Origin: Streptomyces sp. HUAS 15-9
GTDB lineage: Bacteria; Actinomycetota; Actinomycetes; Streptomycetales; Streptomycetaceae
DNA length: 64,000 bases
Reading direction: 5' to 3'
Assembly: GCF_025642155.1 (NCBI RefSeq)
Contig: NZ_CP106798.1
Location: 8,246,001-8,310,000, forward strand
The notes under the pieces are model-generated. The model saw only the letters and a list, made by a program, of their open reading frames with translations. It was not told the origin of the DNA and ran no database searches. The position numbers and the translations under genes are program-made. Positions 1-64,000 of the stretch are shown here, piece after piece (position 1 is the stretch's first letter; each line of letters opens with the position of its first letter).

Positions 1-217
1 GCCGGGCGCGTACGCGGTCGATGTCGGCCGAGGTGACGCTTCCGGAGCCCTCCTCGGTGGGCTGAGCGTGGTTCGGACCGCCGTAATAAGGGGTTCCCGG
101 CTCCTTTCTCACGAACAGCCGCAGCGGGCCGTGCTCTTCGGCGTCCGCGAACAGCAGGGGCACGGTGGCGTAGTACCGCTCGATACGGGCACACAGCGAG
201 TCGCTCATCCGGCGCAT
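1..217 (-). CDS. N-terminal part of a GNAT-like acetyltransferase (truncated by window edge)
   Basis: The minus frame opens just after the stop of the DUF6745-type gene and runs off the left edge. Starts are possible at 217 or 208; only 6 bases or fewer separate 217 from the preceding stop, so it is probably co-transcribed. About 70 residues are visible. They contain a run like ARIERYYATVPLLFADAEEH followed by GPLRLFVRKEPGTPYYGG and then ADIDRVRAR. From memory this resembles the N-terminal segment common to a group of Streptomyces GNAT-family N-acetyltransferases. The acetyl-CoA-binding domain would lie outside the window, so the catalytic motif cannot be checked and the assignment rests on N-terminal resemblance only. 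Confidence 0.55.
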   Translation of the reverse strand, partial: MRRMSDSLCARIERYYATVPLLFADAEEHGPLRLFVRKEPGTPYYGGPNHAQPTEEGSGSVTSADIDRVRAR

Positions 218-223
218 CCCGGC

Positions 224-1348
224 TCACGTCTCCCGCAGCGGCGCGTACGTCTCCGCCGACACCCCGAACGTCCAGGCGACGCCCTCCCGGGCCGTCCGGG
301 TCCTCGGCGGGACCCGCAGCCAGTAGGTGCGCCGGGTTCCGTCCGGCTCCGGCGTGGAGTTGAGGACCTCCACCATCACGACCGCCTCGTCACCGTCCAG
401 GTCGATCCGCCAGAGCGTGCCCGTCTCGTCCTGGTGCACGGGGCGTGCTCCGGAGTCCTCGAGGTAGCGGTCGTAGCCGTAGTACTCCAGCATCACCCGG
501 CGCAGCTCGGCGTTCTCCTCGGCGCGGATCCGCTCCGGCGTCAGGGTGCGAAGCTCCGCGAGGAAGGCGGCCGGAACGGGCATGCCGCGCCAGGCGTACA
601 GGGCGAAACCGTCCGGATAGGCGAGGGCCGGGCCGTGCCCACGGTCCAGGCGGCCCGCTTCGTCGCGGTGCAGGACGGCGGGGCGTTCGCACACGACCGC
701 CACCTTGGCGAACGGCCACCACCAGCCGGCGCTCCGGCACACTTCGCCCAGCCCGTCGAGCGGCGCCCGGTCGGTGGGGAAGGCGGCGAGCCAGGGTGCG
801 TCGTGCTGGCCCAGTACGGCGTCCAGCAGGAGCAGCCGGATCTCCGCCTCTTGGCGGGAGCGGGCCGCCCGGTCCGGCGTTCCGTCCTCCTCGGACGCAC
901 CGGGACCCGCGGCCCCGCCAGGGCCGCCCGGGGCTGTGCCGGTGAGCTCCTCCAGCACGCCTTGGCGGATGCGTTCCACGAGCGCCTGCGTGTTCTCCCA
1001 CAGCACGCCGCCGGTGACCGCCCAGTGCGCCGACCAGCCCACCGCCCCCAACTCCGCGTGGAGTCGGCCGCGTTCGACCGCCCACGGAGCGGTGCGCACC
1101 GCCTCCCGGACACTGGGACCGGTGTCCTCCATGCCGCGTATCAGGGTGATCGCCTCGCGGGGCGAGCCGGCCCACACCACGCGCTCAGGCTCCGCGAGCC
1201 CGGCCCGTCGATAGGCCAGGCGGACACCCCGCTCGGCGCGCTCCCGGTCGGCGGGAGCCGTCTTCGCGGCACACGCGCGCCACAGCGCGGTCTCCTCGAA
1301 CACCCCGGCCCGCGTGCCGAGTTCCGCCGCGCTGTCCACGTTGCTCAT
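224..1348 (-). CDS. DUF6745 domain-containing protein
   Basis: A 374-residue protein of unknown biochemical role. The start at 1348 (MSNVDSAAELG) has a GGAG ribosome site 7 bases upstream. An open frame continues upstream to 2440 but would cross the promoter region and the opposing gene, so that extension is rejected. Recognisable points are a Trp-rich stretch (SAGWWWPFAKVAVVCERPAV) in the middle, DGFALYAWRGMPVP after it, and a C-terminal signature GDEAVVMVEVLNSTPEPDG near residue 325 followed by YWLRVPP, which I associate with DUF6745. There is no signal peptide or membrane segment. It is second in a minus-strand set after the 108-residue protein (gap 32 bases) and divergent from the STM4015-type genes, which suggests a related function. 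Confidence 0.78.
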   Translation of the reverse strand: MSNVDSAAELGTRAGVFEETALWRACAAKTAPADRERAERGVRLAYRRAGLAEPERVVWAGSPREAITLIRGMEDTGPSVREAVRTAPWAVERGRLHAELGAVGWSAHWAVTGGVLWENTQALVERIRQGVLEELTGTAPGGPGGAAGPGASEEDGTPDRAARSRQEAEIRLLLLDAVLGQHDAPWLAAFPTDRAPLDGLGEVCRSAGWWWPFAKVAVVCERPAVLHRDEAGRLDRGHGPALAYPDGFALYAWRGMPVPAAFLAELRTLTPERIRAEENAELRRVMLEYYGYDRYLEDSGARPVHQDETGTLWRIDLDGDEAVVMVEVLNSTPEPDGTRRTYWLRVPPRTRTAREGVAWTFGVSAETYAPLRET

Positions 1349-1380
1349 CGTCTGCTCCGTCACCTTCCGCCGTACCTCGC

Positions 1381-1707
1381 TCAGTCCGCCACGATCCGCA
1401 CGGACCCCGGCACGTACTCCCGCTGCCGGATCACCCGGTACCACCCCTTGGGCAGGGCGATCGCCGCGTGCTCCTCGTGGACCACCCGTCCGTCCTGGGG
1501 CAGATGCAGCAGCATCGGTCCGAACGGCCCCGGCTCCCGCACCAGTTCGCCCGGCCCGACGATCGCGTGCGCATGACCGGTGACCTCGCCGAGCGCCAGC
1601 ACGAGCCGGCCCCGCCCGTCGCGCGGCTCCCTCGGCGCCGCGGCGACATGCGACGGCACCGCTTCCTCGGTCACGGGCACGATCAGCACGTCTCCCTGCC
1701 GGTACAC
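1381..1707 (-). CDS. Small conserved protein of unknown function, first gene of the minus operon
   Basis: A 108-residue protein beginning (M)YRQGDVLIVPV. The GTG at 1707 is preferred because GGAGGGGAGG lies 6 bases upstream of it; the earlier ATG at 1734 has no ribosome site and falls in the presumed leader. The central part reads GRLVLALGEVTGHAHAI, and the C-terminus reads LPKGWYRVIRQREYVPGSVR. It is predicted soluble, with a beta-rich look and a His-containing GHAHAI motif. I do not recognise a named family. Its position directly in front of the DUF6745-type gene and next to the divergent LRR operon suggests the two minus genes act with, or are co-regulated with, the STM4011-4015-type set. 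Confidence 0.72.
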   Translation of the reverse strand: MYRQGDVLIVPVTEEAVPSHVAAAPREPRDGRGRLVLALGEVTGHAHAIVGPGELVREPGPFGPMLLHLPQDGRVVHEEHAAIALPKGWYRVIRQREYVPGSVRIVAD

Positions 1708-1771
1708 GGCATGCCTCCCCTCCGGCCGGGGCACCGCGCACCGGCCTCATGCCACAGACAGTAGAAGCCGC

Positions 1772-1818
1772 CACTGACAACGGGCCGTACCAAGGCCCCC
1801 AGCACCCCGTTGTCAGTG
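1772..1818. promoter_or_regulatory. Large inverted repeat in the divergent promoter region
   Basis: The 173-base gap between the two divergent operons contains a perfect 13-base inverted repeat, CACTGACAACGGG at 1772-1784 and CCCGTTGTCAGTG at 1806-1818, with a 21-base spacer. The symmetry goes further: AGAAG at 1763-1767 is matched by CTTCT at 1819-1823, and TACCAAG at 1789-1795 is matched by CTTGGTA at 1822-1828. This suits an operator for a dimeric regulator controlling both directions, or a cruciform/hairpin. No regulator gene is adjacent. Confidence 0.6.
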
Positions 1819-1880
1819 CTTCTTGGTAGAACTGCGGCATCACGGAACGGACGACCCACTTTCGCCACAGGAGCAGCCGC

Positions 1881-2840
1881 ATGACCATCGGTGACCACCT
1901 CGACGCGCTGTACCGGCTGCCTGCCCACACCTTCCCCGGCCCGGACGCCCGCACGGACGACCTGCCCGAAGCGGAGTCCGTCGCCTGGCGCATCACCAGC
2001 GACGTGTACGACGCGGACGAGGACTGGACGGAGGCCTTCGCCCGCTTCTGCGCCGCCGTCGACACCACCCGCGTACGGGCCCTGATAGTCGGTGCCTGGC
2101 AGGAGGCGTACGACACCGACCCGGACGACGTGATCGAGGCGCTGCTGGCCGCGCGGGACCGATTCCCCGCCCTGCGGGCGCTGTTCCTGGGCGACATGGT
2201 CATGGAGGAGTGCGAGATCTCCTGGATCAACCAGACCGATGTCACCCCGCTCCTCGCCGGCTTCCCGGACCTGGAGGAGTTCGGTGTGCGCGGCGGATCA
2301 GGGCTGAGCTTCCCCGCCCTGCGCCACACCGGGCTGCGCGGGCTCACCATGGAGAGCGGCGGCCTGCCCGCCGAGGTCGTCCGGGGCGTGGGCGCCAGCG
2401 ACCTGCCCGCGCTGGAGCAGCTCGACCTGTGGCTGGGCACCCCCGACTACGGCGGTGACAGCGAGGCCGCCGATCTGGAGCCGATCCTGTCCGGCGCCCG
2501 GCTGCCGCGCCTGCGTCATCTGGCGCTGCGCAACAGCGAGATGCAGGACGCCGTCGCCGCCGCGGTCGCCGCCGCACCGGTCGTCGCCCGGCTGGAGGTG
2601 CTGGACCTGTCCATGGGTGTCCTCTCGGACGAGGGCGGCGCCGCCCTGCTCGCCGGTCAGCCGCTCACCCACCTCAAGCGGCTCGACCTCCACCATCACT
2701 ACCTCAGCGAGCCGCTTGTGGAGCGGATACGTCAGACCCTGGAGCTCGCCGGCGTCGAAGTGGACCTCGACCGCGACGACGCCGACGAGGACCAGGACGA
2801 CGACGGCACGGTGTGGCGGTACGTGGCCGTGGGCGAGTGA
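1881..2840 (+). CDS. STM4015-type leucine-rich repeat protein, copy 1
   Basis: A 319-residue soluble protein. The ATG at 1881 has AGGAG 7 bases upstream. After an N-terminal segment (HLDALYRLPAHTF) come leucine-rich repeats such as LEQLDLWLGTPDYGG, LRHLALRNSEMQDAVAAAVA and LEVLDLSMGVLSDEGGAALL, of the ribonuclease-inhibitor-like type with a strand and helix in each repeat. The C-terminus is very acidic (DRDDADEDQDDDG) and ends in WRYVAVGE. The family is named after Salmonella STM4015 and has no assigned activity; LRRs usually make protein contacts. It heads a tight plus-strand operon with a second paralogue and the STM4014, 4013, 4012 and 4011 homologues, so it is probably the partner- or substrate-binding component. 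Confidence 0.85.
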   Translation: MTIGDHLDALYRLPAHTFPGPDARTDDLPEAESVAWRITSDVYDADEDWTEAFARFCAAVDTTRVRALIVGAWQEAYDTDPDDVIEALLAARDRFPALRALFLGDMVMEECEISWINQTDVTPLLAGFPDLEEFGVRGGSGLSFPALRHTGLRGLTMESGGLPAEVVRGVGASDLPALEQLDLWLGTPDYGGDSEAADLEPILSGARLPRLRHLALRNSEMQDAVAAAVAAAPVVARLEVLDLSMGVLSDEGGAALLAGQPLTHLKRLDLHHHYLSEPLVERIRQTLELAGVEVDLDRDDADEDQDDDGTVWRYVAVGE

Positions 2841-2851
2841 GCCCGAGCCCC

Positions 2852-3802
2852 ATGAACCACTACCCCTCGTACCTCAAGCAGTTCCACGGTCTGCCCGTAC
2901 ACCTCTTCGACGCGGACGGTGACGGCCGTGGCCGGCCCCGTCCCGAACCCGCCTCGGTCGCATGGAAGCTGAGCGCCGACCGTCAGCACGCCTTCGAACC
3001 GCTGTGGCGGCGATTCCTCGACGAGGTCCACGCCGAGGAGGTCACCGCGCTCGTCATCGGCGCCTGGTGGCAGTCGTGGGACGAACACGGCATCGACCCC
3101 GTCCTCGACCTGCTCACGGCCGAGGCACATCGGTTCCCCCGGCTGCGCGCCCTGTTCCTCGCGGACGTCGAGTCCGAGGAGACGGAGATCTCCTGGATCC
3201 GTCAGGGGCACCTTTCCCGCGTCCTGCGCGCCTGGCCCGAACTGGAGGAGATCGGGGTGCGCGGGGCGGAGGGGCTGGTGATCGAGCCCGTGCGCCACGA
3301 GCGGCTGCGCACCCTGCGCATCGAGTCCGGGGGGATGCCCGCGCAGCCCGTCCGCGCCCTGGCCGCCTGCACGTTCCCGGCCCTGCGCCACCTGGAATTG
3401 TGGCTGGGCACCCCCGAATTCGGCGGCGAATGCGAGGCCGAGGACGTCACCGCGCTCCTCACCGCGCTGGGCCACTGCCCCGAACTGCGCCACCTGGGGG
3501 TGAAGAACAGCGACATCCAGGACGCCGTGGCCGCCGCGGTGGCCCAGGCACCGGTCGTCGCGGGCCTCACCTCGGTCGACCTCAGCATGGGCACCCTCGG
3601 GGACGAGGGCGCGGGCGCACTCCTGTCGGGCCGGCCCCTGACCCATCTGCGCGCTCTCGACCTGCGGTACAACTTCCTGAGCGACGAACTGGCCCAGCGC
3701 CTGCGCGAGACGCTGGAGCCGCACGGAGTCGACCTCGCCCTCACTCCGGCGCCCCGAAGCTCGTACAACCCCGAGGCACGCTATGTCGCCGTCGGCGAAT
3801 GA
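2852..3802 (+). CDS. STM4015-type leucine-rich repeat protein, copy 2
   Basis: A 316-residue paralogue of the preceding gene, 11 bases downstream. The ATG at 2852 (MNHYPSYLKQFHGLPVHLF) aligns with the start of copy 1; an open frame upstream to 2813 lies inside copy 1 and is not needed. It keeps the same repeats (LRHLELWLGTPEFGGE, LRHLGVKNSDIQDAVAAAVA, SVDLSMGTLGDEGAGALL), showing tandem duplication. It lacks the acidic tail of copy 1 but keeps the same terminal residues, RYVAVGE. Conservation of that tail in both copies despite a divergent preceding linker suggests a functional C-terminal tag. Its end overlaps the ATP-grasp gene by 20 bases, implying translational coupling. Confidence 0.85.
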   Translation: MNHYPSYLKQFHGLPVHLFDADGDGRGRPRPEPASVAWKLSADRQHAFEPLWRRFLDEVHAEEVTALVIGAWWQSWDEHGIDPVLDLLTAEAHRFPRLRALFLADVESEETEISWIRQGHLSRVLRAWPELEEIGVRGAEGLVIEPVRHERLRTLRIESGGMPAQPVRALAACTFPALRHLELWLGTPEFGGECEAEDVTALLTALGHCPELRHLGVKNSDIQDAVAAAVAQAPVVAGLTSVDLSMGTLGDEGAGALLSGRPLTHLRALDLRYNFLSDELAQRLRETLEPHGVDLALTPAPRSSYNPEARYVAVGE

Positions 3803-4988
3803 CCCGGGACCGCGCTTCGCGGTCGTGGGCAACCCCGAGAACCGCCGCGTCACCCTCTTCGGGGACGCGGTGCGCACGGCCGGACTCGCCGCCCCGCGCA
3901 TCGTCGCCTGGACGGACGTGCTGCGCGCGGGCGGAGCCGAGTCCAGGGCCGAGTTCGGCGTCGAGTTCGGGGCCGAGGAGATCGTCCGGATCGACTCACC
4001 CGGTGAGAACGCCGAGGTCGACCGGCTGCTGCGCGGTGCCCAGGACCCCACCCGGGTCGAAGGTTCGGCACGCTGGTACACCGGGTTCATGGCCGCGCTG
4101 CGGGGGCTGCGCGGCGGCATCCGGCTCGACGACCCGACCGACCTTCCCGTGCTCTTCGACAAGCGGCGCTGCCATGCCGTGCTCGACGCGGCCGGCGTGC
4201 CGGTGCCCGACTCACCCACCTCGGGACCCAAAGCCGCACCCGTTCGTGGCTGGGACGACGTACGGGCGCTGATGCGGGAACACCGCATGCCCCGCCTGTT
4301 CGTCAAACCCGCGCACGGCTCGTCCGCTTCGGGCGTGCTCGCCGTGGAGTCGGGCGGCGGCGGCCGGATCAGGGCGACCACATCCGTGGAACGCGCGGCG
4401 GACGGCCGCCTCTACAACTCCCTCAAGGTACGCCGCTACGAACGCGAGTCGGACATCGCGGCCGTCGTCGACGCGCTCGCCCCGGACGGGCTGCATCTGG
4501 AGCGCTGGCTGCCGAAGGCCTCCCAGGACGGGCGCGCGGCCGACTTGCGCGTCGTCGTCGTGGCCGGCCGCGCCACCCACGCGGTCGTCCGCACCAGCCG
4601 CTCACCCCTGACCAATCTCCACCTCGGCGGCCGCCGGGGCGATCTCGACGCGGCCCGGCAGGCCGTCGAGGCGGCGGGCGCGCACTGGACCGATCTGCTC
4701 GACGTGTGCGAGCGGGCCGCGGCCTGCTTCCCGCGCACGCTCTGCGTCGGCGTCGATCTGCTGCCCGCCGTGGGCTGGCGCCGAGCCGCGGTGGGCGAGG
4801 TGAACGCGTTCGGCGACCTGCTGCCGCGCCTCACCGGCCTGCCCGGCAGCGGCGCCGAGGGCCTAGACACCTACGCCACCCAGGTGGCCGCCGCCCTGCG
4901 CCGCTTCGCTCCGGACCGGCCGACGGCCTCTTCGCACCACCAGTACAGAGAAGGAAACCCGCATGCCCTCGCCCGCCCCGACGCCTGA
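3783..4988 (+). CDS. STM4014-type ATP-grasp protein
   Basis: A 401-residue protein starting at 3783 with GAGG 6 bases upstream, inside the end of the LRR gene. ATP-grasp features are visible: the ATP-binding strand and glycine loop PRLFVKPAHGSSASGV near residues 169-185, LRVVVVAGRATHAVVR near 254-270, and a metal-binding E-x-N in VGEVNAFGDLLP near 338. ATP-grasp enzymes form acyl-phosphates and ligate carboxylates to amines or thiols, including peptide ligases; the substrate here is unknown. In Salmonella the homologue (STM4014) lies in the same gene set. The 3-prime end overlaps the next gene by 26 bases. I infer a peptide or protein ligase-like step in a modification system. Confidence 0.85.
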   Translation: MSPSANDPGPRFAVVGNPENRRVTLFGDAVRTAGLAAPRIVAWTDVLRAGGAESRAEFGVEFGAEEIVRIDSPGENAEVDRLLRGAQDPTRVEGSARWYTGFMAALRGLRGGIRLDDPTDLPVLFDKRRCHAVLDAAGVPVPDSPTSGPKAAPVRGWDDVRALMREHRMPRLFVKPAHGSSASGVLAVESGGGGRIRATTSVERAADGRLYNSLKVRRYERESDIAAVVDALAPDGLHLERWLPKASQDGRAADLRVVVVAGRATHAVVRTSRSPLTNLHLGGRRGDLDAARQAVEAAGAHWTDLLDVCERAAACFPRTLCVGVDLLPAVGWRRAAVGEVNAFGDLLPRLTGLPGSGAEGLDTYATQVAAALRRFAPDRPTASSHHQYREGNPHALARPDA

Positions 4989-5898
4989 GCCGCTCCCGCC
5001 CCGGAGCGCCCCGACCACGCCTCAAGCGCCGGGTGAGCCATATGAGTCGTATGTTCCGCATGCGCCGGACATGAACGAGATCGTCGGCAGCCACGACCTC
5101 CTCCTCGTCACCCTGGACACCCTCCGCTACGACGTGGCCGCCGAACTGGCCGCGGCGGGCCGCCTGCCGAACCTGGCCCGTCACCTCCCCGGCGGCCGCT
5201 GGGAGAAGCGGCACGCCCCGGGCAGCTTCACCTACGCCTCCCACCAGGCGATCTTCGCGGGCTTCCTGCCCACCCCGGCCGCCCCCGGCCCGCATCCGCG
5301 CCTGTTCGCCGCGAGCTTCGCGGGGAGCGAGACCACCGCTCGGGGCACGTTCGTCTACGACACCCCGGATCTCGTCTCCGGCCTCGCCGAGGTGGGCTAT
5401 CACACCGTGTGCATCGGAGGCGTGGGTTTCTTCAACAAGCTGGGCCCGCTGGGCTCGGTGCTGCCCGGCCTGTTCCACGAGTCCCACTGGGCACCGGAGT
5501 TCGGCGTCACCGACCCCGACTCCTTCGGGAACCAAGTGGCCCGCGCCGAACGCGTCGTACGGGAACTGCCCACAGAAAAACGACTGTTCCTCTTCGTCAA
5601 CGTGTCCGCCCTGCACCAGCCGAACTGGTTCCACCTGCCCGGCGCGACCCGCGAGGCCGGCGACACCCGCGCCACGCACGCCGCCGCCCTGGAATACGTG
5701 GACCGACACATCGGACGGCTCTTCGCCGCCGCGAGCAGCAGACGCCGCTGCTTCGCCGTCGTCTGTTCCGACCACGGCACCGCCTACGGCGACGACGGAT
5801 ACACCGGCCACCGCCTCGGCCACGAGTCCGTCTGGACCGTGCCCTACGCCCAGTTCTTCCTGGACCCCGCATCCCGCCCGACGGAGGCCGCCCGATGA
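4963..5898 (+). CDS. STM4013/SEN3800-type hydrolase (alkaline phosphatase/sulfatase fold)
   Basis: A 311-residue protein. The ATG at 4963 has AGAAGGA about 7 bases upstream, which favours it over the internal ATG at 5071. It carries motifs of the alkaline phosphatase superfamily: LLVTLDTLRYD near residues 47-58, with the metal-binding Asp and a Thr at the nucleophile position, and a C-terminal metal site CSDHGTAYGDDGYTGHRLGH near 266-285. The N-terminal 36 residues are Pro-rich and contain GEPYESYVPHAPDMNE, recalling the SPYQSYVYAYPHKT stretch at the start of the next protein. It is probably a cytosolic phospho- or sulfo-hydrolase; the substrate is unknown. Its stop overlaps the next start (ATGA). 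Confidence 0.85.
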   Translation: MPSPAPTPEPLPPRSAPTTPQAPGEPYESYVPHAPDMNEIVGSHDLLLVTLDTLRYDVAAELAAAGRLPNLARHLPGGRWEKRHAPGSFTYASHQAIFAGFLPTPAAPGPHPRLFAASFAGSETTARGTFVYDTPDLVSGLAEVGYHTVCIGGVGFFNKLGPLGSVLPGLFHESHWAPEFGVTDPDSFGNQVARAERVVRELPTEKRLFLFVNVSALHQPNWFHLPGATREAGDTRATHAAALEYVDRHIGRLFAAASSRRRCFAVVCSDHGTAYGDDGYTGHRLGHESVWTVPYAQFFLDPASRPTEAAR

Positions 5899-7237
5899 CC
5901 ACCGCCGAGCTGACGACGGCAACCAGCCCCTACCAGAGCTATGTCTACGCCTACCCCCACAAGACCGCCTACCGCCGACTCCACGACCGCCCCCTGCTGA
6001 ACACCCTCTGGGCGGCCGAGCCCAAGGACACCCTCTCCCTCTACCTCCACATCCCCTTCTGCGAAGTCCGCTGCGGTTTCTGCAACCTCTTCACCCGCAT
6101 TGGCGCCACCGACGGCCTGACCGGCGCCTACCTGGACGCGCTGGAGCGCCAGGCGGGGGCCGTACGGGAAGCGCTCGGGGACACGGACGAGGTCCGGTTC
6201 GCCACGGCGGCCTTCGGCGGCGGCACCCCGACCTTCCTCACCGCCCCGAGCTCGAGCGGCTGTGTGACATCGCCGAACACCGCATGGGCGCCGACCTGCG
6301 CGCCGTCCCGCTGTCGGTCGAGGCCTCCCCGGCCACCGCCACGGCCGACCGGCTCACGGTCCTCGCCGAGCGCGGCACCACCCGGCTGAGCCTGGGCGTA
6401 CAGAGCTTCGTCGACTCCGAGGCCCGTGCCGCCGTACGCCCGCAGCGCCGCGCCGACGTGGAGTCGGCCCTCGCCCGCATCCGTGACGCCGGCATCCCCG
6501 TCCTCAACATCGACCTCATCTACGGCATCGACGGCCAGACGGAACGGACCTGGCTGCATTCCCTCGACGCGGCCCTCGCCTGGCGACCCGAGGAGCTCTA
6601 CCTCTACCCCCTCTACGTCCGCCCCCTGACCGGCCTGGGCCGACGCGGTAGCGGCCCCGACCCCGCCTGGGACGAACAGCGGCTGCGCCTGTATCGCGCA
6701 GGCCACGACCACCTCCTCGCGCACGGCTACAACCAGCAGTCCATGCGCATGTTCCGCCGCACCGACGCCCCGCCCCAGGGCGCCGACGACCACGCCTGCC
6801 AGACCGACGGGATGATCGGCCTGGGCTGCGGTGCCCGCTCCTACACGGCCCGTCTGCACTATTCCTTCGACTACGCCGTGGACATGCACCAGATACGCGC
6901 GATCATCGACGACTACGTCTCCCGCCCGGCCGCCGACTTGGCCCACGCCGAGTACGGCCGCCCCATCGACACCGACGAGGCCCGCCGCCGTCACCTCCTG
7001 CAGTCCCTGCTCCAGGCCGAGGGCCTGTGCCCCGACGACTACCGCGCCCGCTTCGGGGCCGCCCCCGCCGACCACTTCGGCCCCGAACTCACCCGCTTCG
7101 CCGACCGCGGCTGGCTGACCGACGACGGCACCACGCTCAGGCTCACCCCCGAGGGACTCGCCCACTCCGACGCGATCGGCCCCGACCTGTTCTCCCCGGC
7201 GGTCCGGGCCGCCATGGCCGCCTACGAGAGGAAGTGA
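5895..7237 (+). pseudogene. STM4012-type radical SAM protein, interrupted by a -1 frameshift as printed
   Basis: This HemW/coproporphyrinogen-oxidase-like radical SAM protein would be about 447 residues if intact. The first frame from ATG 5895 carries the CX3CX2C cluster motif CEVRCGFC at residues 56-63 and FGGGTPTFLTAP. At the C-run 6244-6247 the frame is lost (reading SSSG) and the family sequence resumes in the -1 frame (ELERLCDIAEHRMGADLRAV) through to 7237. Adding one C at this run restores a continuous gene. The downstream part keeps RLSLGVQSFVD, NIDLIYGIDGQT and GLGCGARSY. The rest of the gene shows no decay, so a sequencing or assembly error, or a recent mutation, is likely. No X-XXY-YYZ slip site is seen. 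It follows STM4013 by an ATGA overlap. Confidence 0.85.
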
Positions 7238-7247
7238 CCGGCCCGCC

Positions 7248-8135
7248 ATGGACCTCACCCTCCTCTACCGGGGCCCCCTCGCCTCCTGCGACTACGACTG
7301 CCCGTACTGTCCCTTCGCCAAGCGTCGCGACACCGGCGCCCAACTGCGCGTGGACCGCGCCTCCTTGGAGCGCTTCGCGGCCTGGGCCCGGCGGCAGACC
7401 GGCGACCGCCTGTCCCTCCTGTTCACCCCGTGGGGAGAGGGCCTGGTCCGCTCCTGGTACCGGCGCACCCTCGCCGACCTGTCCCACCTGCCGCACATCC
7501 GGCGCGTGGCGATCCAGACCAACCTCAGCTGCCGTACCGACTGGCTCGCCGAGGCCGACCCCGACACGCTGGCCCTGTGGTGCACCTACCACCCCGGACA
7601 GACCCCGTACGACCGCTTCCTCACCAAATGCCACGAACTGACCGCGTACGGCATCCGCTTCAGCGTCGGCATCGTCGGCCTGGTTGACCATCTCGACGCG
7701 GCCCGGCGCCTGCGCGCCGACCTGCCCGAGCACGTCTACCTGTGGGTCAACGCCGCCGAGGGACACACCTACACCGACGCGGAGGCCGCCCGGTGGACGG
7801 GCCTGGACCCACTCTTCCCGTACAGCCGGCACCCGCACACCAGCGCGGGACTGCCCTGCCGCACCGGCGACTCCGTGATCTCCGTCGACGGCGAAGGCAC
7901 CGTCCGCCGCTGCCACTTCGTACCCACCCCGCTGGGCAACCTCTACGACGGCTCCTACCGCGCCGCCCTGCGCCCCCGCCCCTGCCCACTCGCCACCTGC
8001 GACTGCCACATCGGCTATGTGCACCTGGAGACGCTGCCCCTGTACGACGTCTTCGCGGGCGGCGTCCTGGAACGCGTCCCGGCCATGGCCCCAGCGACCC
8101 CGATCCTCCACCCGTCACACGTGACGGGGAGTTGA
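7248..8135 (+). CDS. STM4011-type radical SAM protein
   Basis: A 295-residue radical SAM enzyme, last in the operon, 10 bases after STM4012. The CX3CX2C motif CDYDCPYC sits at residues 14-21, very close to the N-terminus. The C-terminal part has more cysteines in SPASM-like positions: GLPCRTGDSVISVDGEGTVR, RCHFVPTPLGNLYDG and PCPLATCDCHIGY. These could bind an auxiliary cluster, as in radical SAM enzymes that modify peptides; that reading is an inference. WVNAAEGHTYTDAEAARWTG lies between. There is no transmembrane segment. Two radical SAM enzymes beside an ATP-grasp protein and LRR proteins make a protein- or peptide-modifying pathway the most natural hypothesis. Confidence 0.85.
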   Translation: MDLTLLYRGPLASCDYDCPYCPFAKRRDTGAQLRVDRASLERFAAWARRQTGDRLSLLFTPWGEGLVRSWYRRTLADLSHLPHIRRVAIQTNLSCRTDWLAEADPDTLALWCTYHPGQTPYDRFLTKCHELTAYGIRFSVGIVGLVDHLDAARRLRADLPEHVYLWVNAAEGHTYTDAEAARWTGLDPLFPYSRHPHTSAGLPCRTGDSVISVDGEGTVRRCHFVPTPLGNLYDGSYRAALRPRPCPLATCDCHIGYVHLETLPLYDVFAGGVLERVPAMAPATPILHPSHVTGS

Positions 8136-8212
8136 CGGGACGCTCGCTCCGCCGGGCCACCCGGTGGGAGAGGAAGATCACGCCTGGTGGACGCGGTCTT
8201 GGCCATGCTCCC

Positions 8213-8330
8213 GACTCGCGGTACCGTCGGTGCGATATCGACGACGGCGAGACGGAAGCCGGTGGGAATCCGGCACGGTCGCGCCACTGTATGCGAGAGG
8301 CCCCTGGGGCGTTTCGTGAGTCAGACCCGT
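8213..8330 (+). ncRNA. Cobalamin (B12) riboswitch
   Basis: The conserved core of a cobalamin riboswitch is visible: GGAAGCCGGTGGGAATCCGG at 8254-8273, then CACGGTCGCGCCACTGT ending at 8290, the B12 box. A closing stem can be drawn from GACTCGCG (8213-8220) to CGTGAGTC (8315-8322), with one G-U pair. It lies 60-170 bases upstream of cbtB. No U-rich terminator follows, so translational control of the AGAGGAGG site before cbtB is plausible. By family knowledge, B12 binding should shut off cobalt uptake. Confidence 0.9.
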
Positions 8331-8387
8331 GGCCGTCGTCCAGTGCACCACCGAGATGGGACGCGAACTCCCAGAGGAGGCCCTGCC

Positions 8388-8609
8388 ATGGCGCAGACCG
8401 TCGCCCAGCCGACAGCCACCACCCCCGTCGTTCCCGCCACGCTGCCGCTGAAGGCGATAGCACCCTGGGCGGTCTTCTTCGGCATCCTGATGCTGGTCCT
8501 GCTGTACTTCGTCGGCGCCGAGCAGGGCGCCACCTCCGTGTTCAACGGCACGGACGTCCACGAGTGGGTGCACGACGCCCGCCATCTGCTCGGCTTCCCC
8601 TGCCACTGA
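8388..8609 (+). CDS. cbtB: CbtB, small subunit of cobalt transporter
   Basis: A 73-residue membrane protein starting at 8388 after AGAGGAGG. It has one transmembrane helix (APWAVFFGILMLVLLYFVGA) and a C-terminal metal-binding tail DVHEWVHDARHLLGFPCH with several His and one Cys, characteristic of CbtB. With CbtA it is predicted to import cobalt for cobalamin synthesis. The upstream cobalamin riboswitch supports this directly. cbtA follows after 21 bases. Confidence 0.92.
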   Translation: MAQTVAQPTATTPVVPATLPLKAIAPWAVFFGILMLVLLYFVGAEQGATSVFNGTDVHEWVHDARHLLGFPCH

Positions 8610-8630
8610 CGCGAGGGGCGCCGCACAACC

Positions 8631-9383
8631 ATGAACTCCACAACCGTAAGAAACCTCCTCGTGCGGGGCATGCTCGCCGGCCTGGCCGCCGGCGTGCTCG
8701 CCCTCGTCGTCGCCTACTTCCTCGGTGAGCCGAGTGTCGGCAACGCGATCAGCTTCGAGGAGGCGCACTCCCACGAGCACGAGATGGAGGTCGTCTCCCG
8801 CTCCCTGCAGTCCACCGCCGGACTCGCCACCGGCGTCCTGGTCTATGGGGTCGCCTTCGGCGGCATCGCGGCGCTCGCGTTCTGCTTCGCGCTCGGCCGC
8901 GTCGGCCGGTTCAGCCCCCGGGCGACCGCGCTGCTGCTGTCCGGCTGCGCACTGCTGGCCGTGTACGTCGTGCCGTTCCTCAAGTACCCGGCCAATCCGC
9001 CCTCCGTGGGTGATCCCGACACCATCGGCAAGCGGACGACTCTGTACTTCCTGATGATGGCGCTCAGCGTGCTCCTCGCGATCGCCGCCACCATCCTGGG
9101 CAAGCGGCTCGCGCCCTCGCTGGGCACCTGGTACGCGACCGTCACGGCGGTGGCGGCCTTCGCCGTCGTCATCGGGCTCGCGTTCGCGTTCCTGCCCGTC
9201 ATCAACGAGGTGCCGAAGGACTTCCCGGCCACCCTGCTGTGGCGGTTCCGGCTCTCCGCGCTGGCCATCCAGACGGTGCTGTGGGGCGGATTCGGCCTCG
9301 TCTTCGGCGAGTTGGCCGAGCGGATGCTCAATCCCAAGCCCGCGGCAGCCTCGTCCGGGCGGGCGGTTCCAGCCGCGCACTGA
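8631..9383 (+). CDS. cbtA: CbtA, cobalt transporter membrane subunit
   Basis: A 250-residue integral membrane protein with about five hydrophobic segments. The first (LLVRGMLAGLAAGVLALVVA) is followed by a periplasm-side loop rich in metal ligands, EEAHSHEHEMEVVSRSL near residues 40-58, typical of CbtA. Later segments include ALLLSGCALLAVYVVPFLKY and an invariant-looking KYPANPP. It forms a B12-riboswitch-controlled operon with cbtB. The role is cobalt uptake across the cytoplasmic membrane, based on family and regulation. A hairpin terminator lies 28 bases downstream. Confidence 0.92.
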   Translation: MNSTTVRNLLVRGMLAGLAAGVLALVVAYFLGEPSVGNAISFEEAHSHEHEMEVVSRSLQSTAGLATGVLVYGVAFGGIAALAFCFALGRVGRFSPRATALLLSGCALLAVYVVPFLKYPANPPSVGDPDTIGKRTTLYFLMMALSVLLAIAATILGKRLAPSLGTWYATVTAVAAFAVVIGLAFAFLPVINEVPKDFPATLLWRFRLSALAIQTVLWGGFGLVFGELAERMLNPKPAAASSGRAVPAAH

Positions 9384-9411
9384 TCCCTTCAGGACACACC
9401 TTCAGGACACA

Positions 9412-9450
9412 AGAGGGCCCTTCGGAACCGGCGGATTCAAGGGGCCCTCT
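9412..9450 (+). terminator. Hairpin terminator after cbtA
   Basis: AGAGGGCCC at 9412-9420 pairs perfectly with GGGCCCTCT at 9442-9450, and CTT/AAG extends the stem with a bulge. It sits 28 bases after the cbtA stop. No T-run follows, which is usual for Streptomyces terminators. Confidence 0.7.
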
Positions 9451-9557
9451 CGCGTTCTCGGGACACCGACGGAGGCGACGAGCGGAGGAGCCCGTTGGCC
9501 AGACGTCAAGCCGGGGTCGTAGCGCCCGCACGCCCGCCGTCCTGGCAAGATGGCGGC

Positions 9558-9911
9558 ATGGAACGTGTGCTTGGCATCGGTGGTTACTTCATGCGGGCCA
9601 CCGACCCTGCGGCCCTGAGCGCGTGGTACCGCGACTGCCTGGGCCTGGACGCCGATGAGCACGGCCTGTGGCGTCAGGGAGCCGGGCCGACGGTGTTCGC
9701 GCCGTTCGAGTCCGAGACCGACTACTTCGGGTCCCGCGCCCAGCAGACCATGCTCAACTTCCGGGTCCGCGACCTGGACGCGATGCTCGCGCAACTGCGC
9801 GCCAAGGGAGCGGACGTGGCCGACGAGACGCAGGACATGGAGGGCGTCGGCCGATTCGGCTGGGTCACCGACCCCGAGGGCAACCGAATCGAACTGTGGC
9901 AGCCCGCCTGA
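9558..9911 (+). CDS. VOC (glyoxalase/bleomycin-resistance-fold) protein
   Basis: A 117-residue single-domain VOC protein. ATG 9558 gives MERVLGIGGYFMRATDPAAL, the usual first strand; an upstream frame extension lies in non-coding sequence. The paired beta-alpha-beta modules are seen from AWYRDCLGLDADEHG and from LNFRVRDLDAMLAQLRAKGA to VTDPEGNRIELWQP, with the metal-ligand Glu in the last motif. VOC proteins may be metal-dependent lyases, dioxygenases or drug-binding proteins; the substrate cannot be told here. It stands alone between the cbtA terminator and the secreted hydrolase. Confidence 0.85.
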   Translation: MERVLGIGGYFMRATDPAALSAWYRDCLGLDADEHGLWRQGAGPTVFAPFESETDYFGSRAQQTMLNFRVRDLDAMLAQLRAKGADVADETQDMEGVGRFGWVTDPEGNRIELWQPA

Positions 9912-10185
9912 CCGGGCCTTCACACCGGCGGTGACCATCGCCTCCGCCGAGTGGGGAGGCATCCGCAGCACTTTGACCCCGCTCGAGGACCGCGACCTCC
10001 AGTAGGGAGTCGGGGGCCGCCGTTCGGCAGGTCGACCGTTCACGGCTATTGACTCCGCGTGCAACAGTGGCGATCCTCGTCGGCATGTCTTGCGCGGGTC
10101 ATGTCAAGTCGGGTGGGGGTCTGCGGACCTTGGACCACGGCCCGGCTCGTCGGCCGTGCTTCCCCCCGACCGAGGGACGTGGTGT

Positions 10186-12249
10186 GTGACCGTGACCGGA
10201 CGCCCGTACCGCAGACGCAAAGACGTCACCGTCGTCTCGCTGCTCCTCCTCGTACTGGCCGCAGTCCTCGGCCCCACCCCGAGTTCGGCGGCCGGCAACC
10301 ACTGGTGGGATCCGACCGCACGACCCACGCCGGACTCCCAGATCAATGTCACCGGCGAGCCGTTCACCGGCACCGACGCCAAGGGCGAGGTACGCGGGTT
10401 CGTCGACGCCCACGACCACCTGTTCGCCAACGAGGCCTTCGGCGGGCGGCTCATCTGCGGCAAGACCTTCTCCGAGGCCGGGATCGCCGACGCCCTCAAG
10501 GACTGCCCCGAGCACTACCCCGACGGCTCCCTCGCGATCTTCGACTTCATCACCAAGGGTGGTGACGGCAGACACGACCCGGTCGGCTGGCCCACGTTCA
10601 AGGACTGGCCGGCCCACGACTCGCTGACCCACCAGCAGAACTACTACGCCTGGGTGGAACGCGCCTGGCGCGGCGGCCAGCGGGTGCTCGTCAACGACCT
10701 CGTCACCAACGGTGTCATCTGCTCGGTCTACTTCTTCAAGGACCGCAGCTGCGACGAGATGACGTCGATCCGACTGCAGGCGAGGATGACGTACGACCTG
10801 CAGGCCTACATCGACAAGATGTACGGCGGCCCGGGCAAGGGCTGGTTCAGGATCGTCACCGACAGTGCGCAGGCCCGGGACGTCATCAAGCAGGGCAAGC
10901 TGGCGGTCATCCTGGGAGTGGAGACCTCCGAACCCTTCGGCTGCAAGCAGATCCTGGACATCTCCCAGTGCAGCAAGGCGGACATCGACGCCGGTCTGGA
11001 CGAGTTGTACTCGCTGGGCGTGCGCAGCATGTTCCTGTGCCACAAGTTCGACAACGCGCTGTGCGGGGTCCGCTTCGACTCCGGCAGCCTCGGAACGGCC
11101 ATCAATGTCGGGCAGTTCCTGTCCACCGGCACCTTCTGGAAGACCGAGAAGTGCACCGGCCCCCAGCACGACAACCCCATCGGCTCGGCCGCGGCGCCCG
11201 GCGCCGAGGCGAAACTCCCGGCGGGCGTGAGCGTCCCCTCGTACGCCTCGGACGCGCAGTGCAACGTCCGCGGGCTCACCGACCTCGGTGAGTACGCCGT
11301 GCGCGGCATGATGAAACGCAAGATGATGCTGGAGATCGACCACATGAGCGTCAAGGCCGTCGGCCGCGCGCTCGACATCTTCGAGTCGGAGGCGTACCCC
11401 GGCGTCATCTCCTCGCACAGCTGGATGGACCTGAACTGGACCGAACGGGTCTACGGTCTCGGCGGATTCATCGCCCAGTACATGCACGGCTCCGAGGGCT
11501 TCGTGGCCGAGGCGGACCGCACGAAGGCGCTGCGGGACAAGTACGACGTCGGCTACGGCTACGGCACCGACATGAACGGCGTCGGCGGCTGGCCGGGACC
11601 CCGCGGCGCGGATGCCCCCAACAAGGTCGTGTACCCCTTCCGCAGTGTCGACGGCGGCTCAGTCATCGACCGGCAGACCACAGGTCAGCGCACCTGGGAC
11701 CTGAACACCGACGGGGCCGCGCACTACGGGCTCGTCCCGGACTGGATCGAGGACATCCGGCTCGTCGGCGGCCAGGACGTGGTGAAGGACCTCTTCCGCG
11801 GTGCCGAGTCCTACCTCCACACCTGGGGAGCCACCGAGCGGCACCAGGCCGGGGTCAACCTCGCCAAGGGCGCCGGGGCCACGGCCAGTTCGACGGAGTG
11901 GAACCCGTTCACGAGCTATGCGCCGGGCCGGGCCGTGGACGGATCCCGGGACACCCGCTGGGCCAGCGGCTGGAGCGACGACCAGTGGCTGCGCATCGAC
12001 CTGGGCTCCACCGACCGGGTCGGTCGCGTCACGCTCGACTGGGAACGCGCGTACGGGAAGTCGTACCGTATCGAGCTCTCCACCGACGGCGCGCACTGGC
12101 AGACCGCCTGGTCCACCACCTCCGGCGACGGCGGCCTGGACACCGCGCTGTTCGCCGGCACACCGGCCCGCTACGTCCGCATCCAGGGCGTGGAACGCGG
12201 GACCGGCTGGGGCTACTCGCTCCACGAGGTCGGCGTCTACAGCTCCTGA
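10186..12249 (+). CDS. Secreted M19-dipeptidase/amidohydrolase-like protein with C-terminal discoidin (F5/8C) domain
   Basis: 687 residues from GTG 10186, chosen because GAGGGA lies 8 bases upstream and a clean Sec signal follows: a basic RPYRRRKD, a hydrophobic VVSLLLLVLAAVLG, then cleavage near SSAAG. The large N-terminal domain looks like a metallo-hydrolase TIM barrel: GFVDAHDHLF near residue 65 with an HxH-like metal pair, a central HKFDNALCGV, then LEIDHMSVKAVG and SSHSWMDL in the places where M19 dipeptidases have their SH motifs. Eight or more Cys suggest disulfides after export. The last ~130 residues (VNLAKGAGATASSTEW to the end) form a galactose-binding discoidin domain with AVDGSRDTRWASGWSDDQWL. 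I infer an extracellular enzyme anchored to glycans; the substrate is unknown. Confidence 0.8.
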   Translation: MTVTGRPYRRRKDVTVVSLLLLVLAAVLGPTPSSAAGNHWWDPTARPTPDSQINVTGEPFTGTDAKGEVRGFVDAHDHLFANEAFGGRLICGKTFSEAGIADALKDCPEHYPDGSLAIFDFITKGGDGRHDPVGWPTFKDWPAHDSLTHQQNYYAWVERAWRGGQRVLVNDLVTNGVICSVYFFKDRSCDEMTSIRLQARMTYDLQAYIDKMYGGPGKGWFRIVTDSAQARDVIKQGKLAVILGVETSEPFGCKQILDISQCSKADIDAGLDELYSLGVRSMFLCHKFDNALCGVRFDSGSLGTAINVGQFLSTGTFWKTEKCTGPQHDNPIGSAAAPGAEAKLPAGVSVPSYASDAQCNVRGLTDLGEYAVRGMMKRKMMLEIDHMSVKAVGRALDIFESEAYPGVISSHSWMDLNWTERVYGLGGFIAQYMHGSEGFVAEADRTKALRDKYDVGYGYGTDMNGVGGWPGPRGADAPNKVVYPFRSVDGGSVIDRQTTGQRTWDLNTDGAAHYGLVPDWIEDIRLVGGQDVVKDLFRGAESYLHTWGATERHQAGVNLAKGAGATASSTEWNPFTSYAPGRAVDGSRDTRWASGWSDDQWLRIDLGSTDRVGRVTLDWERAYGKSYRIELSTDGAHWQTAWSTTSGDGGLDTALFAGTPARYVRIQGVERGTGWGYSLHEVGVYSS

Positions 12250-12255
12250 CCGCGG

Positions 12256-12300
12256 CGTGCCCGGCCTGCCTGCCCACTGCGGGCGGGCAGACCGGGCACG
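12256..12300 (+). terminator. Long hairpin terminator
   Basis: Directly after the secreted hydrolase stop, arms 12256-12275 and 12281-12300 form a stem of about 18 pairs around loop ACTGC, with two mismatches (key blocks CGTGCCCGG / CCGGGCACG and CTGCC / GGCAG). It is the strongest hairpin in this part of the window and separates the secreted enzyme from the ABC exporter. Confidence 0.85.
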
Positions 12301-12407
12301 GCTGCTACGGAACGTGTCCGATCTGCGTGGAAAACGCTTGGACTGTGCGGGCCCCGTTGCGGGACACTGCGATTCCTGGCCCGCCCCGTACTGACACTTC
12401 GGCGTTT

Positions 12408-12423
12408 CCACGCATATGCGTGG
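12408..12423. promoter_or_regulatory. 16-bp perfect palindrome upstream of ABC exporter
   Basis: CCACGCATATGCGTGG at 12408-12423 is fully self-complementary and lies 142 bases before the exporter start, in a 316-base gap that otherwise holds only the preceding terminator. It suits an operator for a dimeric regulator. No regulator gene is adjacent, so the protein is unknown. Confidence 0.45.
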
Positions 12424-12565
12424 GGGCGCCCTCGTTGTGCCCACGCGTCGCAGGACGACCGACCGAGGGCACTTCCCGAACGACAGCTCCGCACGGCTGC
12501 CGAGGCAAAGGCAGCTCACGGAAGCAGCACGTGGCAGGCCGCCCTACGACACCTACAGGGTTGGG

Positions 12566-14380
12566 ATGGGATCGCCCGAATCACGTGAGGCTCCTCCGCG
12601 CAGGGGCTCGGTGCTTCTCGCACTGCGCTATTACGGACGGGAGTTGGCCCGGCTCCGGCGATGGACGGTGCCCGCCATGCTGCTGCCGGCGCTGGGCAAC
12701 ATCGGCATCAACTACCTGGCGCCCTTGGTCGTTGCCAAGCTCGTCGGACGCATCGCCGACGACAGCGACATCGCGATGAGTTCGACGCTGACCTACGTCT
12801 TCGTCTTCGCCGGCGTACTGCTGCTCTCTGAGGCGCTGTGGCGCATCGGCCTGCACTGCCTCAACCGCTGCGACGCGCTGGGCATCGAGCACATGTACGT
12901 CATCGGTATGGACGAGCTGTTCGCCAAGGACGCCGCGTTCTTCCACGACAACTTCGCCGGCTCGCTGACCAAGCGGGTCCTGAGTTTCGCCTCCCGCTTC
13001 GAGGAGTTCGTCGACACACTGACGTTCCAGATCGTGGGCAGCCTGGTACCACTGCTGTTCGGATCGGTGGTGCTGTGGCGCTACGAGCCGATGCTGGTCG
13101 TCGGGCTGCTGGTGATGATCGCGCTGACCGGGACGTGCGTCGTGCCCCTGATCCGCCGCCGCCAGGCGCTCGTCGACCAGCGCGAGGCGGCGATCGCCCG
13201 GGTGTCGGGCCATGTCGCCGACAGCCTGATGAACATGGACACGGTCCGGGCCTTCGCCGCGGAGGAACGCGAGGCCGCCGAACACCGCTCCCGTGTCGCC
13301 GAGTCGAGGCGGCTCACCCTGCGATCGTGGGACTACGGCAACCTGCGCATCGACACGCTGGTCGCGCCGATGTCCGTGCTGACCAATGCGCTGGGCCTGC
13401 TGCTCGCGATCGTGCTCGGCGGAGGCAGCCACGGCGTGGAGGCGGTCGTCGTCGCCTTCACGTACTACACCAACGCGACACGGATCATGTTCGAGTTCAA
13501 CCAGATCTACCGCCGACTGGAGAGCTCCATGACGGAGGCCGCGCAGTTCACCGAACTGCTGATGGAGCCGCCGACCGTGCTCGACTCGGCGACGCCGGAG
13601 CCGCTGCTGCGCGCCGCCGCCGACGTCCGCTTCGAGAAGGTGACCTTCGCCCATGGCGGCGCGAAGCCCCTCTTCGAGGGACTCGACCTGGACGTGCCGA
13701 GCGGGGCGAAGATCGGACTCGTCGGCCGGTCGGGCGGGGGAAAGACCACGCTCACCCGGCTGTTGCTGCGGATGACCGACATCGACGGCGGCCGCATCGT
13801 GATCGGAGGACAGGACATCGCCAGACTGCGCCAGGCCGATCTGCGCAGTCTGATCGCCTATGTGCCGCAGGATCCGGCGATGTTCCACCGGACCCTGCGG
13901 GACAACATCGCGTTCGCCCGGCCGGACGCCACCGACGCCGAGATCCGGCGTGCGGCGGAGGCGGCGCACGTCACGGAGTTCGCCGATGCGCTGCCCGACG
14001 GCTTCGGGACCATGGTGGGGGAGCGCGGCGTCAAGCTGTCCGGCGGGCAGCGCCAACGGGTGGCCCTCGCCAGGGCGATCCTGCGGGACGCGCCGATCCT
14101 GCTGCTCGACGAGGCGACCAGCGCCCTGGACTCCGAGAGCGAGATCCTGATCCAGGAGGCGCTGTGGCGGCTCATGGACGGGCGGACGGCGCTCGTGGTG
14201 GCACACCGCCTGAGCACGGTCGCCACCATGGACCGACTGATCGTCCTGGACCGCGGACGGATCGTCGAGCAGGGCACGCACCAGGAACTGCTCGCGACGG
14301 ACGGCACCTACGCGAAGCTGTGGCAGCACCAGTCGGGGGGCTTCCTCGACGACAGCCCGGCACGGGCCGACCTGCACTGA
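12566..14380 (+). CDS. ABC exporter half-transporter (permease and ATPase fused)
   Basis: 604 residues from ATG 12566 (MGSPESREAPP), with CAGGG five bases upstream; the longer open frame from 12416 lies in the leader. Residues 1-330 hold about six membrane helices of a type I exporter (LPALGNIGINYLAPLVVAKL, TYVFVFAGVLLLSEALW, LVVGLLVMIALTGTCVV). The nucleotide-binding domain has Walker A GRSGGGKTT near 387, Q-loop AYVPQDPAMFHRTL, signature LSGGQRQRVALARA near 490, Walker B ILLLDEATSALD near 512 and H-loop VVAHRLST. It is complete and probably works as a homodimer. The exported substrate is unknown; the following ankyrin/HEAT gene is 27 bases away. Confidence 0.9.
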   Translation: MGSPESREAPPRRGSVLLALRYYGRELARLRRWTVPAMLLPALGNIGINYLAPLVVAKLVGRIADDSDIAMSSTLTYVFVFAGVLLLSEALWRIGLHCLNRCDALGIEHMYVIGMDELFAKDAAFFHDNFAGSLTKRVLSFASRFEEFVDTLTFQIVGSLVPLLFGSVVLWRYEPMLVVGLLVMIALTGTCVVPLIRRRQALVDQREAAIARVSGHVADSLMNMDTVRAFAAEEREAAEHRSRVAESRRLTLRSWDYGNLRIDTLVAPMSVLTNALGLLLAIVLGGGSHGVEAVVVAFTYYTNATRIMFEFNQIYRRLESSMTEAAQFTELLMEPPTVLDSATPEPLLRAAADVRFEKVTFAHGGAKPLFEGLDLDVPSGAKIGLVGRSGGGKTTLTRLLLRMTDIDGGRIVIGGQDIARLRQADLRSLIAYVPQDPAMFHRTLRDNIAFARPDATDAEIRRAAEAAHVTEFADALPDGFGTMVGERGVKLSGGQRQRVALARAILRDAPILLLDEATSALDSESEILIQEALWRLMDGRTALVVAHRLSTVATMDRLIVLDRGRIVEQGTHQELLATDGTYAKLWQHQSGGFLDDSPARADLH

Positions 14381-14407
14381 AACACCGAGGGACGGGGGAC
14401 GGGGAAC

Positions 14408-15772
14408 ATGCGCGAGGGCGGACTCGACAGTCGGCTCGTGTCGGCGGTCCGGGCAGGGGATGCCGAGGCGGTGCGCGCCCTGCTGGACGAGGGCGCGGAT
14501 CCGAACACGGCGGACACGGACGGGCTGCCGGTGCTGTGCGTTGCGGTGGCGGCGTACGACGCACCCGTTGCCGAGGCGTTGGTGGAGGGCGGCGCCGACC
14601 CGGACCGGACGCTGCCGGACGGGACCAATGCGCTGTGGCGTGCCGTTGACGGCGGTTCGCCCGCGGTCTTCTCCGCGGTCCTGGGCAAGGAGCCCCGGCT
14701 GCGCCTTCCGGAGGCCGACCGGGAACGACTTCTCGCCCTGGCCCGAGCCTGGTACGAGACGGGTGCGGCCGAGGAACTGCGGCGCAGGACAGGCGTGTTC
14801 GGTGCCGCGGCGACGGTCCGTGTTCAGGACGACGAGTACGACCACGTCGATCAGGTCTCGCTCGGCGGACGCGTCGTACGGGCCGGGCACGGAGCCATTC
14901 TGACCTCGCTGGAGTGGGCCTTCCGCGTCCTGACGCCCGTCGACGAACTCGTCACCCGTGCCGTCCGTCAGCCGGACGAGATCCATGTGGACTGGTCGGC
15001 GGCCTACTGGATTCTCACCGAGCGCCGCAGCTTCGAGACCTGGTCGGCGGTGGTGGCCCATCGCCACCATCCTGACCAGGCGCACCGCCGGTTCGTGGTG
15101 GATTTCCTGCGCAGGCGAAGCCTGCTGGGCAACAGTCCCTACTACGCGAAGAAGGAGCGGGAATTGCTGGCAGTCTGGGCGGCCGAAGAGACCGACGGCG
15201 AGATGCTCGCCAAGGTCCTCGCGGCCTTCACCCAGTACGAGCATGCCGACCAGGAGGCCCTCGGCCTGCGCTACACCGACCATCCCGACCCCCGCGTGCG
15301 ACGCGAAGTGCCCTATGCCCTGTTCACGTACGGAGTTCCCCATACGTCCGAGGCCAGGAGCGCGTTGATCACGCTCATGCGTGACCCGGACGCCGAGGTA
15401 CGGGCCGCGGCGTGCACGGCAGGCATGCATGTTGCCGCGCGCCATACGGAGATCACTCAAGCAGTGCTCCTGCTGGCCGAGGACCCGGACGCCGACACAC
15501 GGGCTGCGGCGGCCGCGGCACTGGCCGTTTCACGGGACGGTGCGCCGGCCGTCGCCGATGCCTTGGTGGCATTGAGTCACGAGGAGAGCCGACTCGCGCG
15601 CCTGGAGGCCGCCTACGGCCTCGCCCTGCGCGACGATCCGCGCACCGCCGGGGCGGTCGAGCGGCTCGGGCCGCTCGGTGCCGACTTCGAGCACGACCAC
15701 CGCGCCGACGTGATCTGGCGGTGGCGACGGCGTCAGGAGGACGGCGACGCCATGACACCGCCGGCATCGTGA
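14408..15772 (+). CDS. Ankyrin-repeat and HEAT-repeat protein
   Basis: 454 residues. The N-terminal ~95 residues are ankyrin repeats (SAVRAGDAEAVRALLDEGAD, PNTADTDGLPVLCVAVAAYD, VEGGADPDRTLPDGTNALWR). The middle segment is of unknown type. The C-terminal half has HEAT-like helical repeats (DPDAEVRAAACTAGMHVAAR, DPDADTRAAAAAALAVSRDG, SRLARLEAAYGLALRDDP). All-helical repeat proteins of this kind act as protein-binding scaffolds; no catalytic site is seen. It starts 27 bases after the exporter and may share its transcript. Its 3-prime end overlaps the convergent TetR gene by 40 bases, so neither can have an intergenic terminator there. Confidence 0.82.
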   Translation: MREGGLDSRLVSAVRAGDAEAVRALLDEGADPNTADTDGLPVLCVAVAAYDAPVAEALVEGGADPDRTLPDGTNALWRAVDGGSPAVFSAVLGKEPRLRLPEADRERLLALARAWYETGAAEELRRRTGVFGAAATVRVQDDEYDHVDQVSLGGRVVRAGHGAILTSLEWAFRVLTPVDELVTRAVRQPDEIHVDWSAAYWILTERRSFETWSAVVAHRHHPDQAHRRFVVDFLRRRSLLGNSPYYAKKERELLAVWAAEETDGEMLAKVLAAFTQYEHADQEALGLRYTDHPDPRVRREVPYALFTYGVPHTSEARSALITLMRDPDAEVRAAACTAGMHVAARHTEITQAVLLLAEDPDADTRAAAAAALAVSRDGAPAVADALVALSHEESRLARLEAAYGLALRDDPRTAGAVERLGPLGADFEHDHRADVIWRWRRRQEDGDAMTPPAS

Positions 15773-16398
15773 GGTGCCGCTGGATCTGGGGCGCCCAGTT
15801 CGCGCAGGATGTCGAAGGCGCGCAGCAGCGGTGCCGGGCCCGAGTCCTCGATGCCCGAGGCACGGCGTGCGCGGCGGGTCCGTAGTACCGCTCGCACCGC
15901 CGACAGGGCTCCGCACGCGATCACGGCTGCCCTGAGGTCGGCGTCGGGCGTGTCCGGCGGCAGACGGCGCAGCACCAGAGCCGTCAGGAGCTCCTCGAAG
16001 TCCGAGAAGGCCTGTACGAGCCGTGTCGTGACGACGTTCTCGATGTCCTCCAGCGGGTGGCTGAGAGCGGTCAGCGTGGACGCGGCGAACGGCTTCGCGG
16101 CCGCCAGCAGGGCGTTGCACACCGCGTCCAGCGGATCCTCGTCGGCGGGCCGCTCGGCCAGGGCGTTCTCGACATATGCGAACAGTTCGACGCCGCCCGG
16201 CAGCAGCAGCGCCTCCTTGCTGTCGAAGTAGCGGAAGAACGTCCGCACGGAGACGTTCGCGTAAGCGGCGATGTCCGCGACGGTGGTGCCTTCGAAGCCA
16301 CGCTCCTTGAACAGGCGCGCACCGCCTTCGAGCAGCAGGCGCCGCGTCTCCTCCTTCTTGCGTTCACGCAGTCCCGCGGGGGCGTTCTCACTCGGCAT
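15733..16398 (-). CDS. TetR-family repressor, divergent from the MMPL transporter
   Basis: 221 residues from ATG 16398 (MPSENAPAGLRERKKEETRR), with GGAGG 9 bases upstream. The N-terminal HTH is typical: LFKERGFEGTTVADIAAYAN followed by VSVRTFFRYFDSKEALL at about residues 30-65. The C-terminal domain (SHPLEDIENVVTTRLVQAFS and beyond) is ligand-binding and variable. The 204-base region to the divergent MMPL gene carries two related double palindromes and a third dyad, so it very likely represses both itself and the transporter until an effector, perhaps a lipid or drug, binds. Confidence 0.88.
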   Translation of the reverse strand: MPSENAPAGLRERKKEETRRLLLEGGARLFKERGFEGTTVADIAAYANVSVRTFFRYFDSKEALLLPGGVELFAYVENALAERPADEDPLDAVCNALLAAAKPFAASTLTALSHPLEDIENVVTTRLVQAFSDFEELLTALVLRRLPPDTPDADLRAAVIACGALSAVRAVLRTRRARRASGIEDSGPAPLLRAFDILRELGAPDPAAPHDAGGVMASPSS

Positions 16399-16428
16399 GT
16401 CAGGAAGCCTCCGACATGGTGTCCCGGC

Positions 16429-16449
16429 TGTCAATTGACACGCGTGTCA
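16429..16449. promoter_or_regulatory. TetR operator, proximal to the repressor gene
   Basis: TGTCAATTGACACGCGTGTCA contains two overlapping perfect palindromes, TGTCAATTGACA (16429-16440) and TGACACGCGTGTCA (16436-16449). A related 21-base copy lies at 16531-16551 (17 of 21 identical). Such overlapping dyads suit cooperative binding of two TetR dimers. Confidence 0.75.
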
Positions 16450-16530
16450 TGAACAACGAGTGGGGTGCGTGCCGGGTCGCCGACGTCCGGCGGAGTGCGT
16501 ACGGGGTCCCCGACGCACATGTGCCCATGA

Positions 16531-16551
16531 TGCCAATTGTCATGCGTGCCA
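16531..16551. promoter_or_regulatory. TetR operator, proximal to the MMPL gene
   Basis: TGCCAATTGTCATGCGTGCC plus a final A (16531-16551) repeats the 16429-16449 operator with four mismatches. It covers the -35 element of the transporter promoter, explaining repression. Confidence 0.7.
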
Positions 16552-16566
16552 CTTTGTCTCTAGAGT
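16537..16566 (+). promoter_or_regulatory. Promoter of the MMPL transporter operon
   Basis: TTGTCA at 16537-16542 and TAGAGT at 16561-16566, 18 bases apart, resemble a vegetative -35/-10 pair. The start of transcription would fall near 16573, inside the dyad GTGTCAC-TC-GTGACAC (16569-16584), about 30 bases before the GTG at 16603. Confidence 0.6.
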
Positions 16567-16568
16567 TC

Positions 16569-16584
16569 GTGTCACTCGTGACAC
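16569..16584. promoter_or_regulatory. Third dyad at the transcription start of the MMPL gene
   Basis: GTGTCAC (16569-16575) and GTGACAC (16578-16584) form a perfect inverted repeat with a 2-base spacer. It uses the same GTGTCA core as the two upstream operators and sits just downstream of the proposed -10. Confidence 0.6.
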
Positions 16585-16602
16585 TTTCCTTGGGAGACCA
16601 CC

Positions 16603-18825
16603 GTGCCCCGACCCCAGCAACCGTTCCTGGAACCGGCTGAACCGGCTGAACCGGCGGACGCCGACCGGCACCGGCAGACCACCGAGGTTCCCGCTGCCCG
16701 ATCCGGGCTCGGTCGCCTCGGGGCTCTCTGTGCCCGGCGCCCGGTGACGGTGATCGCCCTCTGGCTGCTCGTCCTGGCCGCCGCCCTCGCGGGACGCCAT
16801 ATCGCCTCGCCCACCTTCAGCGACCAGGTCAGCCTGCCCGGCACCACCTCCCACACCGGCGCCGACCTGCTCGCCACCTCGATGCCCGAAGCCGGCCGGC
16901 CCAACGGCAAGGTGGTCTTCCACACCGACTCCGGCACCGTGGCCGGGCAGCGGTCCGCACTGGACCGGACGCTGACGGACCTGCGCGACCTCCCGCACGT
17001 CACTTCGGTCTCCGCGCCGGTGACCAGCGGCGACGGACGCACGGCCTACACCGCGGTCTCCTTCGACCGGCAGCTCAAGGACCTCGGCCACGCCTACACC
17101 GCCCAACTGGACACCGCCACCGAGCCGGCCCGGGCGGCGGGGCTCGGTGTCGCATACGGCGGTGACCTCGAACAGGTCGTCCGAACCCCCGCCAACGACA
17201 AGCTGAGCGAGATCGTCGGCATGGTCACCGCTCTCGCGATCCTGCTGCTCGCCTTCGGCAGCGTCCTCGCCGCCCTGCTGCCCCTGGTGACCGCGCTGAT
17301 CAGCGTCGGTGTGGGCCTGGGCGTCGTCGGCATCGTCGCCGCCACCACGTCCTTCGCGACGTCCGCCACCACACTGGCCACCATGATCGGACTGGGCGTG
17401 GGCATCGACTACGCCCTGTTCCTGACCACCCGCTTCCGACAGGACCTCATCGACGGCCACGGCCCGGTCGAGGCCGCCGCCCGCACCGCACGCACCAGCG
17501 GACGTGCCGTTCTCGTGGCGGCGGTGACCGTCGCCGTCGCGATGCTCAGTCTCTACGCGTGCGGGTTGACTTTCATCGGCAAGCTCGGCCTCGCGGCCAC
17601 CGTCGCCGTGATCGTCACCGCTGCCGCCGCCCTCACTCTGGTGCCGGCGGCACTGGGCCTGGTCGGCCGGTACATCGACCGGGCGCGTCTGCGCCGCCGC
17701 CCGGTCGCCGAGCGCGCGGGCGAACGCGACGGCTGGCACCGCTACGCGGAACTGGTCGCCCGGCGGCCCTGGACGTTTCTCGCCGTCGGTCTCGCCGTGC
17801 TCACCGTCTGCGCGGCGCCGCTGATGTCGATGCGCCTCGGGCATGTCGACGCCGGCGCGGACCGGCCGGGCAGCAGCACCCGTACCGCGTACGACTGGAT
17901 CGCGGACGCGCCCGGTCGAGGCTTCGGACCGGGTGCGAACGGCCAGGTCGTCACCGTCGTCGACCTCCGCCACACGGACACGTCGACCGACCGCATCGCC
18001 GACGACGTCACGCGGGCCCTGAAGGACACGCGGGGAGTGGCGTCGTACACCTCCGTCCGGCCGAGCGGCGACGGCCGGATCCTCGTCACCACCCTGACGC
18101 CGACCACGGGTCCGCAGGACGCCGCCACCGGCGCCCTGCTCGAGACCCTGTCCGCGCAGACACTGCCGAAAGCCCTCGACGGTACCGGCGCCCGCGCCTA
18201 CCTCACCGGCACCGTGGCGGGCCAGGCCGACTTCCGCAGCACGGTCAGCGAGCGGCTGCCGATCGTCATCGGCATCGTCCTGGTCCTCGCCTTCCTGCTG
18301 CTCATGGCGGTCTTCCGCAGCGTGGTGATCCCGCTCAAGGCCGTCTTCCTGAACCTGTTCACGACCGCCGCGTCCTACGGCGTCCTGGTCGCCGTCTTCC
18401 AGTGGGGCCGGGGCGACTTTCTGCTGGGCCTGTCGGAGCCGGTGCCGATCGAGTCGTACGTGCCGATGATGATGTTCGCGATCGTCTTCGGGCTCTCCAT
18501 GGACTACGAGATCTTCCTGCTCTCCCGGATCGCCGAGACCTGGCAGCGCACGCGGGACAACCGGCTCGCGGTCGGCGAGGGGCTGTCCGCGACTGCGCGG
18601 GTGATCTCCAGTGCTGCCTTCATCATGACGGCGGTGTTCCTGTCCTTCACCGCCTCGCCGACCGTGGTTGTGAAGATGCTCGCCCTGGGGCTGGCGATCA
18701 GTGTGATCCTGGATGCGACCGTGGTCCGCCTGATCCTGGTGCCGTCCGCCATGTTCCTTATGGGGCGGGCCAATTGGTGGATGCCCCGCCGCCTCGACCG
18801 CGTGCTTCCGCGCCTGCACGCCTGA
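16603..18825 (+). CDS. MMPL/RND-family membrane transporter
   Basis: 740 residues from GTG 16603, with GGGAGA about 7 bases upstream. It has the two-fold MMPL plan: a first helix near residue 50 (VTVIALWLLVLAAALAG), a large extracytoplasmic loop, and five more helices including GLGVGIDYALFLTTRFRQDL near 263. The second half repeats this, with IVFGLSMDYEIFLLSRI near 626. The Asp-Tyr pair in each (GIDYALF, SMDYEIF) is the proton-relay signature. The protein is complete. MMPL proteins export lipids, siderophores or drugs. It is divergent from TetR and followed after 87 bases by a DUF2993 lipid-binding protein, which favours a lipid-type substrate. Confidence 0.9.
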   Translation: MPRPQQPFLEPAEPAEPADADRHRQTTEVPAARSGLGRLGALCARRPVTVIALWLLVLAAALAGRHIASPTFSDQVSLPGTTSHTGADLLATSMPEAGRPNGKVVFHTDSGTVAGQRSALDRTLTDLRDLPHVTSVSAPVTSGDGRTAYTAVSFDRQLKDLGHAYTAQLDTATEPARAAGLGVAYGGDLEQVVRTPANDKLSEIVGMVTALAILLLAFGSVLAALLPLVTALISVGVGLGVVGIVAATTSFATSATTLATMIGLGVGIDYALFLTTRFRQDLIDGHGPVEAAARTARTSGRAVLVAAVTVAVAMLSLYACGLTFIGKLGLAATVAVIVTAAAALTLVPAALGLVGRYIDRARLRRRPVAERAGERDGWHRYAELVARRPWTFLAVGLAVLTVCAAPLMSMRLGHVDAGADRPGSSTRTAYDWIADAPGRGFGPGANGQVVTVVDLRHTDTSTDRIADDVTRALKDTRGVASYTSVRPSGDGRILVTTLTPTTGPQDAATGALLETLSAQTLPKALDGTGARAYLTGTVAGQADFRSTVSERLPIVIGIVLVLAFLLLMAVFRSVVIPLKAVFLNLFTTAASYGVLVAVFQWGRGDFLLGLSEPVPIESYVPMMMFAIVFGLSMDYEIFLLSRIAETWQRTRDNRLAVGEGLSATARVISSAAFIMTAVFLSFTASPTVVVKMLALGLAISVILDATVVRLILVPSAMFLMGRANWWMPRRLDRVLPRLHA

Positions 18826-18912
18826 CCTTGGGCCGGTCGCCGCGTCATTGCCCGCCCGCCTGCACGCCCGCCCGCCGTCCCGTCCGATCCCGACCCGACC
18901 GAACCGGAGTAC

Positions 18913-19650
18913 GTGACCTTGAACCGTCGTAGGAAGACCATCATCGCTCTCGCGGGCGCCGCCGCCGTGGCCGTAGCCGTCTGCGCCACGAATCTGGTGG
19001 TCGAGCACCAGGCCGAACAACGGGTGGCCGAGGTGGCGAGCTGCCGGCTGAAGCCGCGTGGGCCGGTACAGGCCGACCTCACCACCCCCCTTGCCGGGCT
19101 TCGGGCCCTCGGCGGTGACGTCGGTGACGTCGATGTCCATGCCGAAGGGGTGCGGCGCCAGGACGTCGTGATGGACGTCGCCGTCTCCCTGAAGGGCGTC
19201 ACGACGGACGGCGCCAGCGACGGCGGCACCGCCGACGCCACCATCGGCTACGACCAGCTCGACCGGCACATGGGCTCGCTGGGCGACGGGCTGACACCGG
19301 GCGGCCGGGACGGCGACCTCACCCTCAGCGGAAGCGTCGGCAGCCTGGGCCTGCCCGTCACCGTCGTCGCGAAGCTGTCGACCCGGACGAACGCGGTCAC
19401 CATCACCCCGACAACCGTGACGGTCCTCGGGCGCAGCGTCCCGGTCGACGATCTGACCGCCCTGCCGGCCGCCGCCCGCCTGAAGAACGAGCTGAAGCCA
19501 CGCACCGTCGCCGTCACCGGACTGCCCCGGGGTGTCGCCCTGACATCGGCGCACGCCGGGGACGACGGCTTGGTCCTGGACTTCTCGATAGCGCGCCGGA
19601 CGGCTCAGGGCACGAGCAACCGTTCCAAGGCCGGCTGCGCGGCGGCGTGA
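18913..19650 (+). CDS. DUF2993 (LmeA-like) lipid-binding lipoprotein or anchored protein
   Basis: 245 residues from GTG 18913; the in-frame TTG at 18919 is better spaced (9 bases) from GGAG at 18906-18909 and may be the real start. One N-terminal hydrophobic segment (TIIALAGAAAVAVAVCATNL) acts as anchor or signal; the Cys in it lacks a full lipobox. The rest is beta-rich with the DUF2993 pattern: VVEHQAEQRVAEVASC, then DVDVHAEGVRRQDVVMDVAV and IGYDQLDRHMGSLGDGL. The mycobacterial relative LmeA binds phospholipid in the periplasm. Its place after an MMPL transporter suggests it receives or delivers a lipid substrate. Confidence 0.8.
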   Translation: MTLNRRRKTIIALAGAAAVAVAVCATNLVVEHQAEQRVAEVASCRLKPRGPVQADLTTPLAGLRALGGDVGDVDVHAEGVRRQDVVMDVAVSLKGVTTDGASDGGTADATIGYDQLDRHMGSLGDGLTPGGRDGDLTLSGSVGSLGLPVTVVAKLSTRTNAVTITPTTVTVLGRSVPVDDLTALPAAARLKNELKPRTVAVTGLPRGVALTSAHAGDDGLVLDFSIARRTAQGTSNRSKAGCAAA

Positions 19651-19712
19651 CCCGCCCGGCCGGCCCGGAGATCGTTTGAATAAGTCAGGAAAAAATGACG
19701 CTATCCAAACAC

Positions 19713-19740
19713 TTGACCGACTCCAGAAAAGAGTTACGTT
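19713..19740 (+). promoter_or_regulatory. Promoter of the ATPase-Fur operon
   Basis: TTGACC at 19713-19718 and TACGTT at 19735-19740, 16 bases apart, in a locally AT-rich stretch (19675-19750) that stands out from its surroundings. Transcription would begin about 30 bases before the ATG at 19779. Confidence 0.55.
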
Positions 19741-19778
19741 TTCAGCAGTGCTTATGTCCGTTTCTCGAAGGCGCCCCC

Positions 19779-20270
19779 ATGTACCGCGCAGTTTCCCCCG
19801 AGCCCCTGTCGGCGGCGGGGGTGGAATCGTTCGTGGCCGGACCCTGGGCGCTCCCCTGGTCCTCGACGGCTTGCGCCCGGGCGCGGTCGGCCATGCGTGA
19901 CGTGCTCCCTCGATGGGGCCTCGCCGGACTCGTCCCGACCGCCGAACTGCTGGTCAGCGAGCTGGTGTGCAATGCGCTACGGCATGCCGTCGGCCCGCTG
20001 AGCCTCACGCTCGAGCGCGTGTCGGCGGTGCGCTGCGTGGTCACCGACGGCTCTTCGGACCTTCCCCGCCCGACCGACGCCGATGTCGAGGACGAGAGCG
20101 GCCGCGGACTCACGCTCGTGGACACGCTGGCCGCGCGCTGGGGCTGCGAGCCTGGGCCGGTGGGCAAGAGCGTGTGGTTCGAGCTCTCCGCGGACGTGGA
20201 CCCACCTCGGGTGGGCGGAAGCGACGCCCCGGACTGCCCGCAGGCGGCTGGGACCGGAAGGTCGGGGTGA
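19779..20270 (+). CDS. HATPase_c_2 ATP-binding protein (RsbW/anti-sigma-factor-kinase-like)
   Basis: 163 residues from ATG 19779 (MYRAVSPEPLSAAGVESF), with GAAGG 8 bases upstream; an earlier in-frame ATG at 19695 has no ribosome site. The GHKL ATPase motifs are present: N-box ELLVSELVCNALRHA near residues 53-67 and G1/G2 region DESGRGLTLVDTLAARWG near 105-122. Streptomyces has many such single-domain ATP-binding regulators. It is unusual that this one shares an operon with a Fur-family repressor (1-base gap), which would tie its activity to metal or peroxide status. Confidence 0.82.
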   Translation: MYRAVSPEPLSAAGVESFVAGPWALPWSSTACARARSAMRDVLPRWGLAGLVPTAELLVSELVCNALRHAVGPLSLTLERVSAVRCVVTDGSSDLPRPTDADVEDESGRGLTLVDTLAARWGCEPGPVGKSVWFELSADVDPPRVGGSDAPDCPQAAGTGRSG

Positions 20271-20271
20271 C

Positions 20272-20715
20272 ATGACAGCCGCGGCGGAGGCCGAGGAGCC
20301 GATGGCACTGGCCGCGGCGCGATTGCGGTCGGCAGGGATGCGGGTGACCGCTCCGCGGATGGCGATGCTGATGGCCGTCCACGAGTCGGCCGGCCACCTC
20401 GACGCCGACACCCTGCGCGAGCGCGCCCAACGGGTCACCGGCCGGCTGTCCCTGCAGGCCACCTACAACGTGCTGCGCGCCCTCACCGACGCCGGACTGG
20501 TCCGCTGCACTCAGATCGCCGGCCACCCCGCGCGCTACGAGACCGAACGCCACGACAATCACCACCACTTCGTGTGCCGCCACTGCGGCCACATCCGCGA
20601 CGTCAAGTGCGCGAAAGGCGCGGCCCCTTGCATGGACCCGCAACTGCCCGAGGAGTACGACACACAAGAGGCCGCGGTGACGTTCTGGGGCCTGTGCCCC
20701 GGCTGCCGGGACTAG
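20272..20715 (+). CDS. Fur-family metal-dependent repressor
   Basis: 147 residues. The winged HTH (ARLRSAGMRVTAPRMAMLMA to LQATYNVLRALTDAGL) fills the N-terminal half. The dimer/metal half has HDNHHHFVCRHCGHIRDVKC, with the CxxC zinc pair and the His-rich metal site, and ends CPGCRD with a second CxxC. The sequence is closest to the FurA/CatR/PerR subgroup, which senses iron or peroxide and often controls catalase; no catalase gene is adjacent, so the target is open. It starts 1 base after the ATPase stop. Its TAG shares bases with the convergent GMC gene stop (CTAG at 20712-20715). Confidence 0.88.
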   Translation: MTAAAEAEEPMALAAARLRSAGMRVTAPRMAMLMAVHESAGHLDADTLRERAQRVTGRLSLQATYNVLRALTDAGLVRCTQIAGHPARYETERHDNHHHFVCRHCGHIRDVKCAKGAAPCMDPQLPEEYDTQEAAVTFWGLCPGCRD

Positions 20716-22547
20716 ACACGCTCCAGATACGCCCCCGTGATCGCCAGGGCCGCCGCCATGATGCTCAGCTGCGGATTCACCTCGGGGCAGCCGGGGAGTA
20801 CGGCCGCGTCCGCGATCAACACCCCTTGGATGCCGCGCAGTTGTCCGTTCGCGTCCGCCGGGAAGCGCTGTGGGTCCGCTCCCGCGGCCACCGTGCCCGT
20901 GGGGTGGTAGGCCGAGAGGTGGAGCTGGCGGGCACTCGTGTCGGCGAGGACGGTGTCCAGTTCCGTGAGGGTGTGTACCCGGGGCGTCCTGGGGACGCCG
21001 GTGAGTACCTCCTCGGCGCCCGCGGCGAACAGGAGCTCGCCCATGGCGCGTACCGCCCGCAGCAGACGGCCGGCGTCGCGGTCGTCGAGGTCGTAGCGGA
21101 GCAGGGTGCGGTCACGGCCGTGGACACGGCCCGACGGCCGGTCGGCGATCATCGCGCCGAGGGTGGCGAGTCGGTCGGCGCCCTCCAGTTCGCGGCGCAG
21201 CTCGGCGCCCAGCCCGGGCAGCACGAACGAGCCCATGCCGGGCGGGGTGGCGGTGGCCTCGATGAGGACCCCCGCGCCGTGATGCTCCTCCACGCCGACG
21301 CTCTGCAGCACGCCCTCCCAGGCGGTGACCGGTTCGGCGAAGCGCCCGGCGACGCTCGTGGCCGGGTGCACGCTGAGGTTGCGGCCGAGCCGGGGGTGTC
21401 CGCCCAGGCCCGAACGGCGCAACAACGACGGTGACTGCAGCGCGCCCGCGGCGACGACGACCAACGGGGCGAGGATCTCGAAGGGGTCATCGTCGCGGCG
21501 TACGCGCACGCCTGCCGCACGCGACCCCCCGGGCCGGTCCCGGTCGACGAGGACGCGCTCAACCCGCGCACCGGTCACGATGCGGGCACCGGCGGCGCAG
21601 GCGTCGGGCAGCACGGACAGCTGCACGCTCTGCTTGGCACCGGTCGGACAGCCCACGACACACTGGCAAGACCCCTTGCACCCGGGCGCGTTGCGACGCA
21701 GGGGCGCGGCACGCCAGCCGAGCGTATGTGCCCCGGTGAGCGCGAGGCTGCCGTTGTTGCCGAGGACGTCCACGGGCTGGGTGGCCACGCGCAGGGAACG
21801 CTCGACCTCGTCGAGGCGACCACCGAAGTCGTCGGCGAGGGCGAAGCCGAAGTCCTTGCTCCAGCGGGCCAGGACATGGTCCGGAGTGCGGTAGCAGGTA
21901 CCGGAGTTGACGACCGTCGTACCACCGACGGCTCGGCCGACCGGTAGCAGTAGCGGAGGGCGGCCGACAGCGATGGTCGCTCCGCCGTCCCGGTAGAGCT
22001 CCGTGAACCGCTCCAGGGGCGTGCGCCGTCCGAACCACTCGGTGGAGTAGTGCTCGCCCTCTTCCAGGACGACGACGTCGAGCCCGGCCCGGGCCAGGGT
22101 CCGCGCGGCCATGGCTCCGCCCGCCCCCGAACCTATGACGACGGCGTCGGCGGTGGAGCGCGCGGGCCATGCGTGTGCGGACGTGCAGTCGAGCGGAGGG
22201 TCCTGGCGGGTGAGGCCGGGGGCAGTGGGGCCGTCGTGGAGCATCCGCTCCGTGCCGGCCGCGAGGAGGACGGGTACCTTGAGCACGTCCAGGAGCGGGC
22301 GCAGCGACGGCCGTGCGTCGAGTCCCCGGAGCACGGACTCGCGCTCGTGAGGCGTGAGCGTGGCCAGTGCGCGCCCGGTCCGGGCCAGCGCGTAGACGTC
22401 CAGGCCGCGCGCAGCCGCCCGTAGACCGGCCCGGGCGGGAAGCGGCATCGAGGCGAGGACCGTCTCCAGCCTCGCGGGGACGCGTGCGGTCCAGTCCGAG
22501 GTGCCTTCGTCGGCGATCAGGGCGGCCACTAGGCCGTCGAGGCTCAT
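20712..22547 (-). CDS. GMC-family FAD-dependent oxidoreductase with Cys-rich insert
   Basis: 611 residues from ATG 22547, overlapping the upstream gene by ATGA. After ~130 helical residues comes the FAD dinucleotide fold VVIGSGAGGAMAARTLARAG. RAVGGTTVVNSGTCYRTPD is the second GMC signature region. A Cys-rich segment CKGSCQCVVGCPTGAKQS near 285 has four Cys, as in a subgroup resembling long-chain alcohol oxidases, and may hold a cluster or disulfides. The C-terminus has the GMC active-site region YHPTGTVAAGADP with catalytic His and the closing CPEVNPQLSIMAAALAI. It probably oxidises an alcohol or steroid-like substrate; the unknown partner gene may deliver it. Confidence 0.85.
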   Translation of the reverse strand: MSLDGLVAALIADEGTSDWTARVPARLETVLASMPLPARAGLRAAARGLDVYALARTGRALATLTPHERESVLRGLDARPSLRPLLDVLKVPVLLAAGTERMLHDGPTAPGLTRQDPPLDCTSAHAWPARSTADAVVIGSGAGGAMAARTLARAGLDVVVLEEGEHYSTEWFGRRTPLERFTELYRDGGATIAVGRPPLLLPVGRAVGGTTVVNSGTCYRTPDHVLARWSKDFGFALADDFGGRLDEVERSLRVATQPVDVLGNNGSLALTGAHTLGWRAAPLRRNAPGCKGSCQCVVGCPTGAKQSVQLSVLPDACAAGARIVTGARVERVLVDRDRPGGSRAAGVRVRRDDDPFEILAPLVVVAAGALQSPSLLRRSGLGGHPRLGRNLSVHPATSVAGRFAEPVTAWEGVLQSVGVEEHHGAGVLIEATATPPGMGSFVLPGLGAELRRELEGADRLATLGAMIADRPSGRVHGRDRTLLRYDLDDRDAGRLLRAVRAMGELLFAAGAEEVLTGVPRTPRVHTLTELDTVLADTSARQLHLSAYHPTGTVAAGADPQRFPADANGQLRGIQGVLIADAAVLPGCPEVNPQLSIMAAALAITGAYLERV

Positions 22548-23995
22548 CGGGTGCCCACCTCCGCGTGGGCCGTGCCGTCGAGCGTCCACTCGGCCTCGGT
22601 GCGCCAGCCGCCGAGCCACCAGCGTTCCAGCAGGATGTGTGCGTCGGCGCGCTCGCTGTTGCGGCAGACTGCGTGGGTGCCGTCCGGGTCGGTGTAGTCC
22701 AGGGTGAGCGTGCGGTCCTCGGGCTGGGTGACCTCGACGCGGACCCGGCGCAGGCCGGCGCGGCCGGTGGTCGTCCAGGTGGGCAGGCCGATGGCGGTAC
22801 GGAACCGTCCCAGGCCCGCCCAGCCGAGCGCGGGGCGCTCCGGGCGGCGCGGCCAGGTGCGGTCGCCTCGGCGCAGGCGGAGGAAGACCATGGGCGGCAG
22901 CCGGCGCAGACCGGGGCGCATGGAGACGGCGGCGACGATCTCCAGGACGTCCCCGCCACCGAGGTCCGCGTGCAACCAGGCCCAGCGGCGGGCATTGCCG
23001 TGACCGTAGATCCGAGCGGAGGCGCCCGGCGCCGAGGAGAGCTTCAGTGTCGTGTCGTCATGGGTGAACGTCCCGTCGTAGAAGGCCCGGGCGGCCGGGA
23101 GGATCTGGGCGGCGGGCAGCAGCTGCCGACGCCAGGACCATCGGGGGAAGGTGAACAGCGGCGCGTCCGCGGGGTGTTCGGCGAGATCCCAGCGCAGGGC
23201 GCCGTTCTCCGCCGAGCCGGTCAGACGTCCGCGGGTCGCCGTGACCCCGTCGGCGCCGAATCCGGCATCGTCCGCGGTCCACCGGGCGGGGCCGAAGCGG
23301 GCGTGCCGCACGGGCCCGACCTTGGGGAACACCGCGGCCCAGCCGTGCGCGTACGGCTCGGACCCGTCGGCGGGCGCGGTGAGTTCGTGGTGGAGCCACA
23401 CCCCGCTGCCGGTCGACGGGTCGGTGACGGTGGTGTACCAGACCTCGGTACGGCCGGGCTCGCCCTTCCAGCGGGGCGCGAGGAACGCGCCGGGTTCCTC
23501 CCGCCGTGGAAAGCGGAAACTCGCGAGGAACGGAACGAGCTGCGTGGCCAGGGGAAAACGAAGCGTCCCGGTGCCGACCCGCGTACCGTCCTCGTACAGC
23601 GTGTACGGCAGTACGGTCATCGAGGCCACGGGCCTGCGCGGTGTCACGGACTTCCAGCCGTCGAGCGTCAGCCGGCGGCCTTCGGCGGTGAACGCGATGC
23701 GATAGCGGATACGGCGCCGAGCCAGCGGTGAGATCTCCAACTCACCCTCGGCGCCCGCGTCGTCGGCCCAGCCCGCGATCCGTACGCGGCCGGAGGCACG
23801 GGCCTCTGTCGTCCCCGTCAGCCGCATGACACGACCCGCCGAGACCCTCAGGTCCAGGCGGACGCGGCGGGTGCGGTCCTCGGTGTCGAGCCGCAGCGTG
23901 CCGAGCATCGTCTCGGTGAAGACGGTGCCGCGCGCGGGGGTGTTGCCACTCGTGCCCGTGTCCGTGTCCCTGTCCGAGGGGACGTCCGTGCTCAT
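22544..23995 (-). CDS. Conserved protein of unknown function, partner of the GMC oxidoreductase
   Basis: 483 residues. I do not recognise the family with certainty. It is beta-rich, with many W/Y/R positions (GKPVSS-like motifs are absent), for example TEVWYTTVTDPSTGSGVWLH, PRWSWRRQLLPAAQ and RRWAWLHADLGGGDVLEIVA. The general look is of a two-domain lipocalin-like or carotenoid-hydratase-like (CrtC/AttH) barrel, which suits a hydrophobic ligand; this is tentative. There is no signal peptide or membrane segment. It overlaps both neighbours by ATGA, so FadR-like regulator, this protein and GMC oxidoreductase are one translationally coupled operon. Confidence 0.7.
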   Translation of the reverse strand: MSTDVPSDRDTDTGTSGNTPARGTVFTETMLGTLRLDTEDRTRRVRLDLRVSAGRVMRLTGTTEARASGRVRIAGWADDAGAEGELEISPLARRRIRYRIAFTAEGRRLTLDGWKSVTPRRPVASMTVLPYTLYEDGTRVGTGTLRFPLATQLVPFLASFRFPRREEPGAFLAPRWKGEPGRTEVWYTTVTDPSTGSGVWLHHELTAPADGSEPYAHGWAAVFPKVGPVRHARFGPARWTADDAGFGADGVTATRGRLTGSAENGALRWDLAEHPADAPLFTFPRWSWRRQLLPAAQILPAARAFYDGTFTHDDTTLKLSSAPGASARIYGHGNARRWAWLHADLGGGDVLEIVAAVSMRPGLRRLPPMVFLRLRRGDRTWPRRPERPALGWAGLGRFRTAIGLPTWTTTGRAGLRRVRVEVTQPEDRTLTLDYTDPDGTHAVCRNSERADAHILLERWWLGGWRTEAEWTLDGTAHAEVGTR

Positions 23996-24678
23996 GCGAG
24001 GCCCTCCAGCATGATGCGTTCGGTCGTGGTCAGGTACTCCTCGGCCGCCCGCCGTGCGCCCGCCTCGTCACCGGCGTCGATCGCGTCGACCACCGGCTCC
24101 AGACGCGCGTGGGCGACCGCGGCGTCCGTGAACGGGCCTATGAGCGCGGCGCGTACCGGCAGATAGGCGTTGAAGAGGGTGTTCGTCAGCAGGACGTAGA
24201 CCCGGTTGCCGGTGGCGCGGGCCAGGGCCCGGTGCACCTCGATGTCCGCGAGCTGTACGGCATCGGCGTCCTTCGCCTCCCGTACGGTCGCCAACAAGGA
24301 GCGCAGTTCCGCGCGTCGGGGTCCGGTCGCGCGGGCGGCCGCGCGCTCGGCGATCAACGCTCCGATGCTGCGCCGGACTTCGAAGATCTCCCCGATCCAG
24401 TCGGGGCTGTGCCGCACGAGCATCGGCAGCAGATCCGCCCCGCCGAGGCGCAGATAGTCCCGCACGCGGGTGCCCACACCGTGCCGGGTCTCCAGCAGTC
24501 CCGCCTGCACGAGGCGGCCGAAGGCGTGCTTGAGGGTGGTGCGGGTGACGCCGTAGCCGTCCGCGAGCGTCCGTTCCGGCGGCAGATAGCTTCCCGCTGG
24601 ATGCTGCCCGTCGAGGATCTCCTCGCGCAGCCGGTTCTCCAGGACATCGACGATGGTCTCGCGGGGCAGTGCCTCCAC
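23992..24678 (-). CDS. FadR/GntR-family regulator with FCD domain
   Basis: 228 residues from GTG 24678 with GGGAGG upstream. The N-terminal winged HTH reads LREEILDGQHPAGSYLPPER and TRTTLKHAFGRLVQAGLLET. The C-terminal FCD helical domain carries metal/ligand-type residues (DIEVHRALARATGNRVY). Regulators of this group sense acyl-CoAs or organic acids. A perfect operator-like dyad overlaps its own promoter, so it likely autoregulates the three-gene operon, which would respond to the GMC enzyme's substrate or product. Confidence 0.88.
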   Translation of the reverse strand: MEALPRETIVDVLENRLREEILDGQHPAGSYLPPERTLADGYGVTRTTLKHAFGRLVQAGLLETRHGVGTRVRDYLRLGGADLLPMLVRHSPDWIGEIFEVRRSIGALIAERAAARATGPRRAELRSLLATVREAKDADAVQLADIEVHRALARATGNRVYVLLTNTLFNAYLPVRAALIGPFTDAAVAHARLEPVVDAIDAGDEAGARRAAEEYLTTTERIMLEGLA

Positions 24679-24690
24679 GCCGTCCTCCCA

Positions 24691-24713
24691 AGTGGCTCAG
24701 TGGATGAGCCACT
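24691..24713. promoter_or_regulatory. Operator of the FadR-like regulator
   Basis: AGTGGCTCA (24691-24699) and TGAGCCACT (24705-24713) form a perfect 9-base inverted repeat around GTGGA. It starts 13 bases upstream of the GTG start and overlaps the -10 element. Confidence 0.75.
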
Positions 24714-24739
24714 CAACCAATCCGGGGCGGTGAAGTCAA
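24711..24739 (-). promoter_or_regulatory. Promoter of the FadR-GMC operon
   Basis: Read on the minus strand, TTGACT (24739-24734) and TTGAGT (24716-24711) are separated by exactly 17 bases. The -10 overlaps the right arm of the operator, consistent with repression. Confidence 0.65.
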
Positions 24740-24772
24740 TGGCGATACCGTGGTGTTGACATATTGGCCTGG

Positions 24773-25705
24773 TCAGGGACCGACGGCACGCAGCACGGCG
24801 GCTGCCATGCCGCGCTCGCCGCGTTCGTTGGGGTGGACGGCGGCTGCCGGGCTGCTCGGTCTGAGGGGTTCGATCCAGCGGATGGCCGCCGAGGAGCAGG
24901 CGTCGTGGCCGATGGACGGGGTGAACGTGTCGACATAGGTCGCCCCGGCGGCTTCGGCGCGTTCCCGGAGCATGGCGTTGAGCTGTCGCTCCGTCTCGCG
25001 AAGGAAGGCCACGTCGCCGGGTGCGAGGGGCATGTCCGAACCGCAGTCGGCGCCCTCGGCGGGCAGGATCGCCGGGTAACCGACGATGTATATGCGGGCC
25101 TTGGGTGCCCGGTGCTTGACGTCGTTCAGGGCGCGGGTCAGATGGTCACCCGCGGTACGGATCCTCCGGGCGACTTGGCCGGTGTCGCCGGGGGCGTATC
25201 GCTCCTTGCAGGGTGCCTGGCCGTTGACGTTCATGGCGCCGGCCGCGGTTTTGTAGAGCGCCCCGGTGGTGACGCACCTGGCGACCATGATGCTGAAGCC
25301 GATGTCGTTTGCGCCGATCCCGATGGTGACCAGGGCGGTCGCGGCCGTCAGCCCGGAGAGCTGCGCAGGGTTGGTGCCGTCGTCCGTGGACTGGGGCGCG
25401 GTGAGGTTGCTGATCGTGGCGGCGCTGCAACTGGCGTCGCTGAAGTCGGCCGCACTGATGCCGAGTTGCCTCGCCACGAGTGCGGGGTAGTTGCGGGAGG
25501 ATCGTTCGCAGCCGACGGGCTCTCCCGTCTGGTCGGGAATCCGGGGGCCGGAGGTGAAGGAGTCGCCGAGCGCGACGTAGAGCCCTCCGGACGGACGCCC
25601 GCCGTCGCCGCCACCGCTGGTCAGGCTCCCTCCGATGCCGACGGCCGTGACCAGTACGCCGCATGCCAGGGCCCCGGCCAGGCCGGTTCGTGCCAACGGT
25701 CCCAT
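24773..25705 (-). CDS. Secreted SGNH/GDSL-family lipase or esterase
   Basis: 310 residues from ATG 25705 with AGGA 7 bases upstream; the longer reading from 25759 has a ribosome site only 3 bases from its GTG. An N-terminal hydrophobic segment (LARTGLAGALACGVLVTAVG) acts as signal or anchor. SGNH blocks are clear: block I YVALGDSFTSGPRIPD with the nucleophile Ser, block III GIGANDIGF with Gly/Asn oxyanion residues, and block V DACSSAAIRWIEPL...HPN with the catalytic Asp-His. Four or more Cys fit disulfides, as in Streptomyces lipase SCO1725-type enzymes. The gene appears to be monocistronic. Confidence 0.88.
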   Translation of the reverse strand: MGPLARTGLAGALACGVLVTAVGIGGSLTSGGGDGGRPSGGLYVALGDSFTSGPRIPDQTGEPVGCERSSRNYPALVARQLGISAADFSDASCSAATISNLTAPQSTDDGTNPAQLSGLTAATALVTIGIGANDIGFSIMVARCVTTGALYKTAAGAMNVNGQAPCKERYAPGDTGQVARRIRTAGDHLTRALNDVKHRAPKARIYIVGYPAILPAEGADCGSDMPLAPGDVAFLRETERQLNAMLRERAEAAGATYVDTFTPSIGHDACSSAAIRWIEPLRPSSPAAAVHPNERGERGMAAAVLRAVGP

Positions 25706-25846
25706 GGTGGTGTCCTGTCTTCGTCGACCGGCTCCTCGTAGGGCTCGTTTCAAGGGCACCTGCTCCGGACGCGTGGTGCACTCCAGTACTTGTATCTTGC
25801 CTCGGGTCCGGGAATACCGCGTCGGCGTCCGCGCCGTCGTACGTCG

Positions 25847-26344
25847 TCAGGCCAGGCGCCGGGCGCCGGGTCCCGGGCGTGCGGTGACGTCCTTCGGGGT
25901 CAGGGTGGTGTGGTCGTCGGCGCACTCGACGACGACCCGCACCGGTGCCCCGCACTCGGTGTGCCGAAGGTCCAGCACAGGGCCCTGGGGATCGGGGGCG
26001 TAGGTCTCACCCCACTGGCGAAGGGCGACGAGGACCGGCCAGAGGTCCCACCCCTTGCGGGTCAGCCGGTACCCGTTGCGGGAGCGGCTGCCCGGCTCCT
26101 GGTAGGGAACGGTGCCGAGGATGCCGGCCGCCGTCAGCTTCCTGAGCCGATCGCTCAGTACCGCTTCCGACAGACCGATGTGGCGCCGGAAGTCGTCGAA
26201 CCGTCGTACGCCATTGGCGGCGTCGCGCACGATCAGCAGTGTCCACTTCTCCCCGACCACGTCGAGCGTCCGCTGGACGGTGCAGTTCTCGGTACTGACC
26301 TCAAGCCACTCCATCCAGCCATGGTAGAGGTCTGGCTTCGGCAT
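25847..26344 (-). CDS. HxlR-family transcriptional regulator
   Basis: 165 residues from ATG 26344; an internal ATG at 26314 (MEWLEV) gives the more usual family length and would leave room for a leader. The HxlR signature ENCTVQRTLDVVGEKWTLLI, with the N-terminal Cys used for redox or aldehyde sensing in some members, is followed by winged HTH FRRHIGLSEAVLSDRLRKLT. It is divergent from a thioesterase gene with a 63-base gap containing an inverted repeat, so it probably controls that gene. Confidence 0.85.
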   Translation of the reverse strand: MPKPDLYHGWMEWLEVSTENCTVQRTLDVVGEKWTLLIVRDAANGVRRFDDFRRHIGLSEAVLSDRLRKLTAAGILGTVPYQEPGSRSRNGYRLTRKGWDLWPVLVALRQWGETYAPDPQGPVLDLRHTECGAPVRVVVECADDHTTLTPKDVTARPGPGARRLA

Positions 26345-26373
26345 TGACAGTCAGGCGACCGAACAGCTAGCTT
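26344..26373 (+). promoter_or_regulatory. Promoter of the hotdog thioesterase gene
   Basis: TTGACA at 26344-26349 and TAGCTT at 26368-26373 are 18 bases apart. The -35 touches the annotated HxlR start, which is one reason to consider the shorter HxlR start at 26314. Confidence 0.6.
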
Positions 26374-26392
26374 CGATCAACGAAGTCAGCTG
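26364..26392. promoter_or_regulatory. Inverted repeat, likely HxlR operator
   Basis: CAGCTAGCTTCG (26364-26375) and CGAAGTCAGCTG (26381-26392) are near-complementary arms (10 of 12) around ATCAA. The dyad overlaps the -10 of the thioesterase promoter. Confidence 0.55.
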
Positions 26393-26407
26393 GGAGGCGC
26401 CGAGGAC

Positions 26408-26917
26408 ATGGGACGGACACGGACGTACGAGTGGGAGGACCCCGCGGTCACGGCGGCCGCCGTCGGGCGCACCTCCGGCCTGGATTTCCTGCGTGAGATG
26501 CGCACGGGGCGTCTTCCGGGCCCGCCCATCCTGTCCACCGTGGACTTCACGCTGGACGAGGTGGACGAGGGCCGGGTGGTCTTCTCCCTGCTGCCGGGCG
26601 AGGAGCACTACAACCCGATCGGCAGCGTGCACGGCGGTGTCTACGCCACCCTCCTCGACTCGGCGGCGGGCTGCGCCGTTCACTCCACGCTCCCGCCGGG
26701 CATGGGCTACACCTCGCTCGACCTGACGGTGAAGTTCCTGAGGCGGATCACGGTGGACACGGGCCGGGTGCGGGCCATCGGCACGGTGGTGAACCGGGGC
26801 CGTCAGACCGCGCTCGCCGAGGCGAGGCTGGTCGACGCGAAGGACCGTCTGCTGGCCCACGCCACCAGCAGCTGCATGCTGCTTCCGGTGCCTGCCGCGG
26901 ACGCCGCGGACGGCTAG
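26408..26917 (+). CDS. PaaI-type hotdog-fold thioesterase
   Basis: 169 residues from ATG 26408 after GAGGAC. The hotdog helix region GSVHGGVYATLLDSAAGCAV near residues 78-97 includes the HGG motif and the catalytic Asp. A following YTSLDLTVKFLRRITVDTGR completes the domain. PaaI-group enzymes hydrolyse acyl-CoA thioesters, often from aromatic acid breakdown. The gene stands alone, divergent from the HxlR regulator, so it may be induced when an acyl-CoA or toxic aromatic accumulates; the exact substrate is unknown. Confidence 0.87.
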   Translation: MGRTRTYEWEDPAVTAAAVGRTSGLDFLREMRTGRLPGPPILSTVDFTLDEVDEGRVVFSLLPGEEHYNPIGSVHGGVYATLLDSAAGCAVHSTLPPGMGYTSLDLTVKFLRRITVDTGRVRAIGTVVNRGRQTALAEARLVDAKDRLLAHATSSCMLLPVPAADAADG

Positions 26918-26935
26918 GCCCCCGCAAGCCCGGGT

Positions 26936-27235
26936 TCAGCGGGATCGCCAGAGCCGGGCGATGCCGGCCACCAGCGACGACGCCTCCATGGTCGCCGTCG
27001 TACCGGCTGCCACGCACCAACTCGTCACGGGCCGCAGTACGGACTCGCCGGCGTGCGCGAGCGCGGACACCGGTGCCCCCACCCAACGGCTCAGATCGCC
27101 CGGCAACTTGGGGTCGAGTTCGATGGTCACCCTGACGTAACGGGTGTGCAGGTGGGTGACTTTGGTGGGTCGGGATGCGGCTGGGTAGGGTCCGCGCTGC
27201 AGCGCGGCCCGGTAGGTGTCCTTGCGCTGGTTCAC
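26936..27235 (-). CDS. Small protein encoded with the ParA-like ATPase
   Basis: 99 residues from ATG 27235, overlapping the ParA-like stop by ATGA. The N-terminal half is basic and polar (AALQRGPYPAASRPTKVTHL) followed by HTRYVRVTIELDPKLPGDLS, which looks like the DNA-binding strand and helix start of a ribbon-helix-helix partner. The C-terminal half (ESVLRPVTSWCVAAGTTATM) does not continue this pattern. By position it would be the ParB-like or regulatory partner; this is inferred from order and the short motif only. Confidence 0.6.
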   Translation of the reverse strand: MNQRKDTYRAALQRGPYPAASRPTKVTHLHTRYVRVTIELDPKLPGDLSRWVGAPVSALAHAGESVLRPVTSWCVAAGTTATMEASSLVAGIARLWRSR

Positions 27236-27867
27236 GCCTTGTCCTGACGCTTGATGAGCTCGTCCGCGAGTTCCATGTAGGCCGAGCCCTTGACCTCGAT
27301 CGGGCTGCCGAAAGACTGGGCGTACAGATCGAGCCGCGGAATGTGGGTGGACAGCACGTCGAAGCCACGCTCGGTGAGTGCCTCACGGGCGTCGGCGTCG
27401 GGACCGGTGCGGGTGGCGTCCGGACGGTTGGTGCGGTTCAGCAGGACTGCGGCGCGGGCCGGCTGGGCGCGCAGGGACTGCATGTCGCCCATCTCGCCGC
27501 CGATGGGGGCCATGCGATCCAGCTCGATGGGGGCCGGGGTCACCGGCACGATCCACTCGCTCGCGTACCTCATGATGCTCCGGGCGATGTGGGCGTGGTC
27601 CTCCATCTGCGGAGCGTCGAACACCACGGACTGCCGGTTGCCGAGGAAGTCGTTCACGCGCCGGTGCACATCACCCACCGGAAGGGCGATCACCGGAAAC
27701 GGAAACCCGCCCGCCAATTCGCTCCAGCGCAGCGCTGAGGAGGCGGGGTCGCTGTCCACCAGCAGCGGTGGCATGCCCGACTCGTGCAGTGCGTGGGCCA
27801 GCCAGACCGCGCTGGTCGTCTTTCCCACACCCGGTTTCAGGTTCACAAAGGCATAGCTGAACAACAC
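27232..27867 (-). CDS. ParA/MinD-like Walker ATPase (orphan)
   Basis: About 211 residues. The start is uncertain: GTG 27867 or TTG 27864 put the deviant Walker A motif NLKPGVGKTTSA in its normal place near the N-terminus, while the open frame runs to 27936 without a good ribosome site. Walker A' is followed by PPLLVDSDPASSALRWSELA, and a Walker B-like SVVFDAPQMEDHAH. ParA proteins move plasmids, chromosomes or protein assemblies using ATP. The pair sits alone among unrelated genes with no replication gene or integrase, so it may be a relic of a mobile element or a stand-alone positioning system. Confidence 0.78.
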   Translation of the reverse strand: MLFSYAFVNLKPGVGKTTSAVWLAHALHESGMPPLLVDSDPASSALRWSELAGGFPFPVIALPVGDVHRRVNDFLGNRQSVVFDAPQMEDHAHIARSIMRYASEWIVPVTPAPIELDRMAPIGGEMGDMQSLRAQPARAAVLLNRTNRPDATRTGPDADAREALTERGFDVLSTHIPRLDLYAQSFGSPIEVKGSAYMELADELIKRQDKA

Positions 27868-28005
27868 AAGGATGGACGCTAACGGCCACGGGCGGCGTGC
27901 CGCTGTCGGCGCGAGGTACAGCGACGCCCCGTTCACCCTGGGGCGCCGGTGACTCGGTCGAATGGACTACCGGTCAGCGGCAGCCGACGGCCACGCGGCC
28001 CCCGG

Positions 28006-28272
28006 TCACCTGGGCCGTGGCCGGTGAGCGGCCAGCTGCTTGCGCATCTCGGCGTAGGTTTCGGGGTCGATCTCGCCGGAGGCGAAGCGGTGGTCGAGGA
28101 CCTCCTCGGGTGTCTCCCCCGGTGCCGGTCCTCGGCCCGTGTCGTCCCGGCGGGACGTGGGATGCTGGGCGAGGCGGGCGACCGCCCACACCACCAGACC
28201 GATCAGTGCGATCCACAGCAGCGGCATGAAGGCCATCCAGGCCCAGCCACTACCGCCGTCCCAGTACATCAC
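28006..28272 (-). CDS. Small membrane protein with SHOCT domain
   Basis: 88 residues from GTG 28272 (MMYWDGGSGWAW), with AGGAGG 9 bases upstream; the ATG at 28269 is also possible. One transmembrane helix (FMPLLWIALIGLVVWAVARL) is followed by a charged linker and a C-terminal SHOCT motif EEVLDHRFASGEIDPETYAE. SHOCT domains are short oligomerisation modules. Such proteins are common in actinobacteria near transport and sulfur or metal genes, but no function is assigned. It follows the MFS gene on the same strand at 125 bases. Confidence 0.8.
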   Translation of the reverse strand: MMYWDGGSGWAWMAFMPLLWIALIGLVVWAVARLAQHPTSRRDDTGRGPAPGETPEEVLDHRFASGEIDPETYAEMRKQLAAHRPRPR

Positions 28273-28397
28273 TGCAGGTCACCTCCTTCGGGAGGCTGCT
28301 TCTGATCCCTACTGTCCGTCCATGGCGGGGACACTGCCAAGGGCCCTTCGGCCCCGCCGCCGGACCACTCGGCACCCCTGCGCCCGCCGGGGCCGGA

Positions 28398-29678
28398 TCA
28401 GCGCGTGCCGGGCCGGTGTTCGCTGATCCAGCGGGCGGCGAGCAGCCCGGAGCCCGCGGTGAGTACGGCGGCCGCGATGACGGTCGCGTTGAGCCCGAAG
28501 GCGTCCGCGAGGAGGCCGGCCACCAGGGCGCCGACGGCATAGCCGATGTCGCGCCAGAAGCGGTAGGTCCCGAGTGCGTTGACGCGCCAGGCGGGGTGGG
28601 CATGGTCGGAGACCGAGGCGATCAGGGCCGGGTAGACCATGGCGGTGCCCAGACCGAGGGCGGCGGCGGACAGGACGCCGGCCAGCAGCGGGCGGTCGAG
28701 CAGTGCCAGGGCGAGCACGAAGCCGCCGGCCTGGACGAGCATGCCCGTGACGATGAGGGGCTTGCGGCCGATGCGGTCGGCGAGGTGGCCCGTGGGGATC
28801 TGGCCGATGCCCCACAGGATGGGGTAGAGGCCCTTGATCAGGCCGATGGCGGCGAAGCCGAGGCCGTGTTCGGTGAAGAGCAGGGGGAAGACTCCCCAGG
28901 TCAGACCGTCGTTCAGATTGTTGACGAGGCCGGCCTGGCTGGCGCCGCGCAGGGAGCGGACGCGCCAGGAGGTGCGGGCGAAGACGGCGGCCAGTGTGGT
29001 GTCCTCACCGGCCGGCAGCGGCTTGGCGTGCTGGGCGAGCTCGAGGGCGACGTGCGCGGCGGTGTCACGGACGATCACGGACAGACCGAGCCCGGCGGCG
29101 ACGAAGACGACGCCGATGAGTTCGGGGGCGGGGCGCAGGCCATAGGCGGTGGCGAGGTAGCCGGTGAGCAGCGCGGTGACCCCGACGGCGGTGTAGCCGG
29201 CGGCCTCGTTGACGCCGGTGGCCAGTCCGCGACGTGCGGGGCCCACGAGGTCGATCTTCATGTTGACGGTCATCGACCAGGTCAGACCCTGGTTGATGCC
29301 GAGCAGGACGTTCGCGGCGACGATCCAGCCCCAGGACGGCGCCCAGGCCAGGGCGAAGGGCACGGGGACACCGATCAGCCAGCCGGTGACCAGGAGCTGT
29401 TTGCGGCGGAAGCGGGCGGTCAGTGCCCCGGCGGCGAGGTTGGTCAGCGCCTTGGTGACACCGAAGGCGATGATGAAGGAGAAGACGGCCAGGTCACTGG
29501 TCAGATGGAAGACGTCGGCGCCGATCAGCGGGACCGTGGTGCGTTCCAGGCCGACCAGGCCGCCGACGCAGACGTTGACGACGACGAGCAGGGTGAACTG
29601 CGGCCAGTTCTCCCGCAGGCCCAGCCGGATCGGCGGGTCGGGAGTGGTCGTGGCGGCCGGGTGGTGGGAGGTGCTCAC
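28398..29678 (-). CDS. MFS transporter of the sulfur locus (minus operon)
   Basis: 426 residues from GTG 29678, overlapping the metallo-beta-lactamase/rhodanese gene by GTGA, so the two are translationally coupled. About 12 membrane helices are visible (FTLLVVVNVCVGGLVGLER, LAVFSFIIAFGVTKALTNLA, GLIKGLYPILWGIGQIPTGH). The MFS loop signature HLADRIGRKPLIVTG lies in the second half. The substrate is unknown; tight coupling to a persulfide-type enzyme suggests export or import of a sulfur compound such as sulfite, thiosulfate or an organosulfonate. Confidence 0.87.
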   Translation of the reverse strand: MSTSHHPAATTTPDPPIRLGLRENWPQFTLLVVVNVCVGGLVGLERTTVPLIGADVFHLTSDLAVFSFIIAFGVTKALTNLAAGALTARFRRKQLLVTGWLIGVPVPFALAWAPSWGWIVAANVLLGINQGLTWSMTVNMKIDLVGPARRGLATGVNEAAGYTAVGVTALLTGYLATAYGLRPAPELIGVVFVAAGLGLSVIVRDTAAHVALELAQHAKPLPAGEDTTLAAVFARTSWRVRSLRGASQAGLVNNLNDGLTWGVFPLLFTEHGLGFAAIGLIKGLYPILWGIGQIPTGHLADRIGRKPLIVTGMLVQAGGFVLALALLDRPLLAGVLSAAALGLGTAMVYPALIASVSDHAHPAWRVNALGTYRFWRDIGYAVGALVAGLLADAFGLNATVIAAAVLTAGSGLLAARWISEHRPGTR

Positions 29679-31054
29679 GGCTGAATGCCCTCCGTGCCCT
29701 CGGCGAGCCGCTGACCATGGGCGGCGGCGTAGTCGGCGGGTCCGCCGTCGAGGACCGCCACATCGGTGTGGCCCGCGCGCTCCAGGAGACTGGCGGCGGT
29801 CATGGCCCGCTCGCCGTGTCCACAGGCCACGACCGCGCCCTCGGGGGCGTCGACGGCGCGGGCGCCGAGGCTCGCGAGCTCGATGTGCACGGCTCCCGGG
29901 ACATGCCCGGCCGTGAACTCGGAGCTCTGGCGGACGTCGACATAGGGCCGGTCCGCGGTGCGGTCGGCCGTGATGAACGCGGTGGTGGCCTGCGCGTTGC
30001 CGGCCGCGAGCCAGGCCGGCATGCCCCCGGCCAGGCGTCCGGACAGCCGCTCGTAACCGATCTTGTACGCCTGCCAGACGATCTCGGCCGGCTCCTGGTC
30101 CTCGGCGCTGACGAACGCGATCGGGGCGGACTCGGGCAGCAGCCAGCCCAGCCAGGTGGCGAACTGATCGCGCAGCGGGATCGAGAGCGCACCGGGGATG
30201 TGTCCGGCGGCGAAGTCCGCGGCCGGGCGGACGTCGAGCACCTGATCGCCCCGTGCGAGCAGGTCGGCCAGCTGTCCGGCGGTGAGGTCGGGCAGGGCCG
30301 GAGTGCCGGTCAGGATGCCAGCGCCCCGGCGGTTGGCCTCGGCGAGCCGGCCGAAGTACGCCGGGTAGCTGCCCAGGCCGCTCAGCAGCCGTCGTACGAA
30401 GGTGTCCTCGTCCGGGGCGGCCAGGAGCGGATTGCTCCGCTTCTGTGCGCCGATGGTGGAGGTGCGCTCGCTGCCCGGCGGCGCCGAGCAGAAGGAGCCG
30501 GCTCCGTGGGTGGGCCACACCCGGGTCTCGTCGGGCAGCGCGGCCAGTCGTCGCAGTGAGCGGTACTGGGTGCGGGCCAGCTCCTCGGTGCGGTCGGCTC
30601 CGAGGAGGTCGGTGCGGGCGGCGGAGTTCACGATCATCGAGCCGCCGGTGAACACGCCGAGCTCGTGGTCGCCGTCCAGCAGCAGGAACGACAGGTGTTC
30701 GTCGGTGTGGCCGGGCGTGGCCAGGGCGCGCAGGGTCAGTCCGCCGAGGTCCGTCTCGTCGCCGTCGGCCAGCGGCGTGTGGGGGAAGACCCGCCGGCCG
30801 GCGGCGGAGGCCAGCACGCGCGCGCCGTCGTCGTGCGCCAGCTGGACGGCGCCGGAGAGGAAGTCCGCGTGCAGATGCGTGTCGGCCGCGAACGCGACGG
30901 TCAGGCCGCGCCGGTCCGCGGCCTTCCGCAGGGCGCGCAGGTCACGGGCGGCGTCCACGGCCAGGGCGCGCCCGTCGCCGAGGTCGACGAGGTAGGCGCT
31001 GTTGCCGAGTCCGGCGTCGACCAGGGGTATCAGGTGGTCGTCGGCAAACCCCAT
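29675..31054 (-). CDS. Metallo-beta-lactamase-fold hydrolase with two rhodanese domains (persulfide-dioxygenase-like)
   Basis: 459 residues from ATG 31054 with GGAGG 5 bases upstream. The MBL domain has ADTHLHADFLSGA, where the usual HxHxDH ends in Phe, LATPGHTDEHLSFLL, and TGGSMIVNSAARTDLLG, where the usual TGD is TGG. Enough His/Asp remain for a single iron site as in ETHE1-type persulfide dioxygenases. The first rhodanese domain (VLDVRPAADFAAGHIPGALS) has FVSAEDQE where the catalytic Cys loop belongs and looks inactive. The second (YVDVRQSSEFTAGHVPGAVH) keeps VACGHGERAM with Cys. It probably oxidises or transfers sulfane sulfur, and is divergent from the ArsR-rhodanese regulator. Confidence 0.85.
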   Translation of the reverse strand: MGFADDHLIPLVDAGLGNSAYLVDLGDGRALAVDAARDLRALRKAADRRGLTVAFAADTHLHADFLSGAVQLAHDDGARVLASAAGRRVFPHTPLADGDETDLGGLTLRALATPGHTDEHLSFLLLDGDHELGVFTGGSMIVNSAARTDLLGADRTEELARTQYRSLRRLAALPDETRVWPTHGAGSFCSAPPGSERTSTIGAQKRSNPLLAAPDEDTFVRRLLSGLGSYPAYFGRLAEANRRGAGILTGTPALPDLTAGQLADLLARGDQVLDVRPAADFAAGHIPGALSIPLRDQFATWLGWLLPESAPIAFVSAEDQEPAEIVWQAYKIGYERLSGRLAGGMPAWLAAGNAQATTAFITADRTADRPYVDVRQSSEFTAGHVPGAVHIELASLGARAVDAPEGAVVACGHGERAMTAASLLERAGHTDVAVLDGGPADYAAAHGQRLAEGTEGIQP

Positions 31055-31119
31055 CAGGTCCTCCAGGATTCGGATGCGAGGCGGCGTGTGGTCACAGCAC
31101 CCTCCTTCATCTACACTAT

Positions 31120-31135
31120 TCCATGGATTTATGGA
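31120..31135. promoter_or_regulatory. Dyad at the ArsR-rhodanese start region
   Basis: TCCAT-GGATTT-ATGGA (31120-31135) is an inverted repeat in the AT-rich centre of the 88-base divergent region, and TACACT at 31112-31117 could be a -10. ArsR proteins usually bind such dyads over promoters. The fit is modest. Confidence 0.4.
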
Positions 31136-31142
31136 GGATGAC

Positions 31143-31850
31143 ATGGCGGGTAGCGACTCGGCCGGTACGAACCCCACCGGTGCGGACTCGGCCGGTACGA
31201 AGGCGCAGCTGTACGACGCGTTCGCCACCAGCGGCAAGGCGCTGGCCAGCGGAAAACGCCTGGAACTGCTCGACCTGCTCGCCCAGGGCGAGCGGACGGT
31301 CGACGCCCTCGCCAAGGCGGCGGGGCTGAACCTGACGACGGCCTCGGCGCATCTGCAGACGCTCAAGCAGGCCGGGTTCGTCGCCACCCGCCGCGAGGGC
31401 GTCCGCATCCACTACCGGCTCGCGGGCGACGACGTCGCCCAGCTGTTCGCGCTGCTGCGCAAGGTCGCCGAACGCCACCAGGCCACCGTGTCCGGTGCCC
31501 GGGACGCCTACCTCGGCGAGGACGGCGCGGCGGAAGTCACCCACGAAGAGCTGCGTGCCCGTGCGGCCGCCGGAGACGTACTGGTGCTGGACGTGCGGCC
31601 GATGGAGGAGTACCGGGCGGGACACATCCCCGGCGCACGCTCCATCCCGGTCGACGAACTCACCGACCGGATCAGCGAGTTGCCCGAGGACACCGACATC
31701 GTCGTGTACTGCCGGGGCGAGTACTGCGTACTCGCCTATGACGCTGTACGGCTGCTGACCGACCGCGGACGCCGGGCGATCCGTCTGAACGACGGCATGC
31801 TGGAGTGGCGCCTGGCCGAACTGCCCGTCGAGGCCGAGGACTTGGCATGA
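31143..31850 (+). CDS. ArsR-family regulator fused to a rhodanese domain
   Basis: 235 residues from ATG 31143, with GGAGG 5 bases upstream; ATG 31131 is in frame but lacks a ribosome site. A short repeat-like tail (DSAGTNPTGADSAGTK) precedes the winged HTH LELLDLLAQGERTVDALAKA with recognition part LNLTTASAHLQTLKQAG. The C-terminal rhodanese domain has VLVLDVRPMEEYRAGHIPGA and the Cys loop VVYCRGEYCVLAYDAV. The fusion suggests direct sensing of persulfide or sulfane sulfur through the loop Cys. It likely represses both the divergent enzyme/MFS operon and its own operon with the second MFS and the TusA-like protein. Confidence 0.88.
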   Translation: MAGSDSAGTNPTGADSAGTKAQLYDAFATSGKALASGKRLELLDLLAQGERTVDALAKAAGLNLTTASAHLQTLKQAGFVATRREGVRIHYRLAGDDVAQLFALLRKVAERHQATVSGARDAYLGEDGAAEVTHEELRARAAAGDVLVLDVRPMEEYRAGHIPGARSIPVDELTDRISELPEDTDIVVYCRGEYCVLAYDAVRLLTDRGRRAIRLNDGMLEWRLAELPVEAEDLA

Positions 31851-31920
31851 CAGGGCGCTTCGCGCCCGTACGTCGACCCCGCACCCCCGCCCGCAGCCGT
31901 CACCGCCACCCGGAAGAGAC

Positions 31921-33177
31921 ATGACGAGTACGCAATCAGCCGGCACCTCCTCCATATCCGACGTCGTCCCGGCCCAGCGCCGCGTCCTGCGCGTGCTGGT
32001 CGCCTCTCAGGTCCTCAGTGGTGCCGGGCTCGCCGCCGGAGTCACCGTCGGTGCCCTGCTCGCGCAGGACATGCTCGGGACCACCAGCCTCGCCGGGCTG
32101 CCCAGCGCCCTGTTCACCGCCGGGTCCGCGCTCGCCGCCGTCGCCGTCGGCCGTATCTCCCAGGCGCGCGGCCGCCGCCCCGGCCTGACCACGGGATACC
32201 TCACCGGAGCCATCGGCAGCGCCGCCGTCATCACCGCCGCTGTCCTGGACAATTCCGTTCTGCTGTTCCTCGCGCTGTTCGTCTACGGCGCCGGCACCGC
32301 CACCAACCTCCAGGCCCGCTATGCCGGAGCCGACCTCGCCGACCCCGCCCACCGCGCCCGTGCCGTCTCCACCGTCCTCGTCGCGACCACGCTCGGGGGC
32401 GTCGTCGGCCCCAACCTCGCCTCACCCACCGGCGACCTCGCGCACGTCCTCGGCATTCCCCGCCTGGCCGGACCCTTCCTGCTGGCCGGCGCCGCCTACG
32501 CGCTGGCAGCCCTCGTCCTGGCCGTGTGGCTGCGCCCCGACCCCCTCCTGCTCGCCCGCACCCTCGACCAGCAACGGGCGACGTCGACCGACGCGACAGA
32601 GCGAGCGGCGTCGACGGACGAACGCCGCCGCCCCGGAGTCGTACCGGGCGCACTGGTCATGGTCCTCACCCAGTTGGTGATGGTCGCCATCATGACGATG
32701 ACGCCCGTCCATATGCAGGACCACGGTCACGGCACCGCCGCCTCCGGGCTCGTCATTGCCATCCACGTCGGCGCGATGTACCTCCCCTCACCGCTCACCG
32801 GCTGGCTCGTCGACCGCTACGGCCGTATCCCGGTCGCCGCCGGATCCGGCATCACGCTCCTCGCCTCCGGCATCCTCGCCGCCGCCGCGCCCGGCGACTC
32901 CGTAGCGTTGCTGGCCCTCGCGCTCGCCCTGCTCGGACTCGGCTGGAACCTCGGCCTCGTCTCCGGCACCGCGATCATCACCGACGCCGTGCCCCTCGCC
33001 GCCCGGGCCAGGACGCAGGGCCTGGTCGATGTCTCGATCGCCGTCGCCGGCGCCACCGGCGGCCTCGCCTCCGGCATCGTCGTCAACGCCGCGGGCTACC
33101 CCGTCCTCGCCCTCACCGGCGGCATCCTCGCCCTGGCCGTCCTGCCCGCCATCGCCGCCACCGCGAGCAGCCGATGA
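31921..33177 (+). CDS. MFS transporter, plus side of the sulfur locus
   Basis: 418 residues from ATG 31921 after GGAAGAG. It has about 12 hydrophobic helices (VLVASQVLSGAGLAAGVTVG, ALFVYGAGTATNLQARYAGA, LLALALALLGLGWNLGLVSG) and the loop motif GWLVDRYGRIPVAAGS in the second half, with a charged central linker (TSTDATERAASTDERRR). It follows the ArsR-rhodanese regulator and overlaps the TusA-like gene by ATGA. The substrate is unknown; co-occurrence with sulfur carriers points to a sulfur compound. Confidence 0.87.
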   Translation: MTSTQSAGTSSISDVVPAQRRVLRVLVASQVLSGAGLAAGVTVGALLAQDMLGTTSLAGLPSALFTAGSALAAVAVGRISQARGRRPGLTTGYLTGAIGSAAVITAAVLDNSVLLFLALFVYGAGTATNLQARYAGADLADPAHRARAVSTVLVATTLGGVVGPNLASPTGDLAHVLGIPRLAGPFLLAGAAYALAALVLAVWLRPDPLLLARTLDQQRATSTDATERAASTDERRRPGVVPGALVMVLTQLVMVAIMTMTPVHMQDHGHGTAASGLVIAIHVGAMYLPSPLTGWLVDRYGRIPVAAGSGITLLASGILAAAAPGDSVALLALALALLGLGWNLGLVSGTAIITDAVPLAARARTQGLVDVSIAVAGATGGLASGIVVNAAGYPVLALTGGILALAVLPAIAATASSR

Positions 33178-33461
33178 CCCTCCACCCGGCACCCGGCCTC
33201 ACCGTCGACGGCACCGGCCTGCTCTGCGTCACCCTGCTGCTCAAGCTCCGCGCCGCCGTCGACGCCGCACGGCCCGGCACCGTCGTACACGTCATCGCCA
33301 CCGACCCGGCCGCACCCCTCGACCTGCCCGCCTGGTGCCACATGACCGGCCACGACTACCTCGGCCCCGTCCCGGGAGACCGCACGGTGTACGCCCTACG
33401 GCTGGCCGCCGACGCGCGCCTCACCCGTCCCGGCGCCCCCTGGCACACAGCCGACCACTGA
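33174..33461 (+). CDS. TusA-like sulfur carrier protein, degenerate CPxP
   Basis: 95 residues overlapping the MFS stop by ATGA. The TusA fold is suggested by TVDGTGLLCVTLLLKLRAAV near residues 10-29 and by DLPAWCHMTGHDYLG near 52-66. The catalytic Cys is kept, but the family CPxP is CVTL here, with both prolines missing. TusA proteins relay persulfide sulfur between enzymes. The link to rhodanese proteins on both sides supports a sulfur-relay role. The altered motif could mean changed partner choice. A strong hairpin follows. Confidence 0.8.
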   Translation: MTLHPAPGLTVDGTGLLCVTLLLKLRAAVDAARPGTVVHVIATDPAAPLDLPAWCHMTGHDYLGPVPGDRTVYALRLAADARLTRPGAPWHTADH

Positions 33462-33467
33462 CCTGCG

Positions 33468-33514
33468 CCGGGCAGGGCCGCCCGCGAAAGCACCCCGCGG
33501 GCGGCCGTGCCCGG
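33468..33514 (+). terminator. Long hairpin terminator ending the sulfur operon
   Basis: CCGGGCA-G-GGCCGCCCGCG (33468-33486) pairs with CGCGGGCGGCC-G-TGCCCGG (33496-33514): 18 pairs with one G-G mismatch and a 9-base loop, seven bases after the TusA-like stop. Confidence 0.85.
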
Positions 33515-33534
33515 GACGGTGCAGTCTGGAAGAT

Positions 33535-34728
33535 GTGGATGTCCGGCAAGGCATGGCCGGCCTGCGGCAGCCGTGGCAGTCGAGCCATGCGCTGCTGGTG
33601 ATCCCGATCGCGCTCATCGTGGTGATCACGGTGGTGGACCAGCTGGTCCCGGCCGACATCCATCTCGGTCCGCTCCTGGTCATCGCCCCCGCGATCACCG
33701 TGTCGTTCGCGGGACCCTGGCTGACCGGGCTGATCGGGTTCCTGGCCGTGGCGGCGCAGGCGTACATCGGCTGGCACTTCGGCGTGCTGTTCTCGCGCAA
33801 TGTGCTGGTGCAGATCCTTGCCCTGGCGGTGCTGTCGGCGCTCACGGTGTTCTACTGCGTCGTACGTGAGCGACGACTGCGCCAACTGGCCCAGGTGCGC
33901 GCGGTCGCCGAAGCCGCGCAGCACGTCCTGCTGTGGCCGCTGCCCGAGCGGATCGGTCCGCTGACGATCGCCTGCCTGTACCTGGCCGCCGAGGACGAGG
34001 CCCAGATCGGCGGTGATCTGTACGCCGCGACCTCGACCGACACCGGCGTGCGGGTCGTGATCGGCGACGTACGGGGCAAGGGCCTGTCCGCCATCGGCGA
34101 GGCCGCCCTCATCATCGGGGCCTTCCGTGAGGCCGCCCACCAGCACACCTCCCTGCCCGAGCTGGCCGCCGCGCTGGAACGGAGCGTGGCCCGGAACCTG
34201 CCCGACCTGGTGCCCGAGGAGGAGCCGGGGGAGCGGTTCGCCACTGTGCTGCTGGTGGAGATTCCGGACGAGGGCCATCTCACCCGGATCCTCAGCTGCG
34301 GTCACCCTCCGCCCCTGCTGCTGAGCCCCGCCGGGACCGTCACGATTCCGGTGCACCCGGCGCCCCCGCTGGGCGTCGGCGCGCCGACACCCACCGAGTA
34401 CACCCTCGACGTGTTCTCCTTCGAGCCCGAGGACACCCTCCTGCTCTACACCGACGGCGTCATCGAGGCCCGCGATCCCGGCGGCGTCTTCTACCCGCTC
34501 GCGGAACGGGCAGCGCAGTGGGCCGGCAGCGCGCCCGAAGAACTCCTGCACCACGTCCGCCGCGACCTCCTCGCCCACGTCGGCGGACGCCTCGAGGACG
34601 ACGCCGCGATCATCGCGCTCTGCCGCACACCCGAAACGCACCGCCACCGACGGGGCATCCACATGGGCAGGTCCGCTCTCGGCACCGGAAACGCCGTGCA
34701 CCTCCGGACGCGCACCCTGCCGGACTGA
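33535..34728 (+). CDS. Membrane-anchored SpoIIE/PP2C-type phosphatase
   Basis: 397 residues from GTG 33535; the in-frame ATG at 33553 is an alternative and neither has an ideal ribosome site. The N-terminal ~110 residues hold three to four helices (HALLVIPIALIVVITVVDQL, LTGLIGFLAVAAQAYIGW, VLVQILALAVLSALTVFYCV). The PP2C domain starts with AEDEAQIGGDLYAA, metal-binding Asp, then VIGDVRGKGLSAIGEAA, LSCGHPPPLLL, LLLYTDGVIEARD and LEDDAAIIALC. Such phosphatases dephosphorylate anti-sigma antagonists or act in partner switching. There is no sensor domain beyond the membrane part and no partner gene adjacent. Confidence 0.88.
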   Translation: MDVRQGMAGLRQPWQSSHALLVIPIALIVVITVVDQLVPADIHLGPLLVIAPAITVSFAGPWLTGLIGFLAVAAQAYIGWHFGVLFSRNVLVQILALAVLSALTVFYCVVRERRLRQLAQVRAVAEAAQHVLLWPLPERIGPLTIACLYLAAEDEAQIGGDLYAATSTDTGVRVVIGDVRGKGLSAIGEAALIIGAFREAAHQHTSLPELAAALERSVARNLPDLVPEEEPGERFATVLLVEIPDEGHLTRILSCGHPPPLLLSPAGTVTIPVHPAPPLGVGAPTPTEYTLDVFSFEPEDTLLLYTDGVIEARDPGGVFYPLAERAAQWAGSAPEELLHHVRRDLLAHVGGRLEDDAAIIALCRTPETHRHRRGIHMGRSALGTGNAVHLRTRTLPD

Positions 34729-34968
34729 GGCAGCCGCGACACCCCCCTGTCCACGCACGCGTCAACCGGCAACCGGCCGATTCCCATGAGGCTCCGAAAG
34801 CTCCAGAGGCGGTTCCTGAAGCCGACGCGGACAACACCGCCGAAGGAGAAGGGAACGATGACGGTGAGGCGGTCACCGAGACGCCTCCCGGCACCTGACC
34901 CTGACCTGTGCCACGCAGGGAACGCGGGGCGACACCGCGCCGTGTGCAGGTCTGTGGCAGGAGGATGC

Positions 34969-35850
34969 GTGCGGGCGGGGCATGGTGGGTGTGTGATCGT
35001 GCTCGCTGTCGTGTGCGCTGTGCTGGGGGCCGCCAGCAATGCGGTGGGAACGGCCTTCCAGCGGAAGGCCGCCTCCTCGGTGTCCCGGGGCGGCGGCTTT
35101 CGTCTGCTGGCCGCTCTCGTACGGCGCCCTGCCTGGCTGATCGGTATCGCCGGCGTCATGGGCGCCGCCGCGTTCCAGGCACTGGCCCTGGTGAACGGGC
35201 CCATGGCCCTGGTCCAGCCGCTGTTCATCCTGGAGCTGCCGTTCGCCCTGCTGGTGGCCGCTCCGCTGATGCACCGCAGGCTGCCCGCGAAAGGCTGGTG
35301 GGCGGTCGGGGCCGTGGTCACCGGACTGGCCGTGGTCCTGGCCGCGGCAGCACCGGCGGGCACCCGGAACCAGGCGGCCATGGTGCGCTGGGTGCCGGTC
35401 CTGGTGCTGCTGCCGGGAGCGATGGCGGCGGCCGTCGTGCTGGCCCGACCGGCCCGCTCGCCGCTCCTTCGCGCGGCCGCGCTCGCCACGGCCGCCGCGA
35501 TCGGCAACGCCCTGACCGCGGCACTCATGAAGTCCGCCACGGGGCGGCTCGCCGACGCGGGCCTGCCCGCGTTCCTCACCACCTGGCAGACGTACGGCTT
35601 CGCCCTGGTCGGCATCTGCGCGGTCCTGCTGTTGGAGAACTCCCTGCAGGCCGGCTCACTGGCCGCTTCACAGCCCGCGCTGACCATCGGTGACGCGACG
35701 ATGAGCCTCGTCCTGGGCGTGGTCCTGTTCAGCGAGCACATCCGCACGGGCTGGTGGATCCTGCCGGAGGTGGCCGGGGCCCTGCTGATCGTGTGGGGCG
35801 TCGTACGGCTCACCCGCGTGGTACCTCACCTCATCGAGCTCGCTCACTAG
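34969..35850 (+). CDS. EamA/DMT-type membrane transporter
   Basis: About 293 residues. GTG 34969 has AGGAGG four bases upstream; GTG 34993 directly before the first helix and ATG 34858 (AAGGAG upstream) are alternatives. It has nine to ten helices: VLAVVCAVLGAASNAVGTAF, ALALVNGPMALVQPLFILEL, TGLAVVLAAAAP and the closing GWWILPEVAGALLIVWGVVR. The pattern LEYPFALL-like LELPFALLVAAPLM and two-fold helix repeats fit DMT carriers. The substrate is unknown. The 3-prime end overlaps the convergent gene by 20 bases. The 240 bases before it show no other gene I can support. Confidence 0.8.
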   Translation: MRAGHGGCVIVLAVVCAVLGAASNAVGTAFQRKAASSVSRGGGFRLLAALVRRPAWLIGIAGVMGAAAFQALALVNGPMALVQPLFILELPFALLVAAPLMHRRLPAKGWWAVGAVVTGLAVVLAAAAPAGTRNQAAMVRWVPVLVLLPGAMAAAVVLARPARSPLLRAAALATAAAIGNALTAALMKSATGRLADAGLPAFLTTWQTYGFALVGICAVLLLENSLQAGSLAASQPALTIGDATMSLVLGVVLFSEHIRTGWWILPEVAGALLIVWGVVRLTRVVPHLIELAH

Positions 35851-36448
35851 GGGGGTGTACGGCCGACATGGCCGCAGGGCGCCGTACCTCCAGGACAACC
35901 GCCGTCCCGGCCACGGACCGGTCCTCGTGCATGGTGATCACATGACCGGGCCGAAGGTGCTGCCACAGCGAGGGGGTAAGAGGAGCGAGGCGCACGGTGG
36001 CTCGGCCGCCGGGCTTCAGGAAGGGCGTGCGTTCCACCCACAGCCTGGCGATCGCGAGGTCCGGTTCACCGGTCGGGGGCCGGCTGCCGATGTCCCACAT
36101 CGGTCGCAGTACACCGGCGCCCGAGATGGGCGTCTGCCGTCGGGATTCGGCGGCCGGGCGGAGGGTGAGGTCGGCTCGGACAACGCCGTTGCGGGTCTCG
36201 TCACAGCGCCAGTGACACCAGGCCGCGCTCTTCTCCAGCCGCAGTTGTTCGGCCGCGGTCGCCAAGGTCTCCCAGAAGCCGAGCGGAAGCGGTCGGGTGT
36301 CACCGAGTTCTTCCAGCAGCCCGAGGGCAAGCTCCCACTCGTCCCCAACGAGGTACTCCCAGACGTCGTTCACCGTGATGTCGTTCTCGGTGGCGATCTC
36401 CTCGGGAACCAGTAGCAAAGCGGCTTCCAGCAGCTCGGTGACGTCCAT
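35831..36448 (-). CDS. Orphan protein with EF-Tu domain III-like C-terminus
   Basis: 205 residues from ATG 36448 (MDVTELLEAALLLVPEEIA). The N-terminal ~100 residues are helical and acidic and not recognised. The C-terminal ~100 residues (VRADLTLRPAAESRRQTPIS, VRLAPLTPSLWQHLRPGHVI, TMHEDRSVAGTAVVLEV) resemble the third beta-barrel of EF-Tu-type factors, whose typical ending is a similar GDxI...G.GxV. There is no GTPase domain. It starts 27 bases after the SBD-HNH gene on the same strand, so the two may be co-expressed. Possible roles are RNA binding or immunity-like; both are guesses. Confidence 0.65.
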   Translation of the reverse strand: MDVTELLEAALLLVPEEIATENDITVNDVWEYLVGDEWELALGLLEELGDTRPLPLGFWETLATAAEQLRLEKSAAWCHWRCDETRNGVVRADLTLRPAAESRRQTPISGAGVLRPMWDIGSRPPTGEPDLAIARLWVERTPFLKPGGRATVRLAPLTPSLWQHLRPGHVITMHEDRSVAGTAVVLEVRRPAAMSAVHPPSERAR

Positions 36449-36475
36449 GCCCCGATTCTGAACCACCGTCTCCTG

Positions 36476-37369
36476 TCAGACGGCGGTGGCAGGGCGTGGG
36501 ATGCCGTGGAAGACCTGGCGGGTGTGCCACTCGCGGTGGGCCGCCGCGATGGGTCGAGTGCCGCACTGGGGGCCGATCAGTGGTCGGCCCGCGAGCGCTA
36601 TGACGTGCTCGCGGGCTGCCGGGCTGTGGCCGACGAAGCGCTGCGAGACCAGGATGCGGTGACCGTCACCGACACCGAGGACACCCTTGTCGAAGAGCTT
36701 GTGGTGCAGCGAGCACAGACACAGACCGTTCTCGACGTCGTCCGGACCGCCGAACGCCCACCATCGCACGTGCGCGGCCTCCAGCCCGACCGGAACCGCG
36801 CCGATCCTGCCGTCGTAACCGCAGAACGCGCAGCGGTACTCGTACGCGGTCAGCACCAGCTCCCGCATCCGCCGGTCCCGCTGCCGCCGCGCCGTGGCGA
36901 GTTGCTCGGCCTCCGCCGGCTCCAGCTGCAGTCCGACGGCTTCACACAGCTCGGTGTGGAGCGAGGACGGGAAGTGCAGGTCGAGCAGCAGACGCGCGAT
37001 CCTGCCGAGCAGCGGCGGTTCGCGTCGCAACGCCGTCCTCAGCTCCGGCGCGAGCCGCCCGGTGGCACCCGTCTCCCGAAGATCCCGCACCCCGCTTCCG
37101 GGACTGCCTGGCCCACGGTCGGTACGCACCTCCCAGACGCCGTCACTGACCAGGTGGTGGAAGGGGTAGGCGGGCGTCGTCTTGTGCGGCGGCCCGTACT
37201 CGGTCAACAGCCGCTGCAGATCCTCCTCCACGGCGGTGTACCGCAGTCCGCCGTCGGCGTCCTCCTGAAACCGGCCGAGGGCGTACAGGAGGAGCAGCGG
37301 CTTGTGGGGAGCGCGCGTGCCGCTCCTGGTCCACTGCCTCAACTTCGCGGTGCGCTCGAGCCAGTCCAT
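36476..37369 (-). CDS. Phosphorothioate-sensing SBD-HNH type IV restriction endonuclease
   Basis: 297 residues from ATG 37369 (MDWLERTAKLRQWTRSGTRA). The N-terminal domain APHKPLLLLYALGRFQEDAD with TPAYPFHHLVSDGVWEV matches the sulfur-binding domain (SBD) found in ScoMcrA-type enzymes. The C-terminal HNH ββα-metal nuclease has CAFCGYDGRIG, LEAAHVRWWAFGGPDDVENG and LCLCSLHHKLFDKGVLG, with zinc Cys and catalytic His. By family, such enzymes cut DNA carrying dnd-type phosphorothioate (or modified cytosine) and so exclude modified foreign DNA. No dnd genes are nearby, as expected for a host that must itself be unmodified. Confidence 0.85.
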   Translation of the reverse strand: MDWLERTAKLRQWTRSGTRAPHKPLLLLYALGRFQEDADGGLRYTAVEEDLQRLLTEYGPPHKTTPAYPFHHLVSDGVWEVRTDRGPGSPGSGVRDLRETGATGRLAPELRTALRREPPLLGRIARLLLDLHFPSSLHTELCEAVGLQLEPAEAEQLATARRQRDRRMRELVLTAYEYRCAFCGYDGRIGAVPVGLEAAHVRWWAFGGPDDVENGLCLCSLHHKLFDKGVLGVGDGHRILVSQRFVGHSPAAREHVIALAGRPLIGPQCGTRPIAAAHREWHTRQVFHGIPRPATAV

Positions 37370-37446
37370 GGCTGATGATCGTAGTGAGTCGGGCCGGCCA
37401 CCACTGAGCCGGTGACGGGGAGGGCGCCAGGAGCCCGGTCAGTGCC

Positions 37447-38016
37447 TCAGCCGTCGTGGGGCTGAGGGCCCGGCAGCCGGCGGCGCGCCCATCTCTCCGC
37501 CTGATCGGCATGCGTCATCAGGCGGGCCTCTCTCCGCGGACGCCATGTCAGGTCGGCGATGAACAGCGCCACCACCAGCCAGGAGGACACGGCCTCCCCG
37601 GTCGACCCATGGAAGGTGTCGTCGAGCGCGACGAACACCGACACCACGGCAGCGAACAGCACCACCCACCGTACCCACCCACCGCGTTCCCGGGTCCGGC
37701 GCAGACCGTCCGCGTAGGCGACGACGGCGGGAGCCAGGCGGGCCTCGCCGATGTCCTCGCCGCGCCGGGTGGCGCGTACGACCGCCGCTCGCCCGGCGCG
37801 GCTGAGTTCCTGGGCCCCGGGCCAGGCCTTGCTCATCCGACGGGCCGTCATGGGGCCGTAGAAGCCGGTCAGCACGAGGAACACCACGGCGGCGATCGGC
37901 CAGGCGCCCGACTCGATGAGTGCGAACGCACCGGCGAAGAGGCCGGTGGGGACTCCGACACCGAGTGCCCTGCCGACCGGTTTCCTTTCCCACACCCAGC
38001 CAGGAATCACCGCCAC
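37447..38016 (-). CDS. Integral membrane protein of unknown function
   Basis: About 189 residues from GTG 38016 (VAVIPGWVWERKPVGRALGV); GTG 38010 is equally possible and no ribosome site decides. It has four hydrophobic segments: TGLFAGAFALIESGAWPIA, AVVFLVLTGFYGPMTA, WVRWVVLFAAVVSVFVAL and AVSSWLVVALFIADLTW. A cytosolic charged stretch (RRMSKAWPGAQELSRAGRAA) lies between pairs. I do not recognise a named family. It sits alone between the restriction enzyme and the LanC-like gene. Confidence 0.65.
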   Translation of the reverse strand: MAVIPGWVWERKPVGRALGVGVPTGLFAGAFALIESGAWPIAAVVFLVLTGFYGPMTARRMSKAWPGAQELSRAGRAAVVRATRRGEDIGEARLAPAVVAYADGLRRTRERGGWVRWVVLFAAVVSVFVALDDTFHGSTGEAVSSWLVVALFIADLTWRPRREARLMTHADQAERWARRRLPGPQPHDG

Positions 38017-38120
38017 GGGCTCATGGTGGCAGCAGCGGGGGCGCAAGCGATCGGATCACCGCACCGGCGCGTCGGTGCGCAGTCCGGCCCCCGTCGGCAC
38101 AGGACGAACCGCCGTTCCCC

Positions 38121-39458
38121 TCACGAGGCCGTACGGCGCAACTGCGGCGGCACTGCCCACCACTGGTCCGGGCGGTCCACCACCACGGCGTCCGGGCCGG
38201 TCTCGAGGAACCGGGCGAGGCGGAAAAGGTACGCCGCGATGCCCGCCGCTCCCTGCATCCATGTCGTGCCCGGCGGCAGCAGCGGTGGGTCCTCGCGGTG
38301 TTCCAGGAAGCGCCAGCGGGCGCCCGCCTCGTCCCTGATCGCCCGCGCCACCAGCGCGTCGCCCATCGTGCGCGCCGCCTGAAGGAGGGTTTCGGCTCTT
38401 GCCGTGCCCGCGCAGTCCTGTGCCGCGTCCAGGAGTACGTCCCCCACGCCGGCCGTTCCGCAGCAGCGGCCGTCGTTGTCCCAGAAGCCCGGCCGCAGGC
38501 GCTTTGGGACTCCCGAGGTGAGGATCGAGGTCAGGCAGCGCTGCCGCAGTTCGCCGACGTCGAGGCCTGCCACCTCGGCCACGCCCGCGTGCGACAGCGC
38601 CGAGAACAGATGAGAGGTGCCCGCCGGCCCATGGCACCAGGTGTACGTCACCGGCTCCACCTCCCGCTTCGACGGCGGGACGGTGTGCGGGACGATGAAG
38701 CCGCCGTCCCCCAACGAGCCTACGGACAGCACGTGTTGGGCTCCCCGCACCGCGGCCTCGACGAAGTCCTCCCGATGCAGCACCGCACCGGCCACGGCCA
38801 GCGCGGCGGCCACTCCGGAGGTGCCGTGCGAGTAGTTCGGGGCCCTCGACTCCATGCCCGGCGCCATCCCCCAGTCCAGGCCCGCTTCCGTTCGGTCCGC
38901 CGTGCGCAGCAGGGCCTCACCGCCTGTTGTCGCGATGTCCTTTGCGAACTCACCGCCTGCCCAGACGGCGGTCATCACCACACCGGCGGACCCCATGATG
39001 ATGTCGTTGAAGGGCGTGTGGGAACCCGGCTCCCATTCGATGGTGCTGTGCCAGCCTTCGGGGGTGGCCAGGCCGGCCAACCGCCGCAGTGCGATCGATT
39101 CCTCGCCCGGGGCGAGCAGCTTCAGCGCCAGCGTGTCGCCTGCCAGGCCGTCGTACAGCGATGGTTCCGTTCTGCCCTCGGCTTCTTCCGAGAGTCTGTT
39201 CACGATGCCCGTCGCAAGGGCATGCTCGCTGTCGGTCCATGCCCGGTACTGCTCGATCTCCGCCAGCACCGGAGCGAGGCCGGCGATCCCCGCGTACAGC
39301 GAGTCGCGATCCTTCGGCGGTGCCGTGTCCTGGCCTTCCTCCGGCGCCGGATCGGGCACCGTCTCCGGCAGCCACGGGCCCTTGTCATCGAGGACCTGCC
39401 TCAGCACCCATGACCAGGCGGCCTCTCCCAGCTCCCGGTACGCGTCGCTCTTCACCAC
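38121..39458 (-). CDS. Orphan LanC-like lanthionine cyclase protein
   Basis: 445 residues from GTG 39458 or 39455. The seven GxxG-type LanC repeats can be followed in order: LYAGIAG, LYDGLAG, IIMGSAG, YSHGTSG, WCHGPAG, CCGTAGVG and WMQGAAG, marking the alpha-toroid. Zinc ligands: Cys in TWCHGPAG and the pair in DGRCCGTAG; classical LanC has Cys-His at the second site, so here Cys replaces or shifts the third ligand. LanC enzymes join Cys thiols to dehydro-amino acids in lanthipeptides. No dehydratase or precursor is seen nearby, so it may act on peptides made elsewhere or be a LanC-like protein with another role. Confidence 0.82.
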   Translation of the reverse strand: MVKSDAYRELGEAAWSWVLRQVLDDKGPWLPETVPDPAPEEGQDTAPPKDRDSLYAGIAGLAPVLAEIEQYRAWTDSEHALATGIVNRLSEEAEGRTEPSLYDGLAGDTLALKLLAPGEESIALRRLAGLATPEGWHSTIEWEPGSHTPFNDIIMGSAGVVMTAVWAGGEFAKDIATTGGEALLRTADRTEAGLDWGMAPGMESRAPNYSHGTSGVAAALAVAGAVLHREDFVEAAVRGAQHVLSVGSLGDGGFIVPHTVPPSKREVEPVTYTWCHGPAGTSHLFSALSHAGVAEVAGLDVGELRQRCLTSILTSGVPKRLRPGFWDNDGRCCGTAGVGDVLLDAAQDCAGTARAETLLQAARTMGDALVARAIRDEAGARWRFLEHREDPPLLPPGTTWMQGAAGIAAYLFRLARFLETGPDAVVVDRPDQWWAVPPQLRRTAS

Positions 39459-39590
39459 CCGGACACGCTACAACTGGCCCCTCCCGAAGGGCACCTGTGT
39501 TTTCGGCCCCATGATCCGGCGGGCGGCCCGGGTCCGTACGGCCACCGCCGAGATGGCTGCCGTGTCCGGTATGGACGCCTATGGTGAGGT

Positions 39591-40796
39591 GTGATCAACA
39601 GTGACACCGTCCGCCGTCGGCAGGGCCACCGGCCGGGGTACAAGGCCGCGGCGGGTGTCTTCGCCGTCGGCATGATGGGTACGACCCTGCCGACGCCGCT
39701 GTACGGGCTGTACCGGCAGCAGATCGGGTTCTCCGAGCTCACCGTCACCGTGGTGTTCGCCGTCTATGCGGTGGGCGTCATCACCGCTCTGCTGATCGCC
39801 GGTGGCTTCTCCGACGTGCTGGGGAGGCGCCCGGTGCTGCTGGGCGCGCTCGCCCTGGCCGCGCTCAGCGCGCTGTGCTTCCTGTCCGAGGGCGGACTGC
39901 CACTGCTGTACGTGGGCCGGGTGCTGTCGGGCTTCTCGGCGGGGCTGCTCAGCGGAACGGGCACCGCGACCGTCCTCGACCTGGCACCGCCCGGGCGGCG
40001 CGCACGTGCCGCACTGGCGGCGACCGCGGCCAACATGGGGGGCCTGGGACTCGGCCCTCTCGTCTCCGGCCTCCTGGCCCAGTACGCACCCTGGCCGCTC
40101 AAGCTGCCCTTCGTCGTGCATCTGGTGCTCGTGGCGATCGCCGTCGCGGTCACCTGCCTCCTGCCCGAGACCGTGCACCACGCCGGGCCCCGGCCCCTGC
40201 TGCGGCCGCAGGGCATGACCGTCCCACCCGAGGTGCGCGGCGTGTTCGCGCCCTGCGCGCTGGCGGCCTTGGCGGGCTTTTCCCTGCTCGGCCTGTTCAC
40301 GGCGGTGGCCCCGGCCTTCCTCGCCCAGACGCTCGGCGAACGCAACCTGGCGGTGGTCGGTGCCGTCGTCTTCTGTGTGTTCGGCTCCTCGACCTGCGGC
40401 CAGGTGCTCATGGGACGCGTCGGGGCGCGCAGGGCCCTGCCATGGGGGTGCCTGGTGCTCGTCACCGGCCTCCTCGTCATCGCGGTCTCGCTGCTCGTGA
40501 CGTCCTTCCCGGTGCTGCTGGTGGGCGCGGTGACGGGCGGCGTGGGACAGGGCATGGCGTTCCGTGCGGGCCTGACGGCGGTGAGCTCCGCGGCGCCCGA
40601 GGCACAGCGTGGCGCCACCATCTCGGCGTTCTTCGTCGTCGCGTATGTGGGGATCTCCCTGCCGGTCGTCGGCGTGGGTTCCCTGACGGAGGCACTGGGA
40701 GTGCGCGATGCCGGTCTGGTGTTCACGGGGTGTGCGGTCCTCCTGGTCACGGCAGTGGGCCTCCGGGTGAGGCGTCACCCACCCCGAGACCTGTGA
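39591..40796 (+). CDS. MFS transporter
   Basis: 401 residues from GTG 39591, divergent from the LanC-like gene by 132 bases. It has 12 helices (YKAAAGVFAVGMMGTTLPTP, VVFAVYAVGVITALLIAGGF) and the loop signature GGFSDVLGRRPVLLGALAL after helix 2. VGRVLSGFSAGLLSGTGTAT is a typical drug-exporter helix 4-5 region. The family fits drug/H+ antiporters. It could export a product of the LanC-like enzyme, but the divergent layout alone does not prove it. No ribosome site of normal spacing is seen. Confidence 0.83.
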   Translation: MINSDTVRRRQGHRPGYKAAAGVFAVGMMGTTLPTPLYGLYRQQIGFSELTVTVVFAVYAVGVITALLIAGGFSDVLGRRPVLLGALALAALSALCFLSEGGLPLLYVGRVLSGFSAGLLSGTGTATVLDLAPPGRRARAALAATAANMGGLGLGPLVSGLLAQYAPWPLKLPFVVHLVLVAIAVAVTCLLPETVHHAGPRPLLRPQGMTVPPEVRGVFAPCALAALAGFSLLGLFTAVAPAFLAQTLGERNLAVVGAVVFCVFGSSTCGQVLMGRVGARRALPWGCLVLVTGLLVIAVSLLVTSFPVLLVGAVTGGVGQGMAFRAGLTAVSSAAPEAQRGATISAFFVVAYVGISLPVVGVGSLTEALGVRDAGLVFTGCAVLLVTAVGLRVRRHPPRDL

Positions 40797-40826
40797 GGTG
40801 GGCGCAGATCATCGGTGAGACGGAGC

Positions 40827-41177
40827 TCAGCGGCCGTTCGAGAGAAACCGCTCCCGGTCGACGACCGCCCGGTCGATCTCGCCCTGCGCGACCAGCCTCC
40901 CCGAACCGTCGACGGCCCGTACCCGGAACGTGAGGCGCCGGCCCGCGACGGCCGGAGGTTCGGCGAAGACCTCCACGCACTCGCCGACCCGGGTGGCTCG
41001 CACATGCTCGACACGCAGCGCCGTCCCCACCGTTGTCCGGCCCGTCCCGACGAACGGCGTGGCGGCCCGCATCGTCGCCGCCTCCATCCACGCGATCAGC
41101 CGCGGAGTGGCCAGCACGGGCACGTCCCCACTGCCCACCGCCATCGCCGTATCGGCCTCGGTCACCTCATGGCGCAT
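40827..41177 (-). CDS. FlK-like hotdog thioesterase
   Basis: 116 residues from ATG 41177 (MRHEVTEADTAMAVGSGDVP). The single hotdog domain shows the FlK-group pattern: ATPRLIAWMEAATMRAATPF for the central helix, then TVGTALRVEHVRATRVGECV and LTFRVRAVDGSGRLVAQGE, ending ERFLSNGR. In this group Thr, Glu and His carry out acyl-thioester hydrolysis, as in fluoroacetyl-CoA thioesterase. The real substrate is unknown. It lies convergent with the MFS gene (30 bases) and divergent from the DUF1345 gene (60 bases). Confidence 0.82.
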   Translation of the reverse strand: MRHEVTEADTAMAVGSGDVPVLATPRLIAWMEAATMRAATPFVGTGRTTVGTALRVEHVRATRVGECVEVFAEPPAVAGRRLTFRVRAVDGSGRLVAQGEIDRAVVDRERFLSNGR

Positions 41178-41237
41178 CGCATCACGCTAGCCCGCCATGG
41201 CGGCGGCATCCAACCGCTGGGACTACCGTGGTGATCC

Positions 41238-41870
41238 GTGAAGATCTGGTTGCCCCTGGACGCCGTACCCCGCCTAGTCGGCGCGGTGGTCCTCGGGGCC
41301 GTCGTCGGCGTGGCCGTCGGACTGCCGATCGATCCGTATCTGGGTGTCCTCGCGGGCATCGCCGCAACGGGGCTGGTCTTCGTCCTGGCAGGCTGGCTGG
41401 TGCTGTGGCCGATGGACGCCACCGCCACCCACCGCAATGCCCGGCGCGAGGACTTCCGGCCCCTCGCCGAGGAACTCGTGATCGTCGCGGTGGCCCTGTG
41501 CGGACTGATCGCCATCGTGCTGATGCTCGTGCGCAGCCGGTCCGATACCGGCCACGCCGCTGCCGCGACCGCGCTCGGCGGGGTCTTCATGGCATGGGCC
41601 GCGCTGCACCTGATGTACGCCACCCGCTATGCCGCCGTGTACTACGAGACGGCCGGTGGGATCGACTTCAACTCGGACCGCCCACCGGCGTACCGGGACT
41701 TCTTCTACTTCAGCTACAACCTCGGCATGACCTACCAGGTGTCCGACAACAACGTCTCGAGTTCGGCCATCCGTGCGATCGTGCTGCGGCACGCCCTGAT
41801 CTCGTACGTCTTCGGCACCAGCATCCTCGCCACCGCCATCAACCTCGTGGTGGGAATCGTCAGCGGCTGA
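41238..41870 (+). CDS. DUF1345 membrane protein
   Basis: 210 residues from GTG 41238 ([20 protein letters not shown]). Five helices: [74 protein letters not shown], and [20 protein letters not shown]. The DUF1345 signature is in [20 protein letters not shown]. No function is established for the family; it is predicted to span the cytoplasmic membrane. The next gene, DyP peroxidase, is 120 bases away. Confidence 0.85.
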
Positions 41871-41990
41871 GGCCGTACGCGCGCGGACCCACCCGAGTCG
41901 CAGCAGGATGAAAATCGAGCAGCATGAAGTGAGGGACATTTCGTTCCGACGACGACAGGTTTCCTTCGCACCCCGTGAGGAGGCGGGCCC

Positions 41991-42944
41991 GTGCTCGAGT
42001 TGCAGCCCGTGATCGTTCCGCCTGCCCAAGCCGCCCTGTTCCTCGTGGTGACCATCACGCCGGGCCGCGAGGAGACCGTCCGGGACCTGCTGGAGGATGT
42101 CTCGGGCCTGTGCCGCTCGGTCGCCTTCCGCGCGCCCGACGGCGAACTCAGCTGCGTCGTCGGCATCGGATCCAGGGCCTGGGACCGGCTGTTCAGCGGA
42201 CCGCGCCCACGGGAGTTGCACCCGTTCGTGGAACTGGCCGGTGAGCGCCACCGGGCCCCGGCAACACCGGGGGACCTCCTGTTCCATGTGCGCGGGCGCC
42301 GTACGGACCTCTGTTTCGAACTGGCCCGGCTGATCGCGGAGCGGCTGAGCGGTGCGGTCACGGTGGTCGACGAAGTGCATGGCTTCAAGTACTTCGACGA
42401 GCGCGACCTGCTCGGCTTCGTCGACGGCAGCGAGAACCCCGGCGGCCGGGTCGCGGCCGATGCCGTGCTCATCGGCGACGAGGACCCCGGCTTCAGAGGT
42501 GGCAGCTATGTGATCGTGCAGAAGTACCTGCACGACATGACGGCGTGGAACGCCCTGCCGACGGAGGAGCAGGACAAGGTCATCGGGCGGACCAAGCTGA
42601 CCAACGTCGAACTCCCCGACGACATCAAGCCCGCCGACTCGCACGTGGCGCTCAACACCATCACCGACGAGGACGGCAACGAGCGCAAGATCATTCGCGA
42701 GAACATGCCGTTCGGCAGCATCGCGGAGGGTGAGTTCGGCACGTACTTCATCGGCTACGCCCGTACGCCCGACGTGACCGAAGAGATGCTCAGGCACATG
42801 TTCCTCGGCGACGGCCGAGCCAGGCACGACCGCATCCTCGACTACTCGACCGCGGTCACCGGATGCCTGTTCCACGTGCCCACGGTCACCTTCCTCGACG
42901 ACCTTCCCGCGGCTCCCGTCACGGAAGCCGCGGTGGCCGGGTGA
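41991..42944 (+). CDS. DyP-type haem peroxidase
   Basis: 317 residues starting with GTG near 41991, after GTGAGGAGGC. DyP motifs: LLGFVDGSENPGG near residue 145 with the catalytic Asp, the proximal haem His in DSHVALNTI near 222, and the distal Arg in IIRENMPFGS near 238. There is no Tat signal and no obvious C-terminal encapsulin cargo tag (the end is PAAPVTEAAVAG), so it is probably a cytosolic enzyme. DyP enzymes use hydrogen peroxide to oxidise dyes, phenols or haem. No encapsulin gene is nearby. Confidence 0.9.
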   Translation: MLELQPVIVPPAQAALFLVVTITPGREETVRDLLEDVSGLCRSVAFRAPDGELSCVVGIGSRAWDRLFSGPRPRELHPFVELAGERHRAPATPGDLLFHVRGRRTDLCFELARLIAERLSGAVTVVDEVHGFKYFDERDLLGFVDGSENPGGRVAADAVLIGDEDPGFRGGSYVIVQKYLHDMTAWNALPTEEQDKVIGRTKLTNVELPDDIKPADSHVALNTITDEDGNERKIIRENMPFGSIAEGEFGTYFIGYARTPDVTEEMLRHMFLGDGRARHDRILDYSTAVTGCLFHVPTVTFLDDLPAAPVTEAAVAG

Positions 42945-43038
42945 CCTGCGCCGAATCGCGCCGCCGTGGGCTCTGTGGAATCGTGGGTGGTCGGAACGCA
43001 GGTTGCTTTCGGATGCCCCGTATCTGCGGGAGGTGGCC

Positions 43039-43116
43039 ATGTCCTCGAAGCGACGCCGGAAGAAGAAGTCCCGCCGCAAGCACGCCGCGAACCACGGGCG
43101 CCGTCCGCAGTGCTAG
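43039..43116 (+). CDS. bL37-like ribosomal micro-protein
   Basis: A 25-residue gene: ATG at 43039 preceded by GGGAGGTGGCC, then SSKRRRKKKSRRKHAANHGR and RPQC, stop TAG at 43114-43116. The ANHG[KR]RP motif and extreme basic content match the actinobacterial 50S protein bL37 known from mycobacteria. It would bind rRNA near the large-subunit surface. The clear ribosome site and a strong downstream terminator support real expression. It is easily missed because of its length. Confidence 0.8.
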   Translation: MSSKRRRKKKSRRKHAANHGRRPQC

Positions 43117-43150
43117 TGAAGCGGTGCCGGTGAAGGTGTAGGGGTGGGCC

Positions 43151-43176
43151 GGGTGCACGCCCGTCGGCGTGCACCC
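43151..43176. terminator. Bidirectional hairpin terminator
   Basis: GGGTGCACGCC (43151-43161), loop CGTC, GGCGTGCACCC (43166-43176): an 11-base perfect stem with tetraloop, midway between the convergent bL37 and adenosine-deaminase-like genes. It can serve both strands. Confidence 0.88.
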
Positions 43177-43211
43177 GTCTGGGGGTGGGCGTGCGGCCGT
43201 GTGGCTGAGCG

Positions 43212-44816
43212 TCAGGCGCCGTTGCGGCGGAAGGTGCGTTCGAAGGACGCGAAGGCGGCCTCCTGGCGCCACTCGACTGCCGCCTTGGGGCTGGACGCGA
43301 GCAGGTCACGGCAGCGCCGGCTGGGCGCGGGAGTGCCGAGCGAGTCCCCCTGGCAGGCGGCGACGGGGTGGTAGCCGACTGCCGTCGGGTTGCCCCGCCA
43401 CAGACTGGCGCCGCCCAGGAAGGCGTACTGGACGGAGGCGCGGGCCAAGTCCTTGAGCTGGGGGTAGGACAGCGCGTACGTGTCGTGGGCGTACTGGTAT
43501 TCGTGGCTGATGTCGATGCGGGAGACGCCGGGGTCGTCGGTGGCCAGGACGATCGGGACGCCGTAGGCGCGATACGTCTGGAAGGGGTGCTCGGCACCCT
43601 TGACACCGAGGATCTGGGCGTTGCTGGAGAAGGGCACCTCGACGGCCACCTGGCGAGCGGCCATGGTGCGGGCGAGCGCCGGCCAGTTGTTCTCGTGGAC
43701 GAAGTCGACTCCGTGGCCGATGCGCTCGGCGTGGGCGACGTCGACGGCCTCGTCGATGTGGAAGGTGAGCTCTTCCGGTTTGACCAGGCCGGGCCGCAAC
43801 TCACCGGCGTGCAGGGTCACATGGGCGCGCGGGTACTGGGTGCGCAGATAGGCGATCATGCGCATCTGGAGGCTGTAGTCGCGCAGCGCGATCTCCCCGT
43901 CCTCGGGCTGGACCAGGTTGATGGCGACGAACCGTCCGTCGCGCTCGGCCAGCCGCATGCCCAGGGCGATCTGGGTGAAGACGCGCTCGGGCGCGGTGCC
44001 GCGCGAGACCTGCGAGATCCACCGCACGGTCAGACGGCAGCCGGGCCTCGGGCGGTTGGTGCCGCAGCGCTCCTCGGCGCGGAACTCGGCGTCGGCGTCG
44101 TCGGCCTCCTTGCGTGCGTCGGCGACCAATTTGTCCAGTTTGCCGCCCGCGACGAGCTTGCTGTGCAGGCGGGCGAGGTCGTCGTCCCAGCCGACCTCGG
44201 CGGCGAGCCGGCGGGCGCCGTCGGAGGCGGGGGTGACCATGGTCTCGAGGTAGAACTGGTTCTGCCCCGCGATGCCCTCGGCGACCTGGGCGAGCTGCTT
44301 GCCCCGATGGCTCCCGGTGACCGCGCCGAACTTGCCGAACGTGGCGAAGAAGTGGTCGTGCCCGCTCTGGTCGGGCGGGAAGTCCTGCATGGACCAGCCC
44401 CTGATCACGGCCTGACGGAAGGCGGGGTCGGTGCGGGTGTCCGCGGCCGGGCGGGTGCCCGGTCCACACGGCGGCTGTACGGCGGTCAGCGTGGCCGTGT
44501 CGATGCACAGGCCCTCCTCGGCGGCGAGCTGGAGGAGGTACTCGGTCGCCACCGCGCCGGAGAGGTGGTTGTGCAGGTCCCCGCCCTTGGGCAGGTGCCG
44601 GAAGAAGTTCCGCTGCAGGCTGGGGTTGCCGTCGAGGGAGCGCAGGTAGGCGTCGGTGCGGAACTCGGCGACCGTCACCGGCCGCGGCGGCGGAGGCAGG
44701 TCGACGCGTGCGGTGGTGGGCCGGGCGGCAGCCGGAGCGACCGACAGCGGCGCAAGAAGCGCGGCCAGGGCGACCGCGCCCAGCCCGACGGGGAGCAGGG
44801 CCCGGTGCCGGTTCAT
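43212..44816 (-). CDS. Secreted adenosine-deaminase-like protein
   Basis: 534 residues from ATG 44816 (MNRHRALLPVGLGAVALAAL), a classical Sec signal ending near APAAARP. The amidohydrolase barrel shows GGDLHNHLSGA with the HxH zinc pair near residue 79, VTLHAGELRP near 369 with metal His and catalytic Glu, RIGHGVDFVHENN, and VLATDDPGVSR near 452 with the metal Asp. An inserted Cys-containing stretch EERCGTNRPRPGCRLTVRWI suggests a disulfide in the secreted protein. By family it would deaminate extracellular adenosine or a related nucleoside, for purine salvage or signal removal. The gene stands alone, divergent from ctaD by 422 bases. Confidence 0.87.
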   Translation of the reverse strand: MNRHRALLPVGLGAVALAALLAPLSVAPAAARPTTARVDLPPPPRPVTVAEFRTDAYLRSLDGNPSLQRNFFRHLPKGGDLHNHLSGAVATEYLLQLAAEEGLCIDTATLTAVQPPCGPGTRPAADTRTDPAFRQAVIRGWSMQDFPPDQSGHDHFFATFGKFGAVTGSHRGKQLAQVAEGIAGQNQFYLETMVTPASDGARRLAAEVGWDDDLARLHSKLVAGGKLDKLVADARKEADDADAEFRAEERCGTNRPRPGCRLTVRWISQVSRGTAPERVFTQIALGMRLAERDGRFVAINLVQPEDGEIALRDYSLQMRMIAYLRTQYPRAHVTLHAGELRPGLVKPEELTFHIDEAVDVAHAERIGHGVDFVHENNWPALARTMAARQVAVEVPFSSNAQILGVKGAEHPFQTYRAYGVPIVLATDDPGVSRIDISHEYQYAHDTYALSYPQLKDLARASVQYAFLGGASLWRGNPTAVGYHPVAACQGDSLGTPAPSRRCRDLLASSPKAAVEWRQEAAFASFERTFRRNGA

Positions 44817-45075
44817 GGTGGGGGGTGTTGGAGGGGTCACCCCGGCATGATGACCAGCCAGGTGACCGGATTCCGGTAGGACCAGGGGTGTTTGCGCCAC
44901 AGTCACCTGGTAGGGGCGGCGCGCGGAGGCGCATCGCCGCCCATGTCGGCGAGGCAGCCGCCGCTCCCGATACCGGCCGCCGTCAGGGTACGGCTCACCG
45001 CGGAGCCCTATGAATCGGGCAGTACGCCGATAACGTCGCAAGTACCGGCAAGTTGCCCCTGTTGTCCCCGGAAGA

Positions 45076-45121
45076 GGGCCACTTGGCCCTAGTCGCCGAC
45101 GGTTCTGGGACTGTTCGGCCC
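45076..45121 (+). promoter_or_regulatory. DosR-like boxes upstream of ctaD
   Basis: Within the 422-base divergent gap (44817-45238), GGGACTGTTCGGCCC at 45107-45121 closely fits the GGGACT...GGCCC type of DosR/DevR-family box. On the other strand GCGACTAGGGCC (45096-45085) is a second partial match, and GGGCC-ACTT-GGCCC (45076-45089) is an inverted repeat overlapping it. They lie about 120-165 bases before ctaD. The rest of the gap shows no gene. Confidence 0.5.
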
Positions 45122-45238
45122 TATCCGGCCCCGGCACCCCTGCGACGATCATGTGGCGGCGGCCGGGAAGGCCCGGTACCCACCCGCACTGTGGCACTTC
45201 CCGGTCGCTTCCACATGACACGAGGAGGGCACCGTCCG

Positions 45239-46945
45239 GTGGGCGAGATGCAGGAACATCAGTTGGAGACCGTGCGGCCGGCGACCGCGGTGGTCTCCAC
45301 GGCCAGAGCGATATCCGGGGGTACGGAGCAGACGGCCGGCCGGCGGTCGACGTGGGCGCAGTGGCTGACGACCACCGACCACAAGAAGATCGGCACGATG
45401 TACCTGGTGACCGCCTTCGCGTTCTTCATCGTCGGTGGTGTGCTGGCACTGCTGATGCGCGCCGAGCTGGCCCGCCCCGGCCTGCAGGTCATGACGAACG
45501 AGCAGTTCAACCAGGCGTTCACCATGCACGGCTCGATCATGCTGCTGATGTTCGCGATGCCGCTGTTCACCGGCTTCGCGAACTGGATCATGCCGCTCCA
45601 GATCGGCGCCCCGGACGTCGCCTTCCCGCGTCTGAACATGCTCGCCTACTGGCTCTTCCTGTTCGGCTCCTCGATCGCGGCGTTCGGCTTCCTCACCCCG
45701 GGCGGCGCGGCCGACTTCGGGTGGTTCCTGTACGCGCCGCTGTCGGACGCCGTGCACTCGCCGGGCCTCGGCGCGGATCTGTGGATCATGGGCGTCGCGC
45801 TGTCCGGGTTCGGATCGATCCTCGGTGCGGTCAACTTCATCACCACGATCATCTGCATGCGCGCACCCGGCATGACGATGTTCCGCATGCCGATCTTCGC
45901 GTGGAACGTGCTGCTGACCGCGCTCCTGATCCTGATCGTGTTCCCGGTGCTGGCCGCGGCGCTGTTCGCGCTCGAGTGCGACCGCAAGTTCGGCAGTCAC
46001 ATCTTCGACGCGGCCAACGGCGGGGCACTGCTGTGGCAACACCTCTTCTGGTTCTTCGGCCATCCAGAGGTGTACATCCTGGCGTTGCCGTTCTTCGGCA
46101 TCGTCTCCGAGGTCATCCCGGTCTTCGCCCGCAAGCCGATGTTCGGCTACATGGGCCTGATCGCCGCGACGATCGCGATCGCGGGTCTCTCGGTGACGGT
46201 GTGGGCGCACCACATGTACGTCACCGGCGGTGTGCTGCTGCCGTTCTTCTCCTTCATGACCTTCCTGATAGCCGTGCCGACCGGGGTGAAGTTCTTCAAC
46301 TGGATCGGCACCATGTGGAAGGGCTCGTTGTCGTTCGAGACCCCGATGCTGTGGACCACGGGCTTCCTGATCACGTTCCTCTTCGGAGGCCTGACGGGCG
46401 TGATCCTGGCGTCACCGCCGATGGACTTCCACATCTCCGACTCGTACTTCGTCGTCGCCCACTTCCACTACACGGTCTTCGGTACGGTCGTGTACGCGAT
46501 GTTCGCCGGATTCCACTTCTGGTGGCCCAAGTTCACCGGCAAGATGCTCGACGAACGACTTGGCAAGATCACCTTCTGGACGCTCACCGTCGGCTTCCAC
46601 GGCACGTTCCTGGTCCAGCACTGGCTGGGGGCCGAGGGCATGCCGCGCCGGTACGCGGACTACCTCGCGGCCGACGGGTTCACCGCCCTGAACACCATCT
46701 CGACGATCAGCTCGTTCGTGCTGGGCCTGTCGATCCTGCCGTTCTTCTACAACGTCTGGAAGACCGCCAAGTACGGCAAGCCGGTCGATGTCAACGACCC
46801 GTGGGGATACGGCCGTTCGCTGGAGTGGGCGACGTCCTGCCCGCCGCCGCGCCACAACTTCGTCCAGCTTCCGCAGATTCGCAGCGAGTCCCCGGCGTTC
46901 GACCTGCACCACCCGGAGATCGCCGCGCTCGAGGCGGCGAGGTAG
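45239..46945 (+). CDS. ctaD: Cytochrome c oxidase subunit I (aa3 type), orphan copy
   Basis: 568 residues from GTG 45239, which has AGGAGG about 10 bases upstream; ATG 45248 and 45215 are in frame. All key ligands are visible: low-spin haem His in [12 protein letters not shown], CuB His and crosslinked Tyr in [17 protein letters not shown], the His pair in [10 protein letters not shown], and [11 protein letters not shown] with both haem axial His. Twelve helices give full length. It is the proton-pumping catalytic subunit of terminal oxidase. No subunit II, III or IV gene is adjacent, so this is a separate paralogue that probably assembles with subunits encoded elsewhere, perhaps under low oxygen. 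Confidence 0.92.
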
Positions 46946-46948
46946 GCC

Positions 46949-47530
46949 ATGCCCCAAGCCGTCCTCGCCATGGGAGTCGCAGTCACCACCGCGTCCGGCT
47001 GTGTCTGGTACGTACCGGCGCTCGTCGACCTGCGCGCCGGCGCGGACCGGCCCGTCTCCCGGCGCAGTGCCGCCGCGGCCTGCCTCATCGGCTGGGGCAC
47101 AACGGGGTGCGTCGCGGTGCTGCTTCTCGTCGCCGAGGGATGGTGGATTCCGTCCGCCGTGGCCGCGTTGGGCATCGCGGTCACGGCGGCCCTTCGGATA
47201 CGCGCCGCCGTGGAGCAGCGGCGGGAGCGGCGCGAGGTCGCAGTCCAATGGACGGAGCTACGTCACGATCAGCCCCCGCGCGACCCCGGACGCCCCCGAA
47301 AGGCCGTTGCCGTCCTCATCGGCTGCGCGCTGACGGCGGCTTCGGTCCCGCTCTGCCTCTGGGCGGTCGCGAGCCCCGACGCCGGCACGGGCTGGTGGGC
47401 ACTTGCCGCCGTCCCGTCGACGATCGGCCTGTCCCTCGTCATCGCGGTCACGTACATGCAGGTGATCCGGCGTCCTGCGGGGACTTCACCGGCCCTCGCC
47501 GGAAGGGACCGCCGACCACCGCGACGATGA
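46949..47530 (+). CDS. Membrane protein of unknown function, next to ctaD
   Basis: 193 residues, 3 bases after the ctaD stop, so co-transcribed. Four hydrophobic segments (AVLAMGVAVTTASGCVWYVP, ACLIGWGTTGCVAVLLLVA, AVAALGIAVTAALRIR, AVLIGCALTAASVPLCLWAV) plus a final VPSTIGLSLVIAVTYMQV. The middle is charged (VEQRRERREVAVQWTELRHD). I do not recognise the family. Coupling with ctaD suggests a small accessory or assembly subunit; this is inference from position only. Confidence 0.72.
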   Translation: MPQAVLAMGVAVTTASGCVWYVPALVDLRAGADRPVSRRSAAAACLIGWGTTGCVAVLLLVAEGWWIPSAVAALGIAVTAALRIRAAVEQRRERREVAVQWTELRHDQPPRDPGRPRKAVAVLIGCALTAASVPLCLWAVASPDAGTGWWALAAVPSTIGLSLVIAVTYMQVIRRPAGTSPALAGRDRRPPRR

Positions 47531-47692
47531 CGTCACCGTAGGACCCCGGTAGGTGCGGGCCCCCGCCCGCACCGCTCGCCGGACAGGCCGGCCCGCGCGA
47601 CAATGAGCAGGTGCCGTGGTGCCCGGTGCGGCCCACCGCCCGCGCGGGCCTCGGCAGGTCCAGCCGCCGCGCGTTCGAGGGAGCGGTCATCG

Positions 47693-48136
47693 ATGGACAT
47701 GAAGTTCGAGGTCGTGGTGATTCCGGTTCGCCGACGTCGACCTGGCCAAGGACTTCTATCGGGCGCTGGGATGGCGTCTCGACGCCGACTTCCCCGGCGA
47801 GGACGGCTTCCGGGTCGTACAGTTCACCCCGCCCGGCTCCAAGGCGTCGGTCATCTTCGGCAAGGACGTCACCGCGACGGAACCGGGTTCCCTGCGGAAC
47901 CTGTATCTCATCGTCACCGACATCGACGCGGCCCGGTCCGAACTCGTGGACCGCGGAGCGATGTGTCCGAGGTGTTCCATGACGCCGGCGGGATCTTCCA
48001 TCACAGCGGATCCGACAAGCGCGTACCCGGCCGTGCACCGGCACCCGGTGACTACGGCTCGTTCGCCACGTTCGCCGCCCCCGACGGCAACACCTGGTTC
48101 CTGCAGGAGGTCAAGACCCGGGCACCCGGGCGATGA
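47693..48136 (+). pseudogene. VOC/glyoxalase-family gene with two compensating frameshifts
   Basis: The ATG at 47693 (GAGGGAG upstream) starts MDMKFEVVVIPV, then an extra T at 47727-47728 shifts the frame. The family sequence continues in another frame (ADVDLAKDFYRALGWRLDAD, PGEDGFRVVQFTPPGSKA, LYLIVTDIDAARSELVDRG) until a C is missing after 47959, and the original frame resumes as DVSEVFHDAGGIFHHSGSDK to the end FLQEVKTRAPGR. Net length is unchanged (147 codons), so a simple gene finder may report an intact but garbled protein. Corrected, it is a single-domain VOC protein. The cause is either sequencing error or real paired mutations. Confidence 0.8.
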
Positions 48137-48212
48137 CCGTGCCCACGACAGAGGTTCCGCAGGGTAGGCGCCGGAGAGCGGCACCGCCTGCGGGGGACGC
48201 CGGAGGAGCTAC

Positions 48213-49700
48213 ATGAGTGCAGCCGTGGACCCCGACCGGACCGAATGGGATGTGATCGTTCTGGGCGGCGCCGCCGCCGGGGAGAACGCCGCGCAGTACG
48301 CCACGCAGTTCTCGGGCCTGGACGCGGTGCTGGTCGAGGCGGAGCTTGTCGGCGGTGAGTGCTCGTACTGGGCGTGCATGCCCAGCAAGGCGCTGCTGCG
48401 GCCGGGCGAGATGCTGGAGAACTCCCGGCATGTGCCCGGAGTGGCCTCCCTGATCGCCCGACGCGGGCTGGACGTGTCCGCCGTCCTGGCCCGCCGGGAC
48501 CGGGTCGTCAACGGACTCGACGACAGCTCGCAGGTCCAGTGGGCTCTGAACACCGGCATCGACGTGGTCCGCGGCCATGGTCGGCTCGACGGCGAGCGCA
48601 CCCTGCGGGTCACCGGTGCCGAGGGCGACGAGCGCACCCTGACCGCCCGGCACGCGGTGGTGATCGACACGGGCTCGTGCACGACGGTCCCGCCCGTCCC
48701 CGGTCTGGCCGACGCCCGGGCGTGGACCTCGCGCGACGTCACCAATCTGCACGAGGTGCCGCGCAGCGTGGTGATCGTGGGCGGCGGCGTGGTCGCCTGC
48801 GAGTCCGCCACCTGGCTGCAGTCCCTCGGTGTCGAGGTGACCGTCGTCCACCGCGGTACGGGCCTGCTCGGCCGTGTCGAGCCCTTCGCCGGCCGGATGG
48901 TCGCCGACCGGCTGCGGGAGGCCGGGGTGAAGCTGGTCCCTGACCGGTCGGTGAACTCGGTGTCCCGGAAGAACCCGCGGGACACGGGAGTCGGCATGGT
49001 GCACGGCGGACCGGTCACCCTGGTGCTCGACGACAACGGCGAGATCACGGCGGACGAACTGGTGCTCGGCACCGGACGCACCCCCAACACGCAGGACATC
49101 GGCCTGTCCACCGTCGGTCTGCCCGACGGCGGCTTCCTCACCGTCGACGACGGACAGGCCGTACAGGGCGTGGACGGGCACTGGCTCTATGCCATCGGCG
49201 ACGTCTGCGGTCGCGCGCTGCTCACGCACATGGGCAAGTACCAGGCGCGGATCGCCGGTGAGGTGATCGCCGCGCGCGCCCTGGGACGCCCGCCGGTCGA
49301 CCCGCTGACCACCGCGGACGGTCACCGCGGCACTCCGCAAGTGACGTTCACCGAACCGGAGGTGGGCTCGGCGGGCCTGACCGAGCAGCAGGCCCGCGCG
49401 GCGGGCATCGACGTCGAGACCGTCGAGTACGACATGGCGGGCCTCGCCGGCACCTACGTGATGCGCGAGGACTATGTCGGCCGCGCCAAACTGGTCGTCG
49501 ACCGGGCCATGGACACCATCGTGGGGGCGACCTTCGTCGGGTCCGGCATCGCGGAACTCGTGCACTCCGCGACGGTGGCCATCGTGGCACGCGTACCGCT
49601 GTCCGTGCTGTGGCACGTCGTCCCGAGCTATCCGACGGCCTCCGAGGTCTGGCTGCGCCTGCTGGAGGGACTGCGCGCCCAGCGCCACGCCGCGTCGTGA
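48213..49700 (+). CDS. Pyridine nucleotide-disulfide oxidoreductase (mercuric reductase/Lpd-like)
   Basis: 495 residues from ATG 48213 after GGAGGAG. FAD fold IVLGGAAAGENAAQYATQFS, redox-active disulfide GGECSYWACMPSKALL with C-x4-C, NAD fold VVIVGGGVVACESATWLQSL, and FAD-binding GHWLYAIGDVCGRALLTHMG. The dimer domain ends LSVLWHVVPSYPTASEVW with the His/Glu acid-base pair. The class reduces disulfides or metals with NAD(P)H. C-x4-C type and no lipoyl partner suggest a stand-alone reductase. It lies beside the redox/stress genes and is convergent with ligA. Confidence 0.88.
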   Translation: MSAAVDPDRTEWDVIVLGGAAAGENAAQYATQFSGLDAVLVEAELVGGECSYWACMPSKALLRPGEMLENSRHVPGVASLIARRGLDVSAVLARRDRVVNGLDDSSQVQWALNTGIDVVRGHGRLDGERTLRVTGAEGDERTLTARHAVVIDTGSCTTVPPVPGLADARAWTSRDVTNLHEVPRSVVIVGGGVVACESATWLQSLGVEVTVVHRGTGLLGRVEPFAGRMVADRLREAGVKLVPDRSVNSVSRKNPRDTGVGMVHGGPVTLVLDDNGEITADELVLGTGRTPNTQDIGLSTVGLPDGGFLTVDDGQAVQGVDGHWLYAIGDVCGRALLTHMGKYQARIAGEVIAARALGRPPVDPLTTADGHRGTPQVTFTEPEVGSAGLTEQQARAAGIDVETVEYDMAGLAGTYVMREDYVGRAKLVVDRAMDTIVGATFVGSGIAELVHSATVAIVARVPLSVLWHVVPSYPTASEVWLRLLEGLRAQRHAAS

Positions 49701-49753
49701 CGGTGCGGGAGAGGCGCTGGTCCCGCTGGTGATACCGGTCGGCGTCGGCGGTG

Positions 49754-51844
49754 TCAGCCGAGGTGGTCGGCGACGAGGACGGCGAACTCGTCGGGTGTGG
49801 CCAGGCGGATGCCGAGGTCTTCGGCCTTGGCCCGCTTGGACCCGGCGTTCTCGCCGGCGACCACCAGACTGGTCTTCTTGGAGACGCTGGAGGACGAACG
49901 GCCGCCCGCCCGCTCGATGAGCTCATTCATCTGGTTGCGGCTCAACCGCTCCAGCGGCCCGGTCATCGCGCCGGTGACCACGACTGTCATCCCGGCGAGC
50001 GGACCGGTGGCGGGGGCGTCGGACGTGGCACCGCCGGTCTCCGTGTCGGCGTCGGCGCTGGGCGGGGCAGTGGCGCCGGGTTCGGTCATGTTCACCCCGG
50101 CCGCGGCGAGTTTGTCGATCAGCGGGGCGAGTTCGGCCAGTTCCGCGACGATGGACGGCGCCTTCTCGGTGCCGATGCCCTCGACCTGTTGCAGCGCCTC
50201 GGCGTCGGCGGTGCGGATGTTGTCCATGGTGGCGAAGTACCGGGCGATGCGTCGCGACATGGACCGGCCCGTGCCGCGGACTCCGAGTGCGCACAGCACC
50301 CGCGACAGCGGCCGCGTCCTGGCCGTGGCCAGGGCGGCCAGCAGATTGTCGGTGCTGGTCTCGCCCATGCGGTCCAGCGCGAGGAGCTGGTCGCGGGTCA
50401 GCGTGAACAGGTCGGCGAGATCGCCGACCAGACCGGTCTCGACGAGCTGCACGATGCGGGTGGTGCCAAGGCCCTCGATGTCGAGCTGGTCGCGGCCCAC
50501 GGCGTAGGAGAGGGAGGCGACGAGGTGGCAGTTACGGCCCTGCTCGCAGCGCCAGCGTTCCTGGCCGGTGTCGATCCCCGATCCACAGCGCGGACACGCC
50601 TCGGGGAACGCGATCGGCTGCTCGGCGCCGGTGCGCAGATGGGCGACAGGGGCCTCGACACGGGGGATCACGTCGCCGGCGCGGTGGACCATGACATGGT
50701 CGCCCAGGCGCAGATCACGGCGCGTGATGTCGGCCGGGTTGTGGAGCGTCGCGTAGGTGATGGTGGAGCCGTCGATCTCCACCGGTTCCAGGACGGCGCG
50801 CGGCGCGATGATGCCGGTGCGGCCCACGTTCCACTCCACCTCGAGCAGCCGGGTGATCTTCTCGACGGCGGGCAGCTTGTAGGCGATCGCCCAGCGCGGG
50901 GCCCGCGAACCGTTTCCGGCGGCCCGCTGATCGGCGGCCGGATCGGCCTTGATGACGATGCCGTCGATACCGAAGGGCAGTTGGGCGCGCAGGGCGGCGA
51001 TCTCCTGCACGCGGGCCAGCACCTCGTCGGTGTTGGTGGCCGTGGTGCCGGGTACCGCGGTGTCGGCGGTGGTGTGCACACCGAGCGTGGCGGCCAGCGT
51101 CATGAGCTCACTGTGGGCGAGGTCGCCCAGCCGTGTGGCCAGGGCGGCGTCGGTGTCGGGCAGCGGCAGCAGGCCGTAGCCGAAGAACGTCATCGCCACC
51201 GGGTAGGCGCGGTCCTTGGCACGCAACGTGCCCGCCGCCGCGTTGCGGGCGTTGGCGAACGGCTGCCCGCCGTGCGCGGTGCGCGCCGTGTTGGCCTCCT
51301 CGAACTGCGCGCCGGTCATGAGGACTTCACCGCGCACCTCCACGCTGACCGGTTCGGACAGGGTGGCGGGCAGCCCCTCGATGGTGCCTATCGCGTGCGA
51401 GACGTCTTCGCCGGCCGTCCCGTCGCCACGGGTGATCAGCCGGGTCAGCCGGCCCTGGGCGTAGCGGGCCGCGACGGCGAGTCCGTCGAGCTTCGGCTCG
51501 ACGCTGAATCGTTCCGCCTCATGGCCGATCCGGCGCGCGAGTGAGGCGGCCCAGGCCGTGAACTGCTCGGGCGAGAACACGTTGTCCAGGCTCAGCATCG
51601 CCACCGTGTGGAGCACATCGCCCTCGGCCGCACCGCCGGCGACCTTCCCGGTCGGCGAGTCGGGCAGCACCTGGTCGGGATGCCCGGCCTCCCACGCGGC
51701 GATGCCCCGCACGAGCGTGTCGTAGGCGTCGTCGTCCAAGGGCGAGGTGCCGCCCGCGTAGTAGGCGGCAGCGGCCTTCACCGCGTCCTCGACCGCCTGC
51801 GCGTAGGCGGCGGCATCAACGATCTGCGCAATCGGTGTCGTCAT
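49754..51844 (-). CDS. ligA: NAD-dependent DNA ligase
   Basis: 696 residues from ATG 51844 (AGGA 8 bases upstream); ATG 51853 is an alternative. Domain order is complete: Ia segment ([19 protein letters not shown]), adenylation domain with the nucleophile Lys in [15 protein letters not shown] near residue 119, RGEVLM and IDGIVIK motifs, OB fold, four-Cys zinc finger ([15 protein letters not shown]), HhH region [19 protein letters not shown], and the C-terminal BRCT ([20 protein letters not shown]). It seals nicks using NAD+. It may be a second copy beside a housekeeping ligA elsewhere, as the setting is a stress-gene region; only a genome search can tell. Confidence 0.9.
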
Positions 51845-52026
51845 GCAGGTCATCCTGCCTGGCACCACTGACAATGCCCCCGGGCACTCTCCGGCTCGGA
51901 GCTCATGCACCAGGTCGAGGGGAAGCCCGTCGGCCACCCATATGCCATGCCCCGGCCCTCTCCTCATGGCGCGCCGGGACAGAGTGGCGCAGCGTGGAGG
52001 GTAGGACCGCAGAAGAGGTGAGACAC

Positions 52027-52470
52027 ATGGACACTGCTGCCTCGAGGCCGCGTGTCGTCGTGGGCGTCGACGGGTCGTCGTCCTCGAACGACGCGCTGCG
52101 GTGGGCCGTCCGCTACGCCGGGCTCATCGGCGCCGACGTCGACGTCGTGTCCGCGTGGGACCTGCCGGGCGGGCGTGTGTGGATGGCCCCGGCCATCGAC
52201 GCCACCCTCGACGAGGACAACGCCCGGCAGGCGTTCGCCCAGGAGCTGAGGGACGTACTCGGTGACGAGGCCGCCGACGCCGTCAGGACGCACCTGGTGC
52301 AGGGCAACCCCGTCGACGTGCTGCTCAGGGCGGCCGAGGGCGCCGAGATCCTGGTCGTGGGCAGCCATGGGCGGGGCGGCTTCGCCCGGGCGCTGCTGGG
52401 CTCCGTCAGCCAGCATCTCGCACAGCACGCGAACTGCCCTGTCGTGATCATCCGCGCGGGGGTCTCGTGA
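52027..52470 (+). CDS. Universal stress protein, single domain
   Basis: 147 residues from ATG 52027 with GAGGTGA upstream. The Usp fold shows [20 protein letters not shown] for the first strand and ATP-binding loop, and [20 protein letters not shown] near residue 115, the G-x2-G-x9-GS signature of ATP-binding Usps. Proteins of this kind rise under hypoxia or stationary phase in actinobacteria. It is the first of three Usp genes within 4.5 kb. Confidence 0.9.
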
Positions 52471-52557
52471 CGGGCGGGCGGAGCGTTCCGTCCATGCGGC
52501 GGCGTGCCGCCCATGGCACGTTGGATACAGCGGCACTGTGCGGAAAGGGCGGCGGCC

Positions 52558-53472
52558 ATGCGAGCTCACCTCGGCGATCTCCTCGTCATCGAAAGTCCGA
52601 CGACGGGCGCCGCCAGGCGTGACGGCGAGATCGTCGGACTCCACCACGAGGACGGATCGCCTCCCTACGACGTGCGCTGGTCGGACACCGACGAGGTGAC
52701 GCTCGTGTTTCCCGGGCCCGACGCTCATATCCGGCACATCGAGTACGAGCCCGGTCGCGTTCATGGGTCTTTCGGGAGGGCGACGGAGGAAGAGGTCCTG
52801 TCCGGCGCCGCCCAGCCGGGGCGGGGACCCAACCCCGGCGACATCGGACGACGGGTGGCCGCCGAGCGCAGGCGGCAGGGGATGAGCCGGACGGAAGCGG
52901 CCCGCCGCGCCGCCATGGCGCCCGACTACCTGGCCTACCTGGAGGAACACCCCGCCGACCCGACCCTGGCCACCCTGATCCGGCTGGCCGCCGCGCTGGG
53001 CACCAGCGTCGAAGCCCTTCGCGGGGGCGGCATGGACGTTCCACCCGGCCGGGCCATGGCGCTTCTGCACCCACAGCTGCTGCAGCTCAGCCCCGACGAA
53101 TGCCGTGCCCGGCTCTCCACGCACGGCATCGGACGCATCGCGGTGACGACACCCGAGGGCCCGGCGGTCGTCCCGGTCAACTACGTGGTCGTCGACGATC
53201 TGATCGCCTTCCGGACGGCACCCGACTCGGTGCCCGCGGCCGCCGTGGGCAAGGAGGTCGCCTTCGAGGTCGACCATGTGGACGACGCCCTGAGCCAGGG
53301 CTGGAGCGTGCTCGCCGTCGGCCCGGCCCAGGTGGTCACGGAGCCAGACACCGTGCGGCGGCTGAGCGAGAGCGCCCACACCGACACATGGGCCGGCGGC
53401 CGACGTGACATGTGGGTGTCGATCCGGCCGGCGCGGCTCACAGGCCGTCGTATCGGTACCGCCGGTATGTGA
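52558..53472 (+). CDS. DUF1918-XRE-PNPOx three-domain fusion
   Basis: 304 residues from ATG 52558. Residues 1-60 are DUF1918 (MRAHLGDLLVIESPTTGAAR, RDGEIVGLHHEDGSPPYDVR). Residues ~90-155 are an XRE-type HTH (RVAAERRRQGMSRTEAARRA, DYLAYLEEHPADPTLATLIR). Residues ~175-300 are a PNPOx/flavin-binding split barrel (LSTHGIGRIAVTTPEGPAVV, PVNYVVVDDLIAFRT, VLAVGPAQVVTEPDTVRR). The fusion of an HTH to a flavin- or F420-binding domain suggests a redox-sensing regulator; that function is inferred. It follows the Usp gene by 87 bases and is convergent with the CBS gene. Confidence 0.82.
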   Translation: MRAHLGDLLVIESPTTGAARRDGEIVGLHHEDGSPPYDVRWSDTDEVTLVFPGPDAHIRHIEYEPGRVHGSFGRATEEEVLSGAAQPGRGPNPGDIGRRVAAERRRQGMSRTEAARRAAMAPDYLAYLEEHPADPTLATLIRLAAALGTSVEALRGGGMDVPPGRAMALLHPQLLQLSPDECRARLSTHGIGRIAVTTPEGPAVVPVNYVVVDDLIAFRTAPDSVPAAAVGKEVAFEVDHVDDALSQGWSVLAVGPAQVVTEPDTVRRLSESAHTDTWAGGRRDMWVSIRPARLTGRRIGTAGM

Positions 53473-53483
53473 GCCGCCGCGCT

Positions 53484-54209
53484 TCACAGCCTGCGCAGCC
53501 AGTCGTCGGCCAGGCCGTGCAGGGCCTGTTCGGCGGGCTGGAGCCGGGTGTCGTCGAGCCGGTAGGTCAGGTGGTCGACGACGTCCACGACACCGTCGAC
53601 GCGGCGTGTCATGCCGACCGCGATGGGGATGTCGCTGCGCCGTTCCAACCGGCCGGTGAGGGTGACCACGCCGTTGAGGGCGGTCGCCTCGATGATGTGC
53701 GGGGCGAGCCAGAGCGTGTTGACGAAGACCTCCTGGCGTACGTCGCGCTGGATCTCCTTGTCGCTGCGCAGGAAGACCTGCAGCAGGTCGCGGCGGGTGA
53801 CGATGCCGACGAGCCGGTCCTCCACGTCGACGACGGGCAGCCGCTCGATGCGGTGCTCGGTCATCAGCCGTGCCGCCTGGGGGACGGTGGCGTCGGCCCG
53901 CACGGTGATCGCGGGGGCGGACATCGCCCCGCCGGCCGTGCGCGCCCGGCTCTTGGCGGCGCGTTCCCGTACGGAGCGGCTGAGGCGGGCCAGGGCGGCG
54001 AAGGTGCCGTGGGACTCGGCCGGGCGGGTCTGGTGGAGCATGAGATCGGTCTCGGAGATGACACCGATGACCTTGTGGTCGTCGTCGATCACCGGGAGCC
54101 CGCTGATGCGGTGCTCGCCGAGCAGCCGGACGACTTCCTTGAAGGGCGTGCCGTGAACCGCCGTGACGACGTCGACGGTCATGAGAGCGCCGATCTTCGT
54201 GGGCTTCAT
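53484..54209 (-). CDS. CBS-pair protein with C-terminal BON domain
   Basis: 241 residues from ATG 54209 with AGGAGG 7 bases upstream. Two CBS motifs: VIDDDHKVIGVISETDLMLH near residues 40-60 and PVVDVEDRLVGIVTRRDLLQ near 124-143. They are linked by a basic helix region (RSVRERAAKSRARTAGG). The last ~70 residues (VRQEVFVNTLWLAPHIIEAT, GVVTLTGRLERRSDIPIAVG) form a BON domain. CBS pairs bind adenyl nucleotides and report energy state. This combination is common in actinobacterial hypoxia gene sets. It is divergent from the two-domain Usp across a 318-base gap. Confidence 0.88.
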   Translation of the reverse strand: MKPTKIGALMTVDVVTAVHGTPFKEVVRLLGEHRISGLPVIDDDHKVIGVISETDLMLHQTRPAESHGTFAALARLSRSVRERAAKSRARTAGGAMSAPAITVRADATVPQAARLMTEHRIERLPVVDVEDRLVGIVTRRDLLQVFLRSDKEIQRDVRQEVFVNTLWLAPHIIEATALNGVVTLTGRLERRSDIPIAVGMTRRVDGVVDVVDHLTYRLDDTRLQPAEQALHGLADDWLRRL

Positions 54210-54340
54210 GGCTGAACCTCCTGTCTGCCGTCAGCCAACGGAGCCTTGTACCCACGCGTCCTGGATGACGGTCGTCGCGAACTCCCCGCGAAGGGCTTCG
54301 TCTTCAGCCTCCGGCGTCGGACGCCGAGCGCACATGGGCT

Positions 54341-54382
54341 GAGCGGGCACGGCACCGGGACGAGCGGGCACGGCGCCGGGCC
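54341..54382. repeat. Two tandem 21-bp repeats
   Basis: Units 54341-54361 and 54362-54382 start GAGCGGGCACGGC and match at 19 of 21 positions; a third partial copy (GAGCGGCC) begins at 54383. They lie in the 318-base divergent gap (54210-54527) between the CBS-BON and Usp genes. Confidence 0.6.
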
Positions 54383-54429
54383 GAGCGGCCCCCAGGACCG
54401 CTCCCCTCGGCCGTCGAGCCCAGGACGGG

Positions 54430-54443
54430 GGCCGGATGGTCCC
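54430..54443. promoter_or_regulatory. Candidate stress-regulator site between CBS and Usp genes
   Basis: GGCCGGATGGTCCC; on the minus strand it reads GGGACCATCCGGCC, similar to the GGGAC...GGCC shape of DosR-type boxes. A near copy, GCCGATGGTCCC, lies upstream of adhE at 63949-63960. It is 85 bases before the Usp start. Confidence 0.35.
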
Positions 54444-54527
54444 GGGTGAGGCCCTGGCGGCCCCTGGCCGCCCGGTGACCGCTCGGTGAGGCTGGTAGTG
54501 CGAACCTGCCCAACACCTGGAGATGTC

Positions 54528-55433
54528 ATGATGCTTCCGCCCGTCGTCGTAGGGGTGGACGGATCCCCCGAGAGCCTTGCCGCCGCACAATGGGCGGCCT
54601 GCGAGGCCGTACGCAGCGAGCGTTCGCTGCGTCTGGTCCATGCCTGGAACCGGCACCCGCGCCCGCGGGACGGTGAGATCGAGAACGCCGCACAGCGGCA
54701 TCTCGCACGCCGTGTCCTGCGCGAGGCGGAGGACGCGGTGCGGGCCGCGTGTCCCGAGGTCCGGCTGTACGACGAACTGGTCGAGGGCCCGGCGGTCGAG
54801 GCGCTGCGGCAGGCGGCCGAGGGGGCCGAGCTGCTGGTGCTGGGGTCGCGGGGGCTGAGCGGCTTCACCGGGTTCCTGGTGGGTTCGGTGGCGGCGGGGG
54901 TGGTGGCACGGGCGACCCGGCCGGTGGTGCTGGTGCGGGCCGGTGCGGAGACGGCGGACGAGCATCTGCCGGTCCCGGACGGCAGTGCCTCGACGACGAT
55001 CGGCCACCGGGACGTGGTGCTGGGCGTCGATCTGAGCGAGCCGTGCGACGAGGTCATCGAGTTCGCCTTCGAGGCGGCCCGGCTGCGGCGGGCCCGGCTG
55101 CGGGCGGTGCACGCCTGGCAGCCGCCGGGGCCGCTGGGCCTGGGTGAGCGGGACACCGGGCTGGTCGACGATCCGCGGCGGGCCGAGGAGTGGCTGGGCT
55201 TCCTCCGGGAGGTGCTGCAGGTGTGGCGCGACAAGTATCCCGAGGTGGAGGTCCTGGAGACGGTGGTCGAGGACAAGCCCGCCAACGCGCTGCTGCGCGC
55301 GGCGACCGGGGCGAGCCTCCTGGTCGTGGGACATCATCTCGCAGAGCGGCGGATCGGCCCGCGCACCGGGCCCACCACCCACTCCGCCATCCAGCACGTC
55401 TACTGCCCCGTGGCCGTCGTGCCCCACTGGTGA
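54528..55433 (+). CDS. Universal stress protein, tandem two-domain
   Basis: 301 residues from ATG 54528, GGAG 5 bases upstream. The first Usp domain has [20 protein letters not shown] and VLGSRGLSGFTGFLVGSVAA near residue 103. The second has DVVLGVDLSEPCDEVIEFAF and ends VVGHHLAERRIGPRTGPTTH, with a weaker loop motif. Tandem Usps like this occur in hypoxia regulons of actinobacteria. It is followed after 23 bases by a related tandem Usp and then the nitroreductase, a likely operon. Confidence 0.9.
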   Translation: MMLPPVVVGVDGSPESLAAAQWAACEAVRSERSLRLVHAWNRHPRPRDGEIENAAQRHLARRVLREAEDAVRAACPEVRLYDELVEGPAVEALRQAAEGAELLVLGSRGLSGFTGFLVGSVAAGVVARATRPVVLVRAGAETADEHLPVPDGSASTTIGHRDVVLGVDLSEPCDEVIEFAFEAARLRRARLRAVHAWQPPGPLGLGERDTGLVDDPRRAEEWLGFLREVLQVWRDKYPEVEVLETVVEDKPANALLRAATGASLLVVGHHLAERRIGPRTGPTTHSAIQHVYCPVAVVPHW

Positions 55434-55456
55434 GGGCGGGTGAGGAGGTGGAGGCC

Positions 55457-56347
55457 ATGACGAGGCCGGTGGTGGCCGGAGTGGACGGTTCGCGGGAGAG
55501 CCTCGCCGCGGCCGACTGGGCGGCCAGGGAGGCGCTGCGCCGGGGACTGCCGCTGCGACTGGTGCACGCCTGGGAAGGACTGCCCGAGGACGACCGCGAC
55601 GCGGGCCTGCCCGAGACGCGGGCACCCCAGTACCACGCACGACGCGTGCTGCGCGGAGCACTGGACCGGCTGAACGAGCGGTACCCACAGCTGTACCTGG
55701 CCGCCGAACAGGTGCGCAGGCAGCCCGGTCCCGCACTGATCGCCGAGGCGGCGGACGCCGAGCTGCTGGTCATCGGCAGCCAGGGCCACGGCGGTGTCGG
55801 CGGGCTCATGTCCGGGTCGGTCGCCATGGCCACCATGGCCCACGCCGAGCGACCGGTCGTCCTCGTACGGGCCGGTGAGACGCCGGCGGACGAGCATCTG
55901 CCGGACGGCTCGTGCAACGTGTCGACGCATACGCCGTACCGTGACGTCGTCGTCGCGGTGGACGGGCCGTGCGACGACCTCCTGGACTTCGCCTTCCGCG
56001 CCGCCGAGCTCCGGCGGGCGCAGCTGGAGGCCGTGCACGCCTGGCACGTGCCGCTCGGCCGGATCGTCCCCGGCGACGGGGAACGTGACCGCATCCGCGA
56101 GGAGGCGGCTGTCGAGCTCGCGGCACTGCTCGCGCCGTGGCGTGCGAAGTACCCCTCCGTGCGGGTCCTGGAGACGCTCCGCGAAGGCCGCGCCGGCCAT
56201 GTCCTCGCACGGGTCGCGGAGGGGGCCGGGCTGCTGGTGGTGGGCCGTCGCAGGCGCCGTATCGCCGTCGGGTCGCACACCGGACCGGTGGCCCACGCGC
56301 TCATCCACCACGTGCACCGGCCGGTCGCGCTCGTGCCGCACGACTGA
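55457..56347 (+). CDS. Universal stress protein, tandem two-domain, second copy
   Basis: 296 residues from ATG 55457, with AGGAGG upstream. It is a paralogue of the preceding gene: VVAGVDGSRESLAAADWAAR, ATP loop IGSQGHGGVGGLMSGSVAMA, then second domain RDVVVAVDGPCDDLLDFAFR and final VVGRRRRRIAVGSHTGPVAH. Both copies share the HAW (VHAWE, VHAWH) and DEHLP linker features, showing duplication. The C-terminal domain here keeps a better G-loop than its neighbour. Co-transcription with the flanking genes is likely. Confidence 0.9.
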   Translation: MTRPVVAGVDGSRESLAAADWAAREALRRGLPLRLVHAWEGLPEDDRDAGLPETRAPQYHARRVLRGALDRLNERYPQLYLAAEQVRRQPGPALIAEAADAELLVIGSQGHGGVGGLMSGSVAMATMAHAERPVVLVRAGETPADEHLPDGSCNVSTHTPYRDVVVAVDGPCDDLLDFAFRAAELRRAQLEAVHAWHVPLGRIVPGDGERDRIREEAAVELAALLAPWRAKYPSVRVLETLREGRAGHVLARVAEGAGLLVVGRRRRRIAVGSHTGPVAHALIHHVHRPVALVPHD

Positions 56348-56412
56348 CGAGGCAACCGGCTGGTGCGATGGCGCACATGAGGGTACATAGCTGGAGAAGG
56401 GCGTTACAGGTC

Positions 56413-57414
56413 ATGTCCGTGAGCAGCACACACTCCCGCTACGCGTCCGGCTATCTGGTCCGGGCGGCCGTTTCCGCGCCTTCGGTGTACAACACCCAGC
56501 CGTGGGCCTTCGTCATGGACGACGACGGCCAGGGCCTCGAACTGCACGCGGACCCGGCGCGACGCCTCCTGGTCCGCGATCCCCACGGCCGTGAAATGGT
56601 CGTCAGTTGCGGCGCGGCGCTCTTCAACGTCCGACTGGCCATGCGGCACCTGGGGTTCAACCCGGTCGTCGAGACCTTCCCCTGTCCTGCCGACCCCACC
56701 TTCCTCGCCCGGGTGATGTGGGGCGCGTACGTCCGTCCGGGCCTCGACGAGCAGGATCTGTTCGAAGCACTGCGCCTACGGCACAGCGCGCGCGGACCGT
56801 TCCTCCCGGACCCGCTGCCCGCCGCGCTCGCCGATGAGCTGGGCCGAGAGGCCAGGCGCGAGGGAGCCAGGCTGCACTGGATCGACGACAGCGCAGGCCG
56901 ACGGGAGCTGGCACAGATGGTCCGGGCAGCCGAGGACGTGCACAGGACGGATCCGGCGCACACCGCCGAGCAGACCGCGTGGACCTGGCGACTCGCCCGC
57001 GCGCGCCGTGACGGCATTCCGGTCCATACGGACGGGCATCACCCGGACTCCGTCCCGTTCGCCGGACGGGACTACGCCGACCTCACCCGGATGTTCCCCA
57101 CACCTCCGCGGCGCTGGACCGGACGCTCGGGACGGGTGGCCGTGCTGAGCACGGACCGCGACGACCGCTCGGCCTGGCTCCGGGCCGGCCAGGCACTCGA
57201 ACGGGTCCTGCTGCACGCCGCCGCCCAGGACGTGATGGCGGCCTTCCACACCCAGCCGTTGGAGATCGAACCTCTGCGCTTGCGGATCCGGCGGACACTG
57301 AGCGCGGGCGCGTTCCCGCAGATGATCCTCCGCCTGGGGTATGTGCCCTACGTACGCTCCCTGCCGCGGCGCCGGGTGACCGACGTACTCGCCCGGGAAG
57401 CCCGGACCTCCTGA
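56413..57414 (+). CDS. Acg-type nitroreductase-family protein
   Basis: 333 residues from ATG 56413; ATG 56368 in frame is an alternative. The Acg/Rv3131-like pattern is seen: YLVRAAVSAPSVYNTQPWAF near residues 11-30, DPHGREMVVSCGAALFNVRL near 52, a central WTWRLARARRDGIPVHTDGH and a late QALERVLLHAAAQDVMAAF. In mycobacteria these FMN-binding proteins are part of the DosR dormancy regulon and lack ordinary nitroreductase activity. Following two tandem Usps, this strengthens the hypoxia-island reading. The exact redox role is unknown. Confidence 0.85.
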   Translation: MSVSSTHSRYASGYLVRAAVSAPSVYNTQPWAFVMDDDGQGLELHADPARRLLVRDPHGREMVVSCGAALFNVRLAMRHLGFNPVVETFPCPADPTFLARVMWGAYVRPGLDEQDLFEALRLRHSARGPFLPDPLPAALADELGREARREGARLHWIDDSAGRRELAQMVRAAEDVHRTDPAHTAEQTAWTWRLARARRDGIPVHTDGHHPDSVPFAGRDYADLTRMFPTPPRRWTGRSGRVAVLSTDRDDRSAWLRAGQALERVLLHAAAQDVMAAFHTQPLEIEPLRLRIRRTLSAGAFPQMILRLGYVPYVRSLPRRRVTDVLAREARTS

Positions 57415-57437
57415 GCCTTCCGTCATGGACACCGCGC

Positions 57438-58400
57438 TCAGCGGTTCACGGTCAGCGGCACCGTGTCGACGGTGACGGGCCTGCCGTTCTTCGGCGAGAC
57501 GTAGTACGCGGTGAGCAGGCCGGGTCCGGAGCGGGCCGCCTTGTACGGGAAGGACACGTCGAAGGTCCCGCGCGTCCCCGTGCCGGAAGTGGCCCTGACC
57601 AGCACGTCGGCCGCGGTATGTCCGGAGGTGTCGGTCAGCTTCAGCCGGAACTCGGCCTCGAAGGTGTCGGCGCTTCCCCGCACCCTCAGGGGGCTGCTGA
57701 CGCCGTCACCGATGAGCGGGGACTCGACCAGCACGGCGGGCGAGACGTCCTCGAAGTCGGCCCGTCCCACCGGTTCGTTCAGGACGATGCCTTCGCCGCC
57801 GAAGGACGAGACCGGCTTGCCGTCGAGTTCGAAGCGGACCTTGTCGATGCTGGGGTAGCGGGTCACGGTGAACACGACCTGGGCCAGGCGTGCCCGCAGG
57901 GAGAGGGTGCCTCCACCGTCGTCGTACCTGCTGGAGAGGTCCACGGTCGCGACGTGGTCGTGGACCGCGATCGAGTGCAGGGCCGTGCCCGACGGTATGG
58001 CCGTGGTGCGGTGGTGCAGGCGTTCGTAGCGGCTGGGGCCGGCCAGCAGTGCGCGCACGGCCCCGGTGGCCGTGGCGGGGGCGGGCACGGTGCGCGGGGC
58101 GGGCGACATGTGCTCGCCGTTCAGGAAGTACACGCTCGTCGAAATCTGCCTCGGCGAGCCGCTTCCCGAGGGAGCCGTCGTCGTCGGGCCGGCGGTCCCG
58201 GACGGAGCCGGTGTGCCCGAGGTCCCGCCCGACGTTCCCGATCCGACGGTGGACTGCCCGGGGCGTGCCGAGGCCCCCGGCGCGGCCGTACCGCCTCCCG
58301 TGCCGCAGGCGCCGACGGCGAGCAGTGGCACGGTCAGCGCCGCGGTGAGCATCAGCGGGTGGCGCCCACGGGGGTGCGAGGCTGGGGTTTCGTTGTTCAT
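57438..58400 (-). CDS. Lipoprotein with GerMN and Gmad2 domains
   Basis: 320 residues from ATG 58400, GGAGG upstream. The signal ends in lipobox LLAVGAC near residue 32, so it is a lipid-anchored exported protein. A Gly/Ser/Thr-rich linker (GSGTSGGTSGTPAPSGTAGP) follows. The GerMN domain reads STSVYFLNGEHMSPAPRTVP, AVRALLAGPSRYERLHH and VDLSSRYDDGGGTLSLRARL. The C-terminal Gmad2 Ig-like domain covers PLRVRGSADTFEAEFRLKL to YYVSPKNGRPVTVDTVPL. Such proteins are linked with spore or cell-wall functions; the substrate is unknown. It follows the large SpoIIE-type gene on the same strand. Confidence 0.87.
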   Translation of the reverse strand: MNNETPASHPRGRHPLMLTAALTVPLLAVGACGTGGGTAAPGASARPGQSTVGSGTSGGTSGTPAPSGTAGPTTTAPSGSGSPRQISTSVYFLNGEHMSPAPRTVPAPATATGAVRALLAGPSRYERLHHRTTAIPSGTALHSIAVHDHVATVDLSSRYDDGGGTLSLRARLAQVVFTVTRYPSIDKVRFELDGKPVSSFGGEGIVLNEPVGRADFEDVSPAVLVESPLIGDGVSSPLRVRGSADTFEAEFRLKLTDTSGHTAADVLVRATSGTGTRGTFDVSFPYKAARSGPGLLTAYYVSPKNGRPVTVDTVPLTVNR

Positions 58401-58452
58401 GGCTGCCTCCTCCGACGCTCACAGCAAAGCGCGCCGGGCGGCGGGCGCACAG

Positions 58453-58472
58453 GGACCGGACGGCACCGGTCC
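58453..58472 (-). terminator. Hairpin between SpoIIE-type and GerMN genes
   Basis: GGACCGG (58453-58459) and CCGGTCC (58466-58472) form a perfect 7-base stem, 50-70 bases past the SpoIIE-type stop. It could be a terminator or an operator-like dyad before the lipoprotein gene. Confidence 0.45.
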
Positions 58473-58524
58473 GGGGCCGAACGGCGGGTCGGGGTGGGTC
58501 GTTCGACGTCGACGGCGCCTGCCG

Positions 58525-60975
58525 TCACGCCCCCTTGCCGGAAAGTTCGATCTCCGCCCAGATGGTCTTCCCGTTCGCGTGGTGCCGGGTGCCCCAGCGT
58601 TCGGCGAACCGGGCGACGAGCAGCAGGCCACGGCCGCCCTCGTCGAAGGTGCGGGCGCGGCGCAGGTGCGGGGCGGTGCTGGTGCCGTCGGACACCTCGC
58701 AGATGAGGGTGCGGTCGCGGATCAGACGCAGTTGGATGGGCGACTGCCCGTAGCGGATCGCGTTCGTGACGAGCTCGCTGACCACCAGTTCGGCCGTGAA
58801 GGTCACATCCGGCAGATGCCACGCGGTCAGCCGGGCCAGGACCTCCGCGCGGGCACCCGCGACCGCGGCCGGGTCGGAGGGCAGGTCCCAGGTGGCCACC
58901 TGACTCGCGTCGAGGGCCCGGGTGCGGGCGACCAGCAGGGCGACGTCGTCCTGCGGCTGTGCGGGGAGCAGGGTGTGGATCACGCTGTCGCAGATGGCCT
59001 CCAGTGATTCGGCGGGCCGCTCGAGGCACCGGCGCAGCAGCGCGAGGCCGGTGCCCAGGTCGTGCTCGCTGCCTTGGATCAGGCCGTCGGTGTAGAGGGC
59101 GAGGAGGCTGCCCGGGGGCAGGTCCCACTCGACGGTTTCGAAGGGCAGGCCGCCCACACCCAGCGGCGGGCCGGGAGGCAGCTCGACCAGGTCGGCCGTG
59201 CCGTCCGTCGTGACGACGGCGGGCGGGGGGTGGCCCGCGGAGGCGGCCGCACACCGGCGCGAGACCGGGTCGTAGACCACGTACAGGCAGGTGGCGACGA
59301 AATCGGTGGGCATCTCCAGGTCGGACCCGTCCTCCTCGCTGCCGTCCTGCTGTGCTGCGAGGTGGGTGACCAGGTCGTCGAGATGCGTGAGGAGCTCGTC
59401 GGCGGGAAGGTCGACGTCGGCCAGCGTGCGTACCGCGGTCCGCAGGCGCCCCATGGCCGCGGAGGCCTGCAGGCCGTGTCCCACCACGTCTCCGACGACC
59501 AGTGCGACCCGGGCGCCCGACAGCGGGATCACGTCGAACCAGTCCCCGCCCAGCCCCGCACGCGTGCGGGCCGGAAGGTAGCGGTAGGCCACCTCGACCG
59601 CTTCCTGGGCGGCCAGCCGGTGGGGGAGCAGGCTGCGCTGCAGGGCCAGGGCGGTGTTGCGTTCGAGGGTGTAGCGCCGGGCGTTGTCCACGGCCACGGC
59701 GGCTCGTGCGCCGATCTCCTCGGCGAGGAGGAGATCGTCCTCCTCGAAGGGGTGCTGGCGCCGGTGACGTACGAGGACCGCCACACCGAGGGTGATCCCG
59801 CGGGCACGCAGCGGAATGACCATGAGCGAGTGGATGCCGAACGCGCGGACGATTCCCGCCCGCTCGGGGTCGGCTTCCTGCCAGCTCCTGACGGCTTCGT
59901 CGAGGGTGCGGTGCAACGAGGGCCGACCGGTGGCCAGACAGCGGACGGGCGGCGCGGACTGCGGGTATTCGTCCACGTCCCCGGGCCGGATCAGCGCCTC
60001 GGGCACACCGGGCAGGACGGACTGCTGCGCCACCCGACGCAGGGCGACCATGCCCGAGAAGGAGGGTGTCGGCTCGATGCCGTGGAAGAGGCCGTCCAGC
60101 AGGTCGATGGTGACGAAGTCGGCAAGCCGGCCCACCGCCACGTCGGCCATCTCCTGGGCCGTCCGCGTCACGTCCAGGGTGCTGCCCACCTGTGTGCTGA
60201 CGTCGTTCAGCAGCGCGAGCCGCTCCCGGGCCAGGTGCTGCTCGGTGACGTCCAGCGCGGACAGCTCGACGTGCCGTACCTGCCCTGCCGGGGTCCTGAG
60301 CGGGGACACAGTGATGGACCAGACCCGCTCGCGCGCCTCCGGCCGGGTCCTGCCGCGCACATGGAACCGTTCGGGTTCTCCGGTCACGAACACGCGCCGC
60401 ATGCCGTCCTCGACCGACCGGCAGATGTGGGGCGGCAGGATGTCGGTGACCCGCCGACCGCGCATCTGTTCCTCGCTCATGCCGAGCTCGCGTGTGGCGC
60501 CGGCGCTCGCCCGCACCGCCCGCAGGGCGGAGTCGTACACCATCACGGGCAGATGGCACTGCGCGAACGCTTCCTCGGCCGTCGCCAGGTCCGACGGCAC
60601 CTGCTCCGGCGGTGTGGCCACGACGAGCTGCTGGGAGCGGCCCTTGCCGTCGAAGGACGGGTACGCGTGCAGTTGCACTTCCACGTGCCGGCCGTCCCGG
60701 TGGCGGAGCAGGGTCGTCCTGCTCCGCCCGCCGAGAGCGGCGTGCAGGCTCTTCTCGGCGTCGGCGTCCGAGCCCAGCAGACGGTGCACGGGGCGGCCCA
60801 CGACCTCCTGGCGCGGGTAGCCGAGCAGACGCTCCGCACCCGCGCTCCAGTCGGTGACGATCCCCTGCGCGTCGACGACCGCGGTGGCTGGGGCGGCAGC
60901 CTCCGGAAGCGCTTCGGAGCCGCTGCCGCGTGGGGTGGCACCGTGCATGTCGATCATCGCCCAATCTGCCCCCAT
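58525..60975 (-). CDS. PAS-GAF-SpoIIE phosphatase with C-terminal HATPase domain
   Basis: About 816 residues from ATG 60975 (AGGG upstream); ATGs at 60957 and 60948 are also possible. Order: PAS 1 (TAVVDAQGIVTDWSAGAERL), PAS 2 (LPVMVYDSALRAVRASAGAT), GAF (LLNDVSTQVGSTLDVTRTAQ to AVAVDNARRYTLERNTALAL), SpoIIE/PP2C (GGDWFDVIPLSGARVALVVG, SAGHPPPAV, LLALYTDGLIQGS, DDVALLVART), and an RsbW-like ATPase (FTAELVVSELVTNAIRYGQS, DEGGRGLLLVARFAERWG). Having both phosphatase and kinase-like ATPase in one protein is typical of Streptomyces partner-switch sensors. The signal could be redox or ligand, via PAS/GAF. Confidence 0.9.
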   Translation of the reverse strand: MGADWAMIDMHGATPRGSGSEALPEAAAPATAVVDAQGIVTDWSAGAERLLGYPRQEVVGRPVHRLLGSDADAEKSLHAALGGRSRTTLLRHRDGRHVEVQLHAYPSFDGKGRSQQLVVATPPEQVPSDLATAEEAFAQCHLPVMVYDSALRAVRASAGATRELGMSEEQMRGRRVTDILPPHICRSVEDGMRRVFVTGEPERFHVRGRTRPEARERVWSITVSPLRTPAGQVRHVELSALDVTEQHLARERLALLNDVSTQVGSTLDVTRTAQEMADVAVGRLADFVTIDLLDGLFHGIEPTPSFSGMVALRRVAQQSVLPGVPEALIRPGDVDEYPQSAPPVRCLATGRPSLHRTLDEAVRSWQEADPERAGIVRAFGIHSLMVIPLRARGITLGVAVLVRHRRQHPFEEDDLLLAEEIGARAAVAVDNARRYTLERNTALALQRSLLPHRLAAQEAVEVAYRYLPARTRAGLGGDWFDVIPLSGARVALVVGDVVGHGLQASAAMGRLRTAVRTLADVDLPADELLTHLDDLVTHLAAQQDGSEEDGSDLEMPTDFVATCLYVVYDPVSRRCAAASAGHPPPAVVTTDGTADLVELPPGPPLGVGGLPFETVEWDLPPGSLLALYTDGLIQGSEHDLGTGLALLRRCLERPAESLEAICDSVIHTLLPAQPQDDVALLVARTRALDASQVATWDLPSDPAAVAGARAEVLARLTAWHLPDVTFTAELVVSELVTNAIRYGQSPIQLRLIRDRTLICEVSDGTSTAPHLRRARTFDEGGRGLLLVARFAERWGTRHHANGKTIWAEIELSGKGA

Positions 60976-61135
60976 GGACACCCTGACCGCGGGGAGAACA
61001 CGGCGGCCGAGGCCACCGGGCGCACGCATGGCCGGCCTCTCCGCGTTCGGCCCCGTCATCCCACTTCTACCGTCCTTCCGCCGAGCCCGCGCGCCGTGCA
61101 CGGGCCCGGCCGTCCATCACGGCAGGTGGATCCCC

Positions 61136-63823
61136 TCAGGCCGGGGTCTTGCGGCCCCGGCCCGTGTCCGGCCGGTTCCGTACGGCGCCGTAGTACGCGG
61201 TGCGCATGATGTCCTGCATGTCGTCGAGCATCGGCATCCGCGGGTTGGCGGGTGCGCACTGGTCCTCGTACGCGTTCAGGGCCTGCTGGGGCAGGGCGTC
61301 GAGGAAAGAGCGTTCGTCGATGCCGAGGGCCTGGAACGACGGCTCGATGCCCACGGCGTCGCGGAGGCGTTCCACCGCGGCGGCCAGCGACTCCACGCCC
61401 TCCTGCGGGGTGCCGGCGGGCAGCCCGAGGGTGCGGGCGATGTCCTGGAAGCGTTCGGGGGCGCGGTAGCTCTCGTACTTGGGCCAGCCGGTGAGCTTCG
61501 TGGGGATCGTGCCGTTGTAGCGGATGACGTGCGGCAGGAGGACCGCGTTGGTGCGGCCGTGCGCGATGTGGAAGCTGGCGCCGAGGGTGTGGGACATGGC
61601 GTGGACGATGCCGAGGAAGGCATTGCCGAAGGCCATGCCGGCGATGGTGCCGGCGTTGTGCATCTTCTCCCGCGCGTCGGGACGGCCCGTGCGGTCGTTC
61701 ACCGCCGCCTCGATGTTCTCGAAGACGAGCCGGATCGCGTGCAGGGCCAGGCCGTCGGTGAAGTCGTTCGCGTACACGGACACATACGTCTCGATGGCGT
61801 GGGTGAGCGCGTCGAACCCGCTGTCGGCGGCCAGCGCGGGCGGCAGCTCCGTGGTGAGCAGCGGGTCGACGATGGCAACGCTGGGCGTCAGCGCGTAGTC
61901 GGCCAGCGGGTACTTCTTGCCGGTGGCCGGGTCGGAGATCACCGCGAAGGGGGTGACCTCGGCGCCGGTGCCCGACGTGGTGGGGATGCAGACCAGGCGG
62001 GCCCGGGCACCCAGCACCGGGAAGCGGAAGGCGCGCTTGCGGATGTCGGAGAACTTCTGCCGCATGTCGGCGAAGTCGATGTCCGGGTGCTCGTACAGCA
62101 GCCACATCACCTTGGCGGCGTCCATCGGCGAGCCGCCGCCGAGCGCGATGATCGTGTCCGGGCGGAAGTCGTGCATCAGGCGGGCGCCGCGCCGCACGGA
62201 TTCGATGCTCGGCTCCGGTTCCACGTTGTCGATGACCTGGATCGTCGTCGGCTCGTGGCGCCGCTGCAGGACACGGGTGACGCGGTCGACGAAGCCGAGG
62301 CGGGTCATCGTGGCGTCCGTGACGATCGTGACACGGTGCACGTCCGGCATGGAGGCCAGATAGCGGATGGACTGCGGCTCGAAATAGATCTTCGGGGGCA
62401 CCTTGAACCACTGCAGATTGTTGCGGCGCGCGCCGACCCGCTTGATGTTCAGCAGCTGGGCGGCGGAGACGTTGTTGGACACCGATGTATGCCCCCATGA
62501 GCCGCAGCCGAGGGTGAGCGACGGCAGCAGGTTGTTGTAGATGCCGCCTATGGCACCCTGCGAGGACGGGGAGTTGACGATGATCCGTACGGTCTTCAGC
62601 CGCCGCCCGTAGGCCTCGGCGATCGTACGGTCCTCCGTGTGGATGACGGCGCTGTGGCCCTGCCCGTGGAAGGCGACCATGTCGGCGGCGAGGTCGAAGC
62701 CCTGCGCCTGCGAGCCGGCGCGCAGCACGGCGAGCACCGGGCAGAGCTTCTCGCGGGTCAACGGCTCGTCCGGACCGACGTGTTCGGCCTGGACGAGGAT
62801 CAGCGAGGTGTCGGCGGGCACGGTGAAGCCGGCCTGTTCGGCGATCCACACCGGGCTCTGGCCGACGGCCGCGGCGTTGACCTTGGGTTCGCACCCCGAG
62901 TTCGCGGCCTGGCCGGGGAACAGGAACGCCTCCAGCTTCGCCTTCTCCTCGGCGGTCGCCAGATGGGCGTGCAGGGTGCGGAACTCGGCCAGTGCCGCGT
63001 CGTAGACCTCCTCGTCCAGGATGACGGCCTGTTCGGAGGCGCAGATCATGCCGTTGTCGAAGGACTTCGACAGCACCAGGTCATTGACGGCCCGGCGCAG
63101 CTTCGCGCTCCTGTGCACATAGGCGGGGACGTTGCCCGCGCCGACGCCGAGGGCCGGCTTGCCCGCCGAATAGGCGGCCCTGACCATGGCGTTGCCGCCG
63201 GTGGCGAGGATCAGGGAGACGCCGGGGTGCCGCATCAGGACGCTGGTCGCTTCGACCGACGGGGTCTCGATCCACTGGATGCAGTGCTCCGGCGCGCCGG
63301 CGGCGATGGCCGCGTCCCGTACGATCCGCGCCGCCTCGGTGCTGCACCGCTGTGCCGAGGGGTGGAAGGCGAAGACGACCGGGTTGCGGGTCTTCAGCGC
63401 CATCAGGGCCTTGAAGACGGTGGTGGAGGTCGGGTTGGTGACGGGCGTGATCGCGCAGACCACGCCGACGGGTTCGGCCACCTCGGTCATGTCCTCGATG
63501 TCGTCACGGGCGATCACACCGACGGTCTTCATGGGCGCGATGCTGTGCGTGACGTGCTCGCACGCGAACATGTTCTTGGCCGCCTTGTCCTCGAAGACGC
63601 CGCGCCCCGTCTCCTCGACCGCGAGACGGGCCAGCGCCGTGTGCTGGTCCAGGGCGGCGACCGAGGCCTTCTTGACGATGTGGTCGATCTGCTCCTGTGT
63701 GAAGGCCTCGTAGTCGGCCAGTGCCTTGAGTCCCTGGTTGACCAACTGGTCCACGGCGATGGCGATGTCGGACGGCGCCCCGGCGGTGGCCGTGGCCTCG
63801 ATTCCGGCGTCGTGACGGGTCAT
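61136..63823 (-). CDS. adhE: Bifunctional acetaldehyde-CoA/alcohol dehydrogenase
   Basis: 895 residues from ATG 63823 with GGAGG 9 bases upstream; the open frame to 63886 lies in the leader. The N-terminal CoA-acylating aldehyde dehydrogenase has EPVGVVCAITPVTNPTSTTV near residue 115 and the catalytic Cys in KSFDNGMICASEQAVI near 246. The C-terminal iron alcohol dehydrogenase has ALGGGSPMDAAKVMW, TTSGTGAEVTPFAVI, and metal His/Asp in DSGFDALTHAIETY, GIVHAMSHTLGASFHIAHGR. It is complete, converting acetyl-CoA to ethanol with NADH, a fermentative route surprising for an aerobe. It fits a low-oxygen redox role beside the stress cluster. Confidence 0.93.
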   Translation of the reverse strand: MTRHDAGIEATATAGAPSDIAIAVDQLVNQGLKALADYEAFTQEQIDHIVKKASVAALDQHTALARLAVEETGRGVFEDKAAKNMFACEHVTHSIAPMKTVGVIARDDIEDMTEVAEPVGVVCAITPVTNPTSTTVFKALMALKTRNPVVFAFHPSAQRCSTEAARIVRDAAIAAGAPEHCIQWIETPSVEATSVLMRHPGVSLILATGGNAMVRAAYSAGKPALGVGAGNVPAYVHRSAKLRRAVNDLVLSKSFDNGMICASEQAVILDEEVYDAALAEFRTLHAHLATAEEKAKLEAFLFPGQAANSGCEPKVNAAAVGQSPVWIAEQAGFTVPADTSLILVQAEHVGPDEPLTREKLCPVLAVLRAGSQAQGFDLAADMVAFHGQGHSAVIHTEDRTIAEAYGRRLKTVRIIVNSPSSQGAIGGIYNNLLPSLTLGCGSWGHTSVSNNVSAAQLLNIKRVGARRNNLQWFKVPPKIYFEPQSIRYLASMPDVHRVTIVTDATMTRLGFVDRVTRVLQRRHEPTTIQVIDNVEPEPSIESVRRGARLMHDFRPDTIIALGGGSPMDAAKVMWLLYEHPDIDFADMRQKFSDIRKRAFRFPVLGARARLVCIPTTSGTGAEVTPFAVISDPATGKKYPLADYALTPSVAIVDPLLTTELPPALAADSGFDALTHAIETYVSVYANDFTDGLALHAIRLVFENIEAAVNDRTGRPDAREKMHNAGTIAGMAFGNAFLGIVHAMSHTLGASFHIAHGRTNAVLLPHVIRYNGTIPTKLTGWPKYESYRAPERFQDIARTLGLPAGTPQEGVESLAAAVERLRDAVGIEPSFQALGIDERSFLDALPQQALNAYEDQCAPANPRMPMLDDMQDIMRTAYYGAVRNRPDTGRGRKTPA

Positions 63824-63846
63824 GGGGATACGCCTCCATTGACGAG

Positions 63847-63867
63847 AGCCGGCGGGGTCGGCCGGCT
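63847..63867 (-). promoter_or_regulatory. adhE leader hairpin, start-proximal
   Basis: AGCCGGC (63847-63853) and GCCGGCT (63861-63867) form a perfect 7-base stem with a 7-base loop, 24 bases upstream of the adhE start and close to its ribosome site. Together with the next hairpin it could affect translation. Confidence 0.5.
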
Positions 63868-63877
63868 GTGCAGACCG

Positions 63878-63906
63878 GAGCGGCACCGAGAGGGCCGGTG
63901 CCGCTC
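63878..63906 (-). promoter_or_regulatory. adhE leader hairpin, distal
   Basis: GAGCGGCACCG (63878-63888) and CGGTGCCGCTC (63896-63906) form an 11-base perfect stem with a 7-base loop in the adhE leader or promoter. It is strong enough for attenuation or to act as the terminator of an upstream gene outside the window. Confidence 0.55.
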
Positions 63907-63948
63907 GTACTTCCCACTTTCGTGCGGCCCGGCCCGCCGCTCCCAGAT

Positions 63949-63965
63949 GCCGATGGTCCCTGTCG
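63949..63965. promoter_or_regulatory. Candidate regulator site upstream of adhE
   Basis: GCCGATGGTCCC (63949-63960) resembles the motif at 54430-54443; just after it GTCCC-TGTCG-GGGAC (63956-63970 region) is a short dyad. No TTGTGAA-type Rex operator is visible in the part of the promoter inside the window. Confidence 0.35.
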
Positions 63966-64000
63966 GGGACTGACCGGCACGGCGGGCCAGGGTACTTGGG

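Follow-up and report, generated by a model that had tools for sequence, protein, structure and literature searches.

The window, i.e., the whole 64,000-nucleotide stretch of Streptomyces sp. HUAS 15-9 DNA that was analysed, carries all five STM families (NCBIfam profiles) in the order STM4015 (two copies), STM4014, STM4013, STM4012 and STM4011, as well as a divergent two-gene unit and a promoter-like motif for each of the two directions. The features are as follows.

224..1348, minus strand: DUF6745 protein gene (PF20530, 386.8 bits)
1381..1707, minus strand: gene for a small (~108-aa) all-beta protein (25-sequence alignment; AF2 mean pLDDT 85.9)
1758..1780, minus strand: PafBC/RecA-NDp-like promoter of the divergent unit (TTGTCAGTGGCGGCTTCTACTGT, 0 mismatches)
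1810..1832, plus strand: PafBC/RecA-NDp-like promoter of the STM4015-4011 operon (TTGTCAGTGCTTCTTGGTAGAAC, 1 mismatch)
1881..2840, plus strand: STM4015-family LRR protein, copy 1, 319 aa, ending ...WRYVAVGE (NF038076, 416.6 bits, cut-off 275)
2817..2837, plus strand: codons of the tail RYVAVGE of STM4015 copy 1 (E319 in 55/55 sequences; R313 and V317 each in 50/55)
2852..3802, plus strand: STM4015-family LRR protein, copy 2, ending ...ARYVAVGE (NF038076, 338.3 bits, cut-off 275)
3779..3799, plus strand: codons of the tail RYVAVGE of STM4015 copy 2 (from the translation and the genome-wide tail pattern)
3783..4988, plus strand: STM4014-family ATP-grasp ligase (NF038074, 455.7 bits, cut-off 175)
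5071..5898, plus strand: STM4013-family hydrolase, alkaline-phosphatase superfamily (start approximate; the ORF opens at 4963; NF038075, 427.1 bits, cut-off 250)
5895..7237, plus strand: STM4012-family HemN-like radical SAM gene, frame disrupted near 6250 (NF006067, two frames)
7248..8135, plus strand: STM4011-family radical SAM protein with five extra conserved Cys (NF038073, 413 bits, cut-off 200)

The gene order and strand given in the initial annotation were confirmed and the families were assigned by NCBIfam, with only STM4012, in the shorter of its two pieces, falling below a curated cut-off. The duplicated LRR protein described there corresponds to two STM4015 copies, both above the NF038076 cut-off, the second starting at either a GTG at 2813 or an ATG at 2852. 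The genes had also been called tightly overlapping, which holds for STM4013/STM4012 (4 nt) and for the second STM4015 copy and STM4014 (20 nt) but not for STM4012 and STM4011, which have no overlap; the remaining overlaps vary with the choice of start codon. The start of the DUF6745 gene was inferred from relatives, the mechanical ORF being over-extended. STM4012 is split over two frames that cover NF006067 positions 1–105 and 118–427; the two pieces score 453.6 and 159.5 bits, the shorter one being below the cut-off of 380. Near position 6250 the window has one base fewer than Streptomyces fungicidicus, so the frame break is either genuine or an artefact of sequencing. The frameshift, the conserved tail, the DUF6745 pair and the damage-type promoters were absent from the initial annotation. 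A cobalamin link of the operon was considered and rejected, since the Rfam cobalamin riboswitch (8202–8351) lies 3' of the operon, between its end and the CbtA gene, and was assigned to that next unit.

All five families are clustered at 64 of the 80 genome loci surveyed, which span about ten phyla. This answers the proposal that co-conservation be checked across phyla and identifies the STM4011–STM4015 set as a real module. Rare co-occurrence, named beforehand as a refutation of the initial reading, was not seen; above-cut-off STM4013, STM4014 and STM4015 sit in the identical six of 296 Actinomycetota genomes, including this one. Ten loci lacked STM4014 and STM4015 within the stretch, and seven of them have an above-cut-off STM4014 elsewhere in the genome. 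A lone STM4013 relative was present at three loci (L045, L046 and L108) in whose genomes STM4014 was not found, and at L111 STM4015, STM4013, STM4012 and STM4011 were present with no STM4014 found within the stretch. In several Myxococcota and Planctomycetota loci the blocks STM4013-4012-4011 and STM4014-4015 are opposed or apart. Among phage contigs, the STM4013 alignment gave no match, and one IMG/VR contig (L233) was matched with the STM4015 alignment. No description of the function of the five-gene set was found in the accessible portions of the open-licence PMC literature.

Of the 120 STM4015 ORFs in the loci survey, 114 have Glu as their C-terminal residue, and terminal Glu falls outside the top five last residues in every other family of the set. 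The tail commonly consists of an acidic linker, R-[YF]-x-A-V-[SGA] and the terminal Glu; among 55 STM4015 sequences, picked from the better-scoring rows for the tail alignment, the 20 residues ahead of the last seven average 7.2 acidic residues against 1.2 basic ones. In this genome the tail pattern gave two matches, both of them STM4015 genes, and none in the control. Outside Streptomyces, STM4015 shares 32–56% identity with the window copy over the whole protein, and the consensus before the Glu deviates in Salmonella, Bacteroides, Paenibacillus and some cyanobacterial paralogues. The AF2 model of copy 1 has a mean pLDDT of 96.0, with a Bacteroides homologue (2RA8) as the best fold match. 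Confidence is also high in the tail (mean pLDDT 84 for residues 301–310 and 90 for 311–319), and the tail is thus predicted to be ordered and is probably packed on the LRR rather than being a free arm; a floppy tail is unsupported by these values. The strongly conserved residues W73, W115, S114, R137, H272 and H273 map to the LRR body. About five STM4015 copies occur at one locus (L055), and a WGR domain was found in 12 of 36 STM4015 ORFs picked, from 106, for an N-terminal extension.

The PDB profile matches of STM4014 are weak and are led by LysX (1uc8, E 3e-5), with biotin carboxylase level with it (E 3.1e-5) and RimK (E 5e-4), cyanophycin synthetase and D-Ala ligase in the same list. The ATP-grasp residues are retained in at least 76 of 77 sequences, and by its profile matches STM4014 appears to resemble the LysX/RimK ligases. 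RimK acts at the C-terminus of ribosomal protein S6. In the STM set the likeness to RimK and S6 would be limited to an ATP-grasp ligase acting on a protein, whereas the substrate is not S6 and the radical SAM steps are extra. RimK is described as an ATP-grasp ligase adding glutamates to a protein in the available text of PMC10092738, and LysX, in that of PMC10433800, as coupling its substrate through the amino group to the Glu at the LysW C-terminus. As in LysW/LysX and ArgW/ArgX (PMC10433800, in part), an ATP-grasp ligase is encoded beside a carrier with a C-terminal Glu after an acidic stretch. Nevertheless, LysW is a 54-aa Zn-binding protein and STM4015 an LRR protein of ~320 aa; the LysW tail EDWGE, compared with R-Y-x-A-V-[SG]-E, was not found in STM4015; the Zn-binding Cys of LysW have no counterpart, no Cys being invariant in the 55 STM4015 sequences; the LysX motif GSWGR was not found by eye in the STM4014 translation; and the ligase of the STM set is accompanied by radical SAM enzymes and a phosphoesterase.

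For STM4013, the residues D52, T90, D247, D270, H271 and H283 were each conserved in 88/88 aligned sequences. Thr90 is taken here as the nucleophile position. The idea that STM4013 is a formylglycine sulfatase matured by STM4011 was rejected because this position is invariantly Thr, neither Cys nor Ser. The PDB profile lists NPP enzymes first, with sulfatases close after. Thirteen of the 80 loci have a HAD hydrolase gene upstream of STM4013, with a YjjG-type nucleotidase among its nearest specific models, below cut-off, and APS-kinase genes adjoin the set in some loci. STM4013 and these neighbours suggest phosphate or nucleotide chemistry.

STM4012 constitutes its own family (NF006067), matching HemN_C as well as, with sub-cut-off scores, the HemW and HutW models. 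Its motif CX3CGFCN has the Cys and Asn in 82/82 sequences and the G and F in 81/82; the corresponding motif of HemN has a fourth Cys. The remark that one of the radical SAM enzymes carries SPASM-like Cys was borne out for STM4011, in which C14, C18 and C21 (CX3CX2C) and five further Cys (C204, C222, C246, C251 and C253) are invariant in 81/81 sequences. The same arrangement is seen in the SkfB-type SPASM maturases, and the C-terminal part of STM4011 matches SkfB (E 2.8e-4).

The motif at both promoters is, by sequence comparison, like that of the PafBC (RecA-NDp) regulon in its letters, spacing and orientation. In this genome the motif has 37 exact sites against 0 in the reversed control, and also precedes ung, ruvC, uvrA, uvrB, ogt, dnaX, pcrA and others. 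Two tandem WYL genes are present, presumably pafB-pafC. Among actinomycetes, a damage-type site with at most two mismatches was found before 18 of 20 copies of the small gene, and on the STM4015 side in only 11 of 27 upstream stretches (0/27 in the reversed control). Comparable sites lie upstream of STM4015 genes in other Streptomyces, and exact copies of the PafBC-type motif are common across Streptomyces genomes; the motif was reported as not conserved in an initial S. venezuelae search, according to the accessible part of PMC9380542. The STM4015-4011 operon is not named as a PafBC target in the available portions of the literature on the regulon. In Deinococcus, a 17-bp palindrome like the RDRM of the RDR regulon (DdrO/IrrE) lies 26–42 bases before the small gene at 3/3 loci, 4–5 mismatches from the RDRM consensus, against which one site with at most five mismatches was scored per 18.8-kb locus; on the STM4015 side there was no RDRM-like site, the best having 8–9 mismatches of 17. 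Upstream of the operon in five alphaproteobacterial, nine beta/gammaproteobacterial and one Paenibacillus loci, SOS-type patterns gave nothing convincing. The RDR regulon table in the available text of PMC5552922 names a five-gene operon, ddrTUVWX, which was considered as the Deinococcus STM operon and rejected, as the same text gives it as a SWIM/VWA operon. A minus-orientation Salmonella sigma-54 site is tabulated for STM4013.S in the accessible part of PMC3844500.

The small protein and DUF6745 were found near the set in 24 of 80 loci, neither gene ever alone; DUF6745 adjoins the STM set in several phyla, and the pair is also common among phage contigs. The small protein has invariant H45, H47, H77 and H80 and an RQREY-type signature (25-sequence alignment). 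A cupin fold, suggested by the His pattern, was not supported, no confident PDB fold match having been found by Foldseek (best E 1.1) or profile search (best E 0.057).

Taken together, the operon is tentatively read, with a probability of roughly 0.45, as a system that modifies a protein C-terminus or carries a group on it, in which STM4014 joins a group to the STM4015 Glu. STM4015 would be an LRR scaffold with the tail as its working end; STM4014 would activate the C-terminal Glu and join an amino compound to it; and STM4012, STM4011 and STM4013, the last as a putative two-metal phosphoesterase with a Thr nucleophile, would process the attached group, the product staying on the protein. One enzyme set may serve a number of LRR paralogues that share the tail, and in Streptomyces both divergent units, the operon as well as the small-protein/DUF6745 pair, would be expected to respond to DNA damage via PafBC. 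In a broader version, radical SAM chemistry would build the group on the LRR C-terminal glutamate in a damage-induced system. The loaded LRR proteins, fused to WGR in some phyla, would then serve as effectors or as adaptors at damage sites, and the two-gene unit shared with phages would be a partner controlled by damage in two phyla. This version is speculative and, taken as a whole, unlikely. The suggestion in the initial annotation that the LRR proteins are substrate or carrier gained a candidate site in the conserved Glu-ending tail and a possibly LysX-like ligase; the tail may also be a docking element.

In the latter case, which appears rather unlikely, the tail would be a docking or structural element that closes a groove or recruits the enzymes, the LRR would scaffold or sense, and the enzymes would make a small molecule or modify another target. 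The predicted order of the tail (pLDDT 84–90), the conserved residues on the LRR body and the separable gene blocks of several Myxococcota and Planctomycetota loci are consistent with docking, whereas a docking peptide does not require a fixed C-terminal Glu, and this residue is retained in 114/120 ORFs despite the low whole-protein identity outside Streptomyces. It is quite improbable that the set acts on damaged nucleotides or nucleic acid, with STM4013, the HAD protein and the radical SAM enzymes repairing or recycling a nucleotide and the LRR/WGR protein guiding them to damaged DNA: the damage-type promoters, the WGR fusions, the HAD gene with its below-cut-off nucleotidase model and the NPP-first matches of STM4013 point that way, but the Glu tail and the ligase are left unexplained and no nucleic-acid-binding domain was found in the five core families of the window (Pfam, NCBIfam).

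A RiPP-like or conflict system, with a released or exported C-terminal warhead on the LRRs, or an anti-phage defence is very improbable. Several LRR paralogues with one tail, the frequency of the small-protein/DUF6745 pair in phage contigs and the patchy distribution (6/296 Actinomycetota genomes) argue for it. Against it, no protease was recognised among clusters of neighbours of at least 90 aa that span at least three groups, the sole transporter-like cluster there is an ABC ATPase, mostly actinomycete, and PADLOC gave a single partial match, STM4012 to PDC-M51A. RiPP pathways start from a short precursor peptide; the candidate substrate here is a 320-aa LRR protein. Whatever its role elsewhere, the operon may be decaying and functionless in this strain, as the STM4012 frame disruption would indicate; this is unlikely, as the remaining genes have uninterrupted frames and the one-base difference, lying in GC-rich sequence, may have arisen in the assembly.

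The damage-type promoters and the tail make a long-unexplained gene set testable, the near-invariant C-terminal Glu on a seven-residue tail being a single peptide for mass spectrometry and DNA damage the growth stress to use. If the modification reading is true, C-terminally modified proteins would include LRR proteins as a new class, and the bacterial response to DNA damage would involve radical SAM chemistry.

In this Streptomyces genome (three contigs, 9.6 Mb), the DNA carries a divergent pair of units:

224-1348, minus strand, DUF6745 protein
1381-1707, minus strand, small protein of about 108 aa
1881-8135, plus strand, STM set in the order STM4015 (twice), STM4014, STM4013, STM4012 and STM4011, with a separate NCBIfam model for each family

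The initial annotation had read the plus-strand genes as two LRR proteins, an ATP-grasp protein, a hydrolase and two radical SAM enzymes of the STM4011-STM4015 type. Identity and order were borne out by the families' own NCBIfam models (STM4014, ATP-grasp; STM4013, sulfatase/phosphatase fold; STM4012, HemN-like radical SAM; STM4011, radical SAM), and what had been overlooked was a frame break in STM4012, together with the small-protein/DUF6745 partner. Window translation and profile scanning matched STM4012 profile positions 1-105 and 118-427 in two different frames, and near 6250 the window is one base shorter than S. fungicidicus; the disruption is either a sequencing error or a real lesion. 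A cobalamin riboswitch (8202-8351), with a gene for the cobalt transporter CbtA behind it (8631-9383, plus strand), is separate from the operon.

Co-conservation was evaluated in a locus sample seeded by an STM4013 alignment. Of 593 candidate stretches, 579 proved to encode a relative; the best 80 of the 579, ranked by match to a Deinococcus sequence and so leaning toward Deinococcus-like loci, were kept. Assigned by hand from record titles, these best 80 of 579 comprised Actinomycetota (19), Myxococcota (16), Beta/Gammaproteobacteria (14), Cyanobacteria and kin (10), Chloroflexota (7), Planctomycetota (5), Alphaproteobacteria (4) and others (5). All five families lay together inside the fetched stretch in 64 of these 80 loci and at least four in 69, with many stretches cut by contig ends. 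Ten of the 80 lacked both STM4014 and STM4015 in the stretch, and seven of the ten had an over-cut-off STM4014 elsewhere in the genome. The exceptions were L045, L046 and L108, with the STM4013 relative alone; L111 held STM4015 without STM4014 in its fetched stretch. Among 296 Actinomycetota genomes searched with three models, STM4013, STM4014 and STM4015 exceeded cut-off in the same six, including that of the window. The co-occurrence that a modification system built from these families would imply, as first suggested, is found both in the loci and in the genomes. The same gene order is found on annotated plasmid records of Methylobacterium, Deinococcus, Paenibacillus, Salmonella and S. fungicidicus, and in degraded form in Bacteroides; B. 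finegoldii (L037:8580-9020) retains only remnants of STM4013 and STM4012, with STM4015, STM4014 and a STM4011-HAD fusion kept. An IMG/VR contig (L233) with a complete STM4015-4011 set and a Bacteroides-type STM4015 C-terminus is either a prophage or bacterial DNA wrongly assigned. The locus of L100, from a record titled Comamonas sp. KCTC 72670, is of myxobacterial type, and its HAD gene shares 81% identity with the Myxococcus vastator one; the genome is possibly mislabelled. Open-licence PMC full text yielded isolated single mentions of the STM locus tags in the passages retrieved and no paper for the STM family names or for DUF6745, though subscription papers could exist; the retrieved part of PMC4275035, found by domain combination, deals with another domain.

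Neighbour clusters were drawn from ORFs of at least 90 aa within 4 kb, spanning at least three groups, and named by eye unless scanned. A HAD hydrolase lay directly upstream of STM4013 in 13 of the best 80 of 579 loci by BLASTP clustering (L041, L044, L069, L080, L090, L097, L100, L101, L103, L106, L112, L115 and L119); the three scanned all exceeded the general HAD-IA model TIGR01549, while the closest specific models, YjjG nucleotidase and a HAD family without an assigned role, scored below cut-off. In Salmonella and Bacteroides, STM4011 is followed by a Cof-type HAD or fused to one. Adenylyl-sulfate kinase (over the TIGR00455 cut-off) adjoined the set or lay no more than about 2 kb away in seven of the same 80 loci (L067, L072, L077, L079, L085, L096 and L098), fused to ATP sulfurylase in two, a possible link to sulfate activation. 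These additional genes point to phosphoryl or sulfuryl chemistry. One cluster was an ABC ATPase, mainly actinomycete, and no protease was recognised among the clusters.

Both window copies of STM4015 share the final seven residues RYVAVGE, and Glu was the last residue in 114 of 120 ORFs with a readable end (113 of 117 after low-scoring rows were dropped); in the C-terminal residue tally, Glu was outside the top five last residues in every other family of the set. In most groups a variable acidic linker precedes R-[YF]-x-[AS]-V-[SGAT]-E; Salmonella, Bacteroides, Paenibacillus and some cyanobacterial paralogues keep the final Glu, with the preceding residues off consensus. Across an alignment of 55 sequences picked from better-scoring rows, E319 was invariant (55/55), and R313 and V317 (numbered from the first window copy) were kept in 50 each. 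A degenerate tail pattern plus stop codon matched twice genome-wide, in the two STM4015 genes (reversed control, 0), and in L055 a single enzyme set accompanies about five STM4015 genes, all with tails of their own. The near-invariant Glu, the genome-unique pattern and the paralogues sharing one enzyme set led us to regard the tail as the protein's functional end, probably a site of modification or docking. A solved homologue exists (2RA8, Bacteroides fragilis; profile E 6e-76, Foldseek E 1.6e-18), on which full-text literature searching found no paper. AF2 places the tail with high confidence, which suits a rival reading in which it may be a docked structural element.

STM4014 keeps its ATP-grasp residues, including K127, K175, E240, R270, D325, E339 and N341, each in at least 76 of 77 sequences. 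Against the PDB its profile matched LysX first (E 3e-5), with biotin carboxylase as strong, D-Ala ligases slightly weaker, and RimK and cyanophycin synthetase also listed; one record annotates a Salmonella homologue as a RimK-like ATP-grasp protein. LysX joins the substrate amino group to the C-terminal Glu of LysW, with MS evidence for ArgW in the retrieved part of PMC10433800, and RimK is described in passages of PMC10092738 as a glutamate ligase acting on S6. STM4013 keeps D52, T90, D247, D270, H271 and H283 in 88 of 88 sequences, with nucleotide pyrophosphatases/phosphodiesterases as top PDB matches (E 5.5e-7) and sulfatases near; a formylglycine sulfatase was considered and is unlikely because the Thr (T90, 88/88) is invariant. 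Eight Cys are invariant in STM4011 (81/81), and the CX3CX2C triad is present in all 82 STM4012 sequences.

We propose that the ATP-grasp enzyme would activate the LRR tail at its terminal carboxylate region, that an amino compound would then be ligated to it, and that radical and hydrolytic steps would process the group while on the carrier. This scheme would explain the near-invariant Glu, the acidic linker, the ligase type, the presence of several LRR paralogues and the absence of an obvious release enzyme. The set would work in the manner of the LysW/LysX system, but is not a member of it, since the LysW motif, the LysW Cys and the LysX signature are absent. The AF2-ordered tail counts against ligation, which as a computational proposal we hold tentatively, at a little under even odds.

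An all-beta fold is predicted for the small protein, which has an RQREY signature and four invariant His; its predicted structure matched no solved fold. It and DUF6745 were both present in 24 of the best 80 of 579 STM loci, never one without the other. In annotated records the two genes belong to the same operon as the set in Methylobacterium, converge on it in the three Deinococcus records and diverge from it in S. fungicidicus. DUF6745 occurred in nine of the 296 Actinomycetota genomes, four with the STM set and five without, and adjoined the small protein in three of these five. Microcystis phages encode both, and in viral contigs a DUF6745-like gene lay within 600 bases of the small protein, in either order, in 53 of the best 80 of 509 loci (L153-L232). 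The two genes therefore also pair up away from the STM set.

Between the divergent units stand two copies of the PafBC or RecA-NDp motif, TTGTCRGTG-N8-TANNNT, with no mismatch toward the small gene and one toward STM4015. The exact motif occurs 37 times in the whole genome (reversed pattern, 0), in 57 of 61 genomes searched (the window genome included), and 11 to 44 times in each of 36 other Streptomyces genomes (control, 0 or 1). A genome of the same order (G045) has 78, many with near-identical spacers, as if spread by a repeat or by regulon expansion. Thirty sites were fetched, an ORF was called behind 27, and 25 of the 27 were scanned; matches included uracil-DNA glycosylase, RarA, RuvC, a Hel308-type helicase, UvrA, UvrB, O6-methylguanine methyltransferase, DnaX, PcrA and a UvrD-like helicase. 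Others are not known repair genes, among them a sigma factor, a transporter, an AraC-type regulator and several without a match. This content is as expected of a DNA-damage regulon, and tandem WYL-domain genes at 1.78 Mb are taken to be pafB-pafC. For the small gene, 18 of 20 copies from actinomycetes, of which seven are from Actinomadura and hence not independent, had a site with two mismatches or fewer in the 200 bases upstream (reversed 0/20, shuffles about 0.5%); L087 and L104 had none in that interval. Upstream of STM4015 such sites occurred in 11 of 27 actinomycete stretches (reversed 0/27, shuffles about 0.5%), mainly in Streptomyces and with a variant -10, TAGAAC. Damage control in Streptomyces is predicted with considerable confidence for the small-protein/DUF6745 unit and, somewhat less firmly, as probable for the STM operon. 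In the window, a NAD-dependent DNA ligase gene (49754-51874, minus strand) has a one-mismatch PafBC-like site seven bases from its ATG. Retrieved passages place a RecA-NDp promoter ahead of recA and the UV-inducible SCO6735 in S. coelicolor (PMC5087735) and, for S. venezuelae, report an initial motif search without conservation (PMC9380542).

Each of three Deinococcus records has a single site that departs from the radiation/desiccation response consensus at five positions or fewer. These sites lie 42, 26 and 26 bases ahead of the small gene; in the same order they carry 4, 4 and 5 mismatches and form 5, 7 and 5 of the 7 arm pairs. The background, taken from 1.21 Mb of GC-rich DNA in 94 other bacterial loci, was 0 sites at four mismatches or fewer and 8 at five or fewer. 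The STM4015 side of the three records had no such site, and the proteobacterial and Paenibacillus loci tried had no damage-type motif. The radiation/desiccation response motif is a 17-bp palindrome according to the part of PMC5552922 retrieved, where the SWIM/VWA operon ddrTUVWX is radiation-induced in D. deserti. A SWIM zinc-finger gene lies behind an exact PafBC-type motif in the window's own genome (L029) and a VWA gene near the STM set in L234 (1174-3192), a possible second damage module common to both phyla. RecQ-type helicase-like genes, identified by eye near L055, L057, L066, L076, L105, L089 and L048, may reflect genus synteny in Actinomadura. A WGR domain on 12 of 36 STM4015 ORFs, hand-picked from 106 for an N-terminal extension, is a separate hint of a damage link.

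The sites before the small gene in Streptomyces and Deinococcus, with those on the STM4015 side in Streptomyces, lead us to predict a damage link that spans two phyla for the small-protein/DUF6745 unit and, for the STM operon itself, applies in Streptomyces. Finding the Deinococcus sites raised our estimate for the boldest reading from 0.25 to 0.28, which leaves it unlikely: the locus would be a damage-induced modification system in which a radical SAM-built group is carried on the LRR C-terminal Glu, the loaded LRR protein may act as effector or adaptor, and the small protein and DUF6745 would be a partner shared with phages.
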